From Halobellus limi (GTDB lineage Archaea > Halobacteriota > Halobacteria > Halobacteriales > Haloferacaceae), in assembly GCF_004799685.1 (NCBI RefSeq), contig NZ_CP031311.1, forward strand, positions 1,860,001 through 1,924,000: a stretch of DNA of 64,000 nt. Reading direction: 5' to 3'. The notes under the pieces were generated by a model. That model was given only the letters and a program-made list of their open reading frames with translations. It was not told the DNA's origin and did not search any database. Below are positions 1 through 64,000 of the stretch, piece by piece; position 1 is the first letter of the stretch; each line of letters opens with the position of its first letter. Position numbers and translations under genes: made by a program.

Positions 1-1
1 C

Positions 2-556
2 GCCGCGAAGATCAGGCGCGAACACTCGCTGTCGTGGTCGCTCGACGGCGGGGGGACGGACCTGGATCGGCGCTCTACGCAGGTCCGCGGCCTCGACGAC
101 GACGAGCGGGCGTGGATCGCGGCGTCGTCGGGCTGGTCCGACGAGTCGGCCGCGACCGAGACCGACGGGTCAGGGGACGCGACGGAGGCCGAGGCGGCCT
201 GGCGGGCGCGGACCGACGACGCGGCGACGCCGTCCGGGGGGGAGGACCGTCCCCAGACAGCCGGCGAGGCCGCGTGGCGCGACGGAACCGGGGCGGGCGT
301 CGGCGCGTCGGAATCCGACGAAAGCGTGGAGCGCTCCGACGTCGACGCCGAATCCGCCTGGCGAGAGCAGAGCGTGCCGACGCCTGTGACGGCGCTCGAC
401 GACATCGACGAGCGGGCCGCCGCGACGCTTCGTCGGGCGGGCATCGGGTCGGTCCGTCGACTCGCGACGGCCGATCCAGAGAGCGTCGCGGACGCGCTCG
501 AACTGGGCCGCGACGAGGTCGAAACCTGGTGTCGGCTCGCGCGCGAACACGAGTAA
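2..556 (+). CDS. Helix-hairpin-helix protein, C-terminal part (5' end outside window)
   Basis: The frame is open from the first complete codon of the window to a TAA, so this is the last 184 residues of a longer protein. The visible part is an acidic, Ala/Asp/Gly-rich linker in which a short motif ending in Ala-Trp-Arg recurs three times (about residues 67, 90 and 118 of the fragment), followed by a C-terminal segment of about 60 residues with the pattern of a helix-hairpin-helix fold (LDDIDERAAATLRRAGIGSV, then a second helical hairpin). Such domains bind DNA non-specifically or mediate protein contacts. The enzymatic part, if any, lies upstream and cannot be named. The shorter start at 326 is internal to the frame and not a likely gene start. 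Confidence 0.7.
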   Translation, partial: AAKIRREHSLSWSLDGGGTDLDRRSTQVRGLDDDERAWIAASSGWSDESAATETDGSGDATEAEAAWRARTDDAATPSGGEDRPQTAGEAAWRDGTGAGVGASESDESVERSDVDAESAWREQSVPTPVTALDDIDERAAATLRRAGIGSVRRLATADPESVADALELGRDEVETWCRLAREHE

Positions 557-767
557 CGTGACGTGACACCGGTCGGTGAGTGACGTGGTACCGATTGGGG
601 CACTGTGACGCCGATACCGCTCTTCGCGATGGACCTTCCGGTCGCCGCTTCCGACTATTAACGTTCCGAGTAAATATTTATACGACCGGAAGAACGGGGC
701 GTACAGGCGACTAGAACGTCTTCTACGGCCGTTCAGACGTTCGAGAACGGATATTCGCCAACAAAGA

Positions 768-779
768 GTTTATGTATAT
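768..779 (+). promoter_or_regulatory. TATA-like box upstream of fbp
   Basis: An A/T block (agtttatgtata) stands out in GC-rich DNA about 55-65 bases before the fbp start, so transcription would begin near 800 and leave a leader of about 30 bases. Another A/T block (aaatatttatacg, about 674-686) lies further upstream and could be a second promoter. Inferred from base composition only. Confidence 0.4.
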
Positions 780-832
780 AGTCACCGCATACGCAACTAA
801 CGAACACCTCCGTTACTGACACGAGTACTCCG

Positions 833-1741
833 ATGGCTACGAAAGAAAACTCCGGCTCGACCGACGCCGAATCGACCCAAAAGACCGTCAACGCCGTCCT
901 CGACGCCGTCGCGCGCACCGCTCCGGAGGTCCGGCGTGGCCTGCCGGGCCGACGCATCGCCATCGAGGGGAAGAACCCCTCGGGCGAGGAACAGAAGGCC
1001 GCGGACGTCTACACGGACGAACTCCTCTTAGAGCGCATCGGCTCGATCTCGAACGTCGGCGTCTACGCCAGCGAGGAGCGGGCCTCCGGCGTGGACGTCG
1101 GCTCCGGGCTCTCGGTCTGCGTCGACCCGCTGGACGGCTCCTCGAACCTCGAACCGAACGCCGCGATGGGCACCATCGTCGCCATCTACGACGACGACCT
1201 GCCGGCGTCGGGTCGGGACATCGTCGCCGCCGCGTACGTCCTCTACGGCGCGACGACGACGATGATCGTCGCCCGGTCGAACAAGGAGACCGTCACCGAG
1301 TACGTCATCCACGAGAGCGGCGACTATCAGGTGGTCCGAGAGGAACTGACGCTCCCCGAGAACCCCTCGGTGTACGGCTTCGGCGGCCGCGTGCCCCACT
1401 GGGTGGAGGAGTTCGAGGAGTACGTCTCCGAGGTCGAGTCCGACCCCTCGATGAAACTCCGGTACGGCGGCGCGATGATCGGCGACGTGAACCAGGTACT
1501 CACCTACGGCGGCATCTTCGGCTACCCGACGCTCACGAACGCGCCGGAGGGCAAACTCCGCGTACAGTTCGAGGGCTACCCGGTCGGATACATCCTCGAG
1601 AAGGCCGGCGGGGCGTCCTCGGACGGCCGGAAATCGCTGCTCGACGTCGAGAAGGACGACCTCCACGCGCGGACGCCGGTGTACGTCGGCAACGAGGGAC
1701 TGATCGACGACCTCGAAGCGGCGCTGGCCGATCGGTACTGA
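833..1741 (+). CDS. fbp: Class 1 fructose-1,6-bisphosphatase
   Basis: This 302-residue protein should hydrolyse fructose 1,6-bisphosphate to fructose 6-phosphate, the committing step of gluconeogenesis in the cytosol. The diagnostic metal/phosphate motif DPLDGSSN is at residues 98-105, preceded by a Glu-Glu pair at 81-82 that in the family binds Mg2+. The C-terminal GGASSDG segment (about residues 261-267) matches the conserved substrate end of inositol-phosphatase-fold enzymes. Length is slightly short of bacterial and plant enzymes but normal for haloarchaeal ones. It stands alone between a helix-hairpin-helix gene and a convergent transporter gene. Gluconeogenic need fits a cell growing on the organic acids suggested by the rest of the window, though that link is inference. 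Confidence 0.93.
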
Positions 1742-1894
1742 GACCGCCGGTCTCCGGGCGGGACGAGCCTATTTATATTTTCCAGAGTGCAGGCAGATGT
1801 AGAAAGAACTTGGTTTATATGACGAATACAGGCGTCTGATCGGTTTTAATATGCTATGTACCTGAAGAGAATATAAATATATCTTGGAGTCAGC

Positions 1895-3388
1895 TCACCA
1901 GGAATCCTCGAAGAGATTCGCGTAGGCGTCGATCCGTTCGTCGCTCGGCGGCGACGTCGCGAGCGCGACGACGAGCATCGCCGCGAGCTGGACCACGAGC
2001 AGCGGTATCACGGGCAGGAACCCGAAGGTGAGACTGCCCGGAAGTATCCCGAGCTGGAACCCCCACAGACCGGCGAAGCCGAGTGCGAGCCCGACCGCCG
2101 ACGCGTGCTTCGTGACCCGTCTGGTGTACAGCGCGGTCACGATGGGGAAGAACATCAGCGCGTAGCCGCTGAACGCGAAGATGGTCGTGTCGATGATCGA
2201 CTCGCGGGTCAGGAGCGCCGCGACGTACGCGACGGCCAGAATCGCGACGATGAAAAGCCGCGTCATCAGCACCTCCGCCCGGTCGGTGATGTCCACGAAC
2301 GGTCGGAGGATGTCCTCGGTGAGCATCGTCGCCAGGGTGAGCACCTGTCCGTCGAGCGTCGACATCAGCGCGGCGAGGATCCCCGCGAGCGCGAGGCCGA
2401 CGAGCCACGTCGGGAAGTTGGCCTGAATCAGCGCCGGGAGGATGAAGTCGGGGTTGTCGATGTTCGGGAACTGACCGACGCCCCAGAAGCCCAGCATCAC
2501 GGCGGGCCCCCAGGTCAGCATCAGCGCGATCGGGTAGACGACGGCGGTTCGCTGGAGTTTGCGACTGGACCGCCCGGTCATGTACCGGATGAAAAGATGC
2601 GGCAGGATGAACGTCTCGATGGAGACCAACACGGCTACCGAGGTGTAGCTCTTCCACGTGAGCGGCGGGAGGTCCGCGCGGTTCAGCAGCGCCGGGTTGA
2701 CCTCCAGCGCGGCGCTCGTGGCCGCTCGGAAGCCGCCGAGTTGCTGCGGGATGACGATCGCGAAGCCGATGAGCGCGATCACGAAGACCGCGCCCTGGAA
2801 GGCGTTCGTCCACCCGGTGCCCCGCATCCCGCCCGCGGAGACGTACGCCAACACGACGAGCGTGATGATCAGCCCGCCCGCCCAGTAGGGGACGAAGCCC
2901 TCGGTGAGCGCCTCGAAGGCGATCCCGCCGCCCTGGATGCCCACGAGCAGGTACGGCACCGTCCAGAACGTGAAGAGCAGCATCGCGAACAGTCCGAGAT
3001 AGGTCGACTCGAAGCGGTGATTCAGCACCTGCGCCGGCGTGATGTGCCCGAACTGCTTGCCGACGAGCCACACCCGGTGTCCGATGGTCATCATGAGCAG
3101 CGGGAACGTGAACACCAGGAGGCCGATGAAGTAGCCGTAGGCGTTCGGACCGATGTTGTAGGCCAGCCCGGGCGCGCCGATCATCACCACCGCGGACATA
3201 TTCGTCGCGAACAGCGCCGCGAGCAGGACGATCGTCCCGAAGGACCGACTGGCCATCAGGTACTCTTCGCGGGACCCGCCGGTCCGGCTGGAGGCGTACT
3301 GTCCCACTCCGAGGACCAGCGCGAGGTAGGAGACGACGATGACGAGGATCAGCGTGATGTCGGACGTCAGTGCCACCATCTCGATCAC
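1895..3388 (-). CDS. Sodium:solute symporter (SSS family)
   Basis: The 497-residue, very hydrophobic protein has about 13 predicted membrane spans and features of the SSS family that imports organic solutes with Na+: an N-terminal span ending in a short loop with EEYLMASRSFG (about residues 40-50), then TNMSAVVMIGAPG, and a mid-protein GGMRGTGWTNAFQG segment. The substrate cannot be read from sequence; monocarboxylates or amino acids are typical. It directly follows the DUF3311 gene on the same strand: the TAG of that gene is immediately next to the GTG used here. An ATG three codons downstream (3379) is an equally plausible start. The pair is certainly co-transcribed. Confidence 0.88.
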   Translation of the reverse strand: MIEMVALTSDITLILVIVVSYLALVLGVGQYASSRTGGSREEYLMASRSFGTIVLLAALFATNMSAVVMIGAPGLAYNIGPNAYGYFIGLLVFTFPLLMMTIGHRVWLVGKQFGHITPAQVLNHRFESTYLGLFAMLLFTFWTVPYLLVGIQGGGIAFEALTEGFVPYWAGGLIITLVVLAYVSAGGMRGTGWTNAFQGAVFVIALIGFAIVIPQQLGGFRAATSAALEVNPALLNRADLPPLTWKSYTSVAVLVSIETFILPHLFIRYMTGRSSRKLQRTAVVYPIALMLTWGPAVMLGFWGVGQFPNIDNPDFILPALIQANFPTWLVGLALAGILAALMSTLDGQVLTLATMLTEDILRPFVDITDRAEVLMTRLFIVAILAVAYVAALLTRESIIDTTIFAFSGYALMFFPIVTALYTRRVTKHASAVGLALGFAGLWGFQLGILPGSLTFGFLPVIPLLVVQLAAMLVVALATSPPSDERIDAYANLFEDSW

Positions 3389-3664
3389 CTACCGTTCCGA
3401 CCCCGACGCGGGCTCGTTCGGCGTGCTGACGTCGTCGCGCTCCTCGCCCTTCGGCGCGACCGTGTACACCCAGTACAGCAGGAGCACCGCGAGAACGGTG
3501 TAGGCGAGGTCGTAGGCCAACTGGATCGGCAGCCACCCGAACAGGAGGCCCGCGTCCATCAGTCCGAACAGTGAGGTGTGGTGCAACAGTACCATCCCGA
3601 CGAGCATCACGAGAACCGCCGCGTTGCGCGGCGAACTCGGATACCAGACGCTCTCTTTGAACAT
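3389..3664 (-). CDS. DUF3311-type small membrane protein, symporter partner
   Basis: This 91-residue protein has two hydrophobic helices (about residues 15-31 and 48-66) and a charged acidic tail. Small two-span proteins of this kind are commonly encoded just before SSS symporters and are thought to be accessory subunits; the arrangement here, with no gap to the symporter start, matches. The family assignment rests on size, topology and neighbourhood rather than on a catalytic motif. Its promoter region holds a repeated AATCGAGGTA motif (see separate entry), suggesting that the pair is regulated as a unit. Confidence 0.75.
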   Translation of the reverse strand: MFKESVWYPSSPRNAAVLVMLVGMVLLHHTSLFGLMDAGLLFGWLPIQLAYDLAYTVLAVLLLYWVYTVAPKGEERDDVSTPNEPASGSER

Positions 3665-3669
3665 ACCCG

Positions 3670-3720
3670 AATCGAGGTATGTACAATCTACAATAATAAA
3701 CTAACTATAAAATCGAGGTA
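3670..3720 (-). promoter_or_regulatory. Promoter with paired AATCGAGGTA repeat
   Basis: The ten-base sequence AATCGAGGTA occurs at 3670-3679 and again at 3711-3720 (41 bases start to start, close to four helical turns), with a partial third copy AAATCGAG just beyond (3723-3730). Between them lies the A/T-rich core (ataataaactaactataaa) that should contain the TATA box of the minus-strand symporter pair. The layout looks like a double operator flanking a promoter. Confidence 0.45.
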
Positions 3721-3765
3721 CGAAATCGAGTAGTTACGACTCGTCCCTGACGTTAGGGAATGCGG

Positions 3766-5328
3766 TTACGACAGCACGTGCGCCGTCTCGTAGTGCGTCC
3801 GGAACGCGAACCAGAGGCCGTGTCGGCCGGGGATCCGCTCGCGGGTCTCGCCGCCCGCCGACCGCAGTTCGTTCCGCGAGAGCGACCACCGCGTCCCCTC
3901 GCCGTCGACGAGGGCGATCTCTCCCTCGTCGGTCTCGACGCGCTCGACGGGGCCCGCCGGCGCCTCGTAGACGGCGACGTCGTCCGTCGCATCCAGCAGG
4001 GCGACGACGTCTCGATCTCCTATCTCGGCCTCCAGGACGCTGCCCTCCCCCTCGCGGAGGTCGTCGATCGAGATCACCCAGACCTCGTCTGGGTCGTCCG
4101 CGACGACGCCGTACACCGACGCCTTCTCCGGGAGCGGCCCCTCCTCGCGCCGGACCCCGGGCTGGACGATCTCCTCGCGGTTCCAGTAGTGCTCGAAGAA
4201 GTCGACGTTGCCGTCGTAGTACGAGTAGTCGTACCCGTAGCCCGTGTCGAGATCGAGCGCGAGGGTGGCCGGATACTCGGCCTTCCAGTCGCCCCACTCG
4301 GTCTGGGTGACGGCGAACTGGTCGAGGAACAGGTCCGGGTCCGTTGCGAGCGTTTCGCCGCCGATCGGTGTCCCGGCGTGTTGGTCCCACAGGGTCTCGG
4401 TCTCCTCGTCGTACATCACCTTGTTGCCCGAGGCGAGCATCCCGGTGCTGCCGAAGGTCCGGACGTCGAGGGCGTCGGCCCCGTCGGGGTCGTCCGCTCC
4501 GCTCGGCCCGTCAGCGCCGTCGCCGCCGGTCGGGACCCGCCGGTCGTAGAGGATCGGCGCGTTACAGAGCGTGCAGTAGGTGAGACTCACCGGCACGCCC
4601 TGGAGTTCCGCGTTCAGCAGTTCGTGCGGGAACAGCACCCACCGCGGGACGGCGTAGGCCGTCCCCTCGATCTCGAAGCCGAAGACGACGTGATCGTCGT
4701 CGAGGTAGCGTTCGGGGGCGTCGTCCTCGGGGACGTCACGGTCGTCCGCATCGCCGCTCGCGTCGACGGCCTCGCCGGGGACGAACGTCGGCCCGTTCAG
4801 CGCGGCGAGGAACGAGCGGTCGCAGTTGCCCCACCGGATCCCCTGCAGGTCGAACTCCCGCGGCTCGCAGTCCAACAGGCCGCCGACCGGCGGGAGGTAC
4901 GACCGGTACAACCGCAGTTTCCACTCCTCGAACCCGTCGAGCGGGTCGATCTCCTGCTGGGAGTACCACGTCTCCCACTCGACCCACGCGTGATCGGAGT
5001 CGAAGTCGGGATCGGCGAGGCTCGCGAGCGCGTCGCGGATGCCGGGCCAGCGGACCTCCGGGAGTTCGAGGTAGCGCGGCGGATCGCGCTCTCTGAGCAC
5101 GGCCGGGAAGCCGAAGCGCTCCCAGTCGTTCGCGATGCTGTCGATCACCAGCAGTTCGACGAGGTGCGGCACGACCCGTTCGTCGCCCTCGTCGGCGAGC
5201 GCCGAGACCGCCGTCGCGTGCACGTCGGCGTCGCGGACGAGCAGTTGCTCGGTCAACCACCGGAGCCGGTCCACCGAGGTTCGATCAGTCTGTGTCACGG
5301 TACCACATCTGACTGAATCGAGCGTCAT
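3766..5328 (-). CDS. DUF3179 domain-containing protein
   Basis: This 520-residue acidic protein carries the recognisable DUF3179 core: LTYCTLCNAPILYDRRV (about residues 248-264), FGSTGMLASGNKVMYDEETE (about 293-312) and LWDQHAGTPIGG. The paired Cys of CTLC and the aromatic/His pattern are family hallmarks, but the biochemical role of DUF3179 is not established. The N-terminal 150 residues are helical and HEAT-like. No signal peptide is seen. The start is uncertain: ATG at 5328 or an in-frame GTG at 5298. It is divergent from the FAD/Fe-S dehydrogenase gene, with about 85 bases between them. An acidic insertion of Asp/Gly/Ala repeats (about residues 267-287) interrupts the core. Confidence 0.82.
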   Translation of the reverse strand: MTLDSVRCGTVTQTDRTSVDRLRWLTEQLLVRDADVHATAVSALADEGDERVVPHLVELLVIDSIANDWERFGFPAVLRERDPPRYLELPEVRWPGIRDALASLADPDFDSDHAWVEWETWYSQQEIDPLDGFEEWKLRLYRSYLPPVGGLLDCEPREFDLQGIRWGNCDRSFLAALNGPTFVPGEAVDASGDADDRDVPEDDAPERYLDDDHVVFGFEIEGTAYAVPRWVLFPHELLNAELQGVPVSLTYCTLCNAPILYDRRVPTGGDGADGPSGADDPDGADALDVRTFGSTGMLASGNKVMYDEETETLWDQHAGTPIGGETLATDPDLFLDQFAVTQTEWGDWKAEYPATLALDLDTGYGYDYSYYDGNVDFFEHYWNREEIVQPGVRREEGPLPEKASVYGVVADDPDEVWVISIDDLREGEGSVLEAEIGDRDVVALLDATDDVAVYEAPAGPVERVETDEGEIALVDGEGTRWSLSRNELRSAGGETRERIPGRHGLWFAFRTHYETAHVLS

Positions 5329-5382
5329 AATCGTTCCTCATCGGGGGCCGATGACCCCGCTCCGATGGCCGACAACGGCGGG

Positions 5383-5388
5383 TATAAG
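5383..5388 (+). promoter_or_regulatory. TATA box for leaderless FAD/Fe-S dehydrogenase mRNA
   Basis: TATAAG ends 27 bases before the ATG at 5415. That is the spacing for transcription to start at the start codon itself, so it decides in favour of 5415 over the upstream in-frame GTG at 5388, which overlaps the box. Confidence 0.6.
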
Positions 5389-5414
5389 TGATAGTTACAC
5401 ACAGTAGTACGCAT

Positions 5415-8400
5415 ATGCCTGACCGCGACAGCGATGCCGTTTCAGACGGCGGCGATGCCGTTCCCGACGGCGGCGTAGCCCGCGCCGCACCGGCGAGAGA
5501 CGCCCGGTCGGACTACGAGTACGTCTCCGAGTCGGTCGAGCGACCCGACCTGGTCGACGCGCTCGAACCGCGCGTCGACGGCGAGGTCCGGTTCGACACC
5601 TACACGCGCCAGATGTACGCCACCGACGCCAGCGCCTACGAGGTGACGCCGATCGGCGTGGTGTTCCCGACGTCGACCGACGACGTCGCGAGCGTGGTCT
5701 CCTACTGCGCCGAGGAGGAGATCCCGGTCCTCCCGCGCGGCGGCGGCACCAGCCTCGCCGGCCAGACGGTCAACGAGGCCGTCGTCCTCGACTTCACGCG
5801 CCATATGGACGCGGTCTACGACGTCGACCCCGACGCCCGCGAGGCGCGCGTCCAGGCCGGGACGGTGCTCGCGACGCTCAACGACCGCGCCGCGGAGTAC
5901 GGCCTGACGTTCGGGCCCGACCCGGCGGCGGGCAACCGCAGCGCGATCGGCGGGGCGATCGGCAACAACTCCACGGGCGCGCACTCGCTCGTCTACGAGA
6001 AGACGGACCACTACGTCGAGGAGGCCGAGGTAGTCCTCGCGGACGGGACGGTCACGACGTTCGGAGAGGTCGCGGTCGAGGACCTCCGCGAGCGCGCCGA
6101 CCCCGAGGGCGACGCCGAGGCCCGAGTCGCCGCGGGCGTCGTCGCCGTGCTCGACGAGCACGCCGAGGAGATCCACGAGCGCTACCCGGAGATGAAGCGG
6201 AACGTCTCGGGGTACAACCTCGATCGGCTCGTCGCCGAGGCCGAGGGCGAGTACGGCGAGGAGGGCGTCGTCAACCTCGCGCGCCTGCTCGCGGGCTCCG
6301 AGGGGACGCTCGCGGTCGTCACGGAGGCCACCGTCTCGCTGGAGCCGGTCCCGGAGACGAAGTCGGTCGCGCTCCTGACGTACGACAGCGTCGTCGACAC
6401 CGTCAGCGACGTCGTCCACGTGCTCGAACACGACCCGGCGGCGGTCGAACTCATCGACGACGTGCTGATCGAACTTGCGTCGAACACGAGCGAGTTCGAG
6501 GAGGTCGCGGGGAAGCTCCCCGACCGCACGGAGGCGGCGCTGCTGGTCGAGTTCTACGCCGAGAGCGACGAGGCCGGTCGCGAGAAAGTGCAGGCCCTCC
6601 TGGACGATCGCGTTCCCGATCGCGGTGACGCTGCGGGCGGCGGAGGCGACGCCGAGACGACCGCCGACCCCGACCGCTACGCCTTCGACGCCTTAGAGGC
6701 CCACGACGACGAGGATAGAAAGGAACTCTGGAAGCTCCGGAAGTCGGGTCTCCCGATCCTCCTGAGCCGGACGAGCGACGCCAAGCACATCAGCTTCCTG
6801 GAGGACTGCGCCGTCCCGCCGGAACACCTCCCGCAGTTCGTCACGGAGTTCCAGTCGGTCCTCGAAGAACACGACACGTTCGCCTCGTTCTACGCCCACG
6901 CCGGGCCGGGCGTCCTGCACGTCCGCCCGCTCGTGAACACCAAGTCCCAGACGGACCTGGACGCGATGGAGGCGATCGGCGAGGCCGTCACCGACCTCGT
7001 CGTCGAACTCGGCGGGTCGGTCTCGGGCGAGCACGGCGACGGCCGCGCGCGGACCCAGTGGAACCGGAAGCTCTACGGCGACGACCTCTGGTTCGCGTTC
7101 CAGGACCTCAAGACCGCGTTCGACCCCGACTGGCTCCTCAATCCGGGGCAGGTCTGCGGCGACGTCGCGCTCACGGAGAACCTCCGCTTCGATCCCGACT
7201 ACGAGTTCGACGCCGGGTTCGACCCCGCCTTGGTGTGGGACAACGAGAACGGGATGCAGGGGATGGTCGAACTCTGTCACGGCTGCGGCGGCTGCCGCAC
7301 CCAGCAGACCGAAGGCGGCGTGATGTGCCCGACCTACCGCGCGGCCGACGAGGAGATTCAGGCGACGCGCGGTCGGGCGAACATGCTCCGGCAGGCGATG
7401 AGCGGAGACCTCCCGGACGATCCGACCGACGACGAGTTCGTCACCGAGGTGATGGACCTCTGCATCGGCTGTAAGGGCTGTGCGAACGACTGCCCGAGCG
7501 AGGTCGATATGGCGAAGCTGAAGGCCGAGGTGACCCACGCCCACCACGAGGAACACGGCTCGTCGCTCCGCTCGAAGCTGTTCGCGAACGTCGACACGCT
7601 GGCGAAGGTCGGCAGCGCGTTCGCGCCGGTCTCGAACTGGGCCGCGAAGGTGCCGGGCGCGCGAACCGTGCTGGAGGAGACGATCGGCATCGCGAGCGAC
7701 CGCACGCTCCCGACGTTCGAGCGCGAGACGCTGCAGGACTGGTTCGAGGCCCGCGGCGGCTCCCGCGTCACGGTCGGCGAGGCGGACCGCCACGCCCTCC
7801 TCCTCCCGGACACGTACACGAACTACAGTCACCCCGAGGTCGGGAAGGCCGCGGTCGAGGTGCTCGAAGCCGCCGGCGTCCACGTCGACGTCGCGGACGT
7901 GACCGACAGCGGTCGACCGGCCTTCTCGAAGGGCTACCTCGACGTCGCCCGGGAGACCGCACAGGAGGCGGTCGACGCGCTCGCGCCGCGGATCGAGGAG
8001 GGCTGGGACGTCGTCGTCGCCGAGCCCTCCGACGCGGTGATGCTCCAGTCGGACTACGGCGACCTCCTCGCCGGCGACGACGTCGAGAGCGTCCAGGCGA
8101 ACAGTTACGGCGTCTGCGAGTACCTCGACACGTTCCGACTCGACGAAGCGATCGACTTTGCCACTCCTGATCGCTCGGTCGCCTACCACGGCCACTGCCA
8201 CCAGAAGGCGACGAAGAAGGACCACCACGCCGTCGGCGTCCTCCGGCGGGCGGGCTACCGCGTCGATCCGCTCGATTCGGGGTGCTGTGGGATGGCCGGC
8301 TCCTTCGGGTACGAGGCCGAACACCGCGCGATGAGCCAGGCGATCGGCGACACCCTGAAGGGGCAGGTCGACGACAGCGAGGCCGAATCGGTCGTCGCCC

Positions 8401-8540
8401 CCGGTGCCTCGTGTCGGACGCAGCTCAACGACCTCGGCGCGACGGTCGACCGCGCGCTGTTGCCCGACGGCGACGCCGACAGGGACGAGCCGCCGACGCC
8501 GATCGAGGCGCTGGCGGCGGGGCTGGCGGACGGACGGTAA
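5415..8540 (+). CDS. FAD-linked oxidase / Fe-S fusion dehydrogenase (D-lactate/glycolate type)
   Basis: The 1041-residue protein fuses the parts that are separate GlcD and GlcF chains in many bacteria. Residues about 30-560 form an FAD-binding PCMH-type oxidase, with RGGGTSLAGQ (about 108) and GNNSTGAHS as flavin-contact segments and GEHGDGRARTQW as the C-terminal oxidase motif. Two ferredoxin-like clusters follow: CHGCGGC...CP (about 621) and CIGCKGCANDCP (about 682). A CCG-type cysteine-rich domain ends the protein (HGHCHQKAT and SGCCGMAGSFGYE, about 955). It should oxidise a 2-hydroxy acid such as D-lactate or glycolate and pass electrons to the membrane quinone pool or another carrier. 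The N-terminal 25 residues are a low-complexity Gly/Asp stretch. It is a monocistronic unit with its own TATA box. Confidence 0.87.
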   Translation: MPDRDSDAVSDGGDAVPDGGVARAAPARDARSDYEYVSESVERPDLVDALEPRVDGEVRFDTYTRQMYATDASAYEVTPIGVVFPTSTDDVASVVSYCAEEEIPVLPRGGGTSLAGQTVNEAVVLDFTRHMDAVYDVDPDAREARVQAGTVLATLNDRAAEYGLTFGPDPAAGNRSAIGGAIGNNSTGAHSLVYEKTDHYVEEAEVVLADGTVTTFGEVAVEDLRERADPEGDAEARVAAGVVAVLDEHAEEIHERYPEMKRNVSGYNLDRLVAEAEGEYGEEGVVNLARLLAGSEGTLAVVTEATVSLEPVPETKSVALLTYDSVVDTVSDVVHVLEHDPAAVELIDDVLIELASNTSEFEEVAGKLPDRTEAALLVEFYAESDEAGREKVQALLDDRVPDRGDAAGGGGDAETTADPDRYAFDALEAHDDEDRKELWKLRKSGLPILLSRTSDAKHISFLEDCAVPPEHLPQFVTEFQSVLEEHDTFASFYAHAGPGVLHVRPLVNTKSQTDLDAMEAIGEAVTDLVVELGGSVSGEHGDGRARTQWNRKLYGDDLWFAFQDLKTAFDPDWLLNPGQVCGDVALTENLRFDPDYEFDAGFDPALVWDNENGMQGMVELCHGCGGCRTQQTEGGVMCPTYRAADEEIQATRGRANMLRQAMSGDLPDDPTDDEFVTEVMDLCIGCKGCANDCPSEVDMAKLKAEVTHAHHEEHGSSLRSKLFANVDTLAKVGSAFAPVSNWAAKVPGARTVLEETIGIASDRTLPTFERETLQDWFEARGGSRVTVGEADRHALLLPDTYTNYSHPEVGKAAVEVLEAAGVHVDVADVTDSGRPAFSKGYLDVARETAQEAVDALAPRIEEGWDVVVAEPSDAVMLQSDYGDLLAGDDVESVQANSYGVCEYLDTFRLDEAIDFATPDRSVAYHGHCHQKATKKDHHAVGVLRRAGYRVDPLDSGCCGMAGSFGYEAEHRAMSQAIGDTLKGQVDDSEAESVVAPGASCRTQLNDLGATVDRALLPDGDADRDEPPTPIEALAAGLADGR

Positions 8541-8601
8541 GCGGGGTCGCGGCCGAAGGACCGGCACGCGTTCCTTTTCGATCCGCGATTTCGATCACGC
8601 G

Positions 8602-8767
8602 AGCGTTTATCAACGATGGCGGGACCACAGTCTCCGTGACCTGAAGGCAGTCCCGCGTCGGGTCGCGGTCGTTCGGCACGTCGGCGCGGGCACGAGAACG
8701 ACGGCTGCCAGTTAGGCGAGGAACCGGCCGGTCGTCCGACGCGGGTGCCGACTGTTCGCCACCACTG
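8602..8767 (+). repeat. Dispersed intergenic element, copy A (candidate structured RNA)
   Basis: This segment aligns with 19616-19786. The shared parts are a TATA-like GTTTAT followed by ACGAT and GGGACCA, a hairpin whose arms are 8652-8659 (CCCGCGTC) and 8683-8690 (GGCGCGGG) around a 23-base loop, and a 3' block CGGGTGCCGACTGTTCGCC. In copy B the left arm is CCCGCGCC, so the stem is kept through a U-G to C-G change. Orientation (+) follows the TATA-like start. It lies about 60 bases after the FAD/Fe-S dehydrogenase gene. Confidence 0.5.
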
Positions 8768-8830
8768 AGCGGCGTCTCCGCCCACGATCGAGCCACGCGT
8801 CGTCGCTGAGCGGCGTCTCTGTCCAGGACC
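8765..8830. repeat. Short direct repeat CTGAGCGGCGTCTC
   Basis: CTGAGCGGCGTCTC occurs at about 8765 and again at about 8807, in similar surroundings. It sits between dispersed element copy A and the palindrome at 8871. No function is evident. Confidence 0.4.
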
Positions 8831-8870
8831 GACCGGCATCGATCGGATCGGGGACGTGTACGCGTCTCGT

Positions 8871-8942
8871 ACTGATTACTCTCACTTTTTACCGCCGAAC
8901 CCACCCCCCGGCGCTCGGCGATAAGAGACGAGAGTAATCAGT
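8871..8942. repeat. Palindromic element, copy 1, between convergent genes
   Basis: The ends ACTGATTACTCTC and GAGAGTAATCAGT are perfect inverted repeats of 13 bases, and the inner arms (ACCGCCGAA / GCTCGGCG) pair imperfectly. A closely related, better preserved palindrome is at 34358-34440. Both lie between convergent genes. It could be a miniature inverted-repeat element or a strong bidirectional transcription barrier. Confidence 0.65.
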
Positions 8943-8943
8943 C

Positions 8944-10137
8944 TCAGGCGTCCAGCGGAGCCGTTCCCCGGTAGAACAGCCACGCGCCGAGGAGCGTCGC
9001 GGCGCCGATCACCAAGAGCGGCGGGGCGTAGCCGCCGGTGAGTCCCCGGAGCACGTTCAGCGCGATCGGGATCGAGAACGCCGTCGTCGCCTCCGCGACC
9101 GTGAAGATCCCGACGATGGCCGTCGCGTTCGCCGGCCCGAACCGCTCGATGATGATCGGCGAGAACAGCGGCGCGACCGCCCCGAGGCCGACGCCGAACA
9201 GGACGAGTAAGGCGTACATCGGGAGCGGCGTCGTCACCAGCGGGAGGGCGCCCATCCCGAGCGCCGCGAGGACGACGCCCGCGGTGAGCGTCACCCGCAT
9301 CCCGATCCGGTCGGCGAACTCGCCGCTGGCGACGCGGGCGGCGACGCTGACGCCGCCGACGATCCCGAACGCCGTGGCCGCGAGCGTCCGGCGGATGCCG
9401 TTCTCCGTGAGGATGCCGACGAAGTCCGCCGAGAGCACGAAGTACCAGCTCCAGATGAGCGCAAAGCCCGCGAGCGACGCCAGGAACGCGCGGTCGGTCA
9501 GGTTCGATCGGAACCACGTCGCGTCGACCGGCGAGACGTCCGTTCCCCGGCGCCCCGGCGGTCGACGGTACAGGAGGCTCGCGAGCAGGATGGCCCCCAC
9601 CGTCGCTCCGCCGACGACCGCGAACGCGCCCCTGACGGAGGTCCGTTCGAGCAGCCAGACCCACACCGGCGGCAGGACGAAGACGCCGAGTCCGTTCCCG
9701 GTCATCGTGATCCCCATCGCCCGTCCCTGGTACTTCTCGAACCACTGCGGGACCAGCGAGATGACGACGACGAACACCGTCCCGCCGGCCGTCCCGAGCA
9801 GTCCGAAGGCGAGCACCAGTCCCGCGAAGGAGGCGGAGACCTGCAACAGCGCGACGGCCGTGGCGAAGACGACGCCGGCGGCCGCGACGACCGGCCGCAG
9901 CGGTACCCGGGCGATGAGGACGCCGATCGCGCCGCCGGCGACGTAAAACGCCGCCGTCGTGATGGAGAAGATCGACGAGACGCGAAGGCTCGTGAGCCCG
10001 AACGCCTCACCCAGCGCCTGGGAGTACACGGTGAACGTGAAGACGATTCCCCAGATGAGCACGAGCAGGAGGACGCCCAGCGCGACGATGAGCCAACTGG
10101 TGAGCGAGTCGAGGGCGGAGTCTTGCACGTCTGTCAT
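8944..10137 (-). CDS. MFS transporter, OFA-like (carboxylate carrier)
   Basis: The 397-residue hydrophobic protein has 12 predicted spans in two halves of six, the major facilitator pattern. Recognisable parts are the loop after span 2 (LIARVPLRPVV), PQWFEKYQGRAMGITMTGNGLG in the fourth-fifth span region, and FGPANATAIVGIFTVAEATT late in the C-terminal half, a layout typical of oxalate/formate antiporter-like carriers. It probably moves a small monocarboxylate. It is divergent from the aldehyde dehydrogenase operon and ends only two bases beyond the palindromic element. No clear TATA box lies in the first 40 bases upstream, so it may have a leader; an A/T-containing stretch near 10215-10235 is the better promoter candidate. 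Confidence 0.85.
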   Translation of the reverse strand: MTDVQDSALDSLTSWLIVALGVLLLVLIWGIVFTFTVYSQALGEAFGLTSLRVSSIFSITTAAFYVAGGAIGVLIARVPLRPVVAAAGVVFATAVALLQVSASFAGLVLAFGLLGTAGGTVFVVVISLVPQWFEKYQGRAMGITMTGNGLGVFVLPPVWVWLLERTSVRGAFAVVGGATVGAILLASLLYRRPPGRRGTDVSPVDATWFRSNLTDRAFLASLAGFALIWSWYFVLSADFVGILTENGIRRTLAATAFGIVGGVSVAARVASGEFADRIGMRVTLTAGVVLAALGMGALPLVTTPLPMYALLVLFGVGLGAVAPLFSPIIIERFGPANATAIVGIFTVAEATTAFSIPIALNVLRGLTGGYAPPLLVIGAATLLGAWLFYRGTAPLDA

Positions 10138-10350
10138 AATGTGTCACGAGCGCCGGCCGTCCGAACCCGGAGCGCCGGCGACGCCGTAGTTCGGTCAGAG
10201 CGTGTCGCCAGCACCGCTTAGTGTTTTCTTTCGGTTCCGGAACAAAAACGCCCGTCGAGAGTTCCGATATCATCCGTGTAACCCGGTCACTACCGGTAAA
10301 CGCCGTAATCTGACCAAACTTTCATTAGTGAATCACGGTAAGTATGACCT

Positions 10351-11850
10351 ATGGCACTCGAAGGCCAGTCACGATACAGCATCGACGCGGACTGGAACAA
10401 ACTCTATATCGACGGCGAGTGGGTCGAATCCGAGAGCGGCGAGTCCACGCCCGTCGAAGATCCGTCCACGCGGGAGGTCGTCACGGAGGTCCCCAGCGGA
10501 ACCGAGGGCGACGTAGACGCCGCCTACGAGGCGGCCGTCGAGGCACAGAAGGAGTGGGGCGAACAGCCCCCGGCCGCGCGCGAGGAGGCCGTCCAGGGAC
10601 TCATTCAGGCGATCGAAGAGCACTCAGAGGAGATCATCGAACTGATCACCACCGAGATCGGCGGCATCCACGGCGTCGGCGAGACCTCGATCCAGATCAC
10701 GCAGGACCACCTCGCGGAGGCCGCGACGCTCCCCCGGCGGATGAAGGGTGAGACCGCCGCCTCGAACATCCCCGGCAAGGAGAACATCGTCTACCGCGAA
10801 CCCGAGGGCGTCGTCACGGTCATCTCGCCGTGGAACTTCCCGCTGAACCTCACGGCGCGGGCGCTCGCGCCGGCGATCGCCGCGGGCAACTCGGTCGTCC
10901 TCAAGCCGGCGACCGACGCGCCGATCGTCGGCGGCCTCGTCTGGGCCCGCTTGGCCGAGGAGGCCGGCATCCCGCCCGGCGTGATCAACGTCGTCACCGG
11001 AAGCGGCTCGGAGATCGGCGACCACCTCGCCGGCCACCCCGACAGCGACGTCGTCGCGTTCACCGGATCGACCGAGGTCGGCCAGCACGTCGCCGGTCTC
11101 GCCGCGGAGAACCTCGCGGTCCCGGCGATGGAACTCGGCGGCAACAACGCCCACATCGTCACCGACGAGGCGGACCTCGACCAGGCGATCGACGCCGCGA
11201 TCTTCGGCTCGTTCATCCACCAGGGGCAGGTCTGCATCTCGATCAACCGCCACCTCGTCCACGAGGACGTCTACGACGAGTACGTCGAGCGACTGACCGA
11301 GCGCGCAGAGAGCCTCCCGGCCGGCAGCGCCCACGACGAGGTCGTACTCGGCCCCATCATCAACGAGTCCCAGCGCGACGAGATGCTCGGGTACGTCGAG
11401 GAGTCGATCGAGGCCGGCGCGACCCTCGAAACGGGCGGAGAGACGGTTGAGCTCGAAGGCGTCGAGGACTCGCTGGTCGTCCGTCCCACGGTGCTCTCCG
11501 ATGCGACGAACGATATGGCGGCGTCCTGCAACGAGCACTTCGGTCCCATCGCGCCCGTGATCCCCTTCTCGGACGTCGACGAGGCGGTCGAGATGGCCAA
11601 CGACACCGAGTACGGGCTCACCGGCTCGGTCCACGCCGGCGACATCGGCACGGGGCTGCAGATCGCAAAGCGGATCGACTCGGGCAACATCCACGTCAAC
11701 GACCAGGGCATCAACGACGAGGCGCACGTCCCCTTCAGCGGCACGAAGGCCTCCGGTCTCGGCGGCTACAACTCCACGGACTTCCTCGACGAGGTGACCG
11801 AGAAGAAGTGGATCTCCCTGCAGCACGAACCGCGGGAGTTCCCGTTCTGA
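10351..11850 (+). CDS. NAD(P)-dependent aldehyde dehydrogenase
   Basis: The 499-residue enzyme belongs to the aldehyde dehydrogenase superfamily. The general base Glu is at 261 in ELGGNN and the nucleophile Cys at 295 in GQVCIS. The cofactor segment SPWNFPLNLT and FTGSTEVG are intact, and the C-terminal HVPFSGTKASGLGGY is typical of the benzaldehyde/vanillin-dehydrogenase-like branch. It should oxidise an aldehyde to a carboxylate. It starts a unit with the SDR gene (one base between them) and the FAH gene about 90 bases later, near the Liv importer and gentisate dioxygenase, which favours an aromatic or related aldehyde. The true substrate is unknown. Confidence 0.87.
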   Translation: MALEGQSRYSIDADWNKLYIDGEWVESESGESTPVEDPSTREVVTEVPSGTEGDVDAAYEAAVEAQKEWGEQPPAAREEAVQGLIQAIEEHSEEIIELITTEIGGIHGVGETSIQITQDHLAEAATLPRRMKGETAASNIPGKENIVYREPEGVVTVISPWNFPLNLTARALAPAIAAGNSVVLKPATDAPIVGGLVWARLAEEAGIPPGVINVVTGSGSEIGDHLAGHPDSDVVAFTGSTEVGQHVAGLAAENLAVPAMELGGNNAHIVTDEADLDQAIDAAIFGSFIHQGQVCISINRHLVHEDVYDEYVERLTERAESLPAGSAHDEVVLGPIINESQRDEMLGYVEESIEAGATLETGGETVELEGVEDSLVVRPTVLSDATNDMAASCNEHFGPIAPVIPFSDVDEAVEMANDTEYGLTGSVHAGDIGTGLQIAKRIDSGNIHVNDQGINDEAHVPFSGTKASGLGGYNSTDFLDEVTEKKWISLQHEPREFPF

Positions 11851-11851
11851 G

Positions 11852-12778
11852 ATGGTCGACGGGACGGTCTGCATCGTCGCCGGCGGGGGTAACGGCCTCG
11901 GACGGGCCGCGGCCCACGAACTCGCTGCCCACGGCGCGCGGGTGGTCGTCAACGACCTCGGCTGCGAGGTCGACGGCACGGGCAGCGACGCGTCCGTCCC
12001 CGAGGACGTCGCCGAGGCGATCCGCGAGCGGGGCGGCACCGCGACCGCCCACCACGGCGACGTGAGCGACTTCGAGTACGCCGAGCGCCTGATCGCCGAC
12101 ACCGTCGCGGAGTACGGTCGCGTGGACTTCGTCTGCAACTTCGCTGGCATCCTCCGCGACGGGATCAGTTACAAACTCTCGGAGGAGGACTGGCGTGAGG
12201 TGATCGAGACGAACCTCACCGGCCAGTTCGCGCCGCTGCGTGCCGCCGCGAAGCACTGGCGAGAAGCGAGTGAGGAACAGAGCGTCGAGAGCGACGGGGA
12301 CGAGTCTGACGACGGCGGATTCGACCGCCAGCGCTCGTATCTCGCCGTCAGCGCCGGGGCGGCGCGCGGCAGCCTGGGCCAGGCGAACTACGCCGCCGCG
12401 AAGGCCGGCGTCCTCGGGATGGTCCGCTCGGTGTCGAACGAACTGATCCGCTCGAACGTCCGGGTGAACGCGCTGGTTCCGAACGGCTACACGCGGATGA
12501 CCGAGACGGTGCCGGAGGAGCACCGACCCTACACCGAATCGGAGATGCCCCCCGAGAAGGTCGCGCCGCTCGTCGCCTACCTGGCCAGCGAGGCGGCCGA
12601 GGACGTCACGGGCTGTACGCTGTACGCCGGCGGCGACCGCGTCGGCGTCTTCTCCGACCCGGCGACCGAAGCCGTCGGCGTCAGTCCCGACGGCTGGACG
12701 CTGGAGTCGCTCTCGGAGCACTTCCGCGAGGACGTCGCGGGCGACGTCGAACTGAGTCGGACGGAGAGTTACCTGTAG
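11852..12778 (+). CDS. Short-chain dehydrogenase/reductase
   Basis: This 308-residue cytosolic oxidoreductase has the classical SDR set: GGGNGLGR in the nucleotide-binding turn near the N terminus, NFAG in place of NNAG, a catalytic Ser in the AVSAGAARG region and YAAAK for the Tyr-Lys pair. The stretch VVVNDLG after the second strand suggests NAD(H) preference and resembles the dehydrogenase part of multifunctional beta-oxidation proteins. An acidic insertion of about 20 residues (near 145-165) sits just before the active-site Ser, and a 50-residue tail follows the fold. It begins one base after the aldehyde dehydrogenase stop, so the two are co-translated. Confidence 0.86.
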   Translation: MVDGTVCIVAGGGNGLGRAAAHELAAHGARVVVNDLGCEVDGTGSDASVPEDVAEAIRERGGTATAHHGDVSDFEYAERLIADTVAEYGRVDFVCNFAGILRDGISYKLSEEDWREVIETNLTGQFAPLRAAAKHWREASEEQSVESDGDESDDGGFDRQRSYLAVSAGAARGSLGQANYAAAKAGVLGMVRSVSNELIRSNVRVNALVPNGYTRMTETVPEEHRPYTESEMPPEKVAPLVAYLASEAAEDVTGCTLYAGGDRVGVFSDPATEAVGVSPDGWTLESLSEHFREDVAGDVELSRTESYL

Positions 12779-12870
12779 GGCGGTCCCCTCGCCGTCTCGC
12801 TTTCGGCCGTCCGACCCGACGCTCGCGCCGAAAGGCATCTTTTATCACGGATTCCGCCGATGATTCGCGT

Positions 12871-13749
12871 ATGCGATTCGTCCGCTACGACGACGACCAG
12901 CTCGGACTGCTCACCGACGACGGCACCGGCGTCATCGACCTCTCGGACCGCCTCGGGCTCGACGGCGACGAACCCCTCGTCGAGTACATCGAGGGCGACT
13001 ACGACGCCGCCGAATACGAGGACGAGGATCCCGACCACGACGTCGAGGACGTCGAGATCGGCTCGCCCGTCGGCCGACCGGGGAAGGTCATCGCCGCGCC
13101 GCTGAACTACGAGAACCACATCGAGGAGGCCATCGCCGACAAGGACATCACCACCGACGAGTGGTTCTCGATCAAGGACAAGGGCTACTTCCTGAAAGCG
13201 CCCTCCAGCGTCGTCGGCCCGGACCACGGGATCGAACTCCCGTTCGAGGACCGCCGGACGGACCACGAGGTCGAACTCGCGTTCGTGATGGGCGAGGAGG
13301 CCAAGGACGTCTCCGCCGAGGAGGCCTGGGACCACATCTTCGGGTACACGATCCTGCTCGACATCTCCCTGCGCGGTGACCAGGACCGCTCGAACCGCAA
13401 GTCCTACGACACGTTCACCGTCATCGGGCCGTGCGTCGTCACCGCCGACGAGATCGACGACCCGCAGGACCTCCAGATGGAACTGCAGCTCAACGGCGAG
13501 CGCCGCCAGTACGAGAACACCGGCGACATGGTCTACACCTGCGCCGACGTCGTCCAGTACGCCTCGCTGGGCGCGACGCTGGAAGTCGGCGACGTCATCA
13601 CCACCGGAACGCCCGAGGGCGTGAGCGAACTCCACGACGGCGACACCATCGACGCCGAGATCGAAGACGTCGGCTCGATGACCGTCGAGGTCACCGGCCG
13701 CGACGTCTCCTACGCCGACGCCAACGTCACGAAGGGCGGCCAGGAGTAG
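12871..13749 (+). CDS. Fumarylacetoacetate hydrolase family enzyme (fumarylpyruvate hydrolase candidate)
   Basis: The 292-residue protein matches the FAH family: an N-terminal cap of about 65 residues, then APLNYENH, the metal-binding acidic pair in HEVELAFVMG, DISLRGDQDRS with KSYDTFTVIGP, and TTGTPEGV near the C terminus. Members hydrolyse beta-diketo acids such as fumarylpyruvate and acylpyruvates. Because a gentisate-dioxygenase-like gene lies 5 kb away, fumarylpyruvate or maleylpyruvate cleavage is the best guess; ureidoglycolate lyase-like or 2-keto acid hydratase roles are alternatives. A TATA-like tttatc (12840-12845) lies about 26-31 bases before the ATG, so it has its own leaderless promoter although it follows the SDR gene. 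Confidence 0.84.
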   Translation: MRFVRYDDDQLGLLTDDGTGVIDLSDRLGLDGDEPLVEYIEGDYDAAEYEDEDPDHDVEDVEIGSPVGRPGKVIAAPLNYENHIEEAIADKDITTDEWFSIKDKGYFLKAPSSVVGPDHGIELPFEDRRTDHEVELAFVMGEEAKDVSAEEAWDHIFGYTILLDISLRGDQDRSNRKSYDTFTVIGPCVVTADEIDDPQDLQMELQLNGERRQYENTGDMVYTCADVVQYASLGATLEVGDVITTGTPEGVSELHDGDTIDAEIEDVGSMTVEVTGRDVSYADANVTKGGQE

Positions 13750-13977
13750 GCCGTCGGCCCGTTCGCGAGTGGGGCCAAGAGCGACGTCCGACCCGCTGTT
13801 CTTTCGGATCGACCGCCGTGACGAAGAGGGACTGCCGTGGCGATCGATCGGCGGTCGCCCTCCTCGCGCGCGCACCGGCAGCCGGACGGCCCCGAGTTCC
13901 CCGCCCTCGTCCGCCTCCGCCGGACGCTGCCCGAAAGGTAGGCTTAAGAAAGCCGCCGACGTACGACGTGACAATCG

Positions 13978-14682
13978 ATGTCACTGCTCGAAGTAGATTC
14001 GATAGACGTCGCGTACGGCAACGTGCAGGTCCTCTGGGACGTGAGCCTCTCCGTCGACAAGGGCGAGACCGTGGCGTTGCTGGGAGCCAACGGTGCGGGG
14101 AAGACGACGACGCTGAAGACGATCTGTGGCGACCTCTCCCCTATGGACGGGGAGATCAGATACAAGGGCGAGTCGATCGGCGACATGCCGCACGAGGACG
14201 TCGTCGCGAAGGGCGTCGCCCACGTTCCCGAAGGGAGAGAGGTGTTCACCGAGAGCACCGTCCGCGAGAACCTCGAACTGGGGGCGTACCTCGACCGCAG
14301 CGGGATGGACGAGCGCCTCGAACGCGTCTACGACATCTTCCCGCGTCTCGAAGAGCGCGCGAAACAGCAGGCCGGGACGCTGTCGGGCGGCGAACAGCAG
14401 ATGCTCGCGATCGGCCGCGGGCTGATGAGCGACCCCGACCTGCTGCTCCTCGACGAGGCCAGCCTCGGACTCGCGCCGGTGCTCGTCGACGACGTCTTCG
14501 AGGCCATCCAGCGGATCAACGACGAGGGAACGACCGTACTCCTCGTCGAGCAGGACATCTACAACGCGCTCCGCGTGGCCGACCGCGGCTACGTCATCAA
14601 GACCGGCGAGATCTCGCTGTCGGGGACGGCCCAGGAGCTCGCACAGGACGAGCGCGTCGAAGAGTCGTACCTCGGCGCGTAG
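13978..14682 (+). CDS. livF: Branched-chain amino acid-type ABC importer, ATPase LivF
   Basis: This 234-residue ATPase has Walker A GANGAGKTT (about residues 36-44), the signature LSGGEQQ and Walker B LLLLDEASLGLAP. The short length and the ending without the extended LivG C-terminal segment mark it as LivF, one of the two ATPases of hydrophobic amino acid/carboxylate importers. It converges on the permease genes livM and livH and the lipoprotein gene livK; the matching livG is about 8 kb away at 22660. Such importers in catabolic islands often carry aromatic or short carboxylates rather than amino acids, which is inference here. Confidence 0.92.
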   Translation: MSLLEVDSIDVAYGNVQVLWDVSLSVDKGETVALLGANGAGKTTTLKTICGDLSPMDGEIRYKGESIGDMPHEDVVAKGVAHVPEGREVFTESTVRENLELGAYLDRSGMDERLERVYDIFPRLEERAKQQAGTLSGGEQQMLAIGRGLMSDPDLLLLDEASLGLAPVLVDDVFEAIQRINDEGTTVLLVEQDIYNALRVADRGYVIKTGEISLSGTAQELAQDERVEESYLGA

Positions 14683-14698
14683 CCGGGACGCTGTAGGC

Positions 14699-14735
14699 TT
14701 TTTTCCGAACGGCGTCGGAAACAGAAAAAAGAAAA
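14699..14735. terminator. Bidirectional terminator between livF and livM
   Basis: A T6 run, a short inverted repeat CCGA...TCGG, and an A-rich run give a hairpin flanked by U-tracts on both strands, placed between two convergent genes. Confidence 0.6.
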
Positions 14736-14754
14736 GCGCGAGAACCGAGCCGAC

Positions 14755-15777
14755 TCAGTCGTGGGCGGCGTCGGTCTCGACCGTCTCCTCGACGAGGTAC
14801 TCCTTGATGAGGCCGTAGAGCCCCGTCGGGAGGAAGATGATGAAGAGGATGATCAAGATCCCCTCGACCGCAGAGGAGAACCCGCCGACGATCGCCGAGA
14901 GACCGTTGTCGAGAAGCAGGAACAACGCGGACCCGAAGATCGGCCCGGCGAACGTGCCCATCCCGCCGAGGATGACGATGACGAGCGAGTCGATCGTCCA
15001 CGTCACCGCGAGCGTCGACTGGGGATTGATGTACAGCGTGTAGTGGCCGTACAGCGCGCCGGCCAGCCCCGCGAAGAACGAAGAGACGACGAACGCGTAC
15101 ATCTTGTACTTCAGCGGGTTGACGCCGAGACTGCTCGCGGCGTCCTCGTCGTCGTGGATCGCCTTCATTCCGAGGCCGGTGGGTCCGCGGACGATCAGGT
15201 AGGTGACGACCACCGTGGCGACCGTCGCGACGAGCGTGAGGAAGAACATCACGTCGCCGTGGGAGATGGCCTCCCCGATCGAGAGGTCGGCGTTCACGTA
15301 GTAGCCGGTCGCGCCGCCGGTCAGGTCCCGGCGGTCGAGCATCACGAGTTCGATGACGGCCGCGAGCGCGAGCGTCCCGATGGCGAAGTAGTGGCCGGTG
15401 AGCCGGAAGATGACCGGTCCGATCACCAGGGCGATGAGCGCCGACGCGAGCGCACCGATCGGGATCGCCACGAGGAGCGGTAGTTCGATCGAGCCGGGGA
15501 ACCCGGCCGCAGAGGGCGTCGTGAGCCACGCGGAGACGAACGCGCCCATCCCGAAGAACGCGGCGTGACCCAGCGAGATCTGCCCGGCGTAGCCGGCGAG
15601 CAGGTTCCAAGAGACGCCGAGCATCACGAAGACCAGCCCCGTGAGGATGAGCCCGGTCAGCGAGTCCGTCGTGGTGAACGGAACCGTCACTAACCAGAGC
15701 ACGGCGAGGACGCCGAGCCCCTGCACGCGCCGATCGGTGGCGAGCGACTCGCCGGGCGCCTTCTCGAGGAGCGCCAC
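14755..15777 (-). CDS. livM: Branched-chain amino acid-type ABC importer, permease LivM
   Basis: The 340-residue membrane protein has about ten hydrophobic spans and the LivM landmarks LNLLAGYAGQISLGHAAFFG-like sequence (here SWNLLAGYAGQISLGHAAF, about residues 56-74) and, near the C terminus, VIVILGGMGTFAGPIFG. It forms the channel with LivH. The start is a GTG that shares its G with the TAG stop of livH, so translation is coupled. The N terminus carries a hydrophilic extension of about 25 residues before the first span. Confidence 0.92.
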   Translation of the reverse strand: MALLEKAPGESLATDRRVQGLGVLAVLWLVTVPFTTTDSLTGLILTGLVFVMLGVSWNLLAGYAGQISLGHAAFFGMGAFVSAWLTTPSAAGFPGSIELPLLVAIPIGALASALIALVIGPVIFRLTGHYFAIGTLALAAVIELVMLDRRDLTGGATGYYVNADLSIGEAISHGDVMFFLTLVATVATVVVTYLIVRGPTGLGMKAIHDDEDAASSLGVNPLKYKMYAFVVSSFFAGLAGALYGHYTLYINPQSTLAVTWTIDSLVIVILGGMGTFAGPIFGSALFLLLDNGLSAIVGGFSSAVEGILIILFIIFLPTGLYGLIKEYLVEETVETDAAHD

Positions 15778-16658
15778 TACTCACCACCTCCCGAGCCACC
15801 GAAGAGGCCCTCGGGCTTGACGAGCAGGACGACCAGGAAGATGAGCAGGCTCACGACGTTGCGGTAGCCGCCGCCGAGATACAGCGCACCGAGGTTCTCC
15901 GAGACGCCGAGGACGAGGCCCCCGACGAGCGTCCCGATGACGCTGCCGACGCCGCCGAGGACGACCACGGCGAACGTCTTCAGCAGGTAGGACCACCCGA
16001 CGTACGGGTCGATGGGGAACAGCATCGAGAGCAGCGCGCCGGCCGCGCCGGCCAGCGCCGTCCCGATGCCGAGCGTGATGACGTAGATCTGATCGGTGTT
16101 GATCCCCATGTACTTCGCGGCGGTTCGGTTCTGCGCGGTCGCCCGAATCGCCTGTCCCGTCTTCGTGTACTGCAGGAACGCCCAGGTGAGGACGATCAGC
16201 AGAACGGAGACGACGAACGTCACCGTCCGCGGGAACGACATGAACGCGAACCCGAGCTCGAATCCGTCTCCTGGGATGCCGATGTCGGCGGTTCGGGCGT
16301 CGCCGCCGAGCAGGACGCGACCGAGGTTCTGCAGGATCAACGCGAGACCGAACAGCACGATGATCGGCTGTTCGAGCCCCTCGTCGACGACGTGCTTCAG
16401 GAGCACCTTCTGCAACAGGACGCCGAGGCCGAACATCAGGACCATCGCGAGCAGCATCCCCACCAGCGGCGTGATTCCCGTCGCCGCGAAGACGAGGATC
16501 GCGACGTACGCACCGACCATCAGCATGTGGCCGTGCGCGAGGTTCACGATGTCCATAATCCCGAAGACGAGCGAGAGGCCCAGGGCTGCGAGGGCGTAGA
16601 TGCCCCCGAGCAGCAGACCGTTCACCACCGATTGGGTGAGCAGGTCGGTTGCGACCAT
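15777..16658 (-). CDS. livH: Branched-chain amino acid-type ABC importer, permease LivH
   Basis: The 293-residue permease shows the LivH signature near its N terminus, NGLLLGGIYALAALGLSLVFG, followed by NLAHGHMLMVGAY, and the C-terminal AVVVLGGVGSVIGTLVGGL. About eight spans are predicted. It lies 31 bases after the lipoprotein gene and overlaps livM by one base, making a livK-livH-livM operon on the minus strand. Confidence 0.92.
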   Translation of the reverse strand: MVATDLLTQSVVNGLLLGGIYALAALGLSLVFGIMDIVNLAHGHMLMVGAYVAILVFAATGITPLVGMLLAMVLMFGLGVLLQKVLLKHVVDEGLEQPIIVLFGLALILQNLGRVLLGGDARTADIGIPGDGFELGFAFMSFPRTVTFVVSVLLIVLTWAFLQYTKTGQAIRATAQNRTAAKYMGINTDQIYVITLGIGTALAGAAGALLSMLFPIDPYVGWSYLLKTFAVVVLGGVGSVIGTLVGGLVLGVSENLGALYLGGGYRNVVSLLIFLVVLLVKPEGLFGGSGGGE

Positions 16659-16689
16659 CGTCAGGCGTGTACGGCTTCTGTCCGGCCGG

Positions 16690-18027
16690 TCATCGCTCGC
16701 TCCACGGCGGGATCGGGTACTGGAAGTCGATAGCGCGCTCGGAATCGGTGTCCGGGTACGCCAGTCGCTGTGCGCCCTCCCACCACTGGCCGGTCGGCGC
16801 GGTCAGTTCGCCCTCGGTGGGCAGCCCGTTCTCCTCGAAGGTGAACGAGCCGATCACGGTCTCGAACTCCGTGCTGCGGAGCGCGTCGCGAACCGCGGTG
16901 GGCTCGACGGAGCCGGCCGCCTCGACGGCCTGCTGGGCGACCTGCGTCAGGTTGTACGACCCGCCGACGTTCGCGGGCATGTACTCGCTCTCGATGTCGT
17001 ACTCGTTGAAGAACGTCTCGCGGAGCGCCGCGTTGCCGTTGCCCGTCAGACCGGGCACCCAGCCGGGGCACATCAGGGCGTACGCGCCGGACTCGCCGAG
17101 GGCGGACCACCAGGCGGACGGGTCGGCGCCGCGGACGAACTTCAGCATCTTCGGGGCCCAGTTGTTCGACTGCATCTGGTTGACCGCGGTGATGCCGCCC
17201 GGCGGCGTCGGGTTCGACAGCAGCACTTCGACCTCGTTGCTCTCGGCCTGCGAGATGAGCGTCGAGAAGTCCGAGGAACCGATCTCGAAGACCTCTCGCA
17301 TCACGACGTCGTAGCCCGCCTCACTGAGAGTGTCCTCCCAGTACTGGGCCTGTTCCTCACCCCAGCCCGAGTTGGGCTCCCAGATACCGACGTTCGTCGG
17401 TCGCTCCTCCTCGGGGATGAGCTGGAGCGTCCCGAGCGTCGAGCGGGCGACGTCGCGGGACTTCGGGAACGGCGCGAACGTCCACTCGTAGTTGTCGTTT
17501 CGGTGCGGTGCCTCGTAGGCGAACGCGATGCCGAGGAAGGGAAGCCCCTGGTTCTCCGCGAAGGCGCTCCCGGCCGTGACGAGCAGGCTGGAGAAGCTCC
17601 CCCAGATCATGTTGACGTCGTTGTTGCTGACGATGGCCTGGAGCTGTTCGCGGAGCGTCTGCGCGTCGCTCTCGTCGTCGCGGAGGATGAGCTCGACGTC
17701 GCGGTCGAGCTCTTCGTTCATCCGGGCGACGCCGAGTTCGTAGCCGCGTCGGAGGTCCTCGCCGAGCGAGGAGAAACTCCCCGTCTCCGGAACCGTCCCC
17801 GCGATGGTGAGCGGCGTCGTGTCGCCGCCGCCGTCCCCACCGCTGTCTCCGCCGCCGTCTCCGCTGTCGCCACCGTCGCCGCCGCCGTCACCGCTACCGT
17901 CACCGCCGTCGTCTCCACCCCCGCCGCCGAGCGTGCAACCGGCGAGACCGGTGATCGCGAGTGTACTGGTCGCCCCAGCACCTTTTAGATACGTCCGTCG
18001 TCGAATTGAGGTGTCATCACGAGCCAT
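16690..18027 (-). CDS. livK: Branched-chain amino acid-type ABC importer, substrate-binding lipoprotein LivK
   Basis: The 445-residue precursor begins with a Tat signal (RRRTYLKG followed by a hydrophobic stretch) and a lipobox ending GLAGC, so it should be exported folded and lipid-anchored outside the cell. A Gly/Asp/Ser linker of about 35 residues follows, then a periplasmic-binding-protein type I domain (IAGTVPETGSFSSLGEDLRRG and later segments). It captures the ligand for LivHM. The ligand is not readable; proximity to gentisate dioxygenase suggests an aromatic carboxylate. ATG 18027 is preferred over the GTG at 18039 because a TATA-like TTTATA lies about 27 bases upstream of it. Confidence 0.9.
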   Translation of the reverse strand: MARDDTSIRRRTYLKGAGATSTLAITGLAGCTLGGGGGDDGGDGSGDGGGDGGDSGDGGGDSGGDGGGDTTPLTIAGTVPETGSFSSLGEDLRRGYELGVARMNEELDRDVELILRDDESDAQTLREQLQAIVSNNDVNMIWGSFSSLLVTAGSAFAENQGLPFLGIAFAYEAPHRNDNYEWTFAPFPKSRDVARSTLGTLQLIPEEERPTNVGIWEPNSGWGEEQAQYWEDTLSEAGYDVVMREVFEIGSSDFSTLISQAESNEVEVLLSNPTPPGGITAVNQMQSNNWAPKMLKFVRGADPSAWWSALGESGAYALMCPGWVPGLTGNGNAALRETFFNEYDIESEYMPANVGGSYNLTQVAQQAVEAAGSVEPTAVRDALRSTEFETVIGSFTFEENGLPTEGELTAPTGQWWEGAQRLAYPDTDSERAIDFQYPIPPWSER

Positions 18028-18162
18028 ACCGTGTGGCACAATAATTATAATGGAATATAAAAGTGTATGGTCCAGAAGCGGTGTGTTAGCGACTCCCGTT
18101 TCGGGCGGTAGAGAGTGCAGAGCGCAGCGTCGCAGACGGCCTCGACGGCCGAGCCGTCGTCG

Positions 18163-19239
18163 CTACGACGACGGCTCGGCCTCGGCGTAGAGGTTGAACG
18201 CCTCGAACACCGGCCGGTCGGTCATCGCGAGCAGCGTCGCCTCGCCGTGAGGTTCGTGGTGGTGGATCTCGTCCGGCGGGACGATGAAGATGTCCCACTT
18301 ACTCCACTCGAAGGCCTCGTCGCCGATGTGAGTGATACCCTCGCCGTCGATGACGAAGAACACCTCGGTCATGTTGTGGAAGTGCGGGTCGGTGTCCTCC
18401 TGCATCAACTGCGCGCGGAACGACATCGTCGGGAACAGCGGCGGTTCGCCGCTGGCGGGGTTGACGTACGAGAGGCTGTAGCCGTCGTTCGGGTTCGGGT
18501 CGTTGTTGTCGGCGCGCTGGTGCAGCGACTCGACCATCTCCTCCCACTGGAACCGGTAGGGCGGCGTCGGCTCCCGGTTCCCCTCGAAGGGACCGGGGAT
18601 GCCGTCCTCCTTGAGGTCCTCCTGCGCCCGGCCGCGACCGTACTGGGAGGCCCAGTAGCCCTGGCTCTTCGTGACCGGCTGGCGTTCGAGTTCGTGGTAC
18701 TCGAAGGTGTTCTTGGCGTTCAGCGAGTCGAGGACCAGCGGGAGGTCGAGCACGTCGAGCCACGCGGCGGTCTCGTCGCTCTCGTTGACGTGGTCGTGCC
18801 ACTCCCACTGCGGCGTCGTGATGAGGTCGTTGTCCTTCATCGGGAACTCCTCACCGGCGACGACCGTCTTCATATCCTCGTGGCCGTCGATCGTGAAGCG
18901 CAGCGCGTTCGCCCCGTGGCGGTGCGACGGCGCGGTCTCGCCCGGTGACACCGTCTGGATCCCGACGTAGATCGTGTTCGAGATGGCGTTCGCCGTGTTG
19001 ATCGGCACGGCGACCCGTCGCTGGAACCCCGGCGGCAGGTCCGCGATCGGGACGTCGCGTTCGATCGCGTCGATGGACTCCTTGATGTCGTCCCACTTCC
19101 AGATGTCCGCCTCCGGATCGTCGAGGACGGTACCCATCTCGTCTTCGACTTCCCAGAGCGGACGGAGGTCGTGCTCCTCGAGGATGCTCCGTGTATCGGA
19201 ACTCATCTCTAGGAGTTCCTCTGGCTCTTGCTGTGCCAT
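18163..19239 (-). CDS. Gentisate 1,2-dioxygenase-like bicupin
   Basis: The 358-residue protein has two cupin domains and matches gentisate 1,2-dioxygenases, Fe(II) enzymes that open 2,5-dihydroxybenzoate to maleylpyruvate. The N-terminal cupin has SHRHGANALRF with His 106 and His 108 and a third ligand in WEWHDH (His 148). The C-terminal cupin also keeps HFHNMTEVFFVIDG and a later HHH. The 1-hydroxy-2-naphthoate and salicylate dioxygenases share the fold, so the ring substrate could differ. Gentisate as the central intermediate has been described in haloarchaea such as Haloferax sp. D1227 and Haloarcula sp. D1. It has its own promoter (TTATTA about 27 bases before ATG) and lies beside the livKHM operon. 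Confidence 0.85.
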   Translation of the reverse strand: MAQQEPEELLEMSSDTRSILEEHDLRPLWEVEDEMGTVLDDPEADIWKWDDIKESIDAIERDVPIADLPPGFQRRVAVPINTANAISNTIYVGIQTVSPGETAPSHRHGANALRFTIDGHEDMKTVVAGEEFPMKDNDLITTPQWEWHDHVNESDETAAWLDVLDLPLVLDSLNAKNTFEYHELERQPVTKSQGYWASQYGRGRAQEDLKEDGIPGPFEGNREPTPPYRFQWEEMVESLHQRADNNDPNPNDGYSLSYVNPASGEPPLFPTMSFRAQLMQEDTDPHFHNMTEVFFVIDGEGITHIGDEAFEWSKWDIFIVPPDEIHHHEPHGEATLLAMTDRPVFEAFNLYAEAEPSS

Positions 19240-19363
19240 ACGCGATTATTCGTGAAACTCGATAATAAGTGTGTTGGAGGCTCGCACGCCACAAAACGGC
19301 ACAGGTGTCCCTCAGAACGGCCTGTACCGTGATTTCGACGACACCGACGACCGGGGCGCGCCC

Positions 19364-19558
19364 CTATGCGGTGGCTTCGGCGGTCTCTGTCGACTGCGCC
19401 TCGAAGACCTCCTCGGTGCTGAAGAGCGACCGACAGTCCTCACACACCATCTGTCGCTGGATCGCGTACTCCCAGAGCTTACCGCCGCAGTTCAGACAGT
19501 CGAAGTGCGCCTCGACGAACGGGTCATTGGTCGCGTACGGGTTCTCGAACTCCGCCAT
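19364..19558 (-). CDS. Small zinc-ribbon protein
   Basis: This 64-residue acidic protein has two Cys pairs, CLNCG (about residues 22-26) and CEDC (about 39-42), the spacing of a rubredoxin-like zinc knuckle. Haloarchaea encode many such very small two-CPxCG-type proteins, some of which affect growth or regulation, but no function can be given. It has a TATA-like TTTTAGG about 27 bases upstream of the ATG, supporting it as a real gene despite its size. It lies between gentisate dioxygenase and the dispersed element copy B. Confidence 0.72.
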   Translation of the reverse strand: MAEFENPYATNDPFVEAHFDCLNCGGKLWEYAIQRQMVCEDCRSLFSTEEVFEAQSTETAEATA

Positions 19559-19615
19559 ACACCGAGTTACTCGCGTAATTCCTAAAAGCGTATCGCCGGG
19601 TCCGACGCTCCCGGC

Positions 19616-19786
19616 GAGGGTTTATATACGATACCGGGACCAGACGGCCCGTGAGTTGACGACCACCCCGCGCCGGGTCGCGGTTGCTCGGCACGTCGGC
19701 GCGGGAACCGAGCGGGGAACGGAACCGGCGGCGACGCCGCCGGCGAACGCCTCGCGAGCGGGTGCCGACTGTTCGCCAACCACTCC
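19616..19786 (+). repeat. Dispersed intergenic element, copy B (candidate structured RNA)
   Basis: Partner of 8602-8767. It begins with GGTTTATATACGATACCGGGACCA, here described in two parts: a TATA-like GTTTATATA and a GGGACCA block. The hairpin has arms 19667-19674 (CCCGCGCC) and 19698-19705 (GGCGCGGG) around a 23-base loop that differs from copy A at only two positions. The 3' block CGGGTGCCGACTGTTCGCC is shared exactly. It fills most of the 320-base gap between the zinc protein and the thioesterase gene; no protein frame there looks real. Confidence 0.5.
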
Positions 19787-19881
19787 CGGTCGACCGAGCG
19801 CGGTCGCTCCGCTCGCGGAGGGAGCCGGCGTCGCGGCGCCACACGGGGTCCGGAGAAAGCCGTCCCGTACTCTCGCTGCGA

Positions 19882-20283
19882 TTACTCCTCGGCGTACTCG
19901 ACGAACTTCGAGTGGATCTCCTCGGGGATCTCGACGGCGCCGCCGCCGCCGGTCTCGGCGCAGACGCGCTGTTCGTATCCCGAGAACGCGAGCGTGTCGC
20001 CGTTGTACGCCTCGTACTCGAACCGGACGGCCCGCGTGCTGGGGTCCGGCGTCAGCGTCATCCGGACGTCGTCGCCCGCGTGGAGCGGCGCCTTGAACTC
20101 GAACTGCATATCGACGAGCGGGAACCCGAAGTCGTAGTTCTCCGTGAGCTCCCAGAAGGGATAGCCGATCTCCTGCATGAACATGTCCGAGGTCTCGTGG
20201 AGCGCGTCCACGATGCGGGGGTAGTGAGCGATGCCGTGCGGGTCGGTGTCCGAGAACCGGACCGTCCAGGTGCGTTCGTACAT
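19882..20283 (-). CDS. Hotdog-fold acyl-CoA thioesterase (4HBT-like)
   Basis: The 133-residue protein has the 4-hydroxybenzoyl-CoA thioesterase pattern: VRFSDTDPHGIAHYPR at residues 8-23, where Asp 14 is the likely catalytic acid, followed by the long central helix and the ADDVRM-like strand. It should hydrolyse an acyl- or aryl-CoA. Its ATG overlaps the TAA of the upstream ADP-forming synthetase beta subunit by one base, so it is the last gene of that operon. A thioesterase next to an acyl-CoA synthetase would let the cell release a free acid such as gentisate from its CoA ester, which is inference. Confidence 0.82.
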   Translation of the reverse strand: MYERTWTVRFSDTDPHGIAHYPRIVDALHETSDMFMQEIGYPFWELTENYDFGFPLVDMQFEFKAPLHAGDDVRMTLTPDPSTRAVRFEYEAYNGDTLAFSGYEQRVCAETGGGGAVEIPEEIHSKFVEYAEE

Positions 20284-20990
20284 TATCGTTCCTCGAGTAC
20301 GACCAGCGCATCGAGCGCCATCACTCCATCGGTCGTCGCAAGAACTGGATTGACGTCGAGTTCGGCGATCGGGTGGTCGTCGACCAGGTCGCCGACGGCT
20401 ACGATCACCTCCGCGAGACGCTGCACGTCCGCGGGGTCGCTCCCGCGGTAGCCCGAGAGCAGCGGCGCGGACTGCAGTTCCGCGAGCATCCCGCGGGCCT
20501 CGGCGGCGTCGATCGGGGCGATCCGGTGGCTGGTGTCCTCGAAGATCTCGGTGAAGACGCCGCCCAGCCCGGTGAGTACGACCGGACCGAAGGACGGGTC
20601 CCGGACCCCGCCGACGATCACCTCGGTCCCTCGTTCCAGGTCCGCCGCCGCCTCGACGAGGACGTCGGCCTCGATTCCGCGCTCCGCCGCGGCGTCGAAG
20701 ATCGCCTCGACGGCCCCTCGAACCGCGTCGGGGGTGTCGAGACCGACGGCGACGCCGACGCCGCCGGCCCACTCGCTCTTGTGCGTGACGTCCGGCGAGG
20801 ACACCTTGACGACCGCCGGGTAGCCGACGGTCTCGGCCGCCTCGACCGCCTCGTCGACGCCCGAACACACCTCGAACGAGGGCGTGTCGACGCCGACCGA
20901 CGCGAGGAGCCGCTTCCCCTCGGCCTCGGTCAGCGTGTCCCGGCCGTCGGCGCGAGCGGCGGCGATCGGTTCCGGGAGGGCCTCACTCAT
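20283..20990 (-). CDS. Acyl-CoA synthetase (ADP/NDP-forming), ATP-grasp beta subunit
   Basis: The 235-residue subunit is an ATP-grasp domain: GYPAVVKVSSPDVTHKSE (about 57-74), GGV repeats, then EVIVGGVRDPSFGPVVLTGLGG and a C-terminal IAELDVNPVL. It matches the beta part of archaeal acetate-CoA ligase (ADP-forming), which conserves the energy of an acyl-CoA thioester as ATP. It overlaps the alpha gene by 8 bases and the thioesterase gene by one. Confidence 0.88.
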   Translation of the reverse strand: MSEALPEPIAAARADGRDTLTEAEGKRLLASVGVDTPSFEVCSGVDEAVEAAETVGYPAVVKVSSPDVTHKSEWAGGVGVAVGLDTPDAVRGAVEAIFDAAAERGIEADVLVEAAADLERGTEVIVGGVRDPSFGPVVLTGLGGVFTEIFEDTSHRIAPIDAAEARGMLAELQSAPLLSGYRGSDPADVQRLAEVIVAVGDLVDDHPIAELDVNPVLATTDGVMALDALVVLEER

Positions 20991-22455
20991 CGGTCGACAC
21001 CTCCTCGTCGGCAGCCCCGGCAGGCGCGTGCCCGTCGGCGGCGGCTCCAGCAGACGCGTTCCCGTCGGTGACGACCCCGGCAGGCGTCGATCCGCCGTCG
21101 GCGACGCGGTCGTCGCCGTGTAACTGCGCGTACCGGGCGAGCGCGCCGGCGGCCTCGGCCGCGCGTTCGGGCGTCTCGAAGAACGGCACGCCGACGTCTT
21201 TCAGCGCCTCGCGCTCGTCGGCCAGATCCTCTTCGATCCCCTCGGTCGCGAACAGCACGGGCTTGTCGACGCGTTCTGCGAGACCGTCGAGTTCCTCGAC
21301 CGGCAGACCGAGCGCCGCCTCGAACAGTTCGTAGACGAGGACGATGTCGATCCGGTCGTCCTCGGCGACGGCAGTGACGACGTCGCCGAACGCGGGCATC
21401 GGCCGGCCGGTGTCGACGGGGTTGTCGGCGTAGGTGATTCCGGGGAGGATCTCGTCGACGCGTTCCTGGGTCGCCTCCGTCAGCTCCGGAAGCCGCCCGC
21501 CGGCGCGCTGGATGCGGTCGGTGATGATGATGCCCGGGCCCGCCTGGGCGGTCACGACTCCGACGTTCGGGCCGTCCGGGGTGGGAGAGTTCCCGAGCGC
21601 CGCGGCGGCGTCCAGCAGGTCGTCGGTGGCGTCGACCGTCGGGACGCCGTACTGGGCGAACCCCGCGGTGTACAGCTCGTGATCGCCCGTGAGCGCGCCC
21701 GTGTGCGACTCGGCGAAGTCGCCGACGTCGGACTGGCCGACCTTGTACGCGATCACCGGCGTGTCGCTCTCGCGGCAGGCTTCGAGCAGCCGGCGGCCGT
21801 CGTCGGTCCCCTCGACGTGGAGGGCGATGGCGTCCGTCCGGTCGTCGCCGTCGAAGTACTCGACGGTCTCGGCGAAGCCGACGTTGGCCCGGTTCCCGAG
21901 GCCGACCATCGCGGAGATGCCGCGTCCCTGTCGCCGCGACTGGAACGCCAGGACGTGTGCGACACCGCCGCTCTGGGCGATGACCGCAGTGTTCCCCGCC
22001 GGGATCTCCTCGGCGCCGCTGGCGAACGTGCACCGCAGGTCGGTCCCGGGGACCAGAAACCCGCTGGTGTTCGGTCCGAGCAGCGAGATGTCGTACTCCT
22101 CGGCGATCTCGACGATAGCCGCCTGTAGCTCCTCGCCCTCCTCGCCGGCCTCGGCGAACCCGCTGGCGTAGATGACGGCCGCGCCGATGCCCGCCTCCCC
22201 GCACTCCTCGAGCACGTCCGGTGTCGCCGGTCCCGGGACACAACAGAGCGCGAGGTCGACGTCGCCGTCGATTTCGGTCACCGAGGGGACGAACGTCGAG
22301 CCGAACAGCTCCCCCGTGGCGGAGGGGTTCACCGGATACACCGGCCCGTCGAACTCCGCGGCGTTCGCCATCGCTTCGTACCCGATCTTTCCCTCGGTCG
22401 CCGACGCGCCGACGACGGCGATCCCCGAGGGGTCGAAGAGCTGTCTGAGAGTCAC
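20983..22455 (-). CDS. Acyl-CoA synthetase (ADP/NDP-forming), CoA-binding alpha subunit
   Basis: The 490-residue subunit has an N-terminal CoA-binding Rossmann domain (SGIAVVGASATEGKIG) followed by two succinyl-CoA-synthetase-like domains; GPNTSGF, QSGGVAHVLA and AESHTGALTG are present, the last holding the His that in the family is phosphorylated during catalysis. With the beta subunit it interconverts acyl-CoA + ADP + phosphate and acid + CoA + ATP. The GTG at 22455 is chosen because GGAGG sits four bases upstream and the Rossmann strand begins at once; the longer frame to 22515 lacks support. The last 35 residues are a low-complexity Ala/Gly/Asp tail with repeated PAG/SAG units. Confidence 0.87.
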   Translation of the reverse strand: MTLRQLFDPSGIAVVGASATEGKIGYEAMANAAEFDGPVYPVNPSATGELFGSTFVPSVTEIDGDVDLALCCVPGPATPDVLEECGEAGIGAAVIYASGFAEAGEEGEELQAAIVEIAEEYDISLLGPNTSGFLVPGTDLRCTFASGAEEIPAGNTAVIAQSGGVAHVLAFQSRRQGRGISAMVGLGNRANVGFAETVEYFDGDDRTDAIALHVEGTDDGRRLLEACRESDTPVIAYKVGQSDVGDFAESHTGALTGDHELYTAGFAQYGVPTVDATDDLLDAAAALGNSPTPDGPNVGVVTAQAGPGIIITDRIQRAGGRLPELTEATQERVDEILPGITYADNPVDTGRPMPAFGDVVTAVAEDDRIDIVLVYELFEAALGLPVEELDGLAERVDKPVLFATEGIEEDLADEREALKDVGVPFFETPERAAEAAGALARYAQLHGDDRVADGGSTPAGVVTDGNASAGAAADGHAPAGAADEEVSTDE

Positions 22456-22628
22456 GTTCCCTCCTATACCGAATACCGTCAAAGCGTTTTCCCCCGTGGT
22501 CGACACCAGTCCCACACGACTCGCCGAGCGGAGGGCGCTTTCGCACTCTGGATCGGGGCCGAGGCCGCTGTCGGATCGGCCGTGACCGCTCTCCTCGACT
22601 CACGGCATCTCTTCGGCTATTCCGTAAG

Positions 22629-22634
22629 TTTATC
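22629..22634 (+). promoter_or_regulatory. TATA box for leaderless livG
   Basis: TTTATC lies 26-31 bases before the ATG at 22660, fixing that start and showing livG has its own promoter away from the livKHM operon. Confidence 0.55.
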
Positions 22635-22659
22635 ATCTTGGGTTGGATATCGATCGATA

Positions 22660-23409
22660 ATGACGTTACTGGAAGGACGAGGGCTGACGAAGAAGTTCGG
22701 CGGGGTCGTCGCCATCGAGGACGTCTCCTTCACCGTCGACCGCGGCGAGGCCGTCGGGCTCATCGGTCCGAACGGCGCCGGAAAGAGTACGCTGTTCCGG
22801 ACGATCACCGGCGTGCACCCGCCGACGGAGGGAGAGGTGTTCTTCGACGGCGAGAACATCACAGGCGAGTCGCAACACGAGATCTGCCACCGCGGGATGG
22901 CGAAGACCCACCAGATCGTCCGGCCGTTCGAGAGCCTTTCGCTCCTCGAAAACGTCACCGTCGGCGCGTCCTTCGGCGGCCGCAAGTTCGACGACCCCAG
23001 AGAGCGAGCCGCGGAGATGCTTGAGTTCGTCGGGCTCGACGAGCAGATGCACGCCGACGTGGGCGAACTCAGCGTCGGCCAACTCAAGCGCCTCGAGATC
23101 GCGCGCGTGCTCGCGACCGATCCCGAGATGGTCCTCTTCGACGAGGTCGCCGGCGGGCTCGACCCCGAGGAGACAGAGGGCATCATCGACCTCGTCGGCG
23201 ACATCATCGACGAGGGGAAGACGGTGTTCCTCATCGACCACGTGATGCGCGCGCTGATGAGCGTCAGCGAGCGCGTGATGGTGCTCGACAACGGGAAACT
23301 CATCGCGGAGGGAACGCCGGAGGAGATCCAGAACGACGACCAGGTCATCGAGGCCTACCTGGGCGAGCACGCCGGGAAGGACCTCTCGGACGCGATCGCC
23401 GAGAGCTGA
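22660..23409 (+). CDS. livG: Branched-chain amino acid-type ABC importer, ATPase LivG
   Basis: The 249-residue ATPase has Walker A GPNGAGKST (about 38-46), the signature LSVGQLKRLE (Gly-Gly replaced by Val-Gly) and Walker B MVLFDEVAGGLDP. The length and the VIEAYLGEH ending are LivG-like. It most likely pairs with LivF at 13978 and LivHM, because the second Liv set in the window has its own livG. Its separation by the gentisate dioxygenase and synthetase genes is unusual. Confidence 0.9.
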   Translation: MTLLEGRGLTKKFGGVVAIEDVSFTVDRGEAVGLIGPNGAGKSTLFRTITGVHPPTEGEVFFDGENITGESQHEICHRGMAKTHQIVRPFESLSLLENVTVGASFGGRKFDDPRERAAEMLEFVGLDEQMHADVGELSVGQLKRLEIARVLATDPEMVLFDEVAGGLDPEETEGIIDLVGDIIDEGKTVFLIDHVMRALMSVSERVMVLDNGKLIAEGTPEEIQNDDQVIEAYLGEHAGKDLSDAIAES

Positions 23410-23415
23410 AGTCGA

Positions 23416-23421
23416 TTTTTT
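23416..23421 (+). terminator. U-tract terminator after livG
   Basis: A T6 run follows the livG stop by 7 bases, the usual form of archaeal termination signals. Only 18 bases remain to the convergent hydrolase stop. Confidence 0.4.
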
Positions 23422-23439
23422 CGAGAACTCCTCGCCCGC

Positions 23440-24078
23440 CTACCGCTTCCCGGCGAAGTCGACGAACGCCGCGATCTTCTCGCTCGCGCCCTCGGTCACG
23501 CTCGACCCGTGGTAGACGAGGCCGACGTCGAACTCGTACTCCAGCAGTCGCGAGAGCGACTCGTCGGCCGTCGCGACGTCCGCGGAGTAGTACGCCGTCG
23601 GGAGGACGAAGTACCCCGCCGGGAGTCCCCTGGCGTCCGACCCGAACAGGGCGTCCCCGAGGACGGCGACGCCGCTCGCCTCGTCGACGAGCGCGTGATG
23701 GCCGTCGGCGTGCCCCGGCACGTGGACGGCCGTGAACGTCCCCACCCGGTCGCCGTCGCCGAAGCGGTGGTCCACCGCGACGTCGACGGCGACGCCCTCG
23801 GGAACCCACGTCTCCAGGTCGAAGCGTTCGACGAGACCCGCCAGGCCGCCCACGTGGTCGGGGTCGCCGTGCGTGATCACGATCCGCTCGGGCGTGATCC
23901 CCAGCGAATCGAGCGCGGCGGCGACGACGTCGACGGTGTCATCGAAGCCGGCGTCGACGAGCGTCGGCGTCTCGCCGTCGACACAGAAGACGCGCCAGCG
24001 GGCGTCGTCGGCCTCTTTCACGGTGATGTCGTAGACGTCCGGTGCGGTCTCCGTCACGGCCGGGTCGGTGTCCGTCAT
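23440..24078 (-). CDS. MBL-fold metallo-hydrolase
   Basis: The 212-residue protein has the metallo-beta-lactamase fold: LVDAGF at about 49-54, the metal motif THGDPDH at 69-75, HVPGHADGHH and a GDALF segment carrying the bridging Asp. The usual HxHxDH is here HxDxDH, with Asp 72 in place of the second His. Glyoxalase II-like thioester hydrolases and lactonases are the nearest types, but no substrate can be assigned. Start 24078 is chosen because GTTTAAC lies about 27 bases upstream; a longer frame to 24405 has no supporting signal. Confidence 0.83.
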   Translation of the reverse strand: MTDTDPAVTETAPDVYDITVKEADDARWRVFCVDGETPTLVDAGFDDTVDVVAAALDSLGITPERIVITHGDPDHVGGLAGLVERFDLETWVPEGVAVDVAVDHRFGDGDRVGTFTAVHVPGHADGHHALVDEASGVAVLGDALFGSDARGLPAGYFVLPTAYYSADVATADESLSRLLEYEFDVGLVYHGSSVTEGASEKIAAFVDFAGKR

Positions 24079-24208
24079 CACCCGTGTGTACGCCGCCGCG
24101 GGTGTTAAACCTACACTGTGAGTCCGAACGGATTCGGCGGGTGATCCGCCGACTGCGGACGCATCGACACCCCTATTGTGGTCCACGGTGACACGACGGA
24201 CACGAACG

Positions 24209-25618
24209 ATGACAGATGGAATCCCGGCGCGGGCACGCGGTGCGCTCCCGGTCGATCCCTCCTGGCTCGCGCTGCCTGCGGGCGTTCTCGTCGCCGGCGC
24301 GGTTCTCCAGTTCGCGCCGCTGTCGGCCGAGGCCGCTCGAATGCTCGCGATCACGCTGTTCTGCGTCGCGATGTGGATCGGGTCGCCGGTGGACCCGTGG
24401 TTCACCGCGCTGATCGGGATCGGGCTGATCGGCGTGGGGTTCTCGGCCGAACTCGCGCTGACGGGCTTTCAGTCGCCCGCGACGTGGCTGGTCGTCGTCG
24501 GCCTCCTCATCGGCGAGGCCGCGACGGCCAGCGGACTGGCCGGCCTCGTCGAGCGGACCTCGTTGCACCGGATGCCGGACCGGATTGCCACCGACGCCGT
24601 CGCCGTCTACCGCTATCTGCTGGTCGTCCTCTCGGTCGGGAGCCTGGCGCTCGCGGTGTTGGTCCCCTCTTCGCTGGTGCGGGTGCTGATCCTCGCGCCG
24701 ATCCTCAAGTCGCTGGGCGACCTGTTCACCGAGCGGAGCGCGAAGATCGGGATCTTCCTCGGCCCGCTGTTCGCGACCTACTACGGGGCGTCGGGCGTCC
24801 TGACCGGGTCGCTGGCGAACATCATCGTCACCGGGCTCGTCGAGTCGAGCGGCGGGCCGGCGATCTCCTGGACGGAGTGGACGCTCTGGATGGGACCGGT
24901 GATGGGGATCGGCCGAGTCGTCGTCGTCGTCGCCGTCACGTACCTCCTGTATCGGCCCCGCGACAGGGACGCGATCGACGCTCCCGAACGTCTCGAATCT
25001 GTCTCCGCGTCGCCCGAGGAGCGACGGATGCTCCTCTTTCTCCTCGTCGGCGTCGCGGTCTGGGCGACGGACTTCGCCCACGGCCTGCACCCGCTCTTCG
25101 GCGCGGTCGTCGTCGCGCTCCTGTCGTTTTCCCCGCGGATCGGCGTCATCGACCACGAGGCGATCGGCGAGACCGACTTCTCGATCCTCTTCTTCCTCGG
25201 CGCGATCTTCGCCATCGCGGAGGGCCTCCAGCGGACCGCCTTCACCGACCTGGCCGCCGAGACGATGCTCTCGTACCTGCCGAGCGATCCGTCCCTGCCG
25301 CTCGTCTTGGTGTTCGTCGTCGTCGTCTCGATGTCGCTCGCGTTCGTGATGGAAGGGATGGCCGTCGCGAGCGTGATCACGCCCGTCTTCGTCTCCTTCG
25401 CGACCAGCGCGGGGATCCCGCTCGTCCCCGTCGCGATGATCGAGAGCGTCGCCCTGAACGCGTACTTCTTCCCGTACCAGTCGGCCGTGCTGGTCGCGAT
25501 GCTCGGACTCGGCGTCGTCGACACGATGGAGCTGAGTCGGATGGCTGGACTCTGTACGGTCGCGACGCTCGTGTTCCTGCTGCCGATTCAGATCGCGATG
25601 TTCACGTTCCTGTTCTGA
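24209..25618 (+). CDS. SLC13/DASS family anion permease
   Basis: The 469-residue membrane protein has about 11-12 spans. Features of the divalent anion:sodium symporter group include the early PVDPWFTALIGIG, VVVGLLIGEAATASGL, the re-entrant-loop-like YYGASGVLTGSLANIIVTG and the C-terminal SVALNAYFFPYQSAVLVAMLG. These carriers import dicarboxylates, citrate or sulfate with Na+. The ATG at 24209 is preferred to an upstream frame at 24176 because the hydrophilic N terminus begins there. It is divergent from the MBL hydrolase. Confidence 0.82.
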   Translation: MTDGIPARARGALPVDPSWLALPAGVLVAGAVLQFAPLSAEAARMLAITLFCVAMWIGSPVDPWFTALIGIGLIGVGFSAELALTGFQSPATWLVVVGLLIGEAATASGLAGLVERTSLHRMPDRIATDAVAVYRYLLVVLSVGSLALAVLVPSSLVRVLILAPILKSLGDLFTERSAKIGIFLGPLFATYYGASGVLTGSLANIIVTGLVESSGGPAISWTEWTLWMGPVMGIGRVVVVVAVTYLLYRPRDRDAIDAPERLESVSASPEERRMLLFLLVGVAVWATDFAHGLHPLFGAVVVALLSFSPRIGVIDHEAIGETDFSILFFLGAIFAIAEGLQRTAFTDLAAETMLSYLPSDPSLPLVLVFVVVVSMSLAFVMEGMAVASVITPVFVSFATSAGIPLVPVAMIESVALNAYFFPYQSAVLVAMLGLGVVDTMELSRMAGLCTVATLVFLLPIQIAMFTFLF

Positions 25619-25701
25619 GCGCCGCCGGACGCGCGTTCACGGGGCGGTCCCCGCCGCTCCCCACCGACGACCGCGTTTTGAAATAGAAAATCCGACGCCG
25701 G

Positions 25702-27255
25702 CTACGAGAAGTACTTCTCGACGAGGTCCTCGCGCTGGATCGTCCCCGTGTCGGTGCGCGGCAGTTCCTCGTCGGTTATCGCGTACGCCCGCGGCCGCTT
25801 GAAATCCGCCAGCCCGTCGTGCTGGAGGCAGTACTCCTCGAGGTCGTCCTCGATGAGTTCCGCGCCGTCCTCCGTGACGACGACGGCCGTGACGACCTGT
25901 CCCCACTCCTCGTCGTCGAGGCCGAAGACGCAGGCCTCCGACACGTCGGGGTGGTTGCCGAGAACGCGCTCGACCTCCGCGGGGTAGACGTTCTCGCCGC
26001 CGCTGTTGATCATGTTGTCGACGCGGTCGACGATGTAGAGATAGCCCTCCTCGTCGATCCGGGCGACGTCGCGGGTGCGGAGCCACCCGTCGAAGTAGGA
26101 CTTCTCGGTCGCCTCCTCGTTGTCGATGTACTCGTGGGACATCCCCGGACCGCGGGCGATGATCTCACCGCGCTCGCCGGCGTCGACGGTGGCCTCGGGG
26201 TCGGGATCCTCCGAGAGCGGGACGGTCTCGACGACGCGGATCTCCCAGGTGAACGACTCCTTGCCGATGGTGCCGGGGTGCTCCTCCTGGACGCTCGGGT
26301 GGGCGAAGGAGAGGTCCGGGCCCGCCTCGGTCATCCCGTAGGTGTTGTAGACGTGCTCGGAGAGGTGCTCGTGGGTCGCCTCGATGAGGTTCTCCGTGAC
26401 GATGGCGCCGCCGGTGCGAATGTACGACAGCGAGTCGGTGTCGTACGGCGTCTCCGCCTCGCGCTGGACGTCGTTGAGCGCCTTCAGCTGGGTCGGCACG
26501 GCGAGCAGCCCCGTGACCTCGTGGGTCTCGATGAGGTCAAGCGCCTCCTCGGGGTCGAACGCCGAGTGGAGGACGACCGTCGCGCCCGCGACGAAGTGCG
26601 GATAGAGCCACGCGTCGGTCGTGACCATGTGGTACCACGGCGAGGTGCAGAGCGCGGTGTCGGTCTCGTCGATGCCGTGTTCCATGATGACCTGGGCCGC
26701 ACCGTACCAGAGCTGCTCCTGGTCGAACGCGACGGTCTTGGGGACGCTCGTGGTCCCGCTTGTGTGTAACACCGCACACTCGTCGCCGGCCGGCAGCGAC
26801 TCGTCGAGGCCCGGGTTCGACTCGTCGAGCACGGTCTCGTAGGACTCGACGGCCTCGTGGTCGACGTCGCGGTCGCCGGCGTGGATGGCCGCGTCGAACG
26901 CGCCGCGGTCGAGGAGTTCGAGGGCGTCCTCGACGTTGTGGTCGTCGAAGACCAGCGCCTCCGCGCCCGCGGTGTCGGCCATCTCCTGTAACTCGCCCAC
27001 CGTCGCCCGGTAGGAGAGTTGCACCGTCGCGACACCGCGCTTGTTCCCGGCCCACATCGACTCGATCGCCGAGAAGTGGTTGATCGCGAGAGTGGCGAAC
27101 CGCTCGGTCCCGATACGGTCGGTGAGGGCGTTCGCCAGACGCGTGCTCCGGTCGTCCAGTTCGGCGTACGTGAACGAGCGGCCGTCGTCGGTTACGAGCG
27201 CCGGTTTGTCCGGGTGACAGCGGACCGAGCGCGCGAGGGCATCTCCTAGTTTCAT
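25702..27255 (-). CDS. AMP-binding acyl-CoA ligase homologue lacking the A10 lysine
   Basis: The 517-residue protein has the ANL-family layout: the P-loop is HTSGTTSVPK (Ser where Gly is usual), the aromatic/TE motif is YNTYGMTEAGPD, then GWLRTRDVARIDEEGYLYIVDR and SGGENVYPAEVE. At the C terminus the adenylation lysine of the usual TGK motif is replaced by Thr 505 (TDTGTIQRED; the codon reads ACG). Family knowledge says that Lys is needed for acyl-adenylate formation, so this protein may catalyse only the thioester half reaction, use a different residue, or act on unusual substrates. It stands alone, divergent from the UbiA gene, with promoter elements in the 136-base gap. Confidence 0.85.
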   Translation of the reverse strand: MKLGDALARSVRCHPDKPALVTDDGRSFTYAELDDRSTRLANALTDRIGTERFATLAINHFSAIESMWAGNKRGVATVQLSYRATVGELQEMADTAGAEALVFDDHNVEDALELLDRGAFDAAIHAGDRDVDHEAVESYETVLDESNPGLDESLPAGDECAVLHTSGTTSVPKTVAFDQEQLWYGAAQVIMEHGIDETDTALCTSPWYHMVTTDAWLYPHFVAGATVVLHSAFDPEEALDLIETHEVTGLLAVPTQLKALNDVQREAETPYDTDSLSYIRTGGAIVTENLIEATHEHLSEHVYNTYGMTEAGPDLSFAHPSVQEEHPGTIGKESFTWEIRVVETVPLSEDPDPEATVDAGERGEIIARGPGMSHEYIDNEEATEKSYFDGWLRTRDVARIDEEGYLYIVDRVDNMINSGGENVYPAEVERVLGNHPDVSEACVFGLDDEEWGQVVTAVVVTEDGAELIEDDLEEYCLQHDGLADFKRPRAYAITDEELPRTDTGTIQREDLVEKYFS

Positions 27256-27391
27256 AGTCTCGTGGTAGGCATCAACAGGCCAACTGCAGCATTAATTGTT
27301 TTGATCGGTGCCGGTTCGCGGACCCGCGTCCGGCGCCGGCAGTGGCACCGACACGGCGAATTTATCACCGGCCGGGCGGAATCGCCCCGTT

Positions 27392-28321
27392 ATGACACGA
27401 GTGCGCGGCGGCATCGACGCCCTCCTCGCGTACGTTCGACCCGCGTTCATGTTCCCCGCGGTCGGGATGTCGGCCTACGGCGGAGCGCTGGCGCCCGCGC
27501 CGGCGTTCGAGTGGCCGATCGCCGCGCTCCACGCCGGGACCGTCGGGCTGGCCCTGTTCGTCGCGCACCTCCGCGACGGCTACGTCGACGGCCACCTCCG
27601 CGAGGAGGAGACGCCCCGGCTCTCCGTCGCGGCGTTCCGGCGGAGCATCTGGGCGGGTTCCGCCGGCGTGGTCGCCCTCTCCGGCCTCTTGGCGGCCCTC
27701 TCGGGGATCGTACCGGCGCTCTCGACGGTCGCCCTCCTCGCGCTCGCGCTCCTGCACGCCCCGTATCTCGACCGACATCCGGTGACGGTCACCGTCGACT
27801 ACCCGGTCGGTATCGGCATCGCCCTGATCGGTGGACACGCGGCGCAGGCGACAGTCCCCGCGACCGCCGCCGCCGTCGCCGCGCTCTTCGTCGGCCTCCT
27901 CGCGGGCATCAAGGTCGGCATCGACCGCCTCGACGAACCGTTCGATCGGTCGATCGGCAAGCGGACGCTGCCGGTCGCGTTCGGGCCGGAGCGAGCCGAT
28001 CGCATCGCGGCGGGGCTCTTCCTGCTCACCGCGGCCGGGACCGTCGGTGTCGGGCTCTCCGGGACTGCGGGATTTCTCCCCGTCACTCCGGCGCCGGCCG
28101 TCGGCGCGGCGTTCGTTCCGGCCGCGTGTCTCCTCGCGACGGCCCGGCTGGCCCCCGAGCGGGCGGTTCGGGTGCAGATGGCGCTGACGTACGCTTTCGC
28201 TGCGCTCCTCTTTCTGTCCGCGTGCGACTCCGGGTGTGCGGGGATCGCCGTGGTCGAGGGGAGCCTCGACGTGCTCGGTCAGGGGGGTCTCGACGCGCTC
28301 GCCCGCGCGATCGGTGGTTAA
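27392..28321 (+). CDS. UbiA-family prenyltransferase-like membrane protein
   Basis: The 309-residue protein has about nine spans and the two acidic clusters expected in UbiA enzymes: DGYVDGHLREEE in the first cytosolic loop and GIDRLDEPFDRSIGKRTLP in the second, although the first departs from the classical NDxxDxxxD. Such enzymes attach prenyl chains to aromatic rings or lipids in quinone, heme or archaeal lipid synthesis. The exact acceptor is unknown. ATG 27392 is chosen because TTTATC ends about 26 bases upstream. It converges on the IclR gene with 17 bases between. Confidence 0.75.
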   Translation: MTRVRGGIDALLAYVRPAFMFPAVGMSAYGGALAPAPAFEWPIAALHAGTVGLALFVAHLRDGYVDGHLREEETPRLSVAAFRRSIWAGSAGVVALSGLLAALSGIVPALSTVALLALALLHAPYLDRHPVTVTVDYPVGIGIALIGGHAAQATVPATAAAVAALFVGLLAGIKVGIDRLDEPFDRSIGKRTLPVAFGPERADRIAAGLFLLTAAGTVGVGLSGTAGFLPVTPAPAVGAAFVPAACLLATARLAPERAVRVQMALTYAFAALLFLSACDSGCAGIAVVEGSLDVLGQGGLDALARAIGG

Positions 28322-28338
28322 TGACCGGCGGACGGCGA

Positions 28339-29106
28339 TCAGCGGTACGCGATCGTGAGATCGATCTCGTCGGTGGCCGCGCGCAGGCGTTCGAGGATCT
28401 CGCCCTCGCAGCGCTCCTTCGACATTCGGTGCGCGGGTCCGGCCACGCTCAATGCGCCCTGCACTTCGCCGTCGACGGTCAGCGGGACGCCGATCGCCTG
28501 GACCCCTTCTAAGTCCTCGCTGAGGTTGAGCGCGTACCCCTGCTCGCGGATCTGTTTCAGTTCCTCGTCGAGACGCTCCCGGTCGGTGATCGTGTTCTCG
28601 GTCCGGGCGGGCAGGCCGTGTCGCTCGACGATGCGGTCGACCTCCGCCTCCGGCAGGTGTGCGAGAATCGCCTTGCCGCCGGAGTTGTAGTGCATGTGGT
28701 CCTCCGTCCCGAGGATGGTGTTGACGTTGATGTCGTTGTCGCCCCCGCGCCCGTAGACGTAGATCGCCTTGCCGTTCTGGTGGGCGATGAGCCACGACAT
28801 CTCGCCGGTCTCGCGTTCGAGTCGGTCGACGGCGGCGAGTCCGGACTGAAAGATCTCGAGCTGGCTCCGAACGTACTGTCCGTACTGGAAGAACCGGAGT
28901 CCCAGGTGGTACTCACCGCCGCGCTTGACGACGAAACCGCGGTCCACGAGCGTCGTCAGGTGGCCGTGAACGGTGCTCTTGGCCGCGTCGAGACGGTCCG
29001 CGAGTTCGGTCACCCCCGCCCCGTCGAGTTCCCGAAGGAGTTCGACCACGTCGAACAGCGTCTCGTCGGACTTGATCCCCCGGCTTTTCTCCGATTTCGG
29101 TCCCAT
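28339..29106 (-). CDS. IclR family transcriptional regulator
   Basis: The 255-residue protein has an N-terminal winged helix (TLFDVVELLRELDGAGVTELAD, recognition helix LDAAKSTVHGHLTTL at about 38-52) and a C-terminal IclR effector domain (GGKAILAHLPEAEV, RERGYALN-type and IGVPL segments). IclR proteins in haloarchaea commonly control catabolic and transport genes in response to aromatic or organic-acid effectors. This is the first of three in the window; its targets are unknown but neighbours 24-28 kb are candidates. Confidence 0.9.
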   Translation of the reverse strand: MGPKSEKSRGIKSDETLFDVVELLRELDGAGVTELADRLDAAKSTVHGHLTTLVDRGFVVKRGGEYHLGLRFFQYGQYVRSQLEIFQSGLAAVDRLERETGEMSWLIAHQNGKAIYVYGRGGDNDINVNTILGTEDHMHYNSGGKAILAHLPEAEVDRIVERHGLPARTENTITDRERLDEELKQIREQGYALNLSEDLEGVQAIGVPLTVDGEVQGALSVAGPAHRMSKERCEGEILERLRAATDEIDLTIAYR

Positions 29107-29398
29107 ACGTCCTTTTTTCGAACCGGAGGCAAGTATTTGTCGCGGACCGTCGCCCCGGGCCGTCCGGTCGCCGGTCGACGGTGATTCAGCAATCTATTCG
29201 ATGTCGTCGAATACCCGCGAATCCGATCAGAAAGATAACAACCGTACGGATGTTACCGCCGCTCGATCTTATTTTCACATACAAAACAGTGGAGGCCGCC
29301 AAAACCGAACGGACGGACCGTGGTATCGGATTTCACGACGGGCGTCGCCGGTCGTCTCGACACCGCGCGTTCGATACCACCGAACAGCCGTCCGGGCG

Positions 29399-29911
29399 TC
29401 AGTCGACAGCGCGCGTGTCCAATCCCGCACCGCGGAACCGGGCGGCCAGTTCGACGTACGTCTCGTGGGTCCGGTCGATCTGTGCGAGCTGCTCGTCCGT
29501 CAGCGGTCGCGTCTCCGCGGGCGTGCCGTACGCGAGGTGTCCCGACGGAACCGTCTGGTCCTTCCGTACCACCGCGTTCGCGGCGACGATGCAGTGGTCC
29601 TCGACGGTCGCTCCTCCCAGGACGGCGCTCTGCATCCCCACGAGCGCGTGGTCACCGACGTCCGCGTAGTCGACGACCGCCCCGTGGCCGACGGTGACGG
29701 CGTCGCCGAGGGTCGCCCCGTGGAGCATCGCGAACTCCTGAACGTTCGTCTCCCGGCCGACGGCCACGCCCGTTCCGTGTCCACGGAGACAGGCGAACGG
29801 CCAGACGCTCGACCGAGCCCCGACGTCGACGTCGCCGACGAGGTACGCCATCTCCGAGACGAACGCGTCTTCTGCGACCGCTGGTTCCGCGTCCTCGAAC
29901 GCACGTAACAT
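29399..29911 (-). CDS. Gamma-carbonic-anhydrase-like hexapeptide protein
   Basis: The 170-residue protein is a left-handed beta-helix with hexapeptide repeats, including WPFACLRG (37-44), NVQEFAMLH (56-64) and VGHGAVVD (74-81). Of the three zinc His of gamma carbonic anhydrases, His 64 and His 76 are present, but the third position, five residues on, is Asp 81. It may be inactive as a carbonic anhydrase or bind metal differently; PaaY-like thioesterase relatives are another possibility in this catabolic setting. ATG 29911 has ATTAAT 25-30 bases upstream, so the upstream TTG at 29920 is not needed. Confidence 0.82.
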   Translation of the reverse strand: MLRAFEDAEPAVAEDAFVSEMAYLVGDVDVGARSSVWPFACLRGHGTGVAVGRETNVQEFAMLHGATLGDAVTVGHGAVVDYADVGDHALVGMQSAVLGGATVEDHCIVAANAVVRKDQTVPSGHLAYGTPAETRPLTDEQLAQIDRTHETYVELAARFRGAGLDTRAVD

Positions 29912-30122
29912 ACCGGACAACTGCCGGCGCGCGTCATTAATCTCACTGTCGCGCGATCCGCGCTCGGGCCGTCGAGGAAGCGTTTCCGACCGCTGTGTTC
30001 GACTCTGTCGAACAGAGTTGGCTGCTCTGCCGACTCTCCCCCGAGCACTCGGGGACGGATCGACGGCGAGGGGCTCGGAATCGGCGCGGAATTATAAGTG
30101 GGTGGCCGGCGGACTGAGAGGT

Positions 30123-30521
30123 ATGGTTCGAGTACTACTCGCACTCGACGACGACATCGCACAGGCACACGCACAGACGAACGCCATCGAGGACATGGTC
30201 GAGACCGCAAGCGACGCGGAGGTGTTCATCCTCCACGTGTTCCGCGACAACCCCGAGGGGGCGTCCGTCCAGCAGGTCGAGGCGGTCCGAGAGGCGTCCG
30301 ACCGGTTGGAGGAGGCCGGCGTCGACGTGCAACTCCTCGAAGCCAGCGGTTCACCGGCGGACGAGATCCTGCGGTACGCCGACGAGCGGGACGTCGATCA
30401 GATCTGCGTCGGCGGTCGGAAGCGCTCGCCCGCCGGCAAGGCGCTGTTCGGAAGCGTCACCCAGGACGTGATCCTCGGGACGCACCGTCCGGTGCTGGTC
30501 TGCGGGAGCACCGAGGAATAG
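30123..30521 (+). CDS. Universal stress protein (UspA family)
   Basis: The 132-residue single-domain protein starts VRVLLALDDD and ends with the nucleotide-binding pattern GGRKRSPAGKALFGSVTQDVI (only key positions named: Gly-Gly, Gly, Ser-Val), typical of ATP-binding Usp proteins that dimerise in the cytosol. ATTATAAG (30089-30096) is 27-34 bases before the ATG, giving a leaderless message. It converges on the chemotaxis transducer. Confidence 0.88.
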   Translation: MVRVLLALDDDIAQAHAQTNAIEDMVETASDAEVFILHVFRDNPEGASVQQVEAVREASDRLEEAGVDVQLLEASGSPADEILRYADERDVDQICVGGRKRSPAGKALFGSVTQDVILGTHRPVLVCGSTEE

Positions 30522-30583
30522 AGAGCCGGACGTTCGATCGGAGCGAACGGATCGCCGACGACGCGTTTCGGAACCCGTCGTCG

Positions 30584-31957
30584 TTACTCGCTTTTGATCG
30601 CCGAGTCGAGATTCCGCTCCAGTGCGGCGACGCTCCGACTGATCTCTTCGACCTGGTCGGTCTGTTGCTGGTTCGCCGCGGCCAGTTCGGCGACCTCCTC
30701 GGCGATCCGCTCGACGCCCTCGACTGTCGTCCCGAGCATCGCCGAGATGTCCTCCGCGCTCGTCGCCTGCTCGTCGGTGGCCGTCGCGATCTGTTCGAGT
30801 TGGTCCGAGACGTCCGCGATCGACGATTGGATCTCGCGCTGGTTCTCGTTGACGGCCTCGATCTGGGTCTCGATCTCCTCGACCCGCTCGGTCGTCTGCT
30901 CGATCCCCTCGATGGTGTCGGTGGCGATCTCCGAGATCGACTCGACGAGCCCCTCGATGCGATCCGCCTCCGTCTTCGACTCCGAGGCCAGCGACTTCAC
31001 CTCGTCGGCGACGACGGCGAAGCCCTCTCCGGCGTCGCCCGCCCGAGCGGCCTCGATCGACGCGTTCAGCGCCAGGATATTGATCTGGTCCGCGATGTCG
31101 TCGATCAGGGCGACGACCTCGTCGATCTCTTCGACCCGATCGGCGAGGTTCTCCGCGTCCGAGGCCATCCGGTCGCTCGCGCTCGCAACGTCCTCGACGG
31201 TCCGCAGGAGTTCGGTCGTCGACTCCTCGGACTCGGTGGCGAGATCGGCGGTGTCTGCGCTCTGCGTGCTGATCGTCTCGACGCTCGCGGCCACCTCTTC
31301 GGTCGTGGCGCTGAACGTCTGGATCTCGTCGTCGACCTCTCGGACGTGCTCGGCTTCCTGCTCTGCGACCTCGGCGATCACGTCGACGTTCTCTGTGACC
31401 TGCGAGGACGCCCCTTCGAGTTCACCGACGGTCGACTCTAAGTCCTCTCGGACCTGCTTTTGGACGCGCTGCATCGACTTTCGCTGTTCGACGAGGTCGG
31501 TCACCTGATAGAGGACCTCGAAGGATCCGACGACGGACCCGTCGGGGGCGGTGAGGGGGACCCCCATCGCTCGGCCGTGTCCCTTCTCGCCCTCGGTGTT
31601 CGTGATCGTCCGCACTTCGGTCTCTCGGATCGTCTCGCCGGTGCGTGCGACCTCCTCGGCGAGCGTCTCGGTCACCTCCTCGGTGCCGATCACCTCGTGG
31701 GCCTCTCGACCCAGCGCGTCCTCGGCCGAGAGGCCGACGAACGACGCCTGCTCCTCGTTCCAGTGTGTCAGCCGACCGTCGTCGTCGACGACGATGACCG
31801 GTTCGGGGAACTCCGCCGCGAGCTGGTCGAACATATGCCGCCAGTGGTCGCGTTCGGCCTTGTACCGCTCAGATTCGCTCAGCCCGTCTGGAAGGTCCGG
31901 GGCGAGGGTGGCGTTTTCGGGAACCGGGTTTTGGGTTGCCATCGCGAACGTGTCCAT
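30584..31957 (-). CDS. Cytosolic methyl-accepting chemotaxis transducer with PAS domain
   Basis: This 457-residue protein has no membrane span. Residues about 40-165 are a PAS sensor (VIVVDDDGRLTHWNEEQASFVG), the rest a long coiled coil with the highly conserved signalling tip INILALNASIEAARAGDAGE and GFAVVADEVKSLA. It should signal to CheA/CheW from the cytoplasm, sensing redox state or an internal metabolite. An in-frame ATG at 31942 has a TATA-like TTATGT 25-30 bases upstream and may be the true start, giving 452 residues. Its placement among catabolic genes suggests metabolism-linked taxis. Confidence 0.9.
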   Translation of the reverse strand: MDTFAMATQNPVPENATLAPDLPDGLSESERYKAERDHWRHMFDQLAAEFPEPVIVVDDDGRLTHWNEEQASFVGLSAEDALGREAHEVIGTEEVTETLAEEVARTGETIRETEVRTITNTEGEKGHGRAMGVPLTAPDGSVVGSFEVLYQVTDLVEQRKSMQRVQKQVREDLESTVGELEGASSQVTENVDVIAEVAEQEAEHVREVDDEIQTFSATTEEVAASVETISTQSADTADLATESEESTTELLRTVEDVASASDRMASDAENLADRVEEIDEVVALIDDIADQINILALNASIEAARAGDAGEGFAVVADEVKSLASESKTEADRIEGLVESISEIATDTIEGIEQTTERVEEIETQIEAVNENQREIQSSIADVSDQLEQIATATDEQATSAEDISAMLGTTVEGVERIAEEVAELAAANQQQTDQVEEISRSVAALERNLDSAIKSE

Positions 31958-32044
31958 CGTGTCCCCACATAACTGATTCGCCCGGTTTTCACGAATGATA
32001 CCGGAGGTCCCGAGAGCGTCTCGGGCCGGCGGACCCGCCGGCGA

Positions 32045-32488
32045 TCAGTCGTACGCCCGCCCCTTGACGAGGACGACCGTCTCGAAGCTCGCGACGACCT
32101 CGTCGTCGTCGTTGAGCGCCTCCCCCGCCGTGGTGACGTAGCCGCGGTCGTCGTGCTTTTTCGAGGGCTGCTTGTCCAGTATCTCGGTGCGCAAGCGCAG
32201 CGTATCGCCCGGCCGGACCGGCTTTCGCCACCGGATGTGTTCGGCCTCGACGCCGGCCAGCGCCGCGGGCGGATCCGGCTGCTCTGCGATCATCCGCATA
32301 CACATCGCCATCGTGTGCCAGCCCGAAGCGACGAGCTCTCCGAAGAAGGAGTCCGCAGCGGCCTCCTCGTCGGTGTGAAACGGCTGCGGGTCGTACTTCC
32401 TGCCGAACTCTTTGATCTCTTCGGCCGTCACGTCGTAGGATCCGAACGTCGCGGTCGATCCGACCTCGATATCCTCGAAATATCGCAT
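32045..32488 (-). CDS. MaoC family dehydratase
   Basis: The 147-residue hotdog protein has the (R)-specific hydratase motif with the Asp-His pair in YDPQPFH (about residues 32-38) and the neighbouring SGWHTMAMCMRM. It should add water to an enoyl-CoA. MaoC-like enzymes act in beta-oxidation variants and in polyhydroxyalkanoate or mesaconyl-CoA pathways. A TTTTCTAC about 27 bases upstream supports the ATG. The next gene upstream is divergent. Confidence 0.88.
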   Translation of the reverse strand: MRYFEDIEVGSTATFGSYDVTAEEIKEFGRKYDPQPFHTDEEAAADSFFGELVASGWHTMAMCMRMIAEQPDPPAALAGVEAEHIRWRKPVRPGDTLRLRTEILDKQPSKKHDDRGYVTTAGEALNDDDEVVASFETVVLVKGRAYD

Positions 32489-32651
32489 ACCCGATGCACA
32501 CGCGGCGGTGTAGAAAACCCTTCGACGCCACGGTCGTCGTCACCACGTCGATCAGTCGTCCTCACCAGCCGCACGGCCCGCAGCGCCGCCGTGAGGAGTG
32601 CCACACCAACGTACCGCAAGGATTTATGTACCGTAAGTCGAAGTAGCGAGT

Positions 32652-32975
32652 ATGGCGCGACAGTCAGATCTGGAAGAGGCTGCCGAGGCGGCGGACGACC
32701 TGCCGGACCCGCGCGACGTCATCGGCAAAGACGAGGAGGTCCCGCTCGGGGAGATCTTCGACGGGACGTTCATGACCGAGAACACCGACTTCGACACCTT
32801 CGACGAGATGGTGGCCGCGAGCCCCTCGGAGGCGACCTCCGCGGACGAACTCGGCCGGATCCCCCGCGGCGAGTGGGACGAGTTCATCGCGGAGACGACC
32901 GACTTCGAGGACGAAGAGGAGTTCGTCTTCGCCGCCAGAGACCACTGGGTCGCGAAGAAACTCGGCCTGAACTGA
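32652..32975 (+). CDS. Small acidic haloarchaeal protein of unknown function
   Basis: The 107-residue protein is very acidic, with no membrane span, cysteine or recognisable motif; helices are likely in the N-terminal DLEEAAEAADDL part and in the C-terminal EEFVFAARDHWVAKKLGL. TTTATGTA (32627-32634) lies about 20-27 bases upstream of the ATG, supporting expression. I do not recognise the family. It precedes the FAD monooxygenase gene by about 140 bases on the same strand but has its own promoter. Confidence 0.6.
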   Translation: MARQSDLEEAAEAADDLPDPRDVIGKDEEVPLGEIFDGTFMTENTDFDTFDEMVAASPSEATSADELGRIPRGEWDEFIAETTDFEDEEEFVFAARDHWVAKKLGLN

Positions 32976-33116
32976 CACCGAACCCGAATCCGCCGGCGTT
33001 CGCAACGGATTCGCTGAGTCCCTGCTGTACCCGTCGAAACCGCCGCGTCCGGCGGTCTCCAGCCGATGCAACCACAACGATTATGAGGTACGTGTGGTAA
33101 CGTACGAACAGACACG

Positions 33117-34361
33117 ATGAGCTCAACCGACATCGACCAACCAGTCTTAGTCGCCGGTGCGGGGCCGACCGGGATGACCGCGGCGCTCGCGCTGCACGCG
33201 CGTGGAATCCCGACCGCGATCCTCGAAGCCGACTCCGAGGACCGCGACCGCGCCGGGAGCCGTGCGATCTACGTCCACGGATCGACGCTCAAGACGCTCG
33301 AACGGAACTACCCCGGCCTCGGGAAAGACCTCGTCGACGAGGGGCTCGTCTGGCCGACCCGCCGGACGGTCTGGCGCGGCAAGGACGTCTTCGAGCGGAC
33401 CTACGACAACCCCGGCGGCAGCGGCGAGTTCCCCCACTTCACCAGCCTCCCGCAGGTCACCACCGAGAAGTACATGCACGAGGCCCTGGACGACCTCGGC
33501 ATCGACATCCACTGGGACGCCGGCGTCGAGTCCGTCGAGTCGACCCCCGACGGCGTCCACGTCGAGACGGCGGACGGTCGAGAGTGGGAGACGCCGTACC
33601 TCATCGGCGCCGACGGCGGCGGCTCGGCGGTCCGAAAGGAGATCGGCTCCGAGTTCGAGGGCGACCAGTCGGAGAACTCCTTCATCATCGTCGACGTGGA
33701 GACCCTCGACGGCAACACGATCGAGGAGGAGCCCATCCCGTTCGAGCGGCTGTTCCACTACGACGCCCCCGAGGCGGGCGGCCGCAACGTGATGCTCGTG
33801 CCCTTCTCCGGCGGGTGGCGGCTCGACATCCAGTGTCTCGGCGACGACGACCCCGAGGAGATCGCCAGCGACGAACAGATGCGCGAGTTCGTCCGCGAGA
33901 TCATGGGCGAGGAGTACGTCGACAACATCCAGTGGACCTCGACGTACAAGTTCCTCCAGGTCATCGCCGACTCGTTCGTCGACGAGCACCGCCGCGTGCT
34001 GCTGGCGGGCGAGGCCGCACACCTGCTGGCTCCCTTCGGTGCCCGCGGGATGAACTCCTGCGTCGCCGACGCCGACGAGGCCGCCTCGGCCGTCGCCGTC
34101 GCCGCGCGGGCCCGACAGGACGCCGTCGCGCGCAACGAGGTCGAACTGTACGCCGCCCGCCGCGAGCGCGCCGCCGAGTACAACGTCGACGCCGCGGGGC
34201 AGGCCCTGGACTACCTGCAGGGCGACACCCCGGTCACCGTCCTCCGCAAGGAGGTCGCCGCGTCGCTGGCGGACCACTTCGAGTCGGCCGGCGAGTACCT
34301 CGACGACGCGCCGTACGGCCCCCACGACGCCCCGCCGATCGCGGCGACGGGCAACTACTGA
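33117..34361 (+). CDS. FAD-dependent monooxygenase (aromatic hydroxylase type)
   Basis: The 414-residue flavoprotein belongs to the class A hydroxylase fold: dinucleotide-binding GAGPTG (14-19), YLIGADGGGSAVR as the DG motif and RRVLLAGEAAHLLAPFGARGMN as the GD motif region, where Glu 299 replaces the usual Asp. Such enzymes hydroxylate aromatic rings using NAD(P)H and O2. It could make gentisate or a related diphenol for the dioxygenase at 18163, either on the free acid or its CoA ester. The TGA stop forms part of the palindromic element that follows. Confidence 0.85.
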   Translation: MSSTDIDQPVLVAGAGPTGMTAALALHARGIPTAILEADSEDRDRAGSRAIYVHGSTLKTLERNYPGLGKDLVDEGLVWPTRRTVWRGKDVFERTYDNPGGSGEFPHFTSLPQVTTEKYMHEALDDLGIDIHWDAGVESVESTPDGVHVETADGREWETPYLIGADGGGSAVRKEIGSEFEGDQSENSFIIVDVETLDGNTIEEEPIPFERLFHYDAPEAGGRNVMLVPFSGGWRLDIQCLGDDDPEEIASDEQMREFVREIMGEEYVDNIQWTSTYKFLQVIADSFVDEHRRVLLAGEAAHLLAPFGARGMNSCVADADEAASAVAVAARARQDAVARNEVELYAARRERAAEYNVDAAGQALDYLQGDTPVTVLRKEVAASLADHFESAGEYLDDAPYGPHDAPPIAATGNY

Positions 34362-34440
34362 TACCGGTTACTCTCCCTTTGTACCGCCGAGCCTCACCCC
34401 GGTTGTCGGCGCTCGGCGGTACAAAAGGAGAGTAATCAGT
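34358..34440. repeat. Palindromic element, copy 2, overlapping a stop codon
   Basis: Arms 34368-34392 and 34411-34435 pair over 25 bases with one mismatch, around an 18-base loop. The outer end GAGAGTAATCAGT equals that of copy 1 at 8871-8942, and the inner ACCGCCGA/GCTCGGCG blocks match too. Its left edge includes the TGA of the monooxygenase. The other side faces the convergent acyl-CoA dehydrogenase gene. Confidence 0.7.
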
Positions 34441-34620
34441 CTGAGCGCGTCGACGAGCGGCCGCTCCGCGAACTCCGTTTTTTGCCGGCGCGATTCTCTC
34501 CGGGGCCTCGCCTCACCGGCTCTCGTTGGTCCGACCGGGTCGTGACCGGGCGGATCAGCGACCTGGCCGACCTCGGGCAGTGGCGCGACCGACCTCGGGA
34601 AAGAGCGCGACCGATCCCGC

Positions 34621-35772
34621 TCAGAAGTTCCGGTAGATGAGGTCGCGCTGGACCGCGCCGACGCCCTCGTAGGCCATCGGCATCCGGACGTCGCGGTAGA
34701 CGCGGGTGACCCGCTCGTCGTCGAGGAGCGCCCGGCCGCCGTGGAGTTTCATCGCCGTCTCCGCGCACTCGGCGGCGACTTCGGTGGCCTTCGCCTTCGC
34801 CATCGCGGCCCACCGCTCGGCGTCTTCGCCCTCCATCACGTGATCGACCGCCTGCCACAGCAGCGCGCGAGCGCTCTCGAACTCCATCCGCATCTCCGCG
34901 AGGTCGTGCTGTACGGACTGGAAGTCCGCCACCTGCCGGCCGAACTCCTCGCGGTCGTGGACGAACTCCCAGGCCTCCTCGATGGCGGCCGCGGCGAGGC
35001 CGATGCCGTGCGCCGCCACCCGGACCCGACCGGTGTTGAAGAACTCCGCGACCATCTTGAACCCGTTCCCGCGCTCGCCGACGAGGTTCCCCTCCGGCAC
35101 GCGGCAGTCGTCGAAGACGATGTGCGCCTGCTCGGACGCTCTGTAGGCCATCTTCTCGGGGATCGTTTCGGCCTCGTAGCCCGGCGCGTCCGTCGGGACG
35201 AGGAGCAGCGAGTGGTTGCCGTGCCGGTCGTCGGTGTCCTCCGTCTTCGCGTAGACGGTGATGTAGTCGCCGGAGACGCCGTTGCCGATCCAGTACTTCT
35301 CGCCGTTCAGGACCCACTCGTCGCCGTCGAGGCGAGCGCTCGTCTCCATCCCCGCGAGGTCGCTGCCCGTGTCGGGCTCGGAGATGGCCATCCCGGTCCG
35401 TTTCTCGCCCTCGGCGACCGCGCGGAGGTACTCTTCTCTCTGCTCCTCGGTGCCGAACTCCTGGAGGATCTCGGTCCCGAAGCTCTGGCTGACGATCCCG
35501 AGACCGAGTCCCGCGTCGGCGCGGAAGAACTCCTCGACGGCCGCGACGATCTCGTCGAGCGAACGGCCCGGGCCGCCGTACTCGGCGTCGATCTCCTGGG
35601 CGACCAGTCCCGCGTCGTGCGCGGCCTCGACGACGTCGACGGGGTACTCCCCCGAGTCGAAGTACTCGGCGGCGACGGGGGCCATCTGCTCTGCGGCGAA
35701 CGACCGCGCGCGGTCTTTCGCGACTCGCGCCTCCTCGGGAACGACGGTGTGTGACAGTATATCTGATTGCAT
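34621..35772 (-). CDS. Acyl-CoA dehydrogenase
   Basis: The 383-residue FAD enzyme should form trans-2-enoyl-CoA from acyl-CoA. AISEPDTGSDLAG (about 130-142) and KYWIGNG are the flavin/substrate segments, and the catalytic Glu lies in YEGVGAVQRDL (about residue 369). The N-terminal domain EVAKDRARSFA-type helices are intact. It lies 53 bases downstream of the acyl-CoA ligase gene on the same strand and probably belongs to the beta-oxidation operon. Confidence 0.9.
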   Translation of the reverse strand: MQSDILSHTVVPEEARVAKDRARSFAAEQMAPVAAEYFDSGEYPVDVVEAAHDAGLVAQEIDAEYGGPGRSLDEIVAAVEEFFRADAGLGLGIVSQSFGTEILQEFGTEEQREEYLRAVAEGEKRTGMAISEPDTGSDLAGMETSARLDGDEWVLNGEKYWIGNGVSGDYITVYAKTEDTDDRHGNHSLLLVPTDAPGYEAETIPEKMAYRASEQAHIVFDDCRVPEGNLVGERGNGFKMVAEFFNTGRVRVAAHGIGLAAAAIEEAWEFVHDREEFGRQVADFQSVQHDLAEMRMEFESARALLWQAVDHVMEGEDAERWAAMAKAKATEVAAECAETAMKLHGGRALLDDERVTRVYRDVRMPMAYEGVGAVQRDLIYRNF

Positions 35773-35825
35773 ATCTTTTTTCCGTGGTGTCAGTTGTCAA
35801 AAACCTCTGCGTGGGAGCCCCGATC

Positions 35826-37451
35826 TCAGTCCTCCAGCGGAAGCGAGCCGTGTTCGTCGGTGAACTGGTCTCGAAGGCTCTTCTTGTTGAACTTGTGGGT
35901 CGTCGTCTTCGGAATCTCGTCGACGAAACGGAATACATCGGGCAGCCACCACTTCGGGAACGTCTCCAGCAGGTGTTCCCGCAGCGTCTCCTCGTCGACG
36001 CTCGGATCGTCGGTCACGACGAACGCGACCGGCCGCTCCTGCCACTTCTCGTGGGGAACGCTGATCACGGCCGCCTCGGCGACGCCCTCGGCGTCGATGA
36101 GCGAATTTTCCAGTTCGACCGACGAGATCCACTCCCCGCCGCTCTTGATCGCGTCGTCGATCCGGTCGACGATGTCGAGGTACCCGTACTCGTCGATGGT
36201 GCCGACGTCGCCGGTCTTGAACCACCCGTCCTCGGAGAACGACGTCTCGTTGGCCTCGGGACGCTTGAAGTAGCCGTCGGTCAGCCACGGCGACCGCGCG
36301 TGGATCTCCCCGGGCGTCTCCCCGTCGTGTGGCACCGGCTCGCCGTCGGTGTCGCGCAGGCGGATCCGCGCGCCCGGCGCGGGAATGCCCGCCTTCCGCT
36401 TGAGTTCGTAGCGCTTCTCCTCGGGGAGGTCCTGCATCTCCGTCGTCTCGAAGGTGTTCGCCAGGTGCGGCGACGCCTCGGTCATCCCGTAGCCCTGGTA
36501 GATCGGGGCCTCGTACACCTCCTCGAACTTCTGCATCAGCGACGCCGGCGGCGCGCTGCCCCCCGTGAGCACGCGGTCGAGGGTGTCGAGCGGTTCGCCC
36601 TCGGCGGATTCGAGGTAGCTGTCCATCTCGATCCAGACGGTCGGGACCGCCGCGGCGACGGTCACGTCCTCGGCGTCGATCAGGTCCGCGACCGCCTGCG
36701 GGGAGGTGTGTTGTCCCGGAAGCACGAGCTTCGATCCGTAGAACGTCCCCGAGTAGGGGAAGCCCCAGCCGTTGACGTGGAACATCGGGACGACCGGCAT
36801 CACGGTGTCGTTCTCGCCGACGCCGAAGACGTCGACGTGCCCGTGGACCAGCGTGTGGAGGAACATCCTGCGGTGACGGTACTGGACGCCCTTCGGGAGG
36901 CCCGTCGTGCCGGAGGTGTAACACAGCGCGAACTCCCGCTCCTCGTCGAGTTCGGGCCAGTCGTACTCGGTGTCGTAGCCCGCGATGAACGACTCGTAGT
37001 CGACGACCTCCTCGAGGTCGGTGTCCGGGACCGCGTCGTCGAGTACGACGTACTGCTCGACGGTTTCGAGGTCGTCGGCGATGGCCTCGACGGTGTCGAG
37101 GAACTCGGGGTCGACGAACAGCATCCGGTCTTCGGCCTCGTTTATGATCTCCACGAGGTGGTGTTCCGGAAGCCGGTGGTTCGTCGTGTGGATGCTCCGG
37201 CCGCTGCAGGAGGGGCCGAAGTAGAGCTCGTAGTGACGGTAGTGGTTGACCGCCATCACCGACACGCGGTCGCCGCCCTCGAGGCCGTAGTCGTCGAGGG
37301 CGTGAGCGAGCTTACAGATCCGCTCGTAGGCGTCCGCGTAGGTGTAGCGGTGGATCGATCCGTCCGCCAGTTTCGAGACGATCTCCTTGTGGTCGAAGAG
37401 GTCGACCGCCCGTTGCAGGAACTTCGTGATCGTGAGTTCGTAGTCCTTCAT
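35826..37451 (-). CDS. AMP-forming acyl-CoA ligase
   Basis: The 541-residue ligase has the P-loop YTSGTTGLPKG, YQGYGMTEASPH, GWFKTGDVG and KSGGEWISSVELE, with the adenylation Lys kept in TTTHKFNKKS near the C terminus (His replaces the Gly before Lys). The HHTTNHRLPEH-like early region (IHTTNHRLPEH) is typical of medium/long-chain fatty acyl-CoA ligases. It activates a fatty or aromatic acid. The ATG at 37451 follows the OB-fold gene by 14 bases; the longer frame upstream is an artefact of that gene's antisense-like frame. Confidence 0.9.
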   Translation of the reverse strand: MKDYELTITKFLQRAVDLFDHKEIVSKLADGSIHRYTYADAYERICKLAHALDDYGLEGGDRVSVMAVNHYRHYELYFGPSCSGRSIHTTNHRLPEHHLVEIINEAEDRMLFVDPEFLDTVEAIADDLETVEQYVVLDDAVPDTDLEEVVDYESFIAGYDTEYDWPELDEEREFALCYTSGTTGLPKGVQYRHRRMFLHTLVHGHVDVFGVGENDTVMPVVPMFHVNGWGFPYSGTFYGSKLVLPGQHTSPQAVADLIDAEDVTVAAAVPTVWIEMDSYLESAEGEPLDTLDRVLTGGSAPPASLMQKFEEVYEAPIYQGYGMTEASPHLANTFETTEMQDLPEEKRYELKRKAGIPAPGARIRLRDTDGEPVPHDGETPGEIHARSPWLTDGYFKRPEANETSFSEDGWFKTGDVGTIDEYGYLDIVDRIDDAIKSGGEWISSVELENSLIDAEGVAEAAVISVPHEKWQERPVAFVVTDDPSVDEETLREHLLETFPKWWLPDVFRFVDEIPKTTTHKFNKKSLRDQFTDEHGSLPLED

Positions 37452-37465
37452 GTCTCGTTTCTTGT

Positions 37466-38002
37466 CTACTCCTGTGGTTCGAACCGGTAAAAAACCCGCT
37501 CGTGGTCGACCGGGCCGTCGATCTCGACGATCTTCATCTCGACGGGATCGCCGATCGCGAGGTCGTCGTACTCCGCGTCGTCGATCCGCGCCGAGAGCTT
37601 CACGGGCCCGAGGTCGACGATGCCCGTGACGAACGGGACCTCCTCTTCCATCCCCATCGGCGCGCCCGCTCGGACCGTCGAGAACGCGAAGAGTTCGCCC
37701 TCGTGCGGGAGGTCGACGTACTCCAGATCCTCGCTCCGACACTCCGGACAGACGATCCGCGGCGGGAAGTGGAGTTCGCCGCACTCCTCGCACCGCGTCG
37801 TCGTCAACTGTCCGTCCCGGAGGTTGTCGTAGAACTCGACGATCTCCGTCGTCGCCTCGTTCTGTAGCTCGTAGAAGTCGAGCAGTCGGGGCAACTCGAT
37901 CGTCTTCGGGATCTCGACGACGTCCCTGTCGGTCCCGCCGTCGGTCACCGCCTCTGCGCCGCTTCGGAGTTCGTCCGCGTTGTCTCTGTCGTTCTCGTTC
38001 AT
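37466..38002 (-). CDS. DUF35-type zinc-ribbon / OB-fold protein, thiolase partner
   Basis: The 178-residue protein has a four-Cys zinc ribbon (CEECGELHFPPRIVCPEC, about 82-99) followed by an OB-fold (LFAFSTVR, VTGIVDLG). DUF35 proteins bind CoA substrates and form complexes with thiolases or HMG-CoA synthase in archaea. The gene overlaps the thiolase stop by four bases (ATGA), consistent with a coupled complex. The N-terminal 40 residues are a charged extension. Confidence 0.88.
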   Translation of the reverse strand: MNENDRDNADELRSGAEAVTDGGTDRDVVEIPKTIELPRLLDFYELQNEATTEIVEFYDNLRDGQLTTTRCEECGELHFPPRIVCPECRSEDLEYVDLPHEGELFAFSTVRAGAPMGMEEEVPFVTGIVDLGPVKLSARIDDAEYDDLAIGDPVEMKIVEIDGPVDHERVFYRFEPQE

Positions 38003-39189
38003 GGTCGACCTCGCGCGAGGGTCATCACGCTGTGCACCGAGGCGCTGCCGCTGAGGTTGTGGATCAGCCCGGTCTCGGGGTCCGGTACCTGCCGCTCGGG
38101 CTCGACGGTGCCGCGGAACTGGTTGAACACCTCCAGCGCCTGCGAGACGCCGGTCGCTCCCAGCGGGTGTCCACAGCCCAGCAGTCCGCCACGGGGGTTG
38201 ACGGCGATGTCGCCGTCGAGTTCGCTGCGGCCCTCCTCGATGAATTTCCCGCCTTCCCCCTTCTCGACCCAGCCGAGGTCCTCGTACTCGACGATCTCGC
38301 TGATCGAGAAGCAGTCGTGGACTTCCGCGACGTCGAGTTCGTCGACGGGGTCGTCGATGCCGGCCTGCTCGTAGGCCTGTTCGGCCGCCTTCGTCGCCTG
38401 CGGCCACGCCGACATCGACGGGAGGTTGTTGATCGAGTTGCTGCCGAGACACGTCTGGCCGCTGCCGGTGATCCAGGCGGCCTCGTCTGTGACCTCTCTG
38501 GCTTTCTCCTCGTTCATCAGGATCAGCCCCGCCGCGCCGTCGGTGACGCCGCTGCAGTCGTACAGACACAGCGGCGGCGACAGCTCGAAGGAGTCGTAGA
38601 CGTCTTCGACGGACACCTCCTTTTGGAAGTGCGCGAACGCGTTGTTCGCCGCGTGGGTCTTGTTCTTCGCGGCCACCTGCGCGAGTTGCTCGCGGGTGGT
38701 GTCGTACTCGTGCATATGCCGCTGGGCGACCATCGCGAAGTACGGCGGCGCGTTGAAGCCGTTGACGCCGTCGAACTCCCGATCCATCACGTTGGCCATA
38801 CTGGTCTGCGCCTCGGGGGTGTACTCCCGCGGGAGGTTCATCTTCTCGACCCCGAGCACCAGCGCCGTGTCGATCTGCCCCGCGGCGATGGCGAGCCACG
38901 CGTACCGCAGCGCGGCCTGCCCGCTCGCGCAGGCGAGTTCCGTCCGCGCGATCATACTGTCGACGTCAACGCCGAGCAGTTCCGCGACCATCGGCGCGAC
39001 GTGCGTCTGGAAGGCGAACCGTTCGGGCTGGACGGAGCCCACGAAGAGCCCCTCGATGTCGTCGGGCGTCACGTCCGGGACGTCCTCGAAGGTGGCCTTG
39101 CCGGCCTCCTGGATCAGGTCCTTGTAGCTGGCCTCGCGGACGCCCCACTTCGTGTGGCCGCCGCCGACGATGCCGACGTTTCGCGTCAT
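37999..39189 (-). CDS. Thiolase family protein (acetyl-CoA acyltransferase)
   Basis: The 396-residue thiolase has the nucleophile Cys in ELACASGQAALRY (about 86-98), HDCFS with the active-site His, and CGHPLGATG with the final Cys near the C terminus. It belongs to the SCP2-like branch usually found with a DUF35 partner. It should cleave 3-ketoacyl-CoA. It starts one base after the HAD/ECH stop and overlaps the DUF35 start. Confidence 0.9.
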   Translation of the reverse strand: MTRNVGIVGGGHTKWGVREASYKDLIQEAGKATFEDVPDVTPDDIEGLFVGSVQPERFAFQTHVAPMVAELLGVDVDSMIARTELACASGQAALRYAWLAIAAGQIDTALVLGVEKMNLPREYTPEAQTSMANVMDREFDGVNGFNAPPYFAMVAQRHMHEYDTTREQLAQVAAKNKTHAANNAFAHFQKEVSVEDVYDSFELSPPLCLYDCSGVTDGAAGLILMNEEKAREVTDEAAWITGSGQTCLGSNSINNLPSMSAWPQATKAAEQAYEQAGIDDPVDELDVAEVHDCFSISEIVEYEDLGWVEKGEGGKFIEEGRSELDGDIAVNPRGGLLGCGHPLGATGVSQALEVFNQFRGTVEPERQVPDPETGLIHNLSGSASVHSVMTLARGRP

Positions 39190-39190
39190 C

Positions 39191-41137
39191 TCACTCGCCC
39201 CCGAAGTCGGGTTCGCGGTCCTGGTTGAACGCCGCCACGCCTTCGAGCATATCGTCCGTCGTCGCGAGCAGGCCGAAGCCCTGGCTCTCCAGCGTGAGGC
39301 CGGTGTCGAGACTCGCGTTCTGCCCCTCCTGGATCACGTTCTTCGCGACTTCCAGCGCGGTCTGCGGCCCGTTCGCGAGGTCGTCTGTGACGTCGTCGAT
39401 CAGTTCCTCGAACTCGTCGTCCTCGACCGCGCGGTTGAGGATGCCCCACTCCTCGGCGCGCTCGGCGGACAGTTGCATCCCGCGGTAGACCATCTCCTTC
39501 GTCCGCGGCTCGCCGATGAGCCGGACGAGCCGCTGGGTGCCGCCGCCGCCGGGGATCAGGCCCAGGTCGATCTCGGGGCTGCCCAGCGTCGACCCCTCGG
39601 TGGCGTAGCGGAGGTCGCAGGCGAGCGTGATTTCGAGGCCCGCACCCAGACAGAAGCCGTCGATCTTCGCGATCGTCGGTCGCGGATACTCGTAGATCGT
39701 CTGGACGGTCTCGTCGACGCTCGCGAGGTCGGTCGGTTCGGCGGTGGTGAAGCCGGTGATGTCCGCACCGGCCGAGAAGGCGCGGTCGCCCGCCCCCTCG
39801 AAGACGACGCAGGCGACGTCCTCGTCGTCGACCGATTCGAGGACGCGCTTGACCTCGTCGAACATATCCGTCGAGAAGGCGTTGAGCCGCTCTTCGCGGT
39901 CGAAGACCACGTTTAGCACGCCGTCGTCGGTCAGTTCGTGGGAGATGTAGTGGTACGGACCGCCGTCGCGGTAGTCGTAGAACCCCCGTCCCGCCTTCTC
40001 GCCGGTGTGACCGTTCTCGACGAGTTCGACGAGGTAGTCGTCGGGTTCGTAGCGCTCCGCGCCCGTGCGCTCGTGGAGCGATTCCAGTTTCTCCAGCACG
40101 TTGTCGAGGCCGAGCTTGTCCGCGGTTCGACAGGTCCCCTCGGGGAGGCCGCCGCCGAGGCGCATCCCGACGTCGATGTCCTCGGGGTCGGCGACGTCGT
40201 CGCCGACGAGCCGGGCTGCCTCGTTGATCATCCGCGCCTCGATTCGGAGCGTGTCGACCCCCTCGCCGTCGGTCGGCTCGTAGTTCACGCCCTCGCCGTC
40301 CTCGTAGTCGTAGAAGCCCTTGCCCGTCTTCCGTCCGAGGTTGTCGTTTTCGACCCGAGAGCGGATCGAGTCGGGGACGGGGAGGTCCCACTGGTCGCGG
40401 GAGTGAGTGAAGATGTCCAGTCCACCGAAATCGTTGAGTTCGAACGGACCCATCGGATAGCCGCGCTGGAAGATCATCGCGGCGTCGACGTCCTGGATCT
40501 CGACGTCGCCCTCGTCGAGCATAAAGCCCGCCTCGCCCATCAGCGGCGTCAGGACGTTGTTGACGACGAACTGGGGGACGTCCTTTCGAACCCTGATCGG
40601 CGTCTTATCGAGCGACTCGACGAACTCGACGGCGGCGTCGACGACCCCCTCGTCGGTCTCCTCGCCCGAGGCGACCTCGACGAGGTCCATCTTCACCGGC
40701 GGGTTGAAAAAGTGCATCCCGCAGACGTACTCGGGGTGTTCGGTCGCCTCCGCGATGTCGGTCACGCGGAGGCTGGAGGTGTTCGTCGCCATAATCGTCT
40801 CCGGCCCGGACGCCGCGTCCACGTCGGCGAAGATGTCTCGCTTGATCTCCAGATCCTCCGGTGCGGCCTCGATCACGAGGTCGGCGTCGGCGACGGCGGC
40901 CTCCAGATCGACTGTCGTCGAAACCCTGTCGAGGACGTCCTCGGGGTCCTCCTCGAGTTGCCCCTTCTCGGCGAGTTTGCCGAGGCTCCACTCGATCTGG
41001 TCGTACCCGTCTTCGACGAGTTCTTCCTCGATATCGCGCATCACGACGTCGTAGCCGGCGATGGCGGCCACTTCGGCGATACCGTGGCCCATACTGCCGG
41101 CTCCGAGAACCGCGACGCTCTCGATTTCTGCGTCCAT
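39191..41137 (-). CDS. 3-hydroxyacyl-CoA dehydrogenase / enoyl-CoA hydratase fusion
   Basis: The 648-residue protein joins two beta-oxidation activities. The N-terminal Rossmann dehydrogenase has VLGAGSMGHG (10-19), MATNTSSL and HFFNPP; a second dehydrogenase C-domain follows with KTGKGFYDY. The C-terminal crotonase domain has GDRAFSAGADI, GAGLEITLACD and GSPEIDLGLIPGGGGTQR, keeping both catalytic Glu. The order (dehydrogenase first) is the archaeal arrangement, reversed from bacterial FadB. ATG 41137 opens the Rossmann fold directly. It heads the operon HAD/ECH, thiolase, DUF35, ligase, probably acyl-CoA dehydrogenase. Confidence 0.92.
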   Translation of the reverse strand: MDAEIESVAVLGAGSMGHGIAEVAAIAGYDVVMRDIEEELVEDGYDQIEWSLGKLAEKGQLEEDPEDVLDRVSTTVDLEAAVADADLVIEAAPEDLEIKRDIFADVDAASGPETIMATNTSSLRVTDIAEATEHPEYVCGMHFFNPPVKMDLVEVASGEETDEGVVDAAVEFVESLDKTPIRVRKDVPQFVVNNVLTPLMGEAGFMLDEGDVEIQDVDAAMIFQRGYPMGPFELNDFGGLDIFTHSRDQWDLPVPDSIRSRVENDNLGRKTGKGFYDYEDGEGVNYEPTDGEGVDTLRIEARMINEAARLVGDDVADPEDIDVGMRLGGGLPEGTCRTADKLGLDNVLEKLESLHERTGAERYEPDDYLVELVENGHTGEKAGRGFYDYRDGGPYHYISHELTDDGVLNVVFDREERLNAFSTDMFDEVKRVLESVDDEDVACVVFEGAGDRAFSAGADITGFTTAEPTDLASVDETVQTIYEYPRPTIAKIDGFCLGAGLEITLACDLRYATEGSTLGSPEIDLGLIPGGGGTQRLVRLIGEPRTKEMVYRGMQLSAERAEEWGILNRAVEDDEFEELIDDVTDDLANGPQTALEVAKNVIQEGQNASLDTGLTLESQGFGLLATTDDMLEGVAAFNQDREPDFGGE

Positions 41138-41430
41138 CGAGTGAAAATTCGGATCACACGTATTGAATGTAACGGTGCGACGGTGTCTCACGGATGGTGT
41201 GGTCTCACCATTCACGGGGGACGTGGTAGCGGTATTCGTACAGGGGTGAACAGCGCGTGAGACGGGTTCGGTTCGACGTCGCGGCCCCCCGTCCGCGCTC
41301 GGCGGCGCGCTCGGCCGTGCCGGCGACCTCGTCGGCGGCGGTGGCCCGCACCACATCCCGGCAGTCGATGACGCGACCCGGCCGTCGACGGCGAAATTTC
41401 ACGCGCCAACCGAGCGACGGCCTCCGAGCG

Positions 41431-42453
41431 CTAGTCGCCGCTGCGGAGGCCGCCGAGTCGCTTGCGGAGGCCCTCCCTGTCGTCGTACAGCGACGTGATC
41501 GACGGCACGATGCCGTCTCGGAAGTACAGGAAGAGGACGGTGAGAAGCAGGCCGAACGCGACGGTCCGCCACTGCCCGAAGTTCCCGAGCAGGTTGTCGA
41601 TGTAGATGATGACCGCAGCGCCGACCAGCGGTCCGTACCGCGACCGGAGGCCGCCCAGCACCAGGATGATGAGGACGAGCACGTCCACGGAGTTGAAACT
41701 GAACAGTGACGGGATGATGATGCCGGTCGTCTGCCCGTAGAACGGCCCCACGAGCCCGATGATGAACGTGCTGATGAACCCGGCGAACACCTTCAGCCGG
41801 ACGACGTCGACGCCCGTCGCGCGGGCGGCGAACTCGTCCTGGCGGATCGCGTCGAACGCCAGCCCGTACTTCGAGCGGTTCAGCCAGGTGTACACGCCGA
41901 GCACCGCGGCGAAGATGGCGAGCAGGACGTAGAACTGGATCGCGTACGAGCCGAGTCCGGTCACCTGTTCGACGGCCGGCAGCTGGAGCCCGTTGAACGG
42001 GAACCCGGTGCTGCCGCGGGTGATGTCGCGAAGCCCGACGAGCACCTCGGAGATGATCATCTGGAAGGCGAACGTCACGATTGCTAGGACGATCACCGTG
42101 AACTGCCGGCGGGCGGCCACGTAGCAGACGATCGATCCGAAGACGCCGGCCACGAACGCGCCCAAGAGCAGCGTGATCCACGGCGAGATCCCGAGATACT
42201 GGGCGGTCAGCGCGGTCGTGTACGCGCCGACCGCCGCGATCCCGCCCATAAAGAGGATCAGCTGATCGGTCTCGCCGAAGACGATGTTGAGCGCCATCGC
42301 GAAGATGGCGAAGATCATCACGCGGATGAAGCGCCGCGAGATGTAGGTCGTCGCGGGGTCGAAAAAGAGGAACGGCACTGCCAGGAGTGCGGCGAACACG
42401 ACGGCGGTTGTGAGTCTGTCCCGAGTCAGGGCGTCTGCGCCAGTTCGGTTCAT
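41431..42453 (-). CDS. livM: Second Liv-type ABC importer, permease LivM
   Basis: The 340-residue membrane protein has about ten spans. The LivM region is divergent (LNIVFGETDQLILFMGG), but VLVLIILVLGGLRSRYGPLVG near the C terminus is clear. Its ATG overlaps the LivH stop by four bases, so the pair is coupled. With livG, livF and livK nearby it makes a complete importer. Confidence 0.9.
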   Translation of the reverse strand: MNRTGADALTRDRLTTAVVFAALLAVPFLFFDPATTYISRRFIRVMIFAIFAMALNIVFGETDQLILFMGGIAAVGAYTTALTAQYLGISPWITLLLGAFVAGVFGSIVCYVAARRQFTVIVLAIVTFAFQMIISEVLVGLRDITRGSTGFPFNGLQLPAVEQVTGLGSYAIQFYVLLAIFAAVLGVYTWLNRSKYGLAFDAIRQDEFAARATGVDVVRLKVFAGFISTFIIGLVGPFYGQTTGIIIPSLFSFNSVDVLVLIILVLGGLRSRYGPLVGAAVIIYIDNLLGNFGQWRTVAFGLLLTVLFLYFRDGIVPSITSLYDDREGLRKRLGGLRSGD

Positions 42454-43304
42454 GATATCTGCTCCGGTTTGTAGATCAGCACGGCGATCGCGACGGCGAA
42501 GAGCGTCACTGTGGACAGGTACGAGCCGAACAGCGCGCCCGCGACCGTGATGACGATACCGAGGACGATGCCCGCGGCGACGGTGCCTCTGATGCTGTCG
42601 ACGCCGCCGACGATCGAGACCATAATCGCGAACGTGGTCAACTCGAAGGCGCTCGCGGGCGTCACCTCGGCGTCGAGGGCGTAGAGGATGCCCCCCGCCG
42701 CGGCGATGGCCGCGCTCAACACGAACACGATCGACTGCACCCGACGGGGACGGATGCCGCAGAGGATCGCGCCCGTCTCGTCCTGGATGACGGTCCGCGT
42801 TGCAACCCCGAGGTAGGTGTGGTTGAAGAAGTAGTAAATGAGTCCGAACAGGACCCCCGCAGACACGATAACCGCCATCGAGGACCCCGTTATTCCAGCG
42901 CCGCCGACCGACACCGACGGGACGCCGCTCTCGAGGAAGTAGCTCCCGGCCAGGTAGACGAAGAGCAGGCCCTCGAACAGTAACGACAGCCCGAGCGTGA
43001 CGAAGATGCCGAGAAGCACTCGGTCTTCGCCTTCTTCCCGGTAGACGAGCGATAGTACCGATCGGTCCAACGCGAACGCGAACAGGGCGACGGCGACGAT
43101 CCCGCCGAGTCCGGCGACGAGCAGCCCGGGGACGACTCCCAGGAGCAGGGAACACACGATGACGGCGATGACCGCGAAAACGCCGAGCATGAGGTTGAGA
43201 ATGCCCCCCAACCCGAAGACGAGCGTGATCCCCAACCCGAGGAGCGAGAGGATCATCCCCCTCGCCAGCCCGTCGATAAGCAGTTCTACGCCTCTGGCAA
43301 ACAT
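42450..43304 (-). CDS. livH: Second Liv-type ABC importer, permease LivH
   Basis: The 284-residue permease begins IDGLARGMILSLLGLGITLVFGLGG, a LivH start, and carries IVGGVDSIRGTVAAGIVLG near the end. The TATA-like TATTTATAC sits about 27 bases before the ATG. It is divergent from livG across a shared 196-base control region. Confidence 0.9.
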   Translation of the reverse strand: MFARGVELLIDGLARGMILSLLGLGITLVFGLGGILNLMLGVFAVIAVIVCSLLLGVVPGLLVAGLGGIVAVALFAFALDRSVLSLVYREEGEDRVLLGIFVTLGLSLLFEGLLFVYLAGSYFLESGVPSVSVGGAGITGSSMAVIVSAGVLFGLIYYFFNHTYLGVATRTVIQDETGAILCGIRPRRVQSIVFVLSAAIAAAGGILYALDAEVTPASAFELTTFAIMVSIVGGVDSIRGTVAAGIVLGIVITVAGALFGSYLSTVTLFAVAIAVLIYKPEQIS

Positions 43305-43500
43305 AGTGGCTCATCGTTGGACTGTGTGTATAAATATTATGGATACCGAACCGCTTCCCGCGAAACTGGCCCCGGGGTCGGTTCCGACGTCGGTTCCAAC
43401 ACGTCGGTTTCGTGACGACGATCTCACACATTGCCGCGGATCCGACGATCGGACCCCGATCACCGAATTATTTATGTAGAATCGTGGGAAAGCCGAGTCT

Positions 43501-44226
43501 GTGCTAACCGCCACCAACGTAACCAAGCGATTCGGCGGGCTAGTCGCCGTCGACGACGTCGATTTCGCCATCGGCGACGAGGAGATCGTGGGACTGATCG
43601 GACCGAACGGGGCCGGCAAGACGACTCTGTTCAACACCATCACGGGCGTGCACCCCCCGAACGAGGGTTCGATCACGTTCAACGGCGAAGAACTGGTCGG
43701 CAAGACCCCGAACCAGGTGGCCCAACTCGGCGTCGCCCGGACCTTTCAGGCGGTCCGGACGTTCAACGAATCGAGCGTCCTCGACAACGCGACGGTGGGC
43801 GCGGTGTTCGGAAACGACGAGTCCGTCTCGATGACCGAGGCGACCGAGCGCGCCCGTGAAGCGCTCGCGTTCGTCGGACTGGGCGGCCGCGAGGAGGAAG
43901 AGGCCGGGTCGCTGACGATCGCCGACCGGAAGCAACTCGAACTCGCGAAGGGCCTCGCCGCCGGTCCCGACCTCATCCTCGTCGACGAGATCGGCGCGGG
44001 GCTCACGCCGGCGGAGATCGAAGAGATCACCCAGACCTTAGAACGCGCCCGCGACGAGCGCGGGATCTCGGTGTTCTGGATCGAACACATCATGGAGGCG
44101 ATCATGAGCGTCACCGACCGTATCATCGTCCTCAACCGGGGCGAGAAGATCGCCGACGGCACCCCCGAGGAGGTCCGTTCGAACGAGGAGGTCACCCAGG
44201 CGTACCTGGGGGAGGTCGAATCGTGA
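43501..44226 (+). CDS. livG: Second Liv-type ABC importer, ATPase LivG
   Basis: The 241-residue ATPase has GPNGAGKTT, a weak signature ending LTIADRKQLELAKGL and LILVDEIGAGLTP as Walker B, typical LivG features. The start is GTG; TTATTTATG (about 43469-43477) lies 24-32 bases upstream, supporting a leaderless GTG start. The stop overlaps the livF start. Confidence 0.9.
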   Translation: MLTATNVTKRFGGLVAVDDVDFAIGDEEIVGLIGPNGAGKTTLFNTITGVHPPNEGSITFNGEELVGKTPNQVAQLGVARTFQAVRTFNESSVLDNATVGAVFGNDESVSMTEATERAREALAFVGLGGREEEEAGSLTIADRKQLELAKGLAAGPDLILVDEIGAGLTPAEIEEITQTLERARDERGISVFWIEHIMEAIMSVTDRIIVLNRGEKIADGTPEEVRSNEEVTQAYLGEVES

Positions 44227-44927
44227 CGCTGATCGACGTCGACGGCCTCGACGTCCACTACGGCGATCTGCAGGTCCTGTGGGACGTCTCGCTTTCGATC
44301 CGCGAGGACGATTCGATCGTCTCGATCGTCGGACCGAACGGGGCCGGCAAGACGACGCTTCTGAAGACGCTTTCCGGCGTCCTGACGCCGACCGCCGGCC
44401 GCGTCGAGGTGCTCGGCCAAGACGTCACCCGGGTCCCCGCCAGCGACATCGTCGAGCGGGGGTTCGTCCAGGTGTCCGAAGAGCGGAACCTGTTCGGCGA
44501 CCTCTCCGTCGAGGCCAACCTCCGGATGGGATCGTTCACCAAGCGCGAGACCTTCGAGCGGAACCGCGATAGGGTGTTCGAGATGTTCCCCGTGCTCGAA
44601 GACCGGCGGGACAAAAAGGCCCGAACGCTCAGCGGCGGCGAGCAGCAGATGCTCGCGATCGGTCGAGGGCTGATGGCCGAACCGGAGGTGCTGGCGCTCG
44701 ACGAGCCGTCGAACGCCCTGGCCCCGCAGCTCGCCGAACAGGTCTTCGAGACGATCGAGGAGATCTCCGACGACGTGACCGTCGTCCTGGTCGAACAGCA
44801 CGTCGACCGGGCGCTCGCGCTCGCCGACCGCGGCTACCTGCTCGAAAACGGCCGCATCGAGACCGAGGGAACCGGCGCGGAACTGCTCGAAAGCGACGCG
44901 ATCAAAGAAGGGTATCTCCGCGGGTAG
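44223..44927 (+). CDS. livF: Second Liv-type ABC importer, ATPase LivF
   Basis: The 234-residue ATPase has GPNGAGKTTLL, LSGGEQQMLAIGRGL and VLALDEPSNALAPQ. GTG overlaps the livG stop by four bases. It converges on livK with a T5 run between (44933-44937). Confidence 0.92.
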   Translation: MTLIDVDGLDVHYGDLQVLWDVSLSIREDDSIVSIVGPNGAGKTTLLKTLSGVLTPTAGRVEVLGQDVTRVPASDIVERGFVQVSEERNLFGDLSVEANLRMGSFTKRETFERNRDRVFEMFPVLEDRRDKKARTLSGGEQQMLAIGRGLMAEPEVLALDEPSNALAPQLAEQVFETIEEISDDVTVVLVEQHVDRALALADRGYLLENGRIETEGTGAELLESDAIKEGYLRG

Positions 44928-44936
44928 CCGTCTTTT

Positions 44937-46274
44937 TCAGCCCGACAGGATGTCGCTCGACGGGTCGTACGCCGGGAGCGGCTCCGAGCGGAACTCCTCG
45001 GTCAGGTCGACGCTCCCGTCGGGGTAGTACTCCGGCGAGCCGGACTCGAAGCCGACCATCAGCTGGACGAGGTTCTGCAGTTCGCCCCACTCGGTGTACT
45101 CGATCGGCGAGGCGAACAGCGTGTCGAGTTCGATGTTCCGGATCGAGTCGGCGATCGCGGTCGGGTTCGCCTCGCCGGCGTCCTCGATCGCGGCGGCGAA
45201 GAGGTCGGCGACGACGTAGCCGACGCCGTTCAGCACGCCGAACCACCCCTCCGTCTGGTCGTAGAACCGCTGGGCGACCTCGGCGTACTGATCGGAGAAC
45301 GGGTCGGGCTGCGTCTGCGCGAGGAATCCCTGTGTGACCGAATCACCGAGCGCGTTGGCCGACAGCTTCGCGTCGCTCCGCCCGATGACGTAGTCGGGGT
45401 TGACGTCGCTGAGGCCCTGCAACTGGTTGTAGATCGTGAACACGCCCGGCGGGTGGCTTGCCGTAATGAGCAGATCCAGGTCGTCGGGCATCGACCGGAG
45501 GTACGTCGTGAACGAACTCTCGCCGAACGGGGCGACCTCCATATGCACGTCGATGCCGTCCGGGAAGACCGACTCGATGCTCTGCTCCCAGGCGCGACCG
45601 TACGAGTAGTCCGCGATGATGGCGCCGACGCTCTCGAACCCCTGATCTTGGATGAACTGGCTCACCGCCCTGGCGTTCGTCGGGGCCGGCGCGAGTCCCA
45701 TCCGGAAGTTGTACCGGGAGTCCCGCGTCAGGAACTCCGAGCTCCCGACGAACTGGGGAACGTGCGGGACCTGGTTCTGCTCGGCGATCGGCCCGACCGT
45801 CAGGCCGATGTCGCTCGAGATCGGCCCGGTGAGGGCGACGGCGTCGTCGGCCTCGATGAGTTCGGTCGCGAGCGTACTCGCCTCCGCGGGATCGAGCTGA
45901 GTGTCCCGGTCCTCGAAGACCAGGTTGCGACCGAGCACGCCGCCGTCGGCGTTGATCTCGTCGAGCCGGAAGTTGAAGCCGTCGACGAACTCCTGAGTCG
46001 TCTGCGCGTAGGGCCCGGTGTAGGGCTGCAGCCCGCCGATGACGATGTCTTCGCCGCCGTCACCGCCGCTGTCGCCTGCTGTCGCACCGTTGCTATCACC
46101 GCCGCTGTCGCCGCCGCTGTCACCGCCGCCGTCCCCGCTGTCGCCGCCGTTGCCGCCGTTGCCGCCATTGCCGCCACAGCCGGCGAGGGATCCCGCGACC
46201 ACGGTCGCACCGGTCAGTTTCAGGAAATTTCGTCGATCGGCCCGATTCGACCCACTGGTGTTACCAGATGGCAT
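44937..46274 (-). CDS. livK: Second Liv-type ABC importer, substrate-binding lipoprotein LivK
   Basis: The 445-residue precursor has a Tat motif (DRRNFLKLTG), a lipobox ending SLAGC, a Gly/Asp/Ser linker of about 40 residues and a type I periplasmic-binding fold (IVIGGLQPYTGPYAQ). Export and lipid anchoring are expected. AGTATATATG about 28 bases before the ATG gives a leaderless message. The ligand is unknown; it differs clearly from the first LivK, so the two importers probably take different compounds. Confidence 0.9.
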   Translation of the reverse strand: MPSGNTSGSNRADRRNFLKLTGATVVAGSLAGCGGNGGNGGNGGDSGDGGGDSGGDSGGDSNGATAGDSGGDGGEDIVIGGLQPYTGPYAQTTQEFVDGFNFRLDEINADGGVLGRNLVFEDRDTQLDPAEASTLATELIEADDAVALTGPISSDIGLTVGPIAEQNQVPHVPQFVGSSEFLTRDSRYNFRMGLAPAPTNARAVSQFIQDQGFESVGAIIADYSYGRAWEQSIESVFPDGIDVHMEVAPFGESSFTTYLRSMPDDLDLLITASHPPGVFTIYNQLQGLSDVNPDYVIGRSDAKLSANALGDSVTQGFLAQTQPDPFSDQYAEVAQRFYDQTEGWFGVLNGVGYVVADLFAAAIEDAGEANPTAIADSIRNIELDTLFASPIEYTEWGELQNLVQLMVGFESGSPEYYPDGSVDLTEEFRSEPLPAYDPSSDILSG

Positions 46275-46412
46275 ACTCCTAACTGTCTATCATCAACATA
46301 TATACTTTTCTACTACGGCACGGCCCAGTCGAGCGCGACGAGGGGGTCGATCACCTACAGTCGACCGCCACACTACGGACCGTGGGCGTCGATCGTTCCG
46401 CAGCGACGGCGA

Positions 46413-48101
46413 TCACTCCTCGTCGACTCCCTCGCGACTCCGAAGCGACTGGCGGCGGACCTTCCCCGTCGTCGTCGTCGGAATCTCGTCGGTGAACTCG
46501 ACCTCTCGGGGGTACTCGTACTTCGCGAGCCGATCCTTGACGTGAGACTGCAGTTCCACGACGAGCCCCTCGCTCGGATCGTACCCGTCCGTGAGAACGA
46601 CGAACGCCTTCGGGATCTCGCCGCGCGTCTCGTGGGGTATCCCGATCACGCCGACGTGCTGGACCGCCGGGTGCGTCAGGAGCACCTCCTCGATCTCCTT
46701 GGGCGCGATCCGGTAACCGGAGCTGATGATGACGTCGTCCGAGCGGGAGTGGAACCTGAAGTAGCCGTCCTCGTCGACCGACACGAGGTCGTCCGAGAGT
46801 AACCAGCCCTCCTGGACCGTTTCGGCCGTCTTCTCGGGCAGGTTGTGATACTCGAGGAACAGCATCGGGTCGTCCTCGTATCTGACCGCTAGCTCCCCGA
46901 TCTCGTGTGGCTCCTCGATCCGCTCTCCCGTCTCGGGGTCGAGAACGGCCACCTCGTGTCCCACCGAGGGGACACCGAAGTACCCGAGGCGGTGATCGAG
47001 GCCGACCGCGGGATCGTCGCAGACGAGCCCCCCGATCTCGGTCGTTCCGTACCCCTCGATGAACGCGGCGTTCTCGAAGGTGTCGCCCACCCACTCGATG
47101 ATGTTCTCGTCGGCGGCTTCGCCGCCGGTCGTCAGCGACTGCAGACTCGTGAGGTCGTATCTCGTCGCCGGGTCGTCGATCTGCATCATCATCCGGACCG
47201 CCGTCGGCGGGAGGTTGAGGTGGGTGACGCCGAGTCGGTCGATCAGCTCGAACTCCACCTCGGGGTCGAACTGGTCGCCGGCGTAGCCCACCACCGGCAG
47301 CCCGTAGAACAACGCCGGCAGGACCATCCCGGGGAGCGACATGATCCAGGACCACTCGGACACCGTCCGCACGACCTGTTCGTCGTCGGTGCGGTGACAC
47401 TGGAGGCTGAGGAACTGCGGCAACTCGCCGAGGAGGTGACGGTGGGCGTGGACGACGCCCTTCGGCTGTCCCGTCGTCCCGCTGGTGTAGATGATGAACG
47501 CCTCGTCGTCGGCCGCGGTGTCCTCGCTCTCGAACCGCCCCGGCCGCCCGTCGATGGCCTCCGCGAAGGTGACCGCTCCGTCGACGCCGAAGTCGTCGTA
47601 GGTGACGACCAGTTCGAGGGAGTCGACCCGGTCGCGGACCGACCCGAGCGCGTCGACGGCGGCCTCGTCGACGAGGAACACGGAGGCATCGCAGTCAGAA
47701 AGCCGATATTCGAGGCCGTCGGATCCGAGGAGGACAGTCAGGGGGACGGAGACGGCGCCGAGTTTGAACGCCGCGAGGTGACCGGCGAGCGATTCGACGC
47801 ACTGGGTTCCGTTTATCGCGATCCGGTCACCGGCGCCGACCCCCTCCGCCGCGAGGTACGCCGCGAACTTGCTCGCCTTCCGATCGACCTCCCGAAACGT
47901 GTAGGTCGCGTGGGCGTCGTCGGGTCGGGAGAGAGAGAGCGCGACGCGATCGGGGTCGGTTTCGGCCCACCGTTCACACGCGTACTCGGCGATGTTGAAC
48001 GTCTCCGGGACCTGCCACTCGAACCACTCGCGGACCTCTTCGAGCGTCTCGAACCCCTTCTGGTGGAAGTAGTAGTTCTCGAGCTCGGCAGTCTCTGTCA
48101 T
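46413..48101 (-). CDS. AMP-forming acyl-CoA synthetase (medium-chain/aromatic type)
   Basis: The 562-residue enzyme has YTSGTTGQPKGV, IEGYGTTEIGG, GWLLSDDLV and SGYRIAPKEIEE, and keeps the adenylation lysine in TTTTGKVRR. The N-terminal WFEWQVPETFNIAEYACERW is typical of the acetyl/medium-chain ligase branch, which includes benzoate and 2-methyl-branched acid users. It follows the second Liv importer and precedes an IclR gene, suggesting it activates the imported acid. TATA-like TTATTATAG lies upstream of the ATG. Confidence 0.9.
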   Translation of the reverse strand: MTETAELENYYFHQKGFETLEEVREWFEWQVPETFNIAEYACERWAETDPDRVALSLSRPDDAHATYTFREVDRKASKFAAYLAAEGVGAGDRIAINGTQCVESLAGHLAAFKLGAVSVPLTVLLGSDGLEYRLSDCDASVFLVDEAAVDALGSVRDRVDSLELVVTYDDFGVDGAVTFAEAIDGRPGRFESEDTAADDEAFIIYTSGTTGQPKGVVHAHRHLLGELPQFLSLQCHRTDDEQVVRTVSEWSWIMSLPGMVLPALFYGLPVVGYAGDQFDPEVEFELIDRLGVTHLNLPPTAVRMMMQIDDPATRYDLTSLQSLTTGGEAADENIIEWVGDTFENAAFIEGYGTTEIGGLVCDDPAVGLDHRLGYFGVPSVGHEVAVLDPETGERIEEPHEIGELAVRYEDDPMLFLEYHNLPEKTAETVQEGWLLSDDLVSVDEDGYFRFHSRSDDVIISSGYRIAPKEIEEVLLTHPAVQHVGVIGIPHETRGEIPKAFVVLTDGYDPSEGLVVELQSHVKDRLAKYEYPREVEFTDEIPTTTTGKVRRQSLRSREGVDEE

Positions 48102-48187
48102 CGTGTCCCTAATTGCAACGGTCTATAATAAAAATGCCCTCCTGGTCGCCCTCGCGCGCGTCGGACTGCGAGATGTTCGAACGTCCG

Positions 48188-48949
48188 CTAGGGCGCGTAC
48201 TGGTAGTTCACCGAGACGATGTTGGCCGACTTCTGGACCTCGTCGGCGAGCCGCTCGCGGTACTCCTCGTCGCGGAGGCGGTCGGAGGGGCAGACGATCC
48301 CGATGGACCCGAGCACCTCCTCGCCGACCCTGATCGGGGCGGCGACCGCACCCATTCCGACGACCTGTTCGTTGCGGTCGATGCCGTACCCACGCTCTCG
48401 GATCGTCTCGAGCTCCGATTCGAGCTCCCTCTCGTCGGTGATCGTGTGCTCCGTCCGCGCCTCGAGCCCGTGCTCGTCGATGATCTCCCGAAACCTCTCT
48501 TCTCCGAGGTGTGCGAGTATCACCTTCCCACCCGCGTGCGTGTGAATCGGCGTCTTGAGCCCGGGGTAGATCCCGAGTCGGAGCGACTCGGAGCCGAACT
48601 CGGTGTGGAGTATGACGAACCGTCCCCGCTCCTCGACGTTGATGCTGACCAGCTCACCCGTCTTGTCCACCAGCCGTTCGAGCTCCGGCTTCGCCACGTG
48701 AAAGAGGCGGTTCCGGTACTTCACCTGTCCACCCAACTCCAGCAGCTGGAATCCCAGCCGGTAACTCCCGTTCTCGTTGATCACGTAGCCCATCGAACGC
48801 AGGGTTCGCAGGTAGTCGTGGACCGTACTCTTCGGCAGATCGAGGCGTCGAGAGAGCTCTGCGACGCCGACCTCCTTCTGCTCTTTGAGCACGTCCATTA
48901 TCTCGAAGGCTCGCTGGATCGTTTTTAGTGGCGGCGCGTCGTCGGTCAT
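48188..48949 (-). CDS. IclR family transcriptional regulator
   Basis: The 253-residue regulator begins LKTIQRAFEIMDVLKEQKEVGVAEL, with a winged helix whose recognition helix is LDLPKSTVHDYLRTL, and an effector domain including GGKVILAHLGEERF and RERGYGID. It lies directly downstream of the acyl-CoA synthetase on the same strand (86 bases apart in reverse order: the regulator is upstream), so it may control that gene and the second Liv importer. Confidence 0.9.
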   Translation of the reverse strand: MTDDAPPLKTIQRAFEIMDVLKEQKEVGVAELSRRLDLPKSTVHDYLRTLRSMGYVINENGSYRLGFQLLELGGQVKYRNRLFHVAKPELERLVDKTGELVSINVEERGRFVILHTEFGSESLRLGIYPGLKTPIHTHAGGKVILAHLGEERFREIIDEHGLEARTEHTITDERELESELETIRERGYGIDRNEQVVGMGAVAAPIRVGEEVLGSIGIVCPSDRLRDEEYRERLADEVQKSANIVSVNYQYAP

Positions 48950-49755
48950 CTCTACAGGCCAAGTGATTCCGAGGTGACCTAAAGACTACGGTTATCTCGA
49001 ACAGTCCTTCCCGATATCGCGACGACCTAGAATCGGGTCGGCAACGGCGTGGACGGTCGCCGTTCCACTTTTAAATCGTAGCGCATCCCCGGAGATCGGT
49101 TCGTCACGCGTTTCGATCACTACCGAATCGCTCCCCGGTCTCGAACGACGTCGATACGGCCGTCACCGCGCCGTCTCTCTCGAACGCGTTTCCGACCGAA
49201 GCGGATCGGTATCACTGCGAGTAAATCGAACGCCCGATCGGTCACGAACGCGGCAGTCACAACGGGCGATCTACCCGAGGCCCGGCGCCGTGGGAGAAAC
49301 TGTGACGAACCGTACGGTCGAAGCGGTCAGACGACACGCGGAATCGGACGCCGCTACCGTCCTCAGAACTGTTGTCTCCCCATCGCGAACGCCTCGAGGC
49401 CCGGAGTAAGACACGTAACGAAAGTACAACTGTTATCCTTTACTCCTCGATCGGGGGAACTTCGATCGCCGATACGAAATCGCTCGTAGTGACTTATCAT
49501 CAAATAAAATATATCTGTATCGGTGCTGTACGCATTTTGGCTCGAAACGCGACCTGAAGCGGCTTGAAGTCGAAAAATAGATGAAGCGTTTTTTTATCAT
49601 TCATCGGAACAAACGTGAATCGGCAGCCCACCCGTTCGCGTCGGTGTCTCACTTCCGGTAGTGCGGAGATATCGAACGAATCCCGTGTGAAAAATGATAC
49701 TCGATACCGAGTTCTCCACACAAAGTATATATACATATGAACGGTTACATCGGGT
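48950..49755. other. 806-base non-coding region before the SMC-related gene
   Basis: No convincing gene lies here. The part near the IclR gene is ordinary GC-rich DNA; from about 49400 the base composition shifts to A/T-rich with several T/A runs (49496-49515, 49574-49598), ending in the TATATATAC promoter at 49726-49734. Short frames on both strands lack codon character. The length and composition suggest a large regulatory region for the SMC-related/rdfA pair. Confidence 0.5.
49726..49734 (+). promoter_or_regulatory. TATA box for the SMC-related gene
   Basis: TATATATAC lies 22-30 bases before ATG 49756, giving a leaderless message. An ATG at 49737 between them is out of frame and stops after 14 codons. 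Confidence 0.6.
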
Positions 49756-51702
49756 ATGGCGACTTCCGAACAACTGACTGACTCCGCGCATTTCTCTGTC
49801 GAGAACGTCGGCGGAATCGACCACACCGAAGTGGACATTCCGCCCGGCGTGACCGTCCTCACGGGGAAAAACGCGACCAACCGGACCTCCTTCCTCCGCT
49901 CGATCATGGCCGCGATGGGCAGCGAGCGCGTCTCCCTGAAAGGCGACGCCGAGGACGGCCGCGTCGAACTCACCCTCGACGACACCACCTACGAACGCAC
50001 GCTCACCCGCGCCGGCGACGGCGTCACCTTCGAGGGCGACGCCTACCTCGACGACCCCGAGGTCGCCGACCTCTTCGCGTTCCTCTTAGAGACCAACGAC
50101 GCCCGCCAAGCCGCCGCCCGCGGCGAGCAACTCCGCGACGTCATCATGCGCCCCGTCGACGTCGACGCCATTCGCTCCGAGATCCGCCGTCTCGAAGAGG
50201 AGAAAGGCGACATCAACGACGAACTCGCCCGCATCGAGTCCGACAAGCGTGAACTCCCGGAACTCGAACAACGACGCACCCAACTCCGCGAGAAGATCGA
50301 AGAAAAACGCGCGGAACTCGCAGAACTGGAGGACGAAATCGACGACAGCAGCCGCGACGTCGAGGAGGGCCGCAAAGAGCAAGCGGAACTCGAAGAGAAA
50401 CTCCAGGAACTCCGCTCGACCCGCTCGGAACTGGAATCCATCCGCCGGAAGATCGAACGCCAACAGGAGAGCATCGCCTCGCTGAAACGCGAGCGCGGCG
50501 ACCTCGAAGACGACCTCGAGGAGCTGCCCGAGACGCCGATGGGCGACCACCGCGACCTCGAATCGGAGATCGAGCGACTGCGATCCGAACGCCAGGAACT
50601 CAACACCGAGATCAACGAACTCCGCAGCCTCATCCAGTACAACGAGGAACGCCTGGAAGCCGAGGACTACGATCTCCTCGAAGACGGCGGTGCGACCGCC
50701 GAGGGCGGCGACGGCTCCGTGACCGACCAACTCGTCGCCTCCGACTCCGAAACCGTCGTCTGCTGGACCTGCGGGTCCTCCGTCGAGCGCGAGCAGATCG
50801 AATCGACCATCGAGCGGCTGAAGTCGCTCCGCACGGAGAAAGTCGAGGAACTGAACGGCGTCAAGAGCCGCCTCGAAGACCGGAAGCAACAGCAGCGAGA
50901 GGCGACGAAGAAACAGCGCAAGCGCTCGGAAATCGAGCAGAAACTCGACGACATCGAGTCGGAACTGGACCGCCGCGACGAGCAGATCGACGCGCTGAAG
51001 GAGAATCGCGAATCGCTGACCGACGAGGTCGAAGACCTCGAATCGGAGGTCGAGAGCCTCGAATCGGCGGACTTCGAGGAGATCCTCTCGCTGCACAAGG
51101 AGGCCAATCAACTCGAATTCGAGATCGACAGCCTCGAATCCGACCTCGATGAGGTGACAGAGGAGATCGAGTCGATCGAGGCGGACGTCGAGCGGGCGGA
51201 CGAGCTCCGCGAGGAGCGCTCGGAGCTGGTCGACGAACTCACCGACCAGCGGACGAAGATCGATCAGATCGAGGCCGAAGCCGTCGAGTCGTTCAACGAG
51301 CACATGGAGTCGATTCTGGACCTCCTGGGCTATGAGAACATCGAGCGGATCTGGATCGAGCGGATCGAGGGCGCGGGGACGAGCGACGGGCAGACGCGCT
51401 TCGAGCTGCACATCGTGCGGACGACCGAGAACGGGGCGGCCTACGAGGACACGATCGACCACCTCTCGGAAAGCGAACGGGAGGTCACGGGACTGATCTT
51501 CGCGCTGGCTGGCTACCTCGTCCACGACCTCCACGAGACGGTGCCGTTCATGCTGTTGGACTCCCTGGAGGCGATCGACTCCGACCGGATCGCGGCGCTG
51601 GTGGAGTACTTCGCCGATTACGCGGACTTCCTGGTGGTGGCGCTGCTGCCGGAAGACGCCCAGGCGCTCGACGACGAGTTCACTCGCGTTACGTCGATCT
51701 AG
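49756..51702 (+). CDS. Archaea-specific SMC-related protein (ASRP) with degenerate ATPase motifs
   Basis: The 648-residue protein has ABC/SMC-like head ends, a long coiled coil (about 130-560) and a central zinc hook CWTC (Cys 336, Cys 339), the layout of Rad50-like proteins. The Walker A position reads GKNATNRTS (37-45), with no Gly-Lys-Ser/Thr core; the signature is LSESERE (570-576), and the Walker B position is LLDSLEAID (600-608), with Ser where the catalytic Glu normally follows Asp. Haloarchaeal ASRPs are known as a family; their role is not firmly set. It is followed after 64 bases by rdfA, a link to cell-shape control. ATP use may be weak or absent. Confidence 0.85.
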   Translation: MATSEQLTDSAHFSVENVGGIDHTEVDIPPGVTVLTGKNATNRTSFLRSIMAAMGSERVSLKGDAEDGRVELTLDDTTYERTLTRAGDGVTFEGDAYLDDPEVADLFAFLLETNDARQAAARGEQLRDVIMRPVDVDAIRSEIRRLEEEKGDINDELARIESDKRELPELEQRRTQLREKIEEKRAELAELEDEIDDSSRDVEEGRKEQAELEEKLQELRSTRSELESIRRKIERQQESIASLKRERGDLEDDLEELPETPMGDHRDLESEIERLRSERQELNTEINELRSLIQYNEERLEAEDYDLLEDGGATAEGGDGSVTDQLVASDSETVVCWTCGSSVEREQIESTIERLKSLRTEKVEELNGVKSRLEDRKQQQREATKKQRKRSEIEQKLDDIESELDRRDEQIDALKENRESLTDEVEDLESEVESLESADFEEILSLHKEANQLEFEIDSLESDLDEVTEEIESIEADVERADELREERSELVDELTDQRTKIDQIEAEAVESFNEHMESILDLLGYENIERIWIERIEGAGTSDGQTRFELHIVRTTENGAAYEDTIDHLSESEREVTGLIFALAGYLVHDLHETVPFMLLDSLEAIDSDRIAALVEYFADYADFLVVALLPEDAQALDDEFTRVTSI

Positions 51703-51766
51703 GGACGTCCGGGTTCGCCGGGGATAGCCCAGTACATTTTTGAGGCTCTTCGGCGAAGGGACGTCA

Positions 51767-52390
51767 ATGCCAGACACGACCGACAATCGGCCGTCGAGCA
51801 AGGTGGCGCGGCTGATCGCCGAGTACGGCCTCGACGGACTGGGCGACGAACTGGAGGCCCGCTGGACGGGCGACGGCGTCGAGCGGACGAGCCTCCGAGA
51901 TCTCGCGGACTACTTCAACGAGCGGCTTCTGGAACAGACGCTCATCGACGCCGGGATGAACGCACTGGAGAGCGACGTCTCGACGATGTACCAGAACCTG
52001 ACCGACGACGAGGTGAGCACCGGTGTGCGAACCGACACGCGGAGCCGCCTGGAGCAGAACGGAATCGACGTCGACGCGCTCGAGTCCGACTTCGTCAGTT
52101 ACCAGGCGATCCGCTCGTATCTCACCGAGTATCGCGACGCCGAGTACCGCCGGCTCTCCGACGAGGAGAAGGTCGAAAAGGACCTCCAGAGCATCCAGCG
52201 GCTGATGACGCGGACCCTCTCTGTGACCGAAGAGCGGATCGAGAAGCTCCGCGAGACCGAACGCATCGACGCCGACGCGTTCGAGGTGCTGCTGGACGTG
52301 CAGGTGCTCTGTCAGGAGTGCGGCGAACAGTACTCCGTCTCGGAGTTCCTCGAGAACCGCGGTTGCGCCTGTCAGAAGGAAGAACAGTGA
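51767..52390 (+). CDS. rdfA: Rod-determining factor RdfA
   Basis: The 207-residue protein matches haloarchaeal RdfA as I know it: N-terminal SSKVARLIAEYGLDGLGDEL, TSLRDLADYFN and DDEVSTGVRT, then a coiled middle and a C-terminal zinc-type motif CQECG...CAC (the last 30 residues). In Haloferax volcanii RdfA is needed for rod-shaped cells. It follows the SMC-related gene, a pairing that is common in haloarchaea. ATG 51767 is chosen because the conserved N terminus begins here; a TATA-like CATTTTT about 27-32 bases upstream hints at its own promoter too. Confidence 0.82.
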   Translation: MPDTTDNRPSSKVARLIAEYGLDGLGDELEARWTGDGVERTSLRDLADYFNERLLEQTLIDAGMNALESDVSTMYQNLTDDEVSTGVRTDTRSRLEQNGIDVDALESDFVSYQAIRSYLTEYRDAEYRRLSDEEKVEKDLQSIQRLMTRTLSVTEERIEKLRETERIDADAFEVLLDVQVLCQECGEQYSVSEFLENRGCACQKEEQ

Positions 52391-52480
52391 GACGCGCGAC
52401 ACGCGTACGATCGTAGCGTCCCCGGCTGCCGATCCGGTCGATGGTCCGTACGGTCGAGCGCGTGGCGACGAACGCTGCGG

Positions 52481-53239
52481 TCACGCCTGACTGAGTTTCA
52501 GCTCCAGTTCGTTGGCGGCCCCGCGGATCTGATCGACGATGCCGTCGGCGAGCTGCTGATCGGTCATCCGGTTCGCCGGCCCCACGATGCTTATCGCCCC
52601 GACGACGTCGCCGCCGACGATGATCGCTTTTCCGATGGCGCGTGCTCCCTCGACGGCTTCCTGATCGTTGACCGCGTACCCGCGCTCCCGCGTGGCCTCC
52701 AGCTCGGCGAAGAGTGCCTCACGGGAGTCGATGGTGTGGGGCGTCCGCTGTTCGAGGCCGTGTCTGTCGACGATCTCTTCGACCCGCTCTTCGGGGAGGT
52801 ACGCCAGGATGCTCTTGCCCGACGCCAACTGGTGGAGATACGAGCGCGTTCCGATCCGAGCGTGCGTCTGGACCGCGTGCTCTCCGAGCGCGTAGTCGAG
52901 GTACACCGCGCGGCCGTGCTCCTCGGTGACGAGCCACGTCGCCTCGCCGGTCTCGTTCGCCAGTTGAGTGATCGTCTGTTTGCCGATCTCGGCGATGGCG
53001 TGGCGGTCCCGGGACGCGATGCCGTGATCGAGGAGCCGAAGCCCCAGATCGTACTTTCCCTCCGTCTTCACCAGGTATTCGAGGTCGTACAGCGAGGAGA
53101 GATAGTCGTGGGCGGTACTCGTCGGCACGTCGAGCGTCTCCGTGATCTCGGTCGCACCGAGCGGCCCCTCTTCCTGAAGCAATTCGATAATCTCGGAGAC
53201 CCGCTGGATCGACTGTAACTTAACCGCATCGTCTGTCAT
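52481..53239 (-). CDS. IclR family transcriptional regulator
   Basis: The 252-residue regulator has a winged helix (LQSIQRVSEIIELLQEEGPL, recognition helix LDVPTSTAHDYLSSL) and an IclR effector domain (GKSILAYLPEERV, RERGYAVN). The ATG at 53239 is preferred to 53245: TTTATA then falls at about 26-31 bases upstream, and the N terminus MTDDA aligns with the IclR at 48188. It lies between rdfA and the demethylase module and is the natural candidate regulator of the latter. Confidence 0.9.
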   Translation of the reverse strand: MTDDAVKLQSIQRVSEIIELLQEEGPLGATEITETLDVPTSTAHDYLSSLYDLEYLVKTEGKYDLGLRLLDHGIASRDRHAIAEIGKQTITQLANETGEATWLVTEEHGRAVYLDYALGEHAVQTHARIGTRSYLHQLASGKSILAYLPEERVEEIVDRHGLEQRTPHTIDSREALFAELEATRERGYAVNDQEAVEGARAIGKAIIVGGDVVGAISIVGPANRMTDQQLADGIVDQIRGAANELELKLSQA

Positions 53240-53874
53240 TGTCATTCAGTACGTAAGGAGGGCGTATAAACTTAGCTTTGTGGTCTCTCGCCCGTTGCCC
53301 GCCGGTCGATACTGTCGGACCGCCCCGGAGGCCGATCGCCTCCCCTCGGTGTAGCCAGTCTCGCATTCGTCGACGGATATCCGGCGGGTCCGCATCAGTC
53401 CTGGGGACAGTGGCGACGGCGGCGTTACCGGGTTCGATGGCGAGATCGGGGAATCCGAAGCGGGCCCCTCGATCCGGCCATCTCGAATGGCTCGATGTCG
53501 CAACCACGCCGGGGGCCGGGCGGAAAACGCTATTTCTAACGCGCGTACTCTTGTTATTTCTATCCCGAAGAGGGGTAACCATCATAATAATTAATTTTAT
53601 ATCATCCGACAATATCGGATTTTTGAGGCCTCACACCGATAGCGGGGCAGGTGGATCGGTCACCCCGGGACAGAACCGATCGGCTTCCGCACGGGAGACG
53701 AAGGCCCAAAAGTCAGTGTCGGGGTCGGCACGTGGCCGCGTTCGTACTCACGGAGTCGTGCTACAGACGGTCCAAAAGCGGGTGGTCAACGGCCGAAACG
53801 GCGTCATACAACACAGTCGACGACGGGAGCGGTCGATACGACGAGAACGAGGACGTCGACGTTCCGGTTCGGGG
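53240..53874. other. 635-base non-coding region
   Basis: No credible gene is seen. The stretch 53530-53625 is A/T-rich (including aattaattttatatc) inside otherwise GC-rich DNA and could hold a promoter reading toward either side. The frame at 53278-54723 on the plus strand is mostly the shadow of the demethylase gene. Confidence 0.45.
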
Positions 53875-55218
53875 TTACTCGCCTTTCCGCTGGTCGGGCG
53901 AGTACGGCACCTCACCGACCGTCGCGCGGATCTCGGTCTGTTCGTGCCGTTCGACTTTCGGGTTCGGCGAGTCCTCCTCGCCCCACACCAGCGTGACTTC
54001 GGTCCCGGGCTCGCTGTGTTCGACGTCGATGCTACACAGCGAGATGATCGTCCCCGCGTCGTACTCGTAGGAGCGCGAGTGGGAGAGACCGATCAGTTCC
54101 CCGCCTCTCAGCACCTCGTCGTAGTTCGCTCGTCCCCAGGCGATCCGCGGGAGGTCCATGAACTTGTTCGTCTCGCCATCACGGAACAGCGACGCGTAGA
54201 CGTCGACGACGTCCTCGGTGTCCCAGGCCAGAGAAACGAGCGTCCGATCGGGGTCCTCGACTTTCTCCGCGAGCGCCTCGCGACCGACGTAGTCGTGATC
54301 GAAGCTGATGAGTTTCTCGTAGCCGAGTTCGATCGGGTCCATGTAGTACTCGGAGATGTCGTCGGAAACGAAGCTCCCGTCGATGGAGTAGGTCGCCTCT
54401 CGGCTGTCGGCGTCGAGCCACTCGCGGTAGTCGCGCATCTCCTCGACGTCGTAGATCGGCGGAACGCCCGGGGGAACCCACCCGAGCTTCACCGAGAGCG
54501 TGTGGTACGCCTTCGATCCGAGCCGTTTGAGTCCGTACTCCTGTCCGGCCTCGACGATCGCCTCCTGGACCTGGTCGGCGTGCTCGTAGGGACCGATGAA
54601 CTCGAAGCCGAACTCCGTCGACATCCCGTGCCCGACCGCGAGGGTGTCGACGCCGGCGAGGTCGATCTCCTCGAAGTGGTAGAACGGAATCGAGTCGAGG
54701 TCGGCGTCGGTGACCTGCTCTAGGACCTCGCGGGCGTTCGGGCCCTGGACCTGGAACACGAACTTCTCGGGGTCGCCCTCGTGTGCGGAGGTTCTCGGCT
54801 CCGTCTCCACGGTCGCGTCGTAGTCGCCGGTCTCCAGGTTGTACCGAACCCAGTTCGCCGACAGCATTCCGGCGCTGTAGTACTCCTCGTCGCCGACCCG
54901 CAGCATCGGTCCGTCGCCGATGATGTGGCCGTTGGGGTTACACATCACGAGCTGCTTCGCGCGTCCGACCTCGAAGCTCTCGAAGCTGTTGACGCTGAGA
55001 TCGCGAAGCAGATCGCGGGCGTCGGGGCCGGTAACGCGCAGCGAAGTCATATGGTGCGAGAGGTTGGCGAGCGAGACGGTCTCTGTGACGGCGCGCTGTT
55101 CGTCGAGCCAGTTCGTCTGCTCGTTCGGCACGACCGGGAAGTTGTCCGTGTAGTCGCTGCCCTTGCGACGCAGTACTTCCACGGGGTTACCAGACGCCTG
55201 AATCTCTTCGGGGTCCAT
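53875..55218 (-). CDS. LigM/GcvT-like folate-dependent O-demethylase homologue
   Basis: The 447-residue protein belongs to the aminomethyltransferase (GcvT) fold: LANLSHHMTSLRVTGPDARDLL (about 56-77), VMCNPNGHIIGDG and QVQGPNAREVL, with the GcvT C-terminal barrel. It is longer than GcvT (about 370), and GWVPPGVPPIYD, GSFVSDDISEYY, DPIELGYEKL and FDHDYVGREAL resemble the vanillate/syringate demethylase LigM/DesA and DMSP demethylase branch, which move a methyl group from an aryl ether to tetrahydrofolate. Glycine cleavage T-protein is less likely because no glycine-cleavage genes are near. The ATG at 55218 has a TATA-like TTTAAGTG upstream. The neighbouring amidohydrolase and aldehyde dehydrogenase favour an aromatic role. 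Confidence 0.75.
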   Translation of the reverse strand: MDPEEIQASGNPVEVLRRKGSDYTDNFPVVPNEQTNWLDEQRAVTETVSLANLSHHMTSLRVTGPDARDLLRDLSVNSFESFEVGRAKQLVMCNPNGHIIGDGPMLRVGDEEYYSAGMLSANWVRYNLETGDYDATVETEPRTSAHEGDPEKFVFQVQGPNAREVLEQVTDADLDSIPFYHFEEIDLAGVDTLAVGHGMSTEFGFEFIGPYEHADQVQEAIVEAGQEYGLKRLGSKAYHTLSVKLGWVPPGVPPIYDVEEMRDYREWLDADSREATYSIDGSFVSDDISEYYMDPIELGYEKLISFDHDYVGREALAEKVEDPDRTLVSLAWDTEDVVDVYASLFRDGETNKFMDLPRIAWGRANYDEVLRGGELIGLSHSRSYEYDAGTIISLCSIDVEHSEPGTEVTLVWGEEDSPNPKVERHEQTEIRATVGEVPYSPDQRKGE

Positions 55219-55337
55219 ACGTTGAGGGGCTTCCCCCACACACTTAAATATATCTTACATAGATCGTTTGCAAAACGCAGGTGAATTATCGGAAAATAAT
55301 ACGAGAAATCCCCCCTTCGGGTCGGGTCCCGCCGTCG

Positions 55338-56327
55338 TTACAGATCCAGCAGCCGCTTGATGTTGCCCGAGAAGATCTTCTCTCTGTCCGCCGCCGGGAT
55401 GTCGAGCTCCTCGATCAGCGGGATGATCTCTGTGGCCCAGTACTGTCCCTTGTCGGGACCGAACGGGTAGTCGGCGCTGTAGACGACGTTGTCCGCGCCG
55501 AAGAACTCCAGTCCGCACTCCAGGGGGTACGATTCGCCCTGGCTACTGACGGCGGTGTCGCCGTAGATCCGATCGAAGTACGCGTCGAGCGGTTCCGAGA
55601 GGTCGGCGATGGCGGGGTTTTGGTACAGTTCCGGCTCCTCGGTCCGCGTCTGATACCACGAGCGGATCCGGCCGATCTGGTAGGGGAACGACCCGCCGAG
55701 GTGATGAGAGATGATCTCCAGGTTCTCGTGGCGGTCGAGAACGCCCGAGAAGATGAGTCGGGCCAGAGCGATGTTCGTGTCGAACGGCCACGCCAGCATC
55801 TTGTAGATCCAGGTATGGGACTGGTCGTAGTCGTGCCAGTCGGCGAGTTGGGGGTGGATCCAGATCGGGATGTCGAGGTCGTCGACGGTCGCGTAGAACT
55901 CCTCGAAGTCGTCGTCGTCGAGCATCCGCCCGTCGATGTTCGAGAAGATCTGCACGCCGGACATTCCGAGGTCCTCGACGCACCGACGGACCTCGTCGAC
56001 GTACTCGTCGGTGAGAAACGGCACCGTCGCCGTCGGGATGAACCGATCGGGGTGCTCGTCGGCGATCCGTCGGATCTCGTTGTTCGCGACGCGGGTCGCC
56101 TCCAGGGCGTCGTCGGGGTCGATGCCCTGCCAGAGCATCGGCGCGGCGAGGTTGATCACCTGCCGATCGATCCCGTTTTTGTCCAGATACTCGATCCGTC
56201 CCTCAACGTCGAACATCCGCGGCGCGTTGCGGAGGCTGTCCAGTTCGGAGGTCGGGTGGACCTTCTCCAGTTCGTCGAGCGCCTCGCTCGACATAATGTG
56301 CGAGGTCGCGTCTATGATCTCGGGCAT
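55338..56327 (-). CDS. Amidohydrolase (ACMSD/LigW-like decarboxylase type)
   Basis: The 329-residue TIM-barrel protein is of the amidohydrolase-2 group that includes ACMSD, gamma-resorcylate and 5-carboxyvanillate decarboxylases. It has IWIHP with a metal His, EIISHHLGGSFPYQ with the catalytic His and VVYSADYPFGP with the Asp. The N-terminal metal motif, usually HxH, is here Thr 8-Ser-His 10 in IIDATSHIM. A decarboxylase or hydrolase of a ring acid is the best guess; with the LigM-like gene it could process vanillate-type compounds. It lies 119 bases upstream of the demethylase gene, each with its own TATA box. Confidence 0.8.
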   Translation of the reverse strand: MPEIIDATSHIMSSEALDELEKVHPTSELDSLRNAPRMFDVEGRIEYLDKNGIDRQVINLAAPMLWQGIDPDDALEATRVANNEIRRIADEHPDRFIPTATVPFLTDEYVDEVRRCVEDLGMSGVQIFSNIDGRMLDDDDFEEFYATVDDLDIPIWIHPQLADWHDYDQSHTWIYKMLAWPFDTNIALARLIFSGVLDRHENLEIISHHLGGSFPYQIGRIRSWYQTRTEEPELYQNPAIADLSEPLDAYFDRIYGDTAVSSQGESYPLECGLEFFGADNVVYSADYPFGPDKGQYWATEIIPLIEELDIPAADREKIFSGNIKRLLDL

Positions 56328-56496
56328 CGTTGGCTGCTTGGTGTGATATTACTTAAATCATTGTGTAACTCGGGTGAGCGAGCGCACGAGCGCTACTATG
56401 GCGATACCGTCTCAGAGCGCGATTCTCCCGGAGTCTGGGATTGACGACCCCGATCCGGTCGCAAAGCCTAATACCGTTACCCGGATACGTGATAGT
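56328..56496. promoter_or_regulatory. Divergent promoter of amidohydrolase and aldehyde dehydrogenase
   Basis: On the minus strand ATTTAAGTAATAT lies about 27 bases from ATG 56327; on the plus strand CCTAATACC lies about 27 bases from ATG 56497. The 169-base region likely carries the operator for the module. Confidence 0.5.
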
Positions 56497-57942
56497 ATGT
56501 CTCAGGAGCGCGTCGAGCACCGCGGGATGTTCGTCAACGGGGAGTATCACAAAAATGAGAGCACGTTCTCGGTCGAGGACCCCTCGACCGGGGGACAAAT
56601 CGCGTCGGTGACCGACGCCGGCGAATCCGGAGTCGACGCCGCGCTCGATTCCGCAGAGCGCGCACAGGCCGAGTGGGCGGCGATGGACCCCGTCGAACGC
56701 GGCCGCGTGCTGCGCGACGTCGCCCGCGCGCTGGAGGCCCACGTCGAGGAACTGGCCGAGATCTCGACGCGGGAGATCGGGCGTCCGATCGGCCAATCGA
56801 GGGGGCTGGTGGCCAACGCGGTCGATTACGTCGACTACTACGCGGGGATGACAGACAAGATCGAGGGGCAGACCTTCCCGCTGAAACAGTCGAATCAGGC
56901 GTTCAGCCGGAAGGAGCCGATCGGGATCAGCGCGCAGATCGTGCCGTGGAACGCGCCGGTGCTGCTCTGTTTCCGCGGCGTCGCCCCCGCGCTCGCCGCC
57001 GGCAACGCCGTCGTCGTCAAACCCTCGCCCTTCGCGCCCGGCGTCATCCTGAAACTCGCCGAGATCGCGAGCGAGGCAGGTCTCCCGGACGGGCTGTTCA
57101 ACGTGGTTCCCGGACTGGTCGAGACGAGCAAGTCGCTGACCACCGACCCGCGGGTCGACCAGATCACGTTCACCGGCTCGGTGTCGACCGGCCAGATCGT
57201 CGGGAAGACGGCGATCGACCAGGTCGTCCCGACGGTCCTGGAACTCGGCGGCAAGAGCCCCGCCGTCGTGTTCGACGACGCCGACCTCGACGACGCGCTC
57301 GACGGGGCGATGAAGGCGATCACGCTCGTCAACGGCCAGGTCTGTTTCGCGACGACGAGGATCTTCGTCCACGAGGACGTCTACGACGAGTTCAAAGAGC
57401 GGTACGTCGACGCCGTCGAGTCGATCACGCTCGGTCCGGGCTCGGAGGACCCCGATCTGGGGCCGGTGATCTCCGCCGACGCGGTCGAAGAGATCGACGG
57501 CTACGTACAGAGCGCGGTCGACGAGGGGGCGACCGTGCTCACGGGCGGCCGGCCGGCGGACCGCGAGGGGAACTTCTACGAACCGACGGTCGTCGTGGGC
57601 GTCGACGACGACGCCGCGATCTCCTGTGAGGAGGTGTTCGGGCCGGTCATCAACCTCTACTCCTTCTCCGAGGAGGAGGAAGTCATCCGCCGGGCGAACG
57701 ACACGGAGTACGGCCTCTACGCGACCGTCTGGACGAACACGCTGGATCGCGCCCACCGCGTGGCCAACGGGATCGAGGCGGGCAGCGTGATGGTCAACCA
57801 GTACGCCGGCTCCCGGCCGCAGACGCCGTTCGGCGGCTACAAGAAGAGCGGTCTCGGCCGCGAGAAGGGGATGCAGGCCGTCGATCACTACACGCAGTTG
57901 AAGACGATCAACGTCGACATCGGCTCCGTCGGCGACGAGTGA
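56497..57942 (+). CDS. NAD(P)-dependent aldehyde dehydrogenase
   Basis: The 481-residue dehydrogenase has VPWNAPVLL, FTGSVSTG, ELGGKSPAVVF (base Glu about 254) and GQVCFATTR (Cys about 288), all intact. The C-terminal SRPQTPFGGYKKSGLGRE is of the common betaine/vanillin-aldehyde type. The frame is open upstream to 56374, but ATG 56497 fits the TATA box. Divergent from the amidohydrolase and convergent on the ThDP enzyme, it probably oxidises the aldehyde made by that enzyme or by side-chain breakdown of an aromatic. Confidence 0.88.
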   Translation: MSQERVEHRGMFVNGEYHKNESTFSVEDPSTGGQIASVTDAGESGVDAALDSAERAQAEWAAMDPVERGRVLRDVARALEAHVEELAEISTREIGRPIGQSRGLVANAVDYVDYYAGMTDKIEGQTFPLKQSNQAFSRKEPIGISAQIVPWNAPVLLCFRGVAPALAAGNAVVVKPSPFAPGVILKLAEIASEAGLPDGLFNVVPGLVETSKSLTTDPRVDQITFTGSVSTGQIVGKTAIDQVVPTVLELGGKSPAVVFDDADLDDALDGAMKAITLVNGQVCFATTRIFVHEDVYDEFKERYVDAVESITLGPGSEDPDLGPVISADAVEEIDGYVQSAVDEGATVLTGGRPADREGNFYEPTVVVGVDDDAAISCEEVFGPVINLYSFSEEEEVIRRANDTEYGLYATVWTNTLDRAHRVANGIEAGSVMVNQYAGSRPQTPFGGYKKSGLGREKGMQAVDHYTQLKTINVDIGSVGDE

Positions 57943-57979
57943 GGCGCGGCGTTCGTCTCCGCCGCAGTTTCTCCCCGTC

Positions 57980-59698
57980 CTACGGACGCTCGACCTTCAC
58001 GTCGAGCACCGCGGGCGTCCCGCCGTCGACGGCCTCGACGGCGTCCGCCAGCGCCCCCGGCAGTTCGTCGGGATCGTCGACGACGCGCGTGTGGGCGTCG
58101 ACCAGCGTCGCCGGAGCCGAGAGGTCCATCGTCGTCTCGATGCGGCTCTCCGGAACGGCGTCCGCGGCGGCCGCCCCGTCCGGGTACTGCGCCGTCGTCG
58201 CGCCCTCGACGGCGTTCCAGCCCTGGTTGTCGTAGACGACGGTGAGCGTCGGCGCGTCGTACTCCGCCGCGAGCAACGCGCACGCGGAGGGGTTCGCGAA
58301 CAGGTACGAACCGTCGCCGACCAACGAGATCACGCGGCTGTCGGGGCTGGCGAGTTTCGCGCCCACGCCCGCTCCGCCCGCCCAGCCGAGCCCCGCGCCG
58401 CCCTTCCAGAAGTAGCTCCCCGGTTCCGCGAGTTGGATCTGCGACATGATCGCGGGACGGCTGGTGACGGCGTCCTCGACGACGATCGTCCCCTCGTCGA
58501 CGATCGAGTCGATCGCGTCCGAGAGCACCGTCGGGGTGAGCCGATCCGCTTCGACGTCGGCCGACAGTCGGTCTGCCGCGTCCGCACGGCGTTCGGCGGC
58601 GACCCTCCGCCAGAAGGACCGGCCGCCCTCGTCCGTGGAACCGAGACGGTCGGCGACGGCCGAGAGCGTCGCCGCGGCGTCGGCCTGGATCGACTCGTCG
58701 ACCGCGAACGGCCACCGCGGGAACGCGGGCTTCGTCGGGTCGGGATCGATCTGCACGACTGCGGCGTCGGTCGCGACGGCGTCCCCGTCGGGGATCCAGG
58801 GCACGTCGGTGTCGGCGAGAATCACGAGGTCGGCGTGCTCCAGCGCCACCGCCGGGTCGTAGCCGACGTGCTGCTCGTGGTCTCGCGGGAAACAGAGCGT
58901 CGTCGGCGTCTGCTCGACGACGCCCGCACCGGTCGCCTCGGCGAACCGCACGAGTGCGTCGACGCGCTCTTCGGCCGGCGCTCGGCCGATGTCGCTCGTG
59001 ATCACGGCCGGTCGCTCCGCGTCCCGGACGAGTTCGAGGAGCCGTTCGGTCTCGTCGCCGTCGGCACCGCCGGGGCCGACTCGACGGCGCGCGGCGGTCG
59101 TCGGCGTCGGGTCGACGGTCTCGCTGAGCGCCTCCCGCGTCGCCGTGACGTAGACGGGTCCCGCGGGTTCCGACGCCGCGCGTTCGAGCCCCCGCCGGAC
59201 CGTCTCGGCCGGATCGGCGGGCGGTCGGTACTGATCGGTCCAGCGGCAGTACTCCCGGACGATGCCGGGCTGGTCGAAGACGTCCTGGAAGTAGTGGACG
59301 GGGTGGTCGCGCGACCCGGAGTGTCCGGCGTCGGTCACGGGGGCGAGTCCGGCGAGGACGTACACCGGCGCACCGGCCCGGTGGGCGTTGTGCATCGCCG
59401 CGCCGAGGTTCTGCGTCCCGACGTCGACGTGGACCAGGACGACCTGTGGATCCCCCGTCACGGCGGCGTGGCCGTGCGCGGCGCTCATCGCGGCGAACTC
59501 GTGGGGACAGGAGACGATGTCGGGGATCTCGTCTCCCTCTCCCGCCCGTCTGACCGCGGCGGCCGCCTCCAGGAGCGGGGTGTGGTCGGTTCCGAGGTTC
59601 GCGAATATCTTTGTCACCCCCTGGCGGTGAAACGAGCGGAGGAATCTCTCTGCGGCGGTGCGGTCGGCGTTCGTGGAGTCTGGTTCGGATGGTGACAC
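57980..59698 (-). CDS. Thiamine-diphosphate enzyme (benzoylformate decarboxylase/acetolactate synthase-like)
   Basis: The 572-residue protein has the three-domain ThDP layout. The N-terminal SCPHEFAAMSAAHGHA gives the activating Glu, and VGDGSYLFANPSAC...VVYDNQGWN is the GDG-NN cofactor motif. It could decarboxylate a 2-keto acid such as benzoylformate to an aldehyde, which the neighbouring aldehyde dehydrogenase would oxidise; carboligation is possible too. The start is uncertain: GTG 59725 gives nine more residues, but the TATA-like TTATAT at 59741-59746 would place transcription start near 59717, and GGAGAG sits nine bases before GTG 59698. Confidence 0.8.
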   Translation of the reverse strand: MSPSEPDSTNADRTAAERFLRSFHRQGVTKIFANLGTDHTPLLEAAAAVRRAGEGDEIPDIVSCPHEFAAMSAAHGHAAVTGDPQVVLVHVDVGTQNLGAAMHNAHRAGAPVYVLAGLAPVTDAGHSGSRDHPVHYFQDVFDQPGIVREYCRWTDQYRPPADPAETVRRGLERAASEPAGPVYVTATREALSETVDPTPTTAARRRVGPGGADGDETERLLELVRDAERPAVITSDIGRAPAEERVDALVRFAEATGAGVVEQTPTTLCFPRDHEQHVGYDPAVALEHADLVILADTDVPWIPDGDAVATDAAVVQIDPDPTKPAFPRWPFAVDESIQADAAATLSAVADRLGSTDEGGRSFWRRVAAERRADAADRLSADVEADRLTPTVLSDAIDSIVDEGTIVVEDAVTSRPAIMSQIQLAEPGSYFWKGGAGLGWAGGAGVGAKLASPDSRVISLVGDGSYLFANPSACALLAAEYDAPTLTVVYDNQGWNAVEGATTAQYPDGAAAADAVPESRIETTMDLSAPATLVDAHTRVVDDPDELPGALADAVEAVDGGTPAVLDVKVERP

Positions 59699-59871
59699 GG
59701 GCGTGGTCTCTCCTACGTGAGACACTCACTGCCGATCCGGATATAACTATGCCGACGGACGCTCGCGAATACGAGCGAAACGACGTCGGTGACGGACGAG
59801 GCCGTCGGAAGGTCGAGAATCGGAGTCGCCGTCGAGGTGCCCGGAAGGGAGGGGTGCCGTGACAGACCGGT

Positions 59872-60693
59872 TCAGCGGGGCCCGGTGCCCATCGAGGACT
59901 TGACGTCCTCGCGCCAGGAGAAGAGGTACGTTTCGGCCTTGCTGAAGACGCCGTACTCGATGATCATCATCACGATCACGAACAGGACGACGTACTGGAG
60001 CACGCCGACCATCGAGAATCGACTCATGTTGTCTCGGATGAGGAAGCCGATCCCGATGTTCGAGATGACGACCTCCGCGAGGATGGTCACCTTCCACGCG
60101 ACCGAGAAGGTGAACCGAATGCTCGAGAACACCTCGGGGAGGATCGACGAGAACAGGACCCGTCTGTACACCCGCGTTCGCGACACGCCGAACGCGCTCG
60201 ACATATTGAGCAGGTCCGAGTCGACGTTCTCGACGCCGCTCTGAATCATGTCCACGACGAACGGAGCCGTGATGACCGCCGTCGCGAGCATCGGCGTCGT
60301 GTCGCTGATCCCGAACGCCATCGCGGTGAAGATGACGACGAACAGTCCCGGAACGGCCATCCCGACCAGGACGTAGTAGCGGAGCACCCGCCCCCAGAAA
60401 CTGCTCACACCGAGGACGATGCCGCCGACGACGCCCACGACGAGCGCGGCGACGAACCCGTATATGATCCGCTGCATCGACGCGACGAAGTGCATCACCC
60501 ACTCGCCGGTCTGGAGCATCTCGTACATCGACGCGCCCACCAGAAGCGGGGAGGCGATGAGGTCGGTGATGCCGAAGACGCGGGCGCTCAGTTCCCAGAC
60601 GAGGACGAGCAGGAGGATCGACTCGACGAAGACGACTCTCCGGTTGCCGAGGAGGACGCCTTCCACCGTCCCGCGTAGCTGTGAGGTGCTCAT
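59872..60693 (-). CDS. SsuC/TauC-like ABC importer permease 1
   Basis: The 273-residue membrane protein has about six spans and the binding-protein-dependent transport loop with the EAA-like motif MSSAFGVSRTRVYRRVLFSSILPEV (key part: AFGVS...ILPEV). It is of the nitrate/sulfonate/taurine family. It follows the binding-protein gene by six bases. With the ATPase at 62253 and a second permease at 63218 it makes an importer with a heterodimeric channel. Confidence 0.88.
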   Translation of the reverse strand: MSTSQLRGTVEGVLLGNRRVVFVESILLLVLVWELSARVFGITDLIASPLLVGASMYEMLQTGEWVMHFVASMQRIIYGFVAALVVGVVGGIVLGVSSFWGRVLRYYVLVGMAVPGLFVVIFTAMAFGISDTTPMLATAVITAPFVVDMIQSGVENVDSDLLNMSSAFGVSRTRVYRRVLFSSILPEVFSSIRFTFSVAWKVTILAEVVISNIGIGFLIRDNMSRFSMVGVLQYVVLFVIVMMIIEYGVFSKAETYLFSWREDVKSSMGTGPR

Positions 60694-60699
60694 CGGGCC

Positions 60700-61941
60700 T
60701 CAGACCATCTCTTCGAGGTCGGACACCGTCATAAACGTGAGGTGGTCCTGCCACCCCGAGGGAACCTGTCCCAGGTCCTCCATCACGTTCATCACGCTCC
60801 GGGCGTCCTCGACGGACTGCTCGTCGAGACCGACTTCGGAGTACAGCGCCGAGCGCGAGAGGCTCTCGATCTGCTCTACCTCGTTGCCGGAGAACAGATC
60901 CATCAGGAACCGCGCTTCTTCCTGGCTCTCGGCTTCGAGCGTCTCCTGTCCCGCCGGATCCTCAGCGATCTCCGGGATGTTGTCCTGAACGTAGTTGAGG
61001 CCCTCACTCCACATGTTGATCATATTCAGGAGCACCTCGGGGTTCTCCTCGGCGAAGTCGAGTCGGGTCGAGAGGCTGACGAGCGGCGGTCGGCCCCACC
61101 CCTCCTCGAGGTAGTCGTTCCAGATCCACAGCAGCGGTTTGAGTTCGCCGTTGACGATCTCGGTGAGCCCCGCCGAGGAGGCCGAGTGAACGGCCGTCGC
61201 GAGGTCGCCGCGCAGTGTGAGTTGCGGCATCGTTCCCCGGTCGGTCGTCTGGACGTTGAAATCGCCGCCGTCCTGCGCCAGGTTGTAGCCGTACTTCTCC
61301 TGGATGATGTTCTGGAGGTGCGGCACCGCGCCGGCGGCCCAGCCGGGGATCCCGAAGCGCGCGCCCTCGTCGACGATCTTGTCGAGCGACGCCTGTACGC
61401 TTCCGGTCTCGGCGGGGTCGTAGGGGCCGCCGACCTCGACCCACGGAGTCGAGACGACACCCTCGATGTTCCCGAACGTGACGAGTTGCTGGTCCTGTTC
61501 GACGCCCAGACGGGCGTCTTCGACCCAACTGACGGTCCCCATATCGATCTGACCGGAAGCGAAGAGCGTCGCGTCCTCGAAGGTGAGTTCGTAGTCGAGC
61601 TGGTAGCCGTCCTCCTCGAAGCGCGGCTGGATGAGGTCGTTCTCGGCGAGGTAATACTCCATCACGATGTTCACCGGCATCCCGACCGGCGGGGTCGCGA
61701 ACGACACCGTCGTCAGGTCACCGCTTCCACCGGAGTCGCCACCGCTGTCGCCGCCGGAGTCGCCGCCACCGTCGCCGTCCGAATCGCCGCCTCCATCGCC
61801 GGAGTCGCCGCCGTCTCCGCCGCCCCCGCCGCTCGTACAGCCGGCGAGGGTCGCAGCGACCGCACTTGCGCCGGTCGCCTTGATGAACTTCCGCCTGTTT
61901 ATACGACTGACTGACTGAATTGGCCGCTCTTCCCGTGGCAT
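60700..61941 (-). CDS. SsuA/TauA-like ABC importer substrate-binding lipoprotein
   Basis: The 413-residue precursor has the Tat motif NRRKFIKATG, a lipobox ending TLAGC, a Gly/Asp/Ser linker of about 35 residues and a type II periplasmic-binding domain (VSFATPPVGMPVNIVMEYYLAENDLI and FASGQIDMGTVSW). It anchors outside the cell and captures the substrate, perhaps an aromatic carboxylate or sulfonate. TTTTAATGATC upstream of the ATG suggests a leaderless start. It is divergent from the ATPase gene. Confidence 0.87.
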   Translation of the reverse strand: MPREERPIQSVSRINRRKFIKATGASAVAATLAGCTSGGGGGDGGDSGDGGGDSDGDGGGDSGGDSGGDSGGSGDLTTVSFATPPVGMPVNIVMEYYLAENDLIQPRFEEDGYQLDYELTFEDATLFASGQIDMGTVSWVEDARLGVEQDQQLVTFGNIEGVVSTPWVEVGGPYDPAETGSVQASLDKIVDEGARFGIPGWAAGAVPHLQNIIQEKYGYNLAQDGGDFNVQTTDRGTMPQLTLRGDLATAVHSASSAGLTEIVNGELKPLLWIWNDYLEEGWGRPPLVSLSTRLDFAEENPEVLLNMINMWSEGLNYVQDNIPEIAEDPAGQETLEAESQEEARFLMDLFSGNEVEQIESLSRSALYSEVGLDEQSVEDARSVMNVMEDLGQVPSGWQDHLTFMTVSDLEEMV

Positions 61942-62252
61942 ACGGTATCAAATCAGCATCGATCATTAAAAACCCATCGGTCACGAACCCCCGGACGACG
62001 CCGAGTGCACCGGACGGCGTGTATTCCGAGCGCGATTCCTCCGCGTGACGCACGCCGCGGCATCAGTGCCACGTCTGCGGGTGCGAGTGGGGGCCGTGAA
62101 ACGACAACTCGACGACACCGTGGGGTGGTGTCCCGTAGCAAACCTAAAGTACACCGAATATCTATAGGCGGTCACAGTTATGAACCGAAACGAGTCTCTC
62201 ACAGTCCGAATCCGACCGTATTCGGAGATCGCGACGGACGGAGGTGGCCCGG
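61942..62252. other. Divergent control region of the SsuABC-like importer with a 27-codon leader frame
   Basis: This 311-base stretch holds the promoter of the binding protein on the minus strand and, on the plus strand, an A/T block (ctaaagtacaccgaatatctata, about 62144-62166) followed by a short open frame 62180-62263 of 27 codons. That frame's TGA overlaps the first codons of the ATPase gene, and GGAGGT (62240-62245) precedes ATG 62253. Confidence 0.45.
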
Positions 62253-63050
62253 ATGGCGTCTGAGGTGCGACAGTCGGGGCAGACGGACGAGACGGCGGGG
62301 GTCGCCCACGGGACGTCCGCCGCCGGCGCGATCCACGTCAGGAACCTCACGAAGGTGTTCGACACCGAGGAGGGGACGGAGACGGTCTTCGAGGACGTGA
62401 GTTTCGACATCGAACCCGGATCGTTCGTGACGCTCATCGGGCGCTCCGGCAGCGGCAAGTCGACGATGCTGAACATCATCAGCGGCGTCCTCGAACCGAC
62501 GGAGGGACGCGTCGAGTTCGAGGCGACGGAGGAAGGCGACGTGACGCTCGGACACGTGTTCCAGTCGCCCCGGCTGCTGCCCTGGAACACCTGCGTCGAG
62601 AACATCGAGTACGTCCACGAGGACAACCCCGACTACACCAGGGAACTGGCCGAGGAGTACCTCGACCTCGTCGGGCTCTCGAACCACTACGACAAGTACC
62701 CCTCACAGCTCTCCGGCGGACAGCGCCAGCGCGTCGGCATCACCCGGGCACTGAGCATCGATCCGGAGATCCTCGTCATGGACGAGCCGTTCAGCAACCT
62801 CGACGAGATCACCGCCGAGTCGCTCCGCGAGGAACTCATCGAGATCTGGCAGAAACTCGGGAAGACGGTGTTCTTCGTCACCCACGACATCACGGAGGCG
62901 ATCGAACTCTCCGATCGGATCCTGATGCTGGGCAACGGAGAGATCTTCGACGATATGTCGATCGAACTCGATCGACCTCGCAACGTCGACTCCGAGGAGT
63001 TCCTGAAAGTACGACAGGACGCGATCGACCGGTTCCACGCGATCAAGTGA
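62253..63050 (+). CDS. SsuB/TauB-like ABC importer ATPase
   Basis: The 265-residue ATPase has GRSGSGKSTML (Walker A, about 66-76), LSGGQRQRVGITRAL and ILVMDEPFSNLDE, plus the H-loop THD. The nitrate/sulfonate/taurine family ATPases have this size. ATG 62253 is chosen over GTG 62244 because GGAGGT lies seven bases upstream. It drives the two-permease importer of this locus. Confidence 0.9.
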   Translation: MASEVRQSGQTDETAGVAHGTSAAGAIHVRNLTKVFDTEEGTETVFEDVSFDIEPGSFVTLIGRSGSGKSTMLNIISGVLEPTEGRVEFEATEEGDVTLGHVFQSPRLLPWNTCVENIEYVHEDNPDYTRELAEEYLDLVGLSNHYDKYPSQLSGGQRQRVGITRALSIDPEILVMDEPFSNLDEITAESLREELIEIWQKLGKTVFFVTHDITEAIELSDRILMLGNGEIFDDMSIELDRPRNVDSEEFLKVRQDAIDRFHAIK

Positions 63051-63124
63051 GTGGGTCGATGGAACGCAGCAATCCACACCCGTCTACGCAAAGAATTAAG
63101 TCTATAAGCGTAATCCCTGATCGT

Positions 63125-63211
63125 ATGCGAGTGAGTGACCCACGAGTGTCTCGGGGACGTGTACCGGTTACCGGCAGCCGGGGACCGCCGGCGGTCGGGC
63201 CGGTGGAGTGA
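63125..63211 (+). other. 28-codon leader frame before the second permease
   Basis: A short frame from ATG 63125 ends with TGA at 63209-63211, seven bases before the permease ATG. AATTAAG (63094-63100) stands 25-31 bases before it, as for a leaderless gene, and the GGAG inside its end could serve the permease. Its Arg/Pro/Gly-rich sequence has no recognisable domain. Confidence 0.35.
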
Positions 63212-63217
63212 GAGCCG

Positions 63218-64000
63218 ATGTCCACAAGCACCCGGTCGCTTCCGACGCCGCTCCGTTCGACGCTCGGAGACAAGTGGGCCGCTGCGCTCATCAGCGCCGC
63301 GCTCGGGCTCGCCGCCTGGTGGCTCGTCACGGTGGTCTTCCCGCGCGGGCTCTTCCCCGGGCCGATCGAGACGGTGAACGCCTCGGCGGAACTGCTCGCC
63401 TCCGGCATCGTCTGGACGCATATGGAGGCCACGTTCTTCCGGACGTTCCTCGGCTTCATCGGCGCCTTCTTCGTCGGCGGGGCGCTCGGCGTCGCGATGG
63501 GGATCAACAACTTCGGTGAGAACTTCTCGACGCCGATCATCATCATCGCGCTCTCGGTCCCCGGCATCGCGTGGGCCGCGATCACGACGATCATCTTCGG
63601 ATTCGGCGTCGCGGCCCCGGTCGTCGCCACCGCCGTCACCGTGTTCCCGTACATCTCGCTCCGGATCTGGAAGGGGGTCGAGGACATCGATCCGAACCTC
63701 ATTCGGATGAGCCGTTCGTTCGACATCTCGAAGACCCGCCTGCTCCGCCGGATGATCCTCCCGAGCATCGCCCCGGCGCTCTTCACCGCCGTCCGGTTCG
63801 GACTCGCGATCTCCTGGAAGATCGAGACGCAGGCTGAGATCTTCGCCTCGAACTCGGGCGTCGGCTACCGGGCGATCGAGGCGTTCTCGCGCTATCAGTA
63901 CGACACCGCGATGGCGTGGGCCGCCGTGTTCGTCGTCATCGTGTTCCTCCTGGAGATGGCGGTGCTCCGCCCGCTCGAACGGAAGGTGTTCGCCTACCGG
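63218..64000 (+). CDS. SsuC/TauC-like ABC importer permease 2 (3' end outside window)
   Basis: The frame runs from ATG 63218 to the window edge, 261 residues, without a stop. About six spans are seen; the loop MSRSFDISKTRLLRRMILPSIAPALF (key part: SFDIS...ILPSIAP) is the EAA-type ATPase-contact motif. GGAG lies nine bases before the ATG. It is distinct from permease 1 at 59872, so the importer probably has a heterodimeric membrane channel. Family length of about 260-275 suggests only a few residues are missing. Confidence 0.87.
   Translation, partial: MSTSTRSLPTPLRSTLGDKWAAALISAALGLAAWWLVTVVFPRGLFPGPIETVNASAELLASGIVWTHMEATFFRTFLGFIGAFFVGGALGVAMGINNFGENFSTPIIIIALSVPGIAWAAITTIIFGFGVAAPVVATAVTVFPYISLRIWKGVEDIDPNLIRMSRSFDISKTRLLRRMILPSIAPALFTAVRFGLAISWKIETQAEIFASNSGVGYRAIEAFSRYQYDTAMAWAAVFVVIVFLLEMAVLRPLERKVFAYR

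Follow-up and report, generated by a model that had tools for sequence, protein, structure and literature searches.

An apparently undescribed family of haloarchaeal RNA genes with a predicted leaderless two-codon frame and a covarying pseudoknot

Two related elements between genes of the Halobellus limi window

The window analysed here, a 64,000-nt stretch of the Halobellus limi genome, contains two similar plus-strand elements, copy A (8602-8767) and copy B (19616-19786), at the positions where an original prediction made from the sequence had placed them. Both lie between called genes, as had been proposed: copy A is flanked by a gene for a FAD-oxidase/ferredoxin-type protein and an MFS transporter gene, and copy B by a gene whose small product has no Pfam match and by a thioesterase-like gene. 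Each element begins with a TATA-like box (TTTATCAA at 8606-8613 in copy A, 30 nt upstream of the start triplet, a spacing compared below with that of protein genes; TTTATATA at 19621-19628 in copy B), followed by a GGGACCA promoter box (consensus GNGRCCA) at 8621-8627, in fixed register to the TATA, and at 19636-19642. The predicted RNA 5′ end coincides with a two-codon frame, GTG-ACC-TGA at 8636-8644 in copy A and GTG-AGT-TGA at 19651-19659 in copy B. Downstream, the 5′ strand of a stem, P1, occupies 8652-8660 and 19667-19675 and its 3′ strand 8682-8690 and 19697-19705, and the enclosed loop carries a pseudoknot strand, TCGGCAC (8673-8679 and 19688-19694). A variable connector, L3 (8691-8744 in copy A; 19706-19761 in copy B, with a predicted GC-rich hairpin inside), leads to the 3′ strand of the pseudoknot, GTGCCGA (8745-8751 and 19762-19768), and to a conserved tail, CTGTTCGCC (8752-8760 and 19769-19777), at which conservation ends in copy A.

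Much of what had been described for the pair is recovered. The hairpin of 8 bp with a 23-nt loop is present and can equally be drawn as 9 bp with a 21-nt loop; the stem has a U-G pair in copy A where copy B has C-G, and the loops differ at two positions. A 3′ block is indeed common to both copies, with a length of 21 identical nt by the present reading instead of the 19 claimed. Not noticed at that time were the promoter, the two-codon frame at the 5′ end and the loop's pairing with the 3′ block, and the element extends further than its first description had it. The description as a two-copy element holds for the resemblance of A and B, which is real, but not for the number, since the genome contains 52 copies or more, A and B included.

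A second short palindromic repeat (arms CTGATTACTCTC and GAGAGTAATCAG) is found at 8866-8948 of the window, just 3′ of copy A, and again at 34358-34445. It also occurs, whole or in part, inside the connector of two other RNA copies (L063 and L050).

Copy number and distribution

The recurrence of the element greatly exceeds chance. A blastn search with copy B matched 53 pieces of its own genome (self-match 4e-101, next best 7e-29), and the 3′ block GGGTGCCGACTGTTCGCC, with up to two mismatches allowed, occurs there 47 times, compared with no occurrence of the reversed-pattern control. Forty-eight copies were anchored on fetched loci and four more were found later, which sets the lower bound of 52; one scanner match, on the minus strand of L032 (score 45), was dropped as false. 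A covariance model (R1) lists 63 own-genome matches at E ≤ 0.001, the weakest of which are candidates only.

The covariance search of haloarchaeal genomes that had been suggested with the original prediction matched the family in 317 of the 392 genomes of the order, spread over 74 of 95 genera; in this R1 scan 11 candidates were scored per genome, so copy numbers from it are lower bounds. From the order-level matches, the 63 strong ones of 65 were used as copies. Within the genus, R1 finds the RNA in 12 of 17 genomes, namely that of H. limi and those of 11 relatives with 19-54 matches, while five have none. These five (G001, G009, G010, G012 and G016) carry zero copies where their siblings carry 19-60, and their base composition probably differs, because far fewer first-look candidates were obtained from them. 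A second model (R2), run on 26 chosen genomes, matches in 16 of them, with as many as 60 copies in G008, 46 in G197 and 33 in G367, and with 5 each in G393 and G212. A phylum-level scan of 246 genomes gave 36 that match, every one within the same order, and no match outside it.

Rfam release 15 gives no match over the window at the gathering score; in the copy A region, searched to E 1, the sole match lies below threshold and on the opposite strand, and among 20 loci with copies the only match is an RNase P gene. This archaeal RNase P RNA gene, at L112:1638-2032, directly adjoins a family copy in G030. Plasmid and phage records contain no match to copy B. The 19-base loop pattern occurs at 59 viral-contig loci, and no viral copy was counted because the best R2 score among them is 22.6 bits, as against approximately 50-100 for true copies. 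No description of the RNA family was found in the literature (open-access full texts), and a study of haloarchaeal vesicle RNAs that sought a common motif in enriched ncRNAs reports none (PMC10927574). The elements therefore form an apparently undescribed family of small haloarchaeal RNAs.

Comparative evidence for a stem and an H-type pseudoknot

Aligned on the promoter, the 48 own copies share one order of parts: the TATA box TTTATATA, GNGRCCA, GTG-NNN-stop, about six free bases, CCCGCGTCG, a loop, CGACGCGGG, the connector, GTGCCGA and CTGTTCGCC. The predicted RNAs of these copies are about 80-210 nt long (median 120), with a family tail conserved near CUGUUCGC and a connector that is different in every own copy and ranges from 5 to 135 nt. 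The loop in these copies contains GCGG and TCGGCAC, and its pairing with the 3′ part of the RNA, across a P1 stem of 9-10 bp, makes an H-type pseudoknot. Loop and 3′ heptamers are complementary in 48/48 own copies, of which 37 have the common type, 10 have matching substitutions on both sides (four types, in 6, 2, 1 and 1 copies) and one has a G-U pair.

In an alignment of 42 full-length own copies (A2, from which the long-connector copies L029, L032, L044, L045, L058 and L063 were left out), P1 and the pseudoknot pair in 99.4% of cells, and 10 of the 16 pairs have changed on both sides, against 2.1 in shuffles; when the partner is slid, pairing falls to 25-53%. Copies from other genera have a wholly different P1 sequence, yet the pairing is kept. 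Across 86 diverse copies from the order, P1 cells are paired in 99.7% compared with 73.6% in shuffles, although this alignment was fitted to P1, which favours P1 pairing (slid controls, 28-55%); double-change cells number 170 compared with 44, and compensatory changes occur at eight of the nine P1 pairs. In 129 of 138 copies a sequence complementary to the loop heptamer follows downstream, whereas random reassignment of the heptamers gives 48.8 ± 3.8. Several of the nine misses are off by one or two positions, and in L044 the complement lies outside the searched stretch.

It is comparison among copies, and not single-sequence folding, that gives the evidence for structure; folding is not significant against shuffles (z -0.48 to +0.53), owing to the high GC content of the sequence. 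Further copies with compensatory changes, whose absence had been named as the finding that would speak against a structured RNA, are present in number, and the small-RNA option of the original prediction comes out strongly supported by these comparisons.

The 3′ tail occurs in discrete variants across genera (CTGTTCGC, CTGTCAGC, CTGCCAGC and CTGTTAGC), which by eye are independent of the loop sequence and are perhaps a protein-binding site. When tail, loop and 5′ end were compared with a stretch of the rRNA operon, few exact complements of short motifs emerged, none supportable as a partner; for the 9-nt 5′ motif GTGATCTGA, an exact complement occurs once on the plus strand of that stretch.

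A two-codon frame at leaderless spacing

An RTG-NNN-stop frame stands at leaderless spacing in 153 of 157 copies in all (47/48 among the own copies; the total is made up of 134/138 in a first set and 19/19 in a set of further divergent copies). Elsewhere in the sequence surrounding the copies, the same nine-base pattern turns up at 7 of 30,360 positions (0.02%). The start triplet is GTG in 146 and ATG in 7, and the middle codon is free, taking 17 forms. The stop is TGA in 127 copies, TAG in 16 and TAA in 10, with TGG once, and a Fisher test on its two purine columns gives p = 4e-14, a nominal value since the copies are related. Four copies depart from the pattern: L047 has TGG, L108 has GTA, and L103 and L113 have ATG-TGA three bases later. 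The search models include the frame columns and favour their common letters, but the columns are treated separately, so TAG would not be favoured over TGG. TGA, TAG and TAA are equivalent to translation termination alone.

The position of the frame is the one expected of a leaderless start. TATA starts before the start codons of 268 called genes peak at -30 (7 genes) and -31 (3 genes), and the RNA's TATA lies at -30, with the GNGRCCA box at -15 to -9, so the TATA-to-RTG spacing equals that of protein genes. Where the spacing is longer by one, the frame moves along with it (offset 31 in 126 copies, 32 in 8). Leaderless transcripts are reported to make up 72% of the protein-coding ones in Haloferax volcanii, where GUG accounts for only 6% of leaderless starts (PMC4983044). 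Since GTG nevertheless opens 146 of the 153 frames, strong initiation is not the selected trait.

The spacer from the stop to the 9-bp P1 core is 7 nt in 135 copies, 6 in 9, 8 in 8 and 5 in one (n = 153). This stop-to-pseudoknot spacing is that of recoding pseudoknots, and the combination by which a recoding signal is recognised, namely a stop, a 5-9 nt spacer and a downstream pseudoknot, is found here with 6-7 nt in most copies and a pseudoknot that covaries. Coding by readthrough was nevertheless rejected: no continuing frame was found past the stop, where the three frames are open in 138, 130 and 140 of 153 copies and frame 0 is thus not specially open. In addition, connector lengths are not multiples of three (remainders 0, 1 and 2 in 10, 18 and 20 copies).

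The RNA promoter also precedes protein genes

The promoter pattern TTTATA-N9-GNGRCCA, searched by itself, occurs 36 times in the own genome, compared with zero matches when reversed and zero when one base off register. These 36 comprise 28 known copies, the four new copies and four sites before protein genes, in all four of which the ATG stands exactly at the position of the RNA's RTG. Across the order, the promoter with an ATG is found in 133 of 293 genomes (three matches for the reversed control). Among 30 such loci listed, 14 frames stop at codon 3, one stops at codon 4 and 15 run for at least 151 codons, one of which (L371) may not be a gene; of the 15 short-frame loci, the 12 that were inspected all have the RNA stem and tail by eye. 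Twenty further hand-picked loci comprise four that stop at codon 3, two of 7 and 11 aa, and 14 of at least 149 aa. These bimodal lengths show that the two-codon frame belongs to the RNA genes as such, with its start at the position expected of leaderless genes.

Scans of Pfam and NCBIfam, each covering 10 of the 19 proteins linked to the promoter (in the hand-picked set, the 14 long frames were assigned by eye), returned DUF7382, DUF7283, DUF7310, a HerA-type ATPase, a ParA/MinD-type ATPase, DUF7857, Pilin_N and NucS_N, and a 470-residue fragment from the own genome resembles TadA weakly, with a score that falls far short of the curated cut-off. Halobacterial pilus systems that have ATPases of this kind, together with MinD-type ATPases and a coiled-coil subunit, are described in a census of archaeal type IV pili (PMC4858521). 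Among 36 chosen genomes, 18 of the 19 that bear the RNA also have DUF7283, as do 7 of the 17 RNA-poor ones (p 0.0008); the family is present in the Haloferax volcanii control and was not found in G197, one of the RNA-rich genomes. The promoter with an ATG has no match in any of the 18 listed RNA-negative genomes covered by both scans, several of which are small or incomplete.

Comparison of these loci shows the same promoter ahead of long frames for proteins of apparent pilus or DNA-handling type, with ATG at the RTG position, and the shared promoter and the family names suggest a link between the RNAs and a pilus. At L366, a CetZ/FtsZ-type gene (by eye) lies divergent from the DUF7310 gene that has the RNA promoter.

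Genomic context and inheritance

Most own copies (46 of 48) are clear of called genes, with L032 and L056 overlapping called frames. The downstream gene is on the opposite strand for 32 of 48 own copies and 45 of 63 order-level copies (77 of 111 together; p 5e-5), and same-strand downstream genes are at least 79 nt away in 15 of 16 own cases, the remaining one being the overlapping called frame at L056. Divergent upstream genes are found for 37 of the 48 own copies and for 31 of 63 elsewhere. These orientations and distances indicate stand-alone genes and not leaders: a cis-regulatory leader or riboswitch is ruled out by downstream genes that are mostly opposite in strand or distant.

In sister species, 21 of 27 copies have flanks that match those of one own copy, lying beside orthologues of its flanking genes, and these stand-alone ncRNA genes are usually inherited in place. 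Neighbours that recur across genera, by eye, are uvrA, mutS-mutL and a TFB gene. In two sister-species loci (L088 compared with L056, and L091 compared with L023) the RNA looks inverted between the same neighbours, which may reflect local inversion or re-insertion.

A candidate ribosome-engaging RNA and its alternatives

Comparison among copies establishes a common design of promoter, start-X-stop frame, fixed 6-7 nt spacer, H-type pseudoknot and conserved tail. The reading that we favour, and consider reasonably probable, is that each copy is a gene for a leaderless structured RNA for which engagement of the ribosome is the function or a condition for the function, and which would be produced alongside a type IV pilus-like machine. 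Transcription would begin on the R of RTG, and a 70S ribosome would engage the leaderless 5′ end, form a single peptide bond to give a dipeptide, and then terminate. During termination the pseudoknot would sit at the mRNA entry channel, a placement suggested by the stop-to-pseudoknot spacing, which equals that of recoding and readthrough signals. The product would thus be a ribosome-docking regulatory RNA within a pilus or DNA-handling regulon, with a presumed effect on ribosomes or translation while the pilus regulon is on. A bolder form of this proposal, which we regard as tentative and rather doubtful, is a new ribosome-docking class in which start-X-stop holds the ribosome at the pseudoknot, made from dozens of loci along with a DNA-handling type IV pilus machine and serving as a translation brake or ribosome store in a competence-like or stress state.

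The most serious rival, which we judge unlikely, supposes that the start site set by the promoter happens to give an RUG 5′ end, and that the immediate stop bars ribosomes from invading and unfolding an RNA that works with a protein or RNA partner by way of its pseudoknot and tail. The preference for the weak start GTG, the unconserved free codon and the conservation of the loop GCGG and of the tail past the needs of pairing would all suit such a role. Mere avoidance of ribosomes, however, would allow the RTG to be lost, and yet nearly all copies retain it, while the exceptional L103 and L113 have a start-stop shifted by three bases.

A family of trans-acting antisense sRNAs built on a common chassis, with L3 as the target-specific part, would account for connectors that are unlike in every own copy, but we think it quite improbable: in other genera L3 often measures no more than about 7-15 nt, in L057 it has 5 nt, and the predicted L3 hairpins of the four copies that were folded are not clearly better than shuffles.

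The mobile element that had been offered as the other option in the original prediction, here a miniature element with its own promoter, fares worse and is very improbable. It could explain why the copy number varies from 0 to about 60 among related species and why L088 and L091 look inverted, but the copies are old (core identity median 74%, best 93%), with no near-identical pair, most sister-species copies keep orthologous neighbours, and P1 has accumulated compensatory changes; the recent near-identical copies and variable insertion sites of a MITE-like element were not found. Similarly remote is a DNA-level signal, for instance dispersed sites for uptake or for the binding of a regulator, the RNA being a by-product, which would fit the dispersed, multicopy distribution and the promoter class common with pilus-type genes but leaves aside the stop-codon equivalence, the fixed spacer and the covariation of the loop with a distant 3′ block, all of them constraints at the RNA level.

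We know of no RNA class with the plan of a leaderless start-X-stop followed by a pseudoknot; should the ribosome reading fail and the RNA family alone hold, the family would resemble known ones in kind. Reaching about 60 copies per genome at most, present in 74 of the 95 genera sampled and without a match in Rfam 15, it would rank among the most abundant archaeal ncRNA families. The two-codon frame would offer a clean natural test of a leaderless ribosome meeting an immediate stop, and the promoter appears to mark an unstudied haloarchaeal regulon with pilus, HerA-like and NucS-like proteins.

Comparison with known systems

The closest mechanical likeness is to readthrough and frameshift signals, in which a stop codon, a 6-8 nt spacer and an H-type pseudoknot meet at the ribosome entry channel. 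Unlike these signals, the haloarchaeal RNA has no continuing frame, and its stop stands at the extreme 5′ end of a stand-alone RNA, after one sense codon. Start-stop and minimal ORFs, such as eukaryotic uORFs and bacterial two-codon minigenes, likewise have a start followed by a stop at once or after one codon; these are located in mRNA leaders or are artificial, whereas the haloarchaeal mini-frame opens a predicted leaderless ncRNA that is encoded in many copies and has a promoter of its own. To our knowledge, no RNA class is built around leaderless starts. In haloarchaea most transcripts are reported to begin on the start codon itself (PMC4983044), and some non-coding sRNAs of Haloferax volcanii, for example sRNA_61, are described as carrying ribosomes without a detectable product (PMC12482152), so that the likeness, by description only, would lie in a haloarchaeal, non-coding, ribosome-occupied RNA with no detected product. 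In genomic organisation, with several copies under the promoter of one regulator, the family resembles the bacterial multicopy regulon sRNAs. These sRNAs (Qrr and csRNAs) are present in few copies and act by antisense pairing, whereas the haloarchaeal family reaches about 60 copies, each built on a pseudoknot and a two-codon frame.
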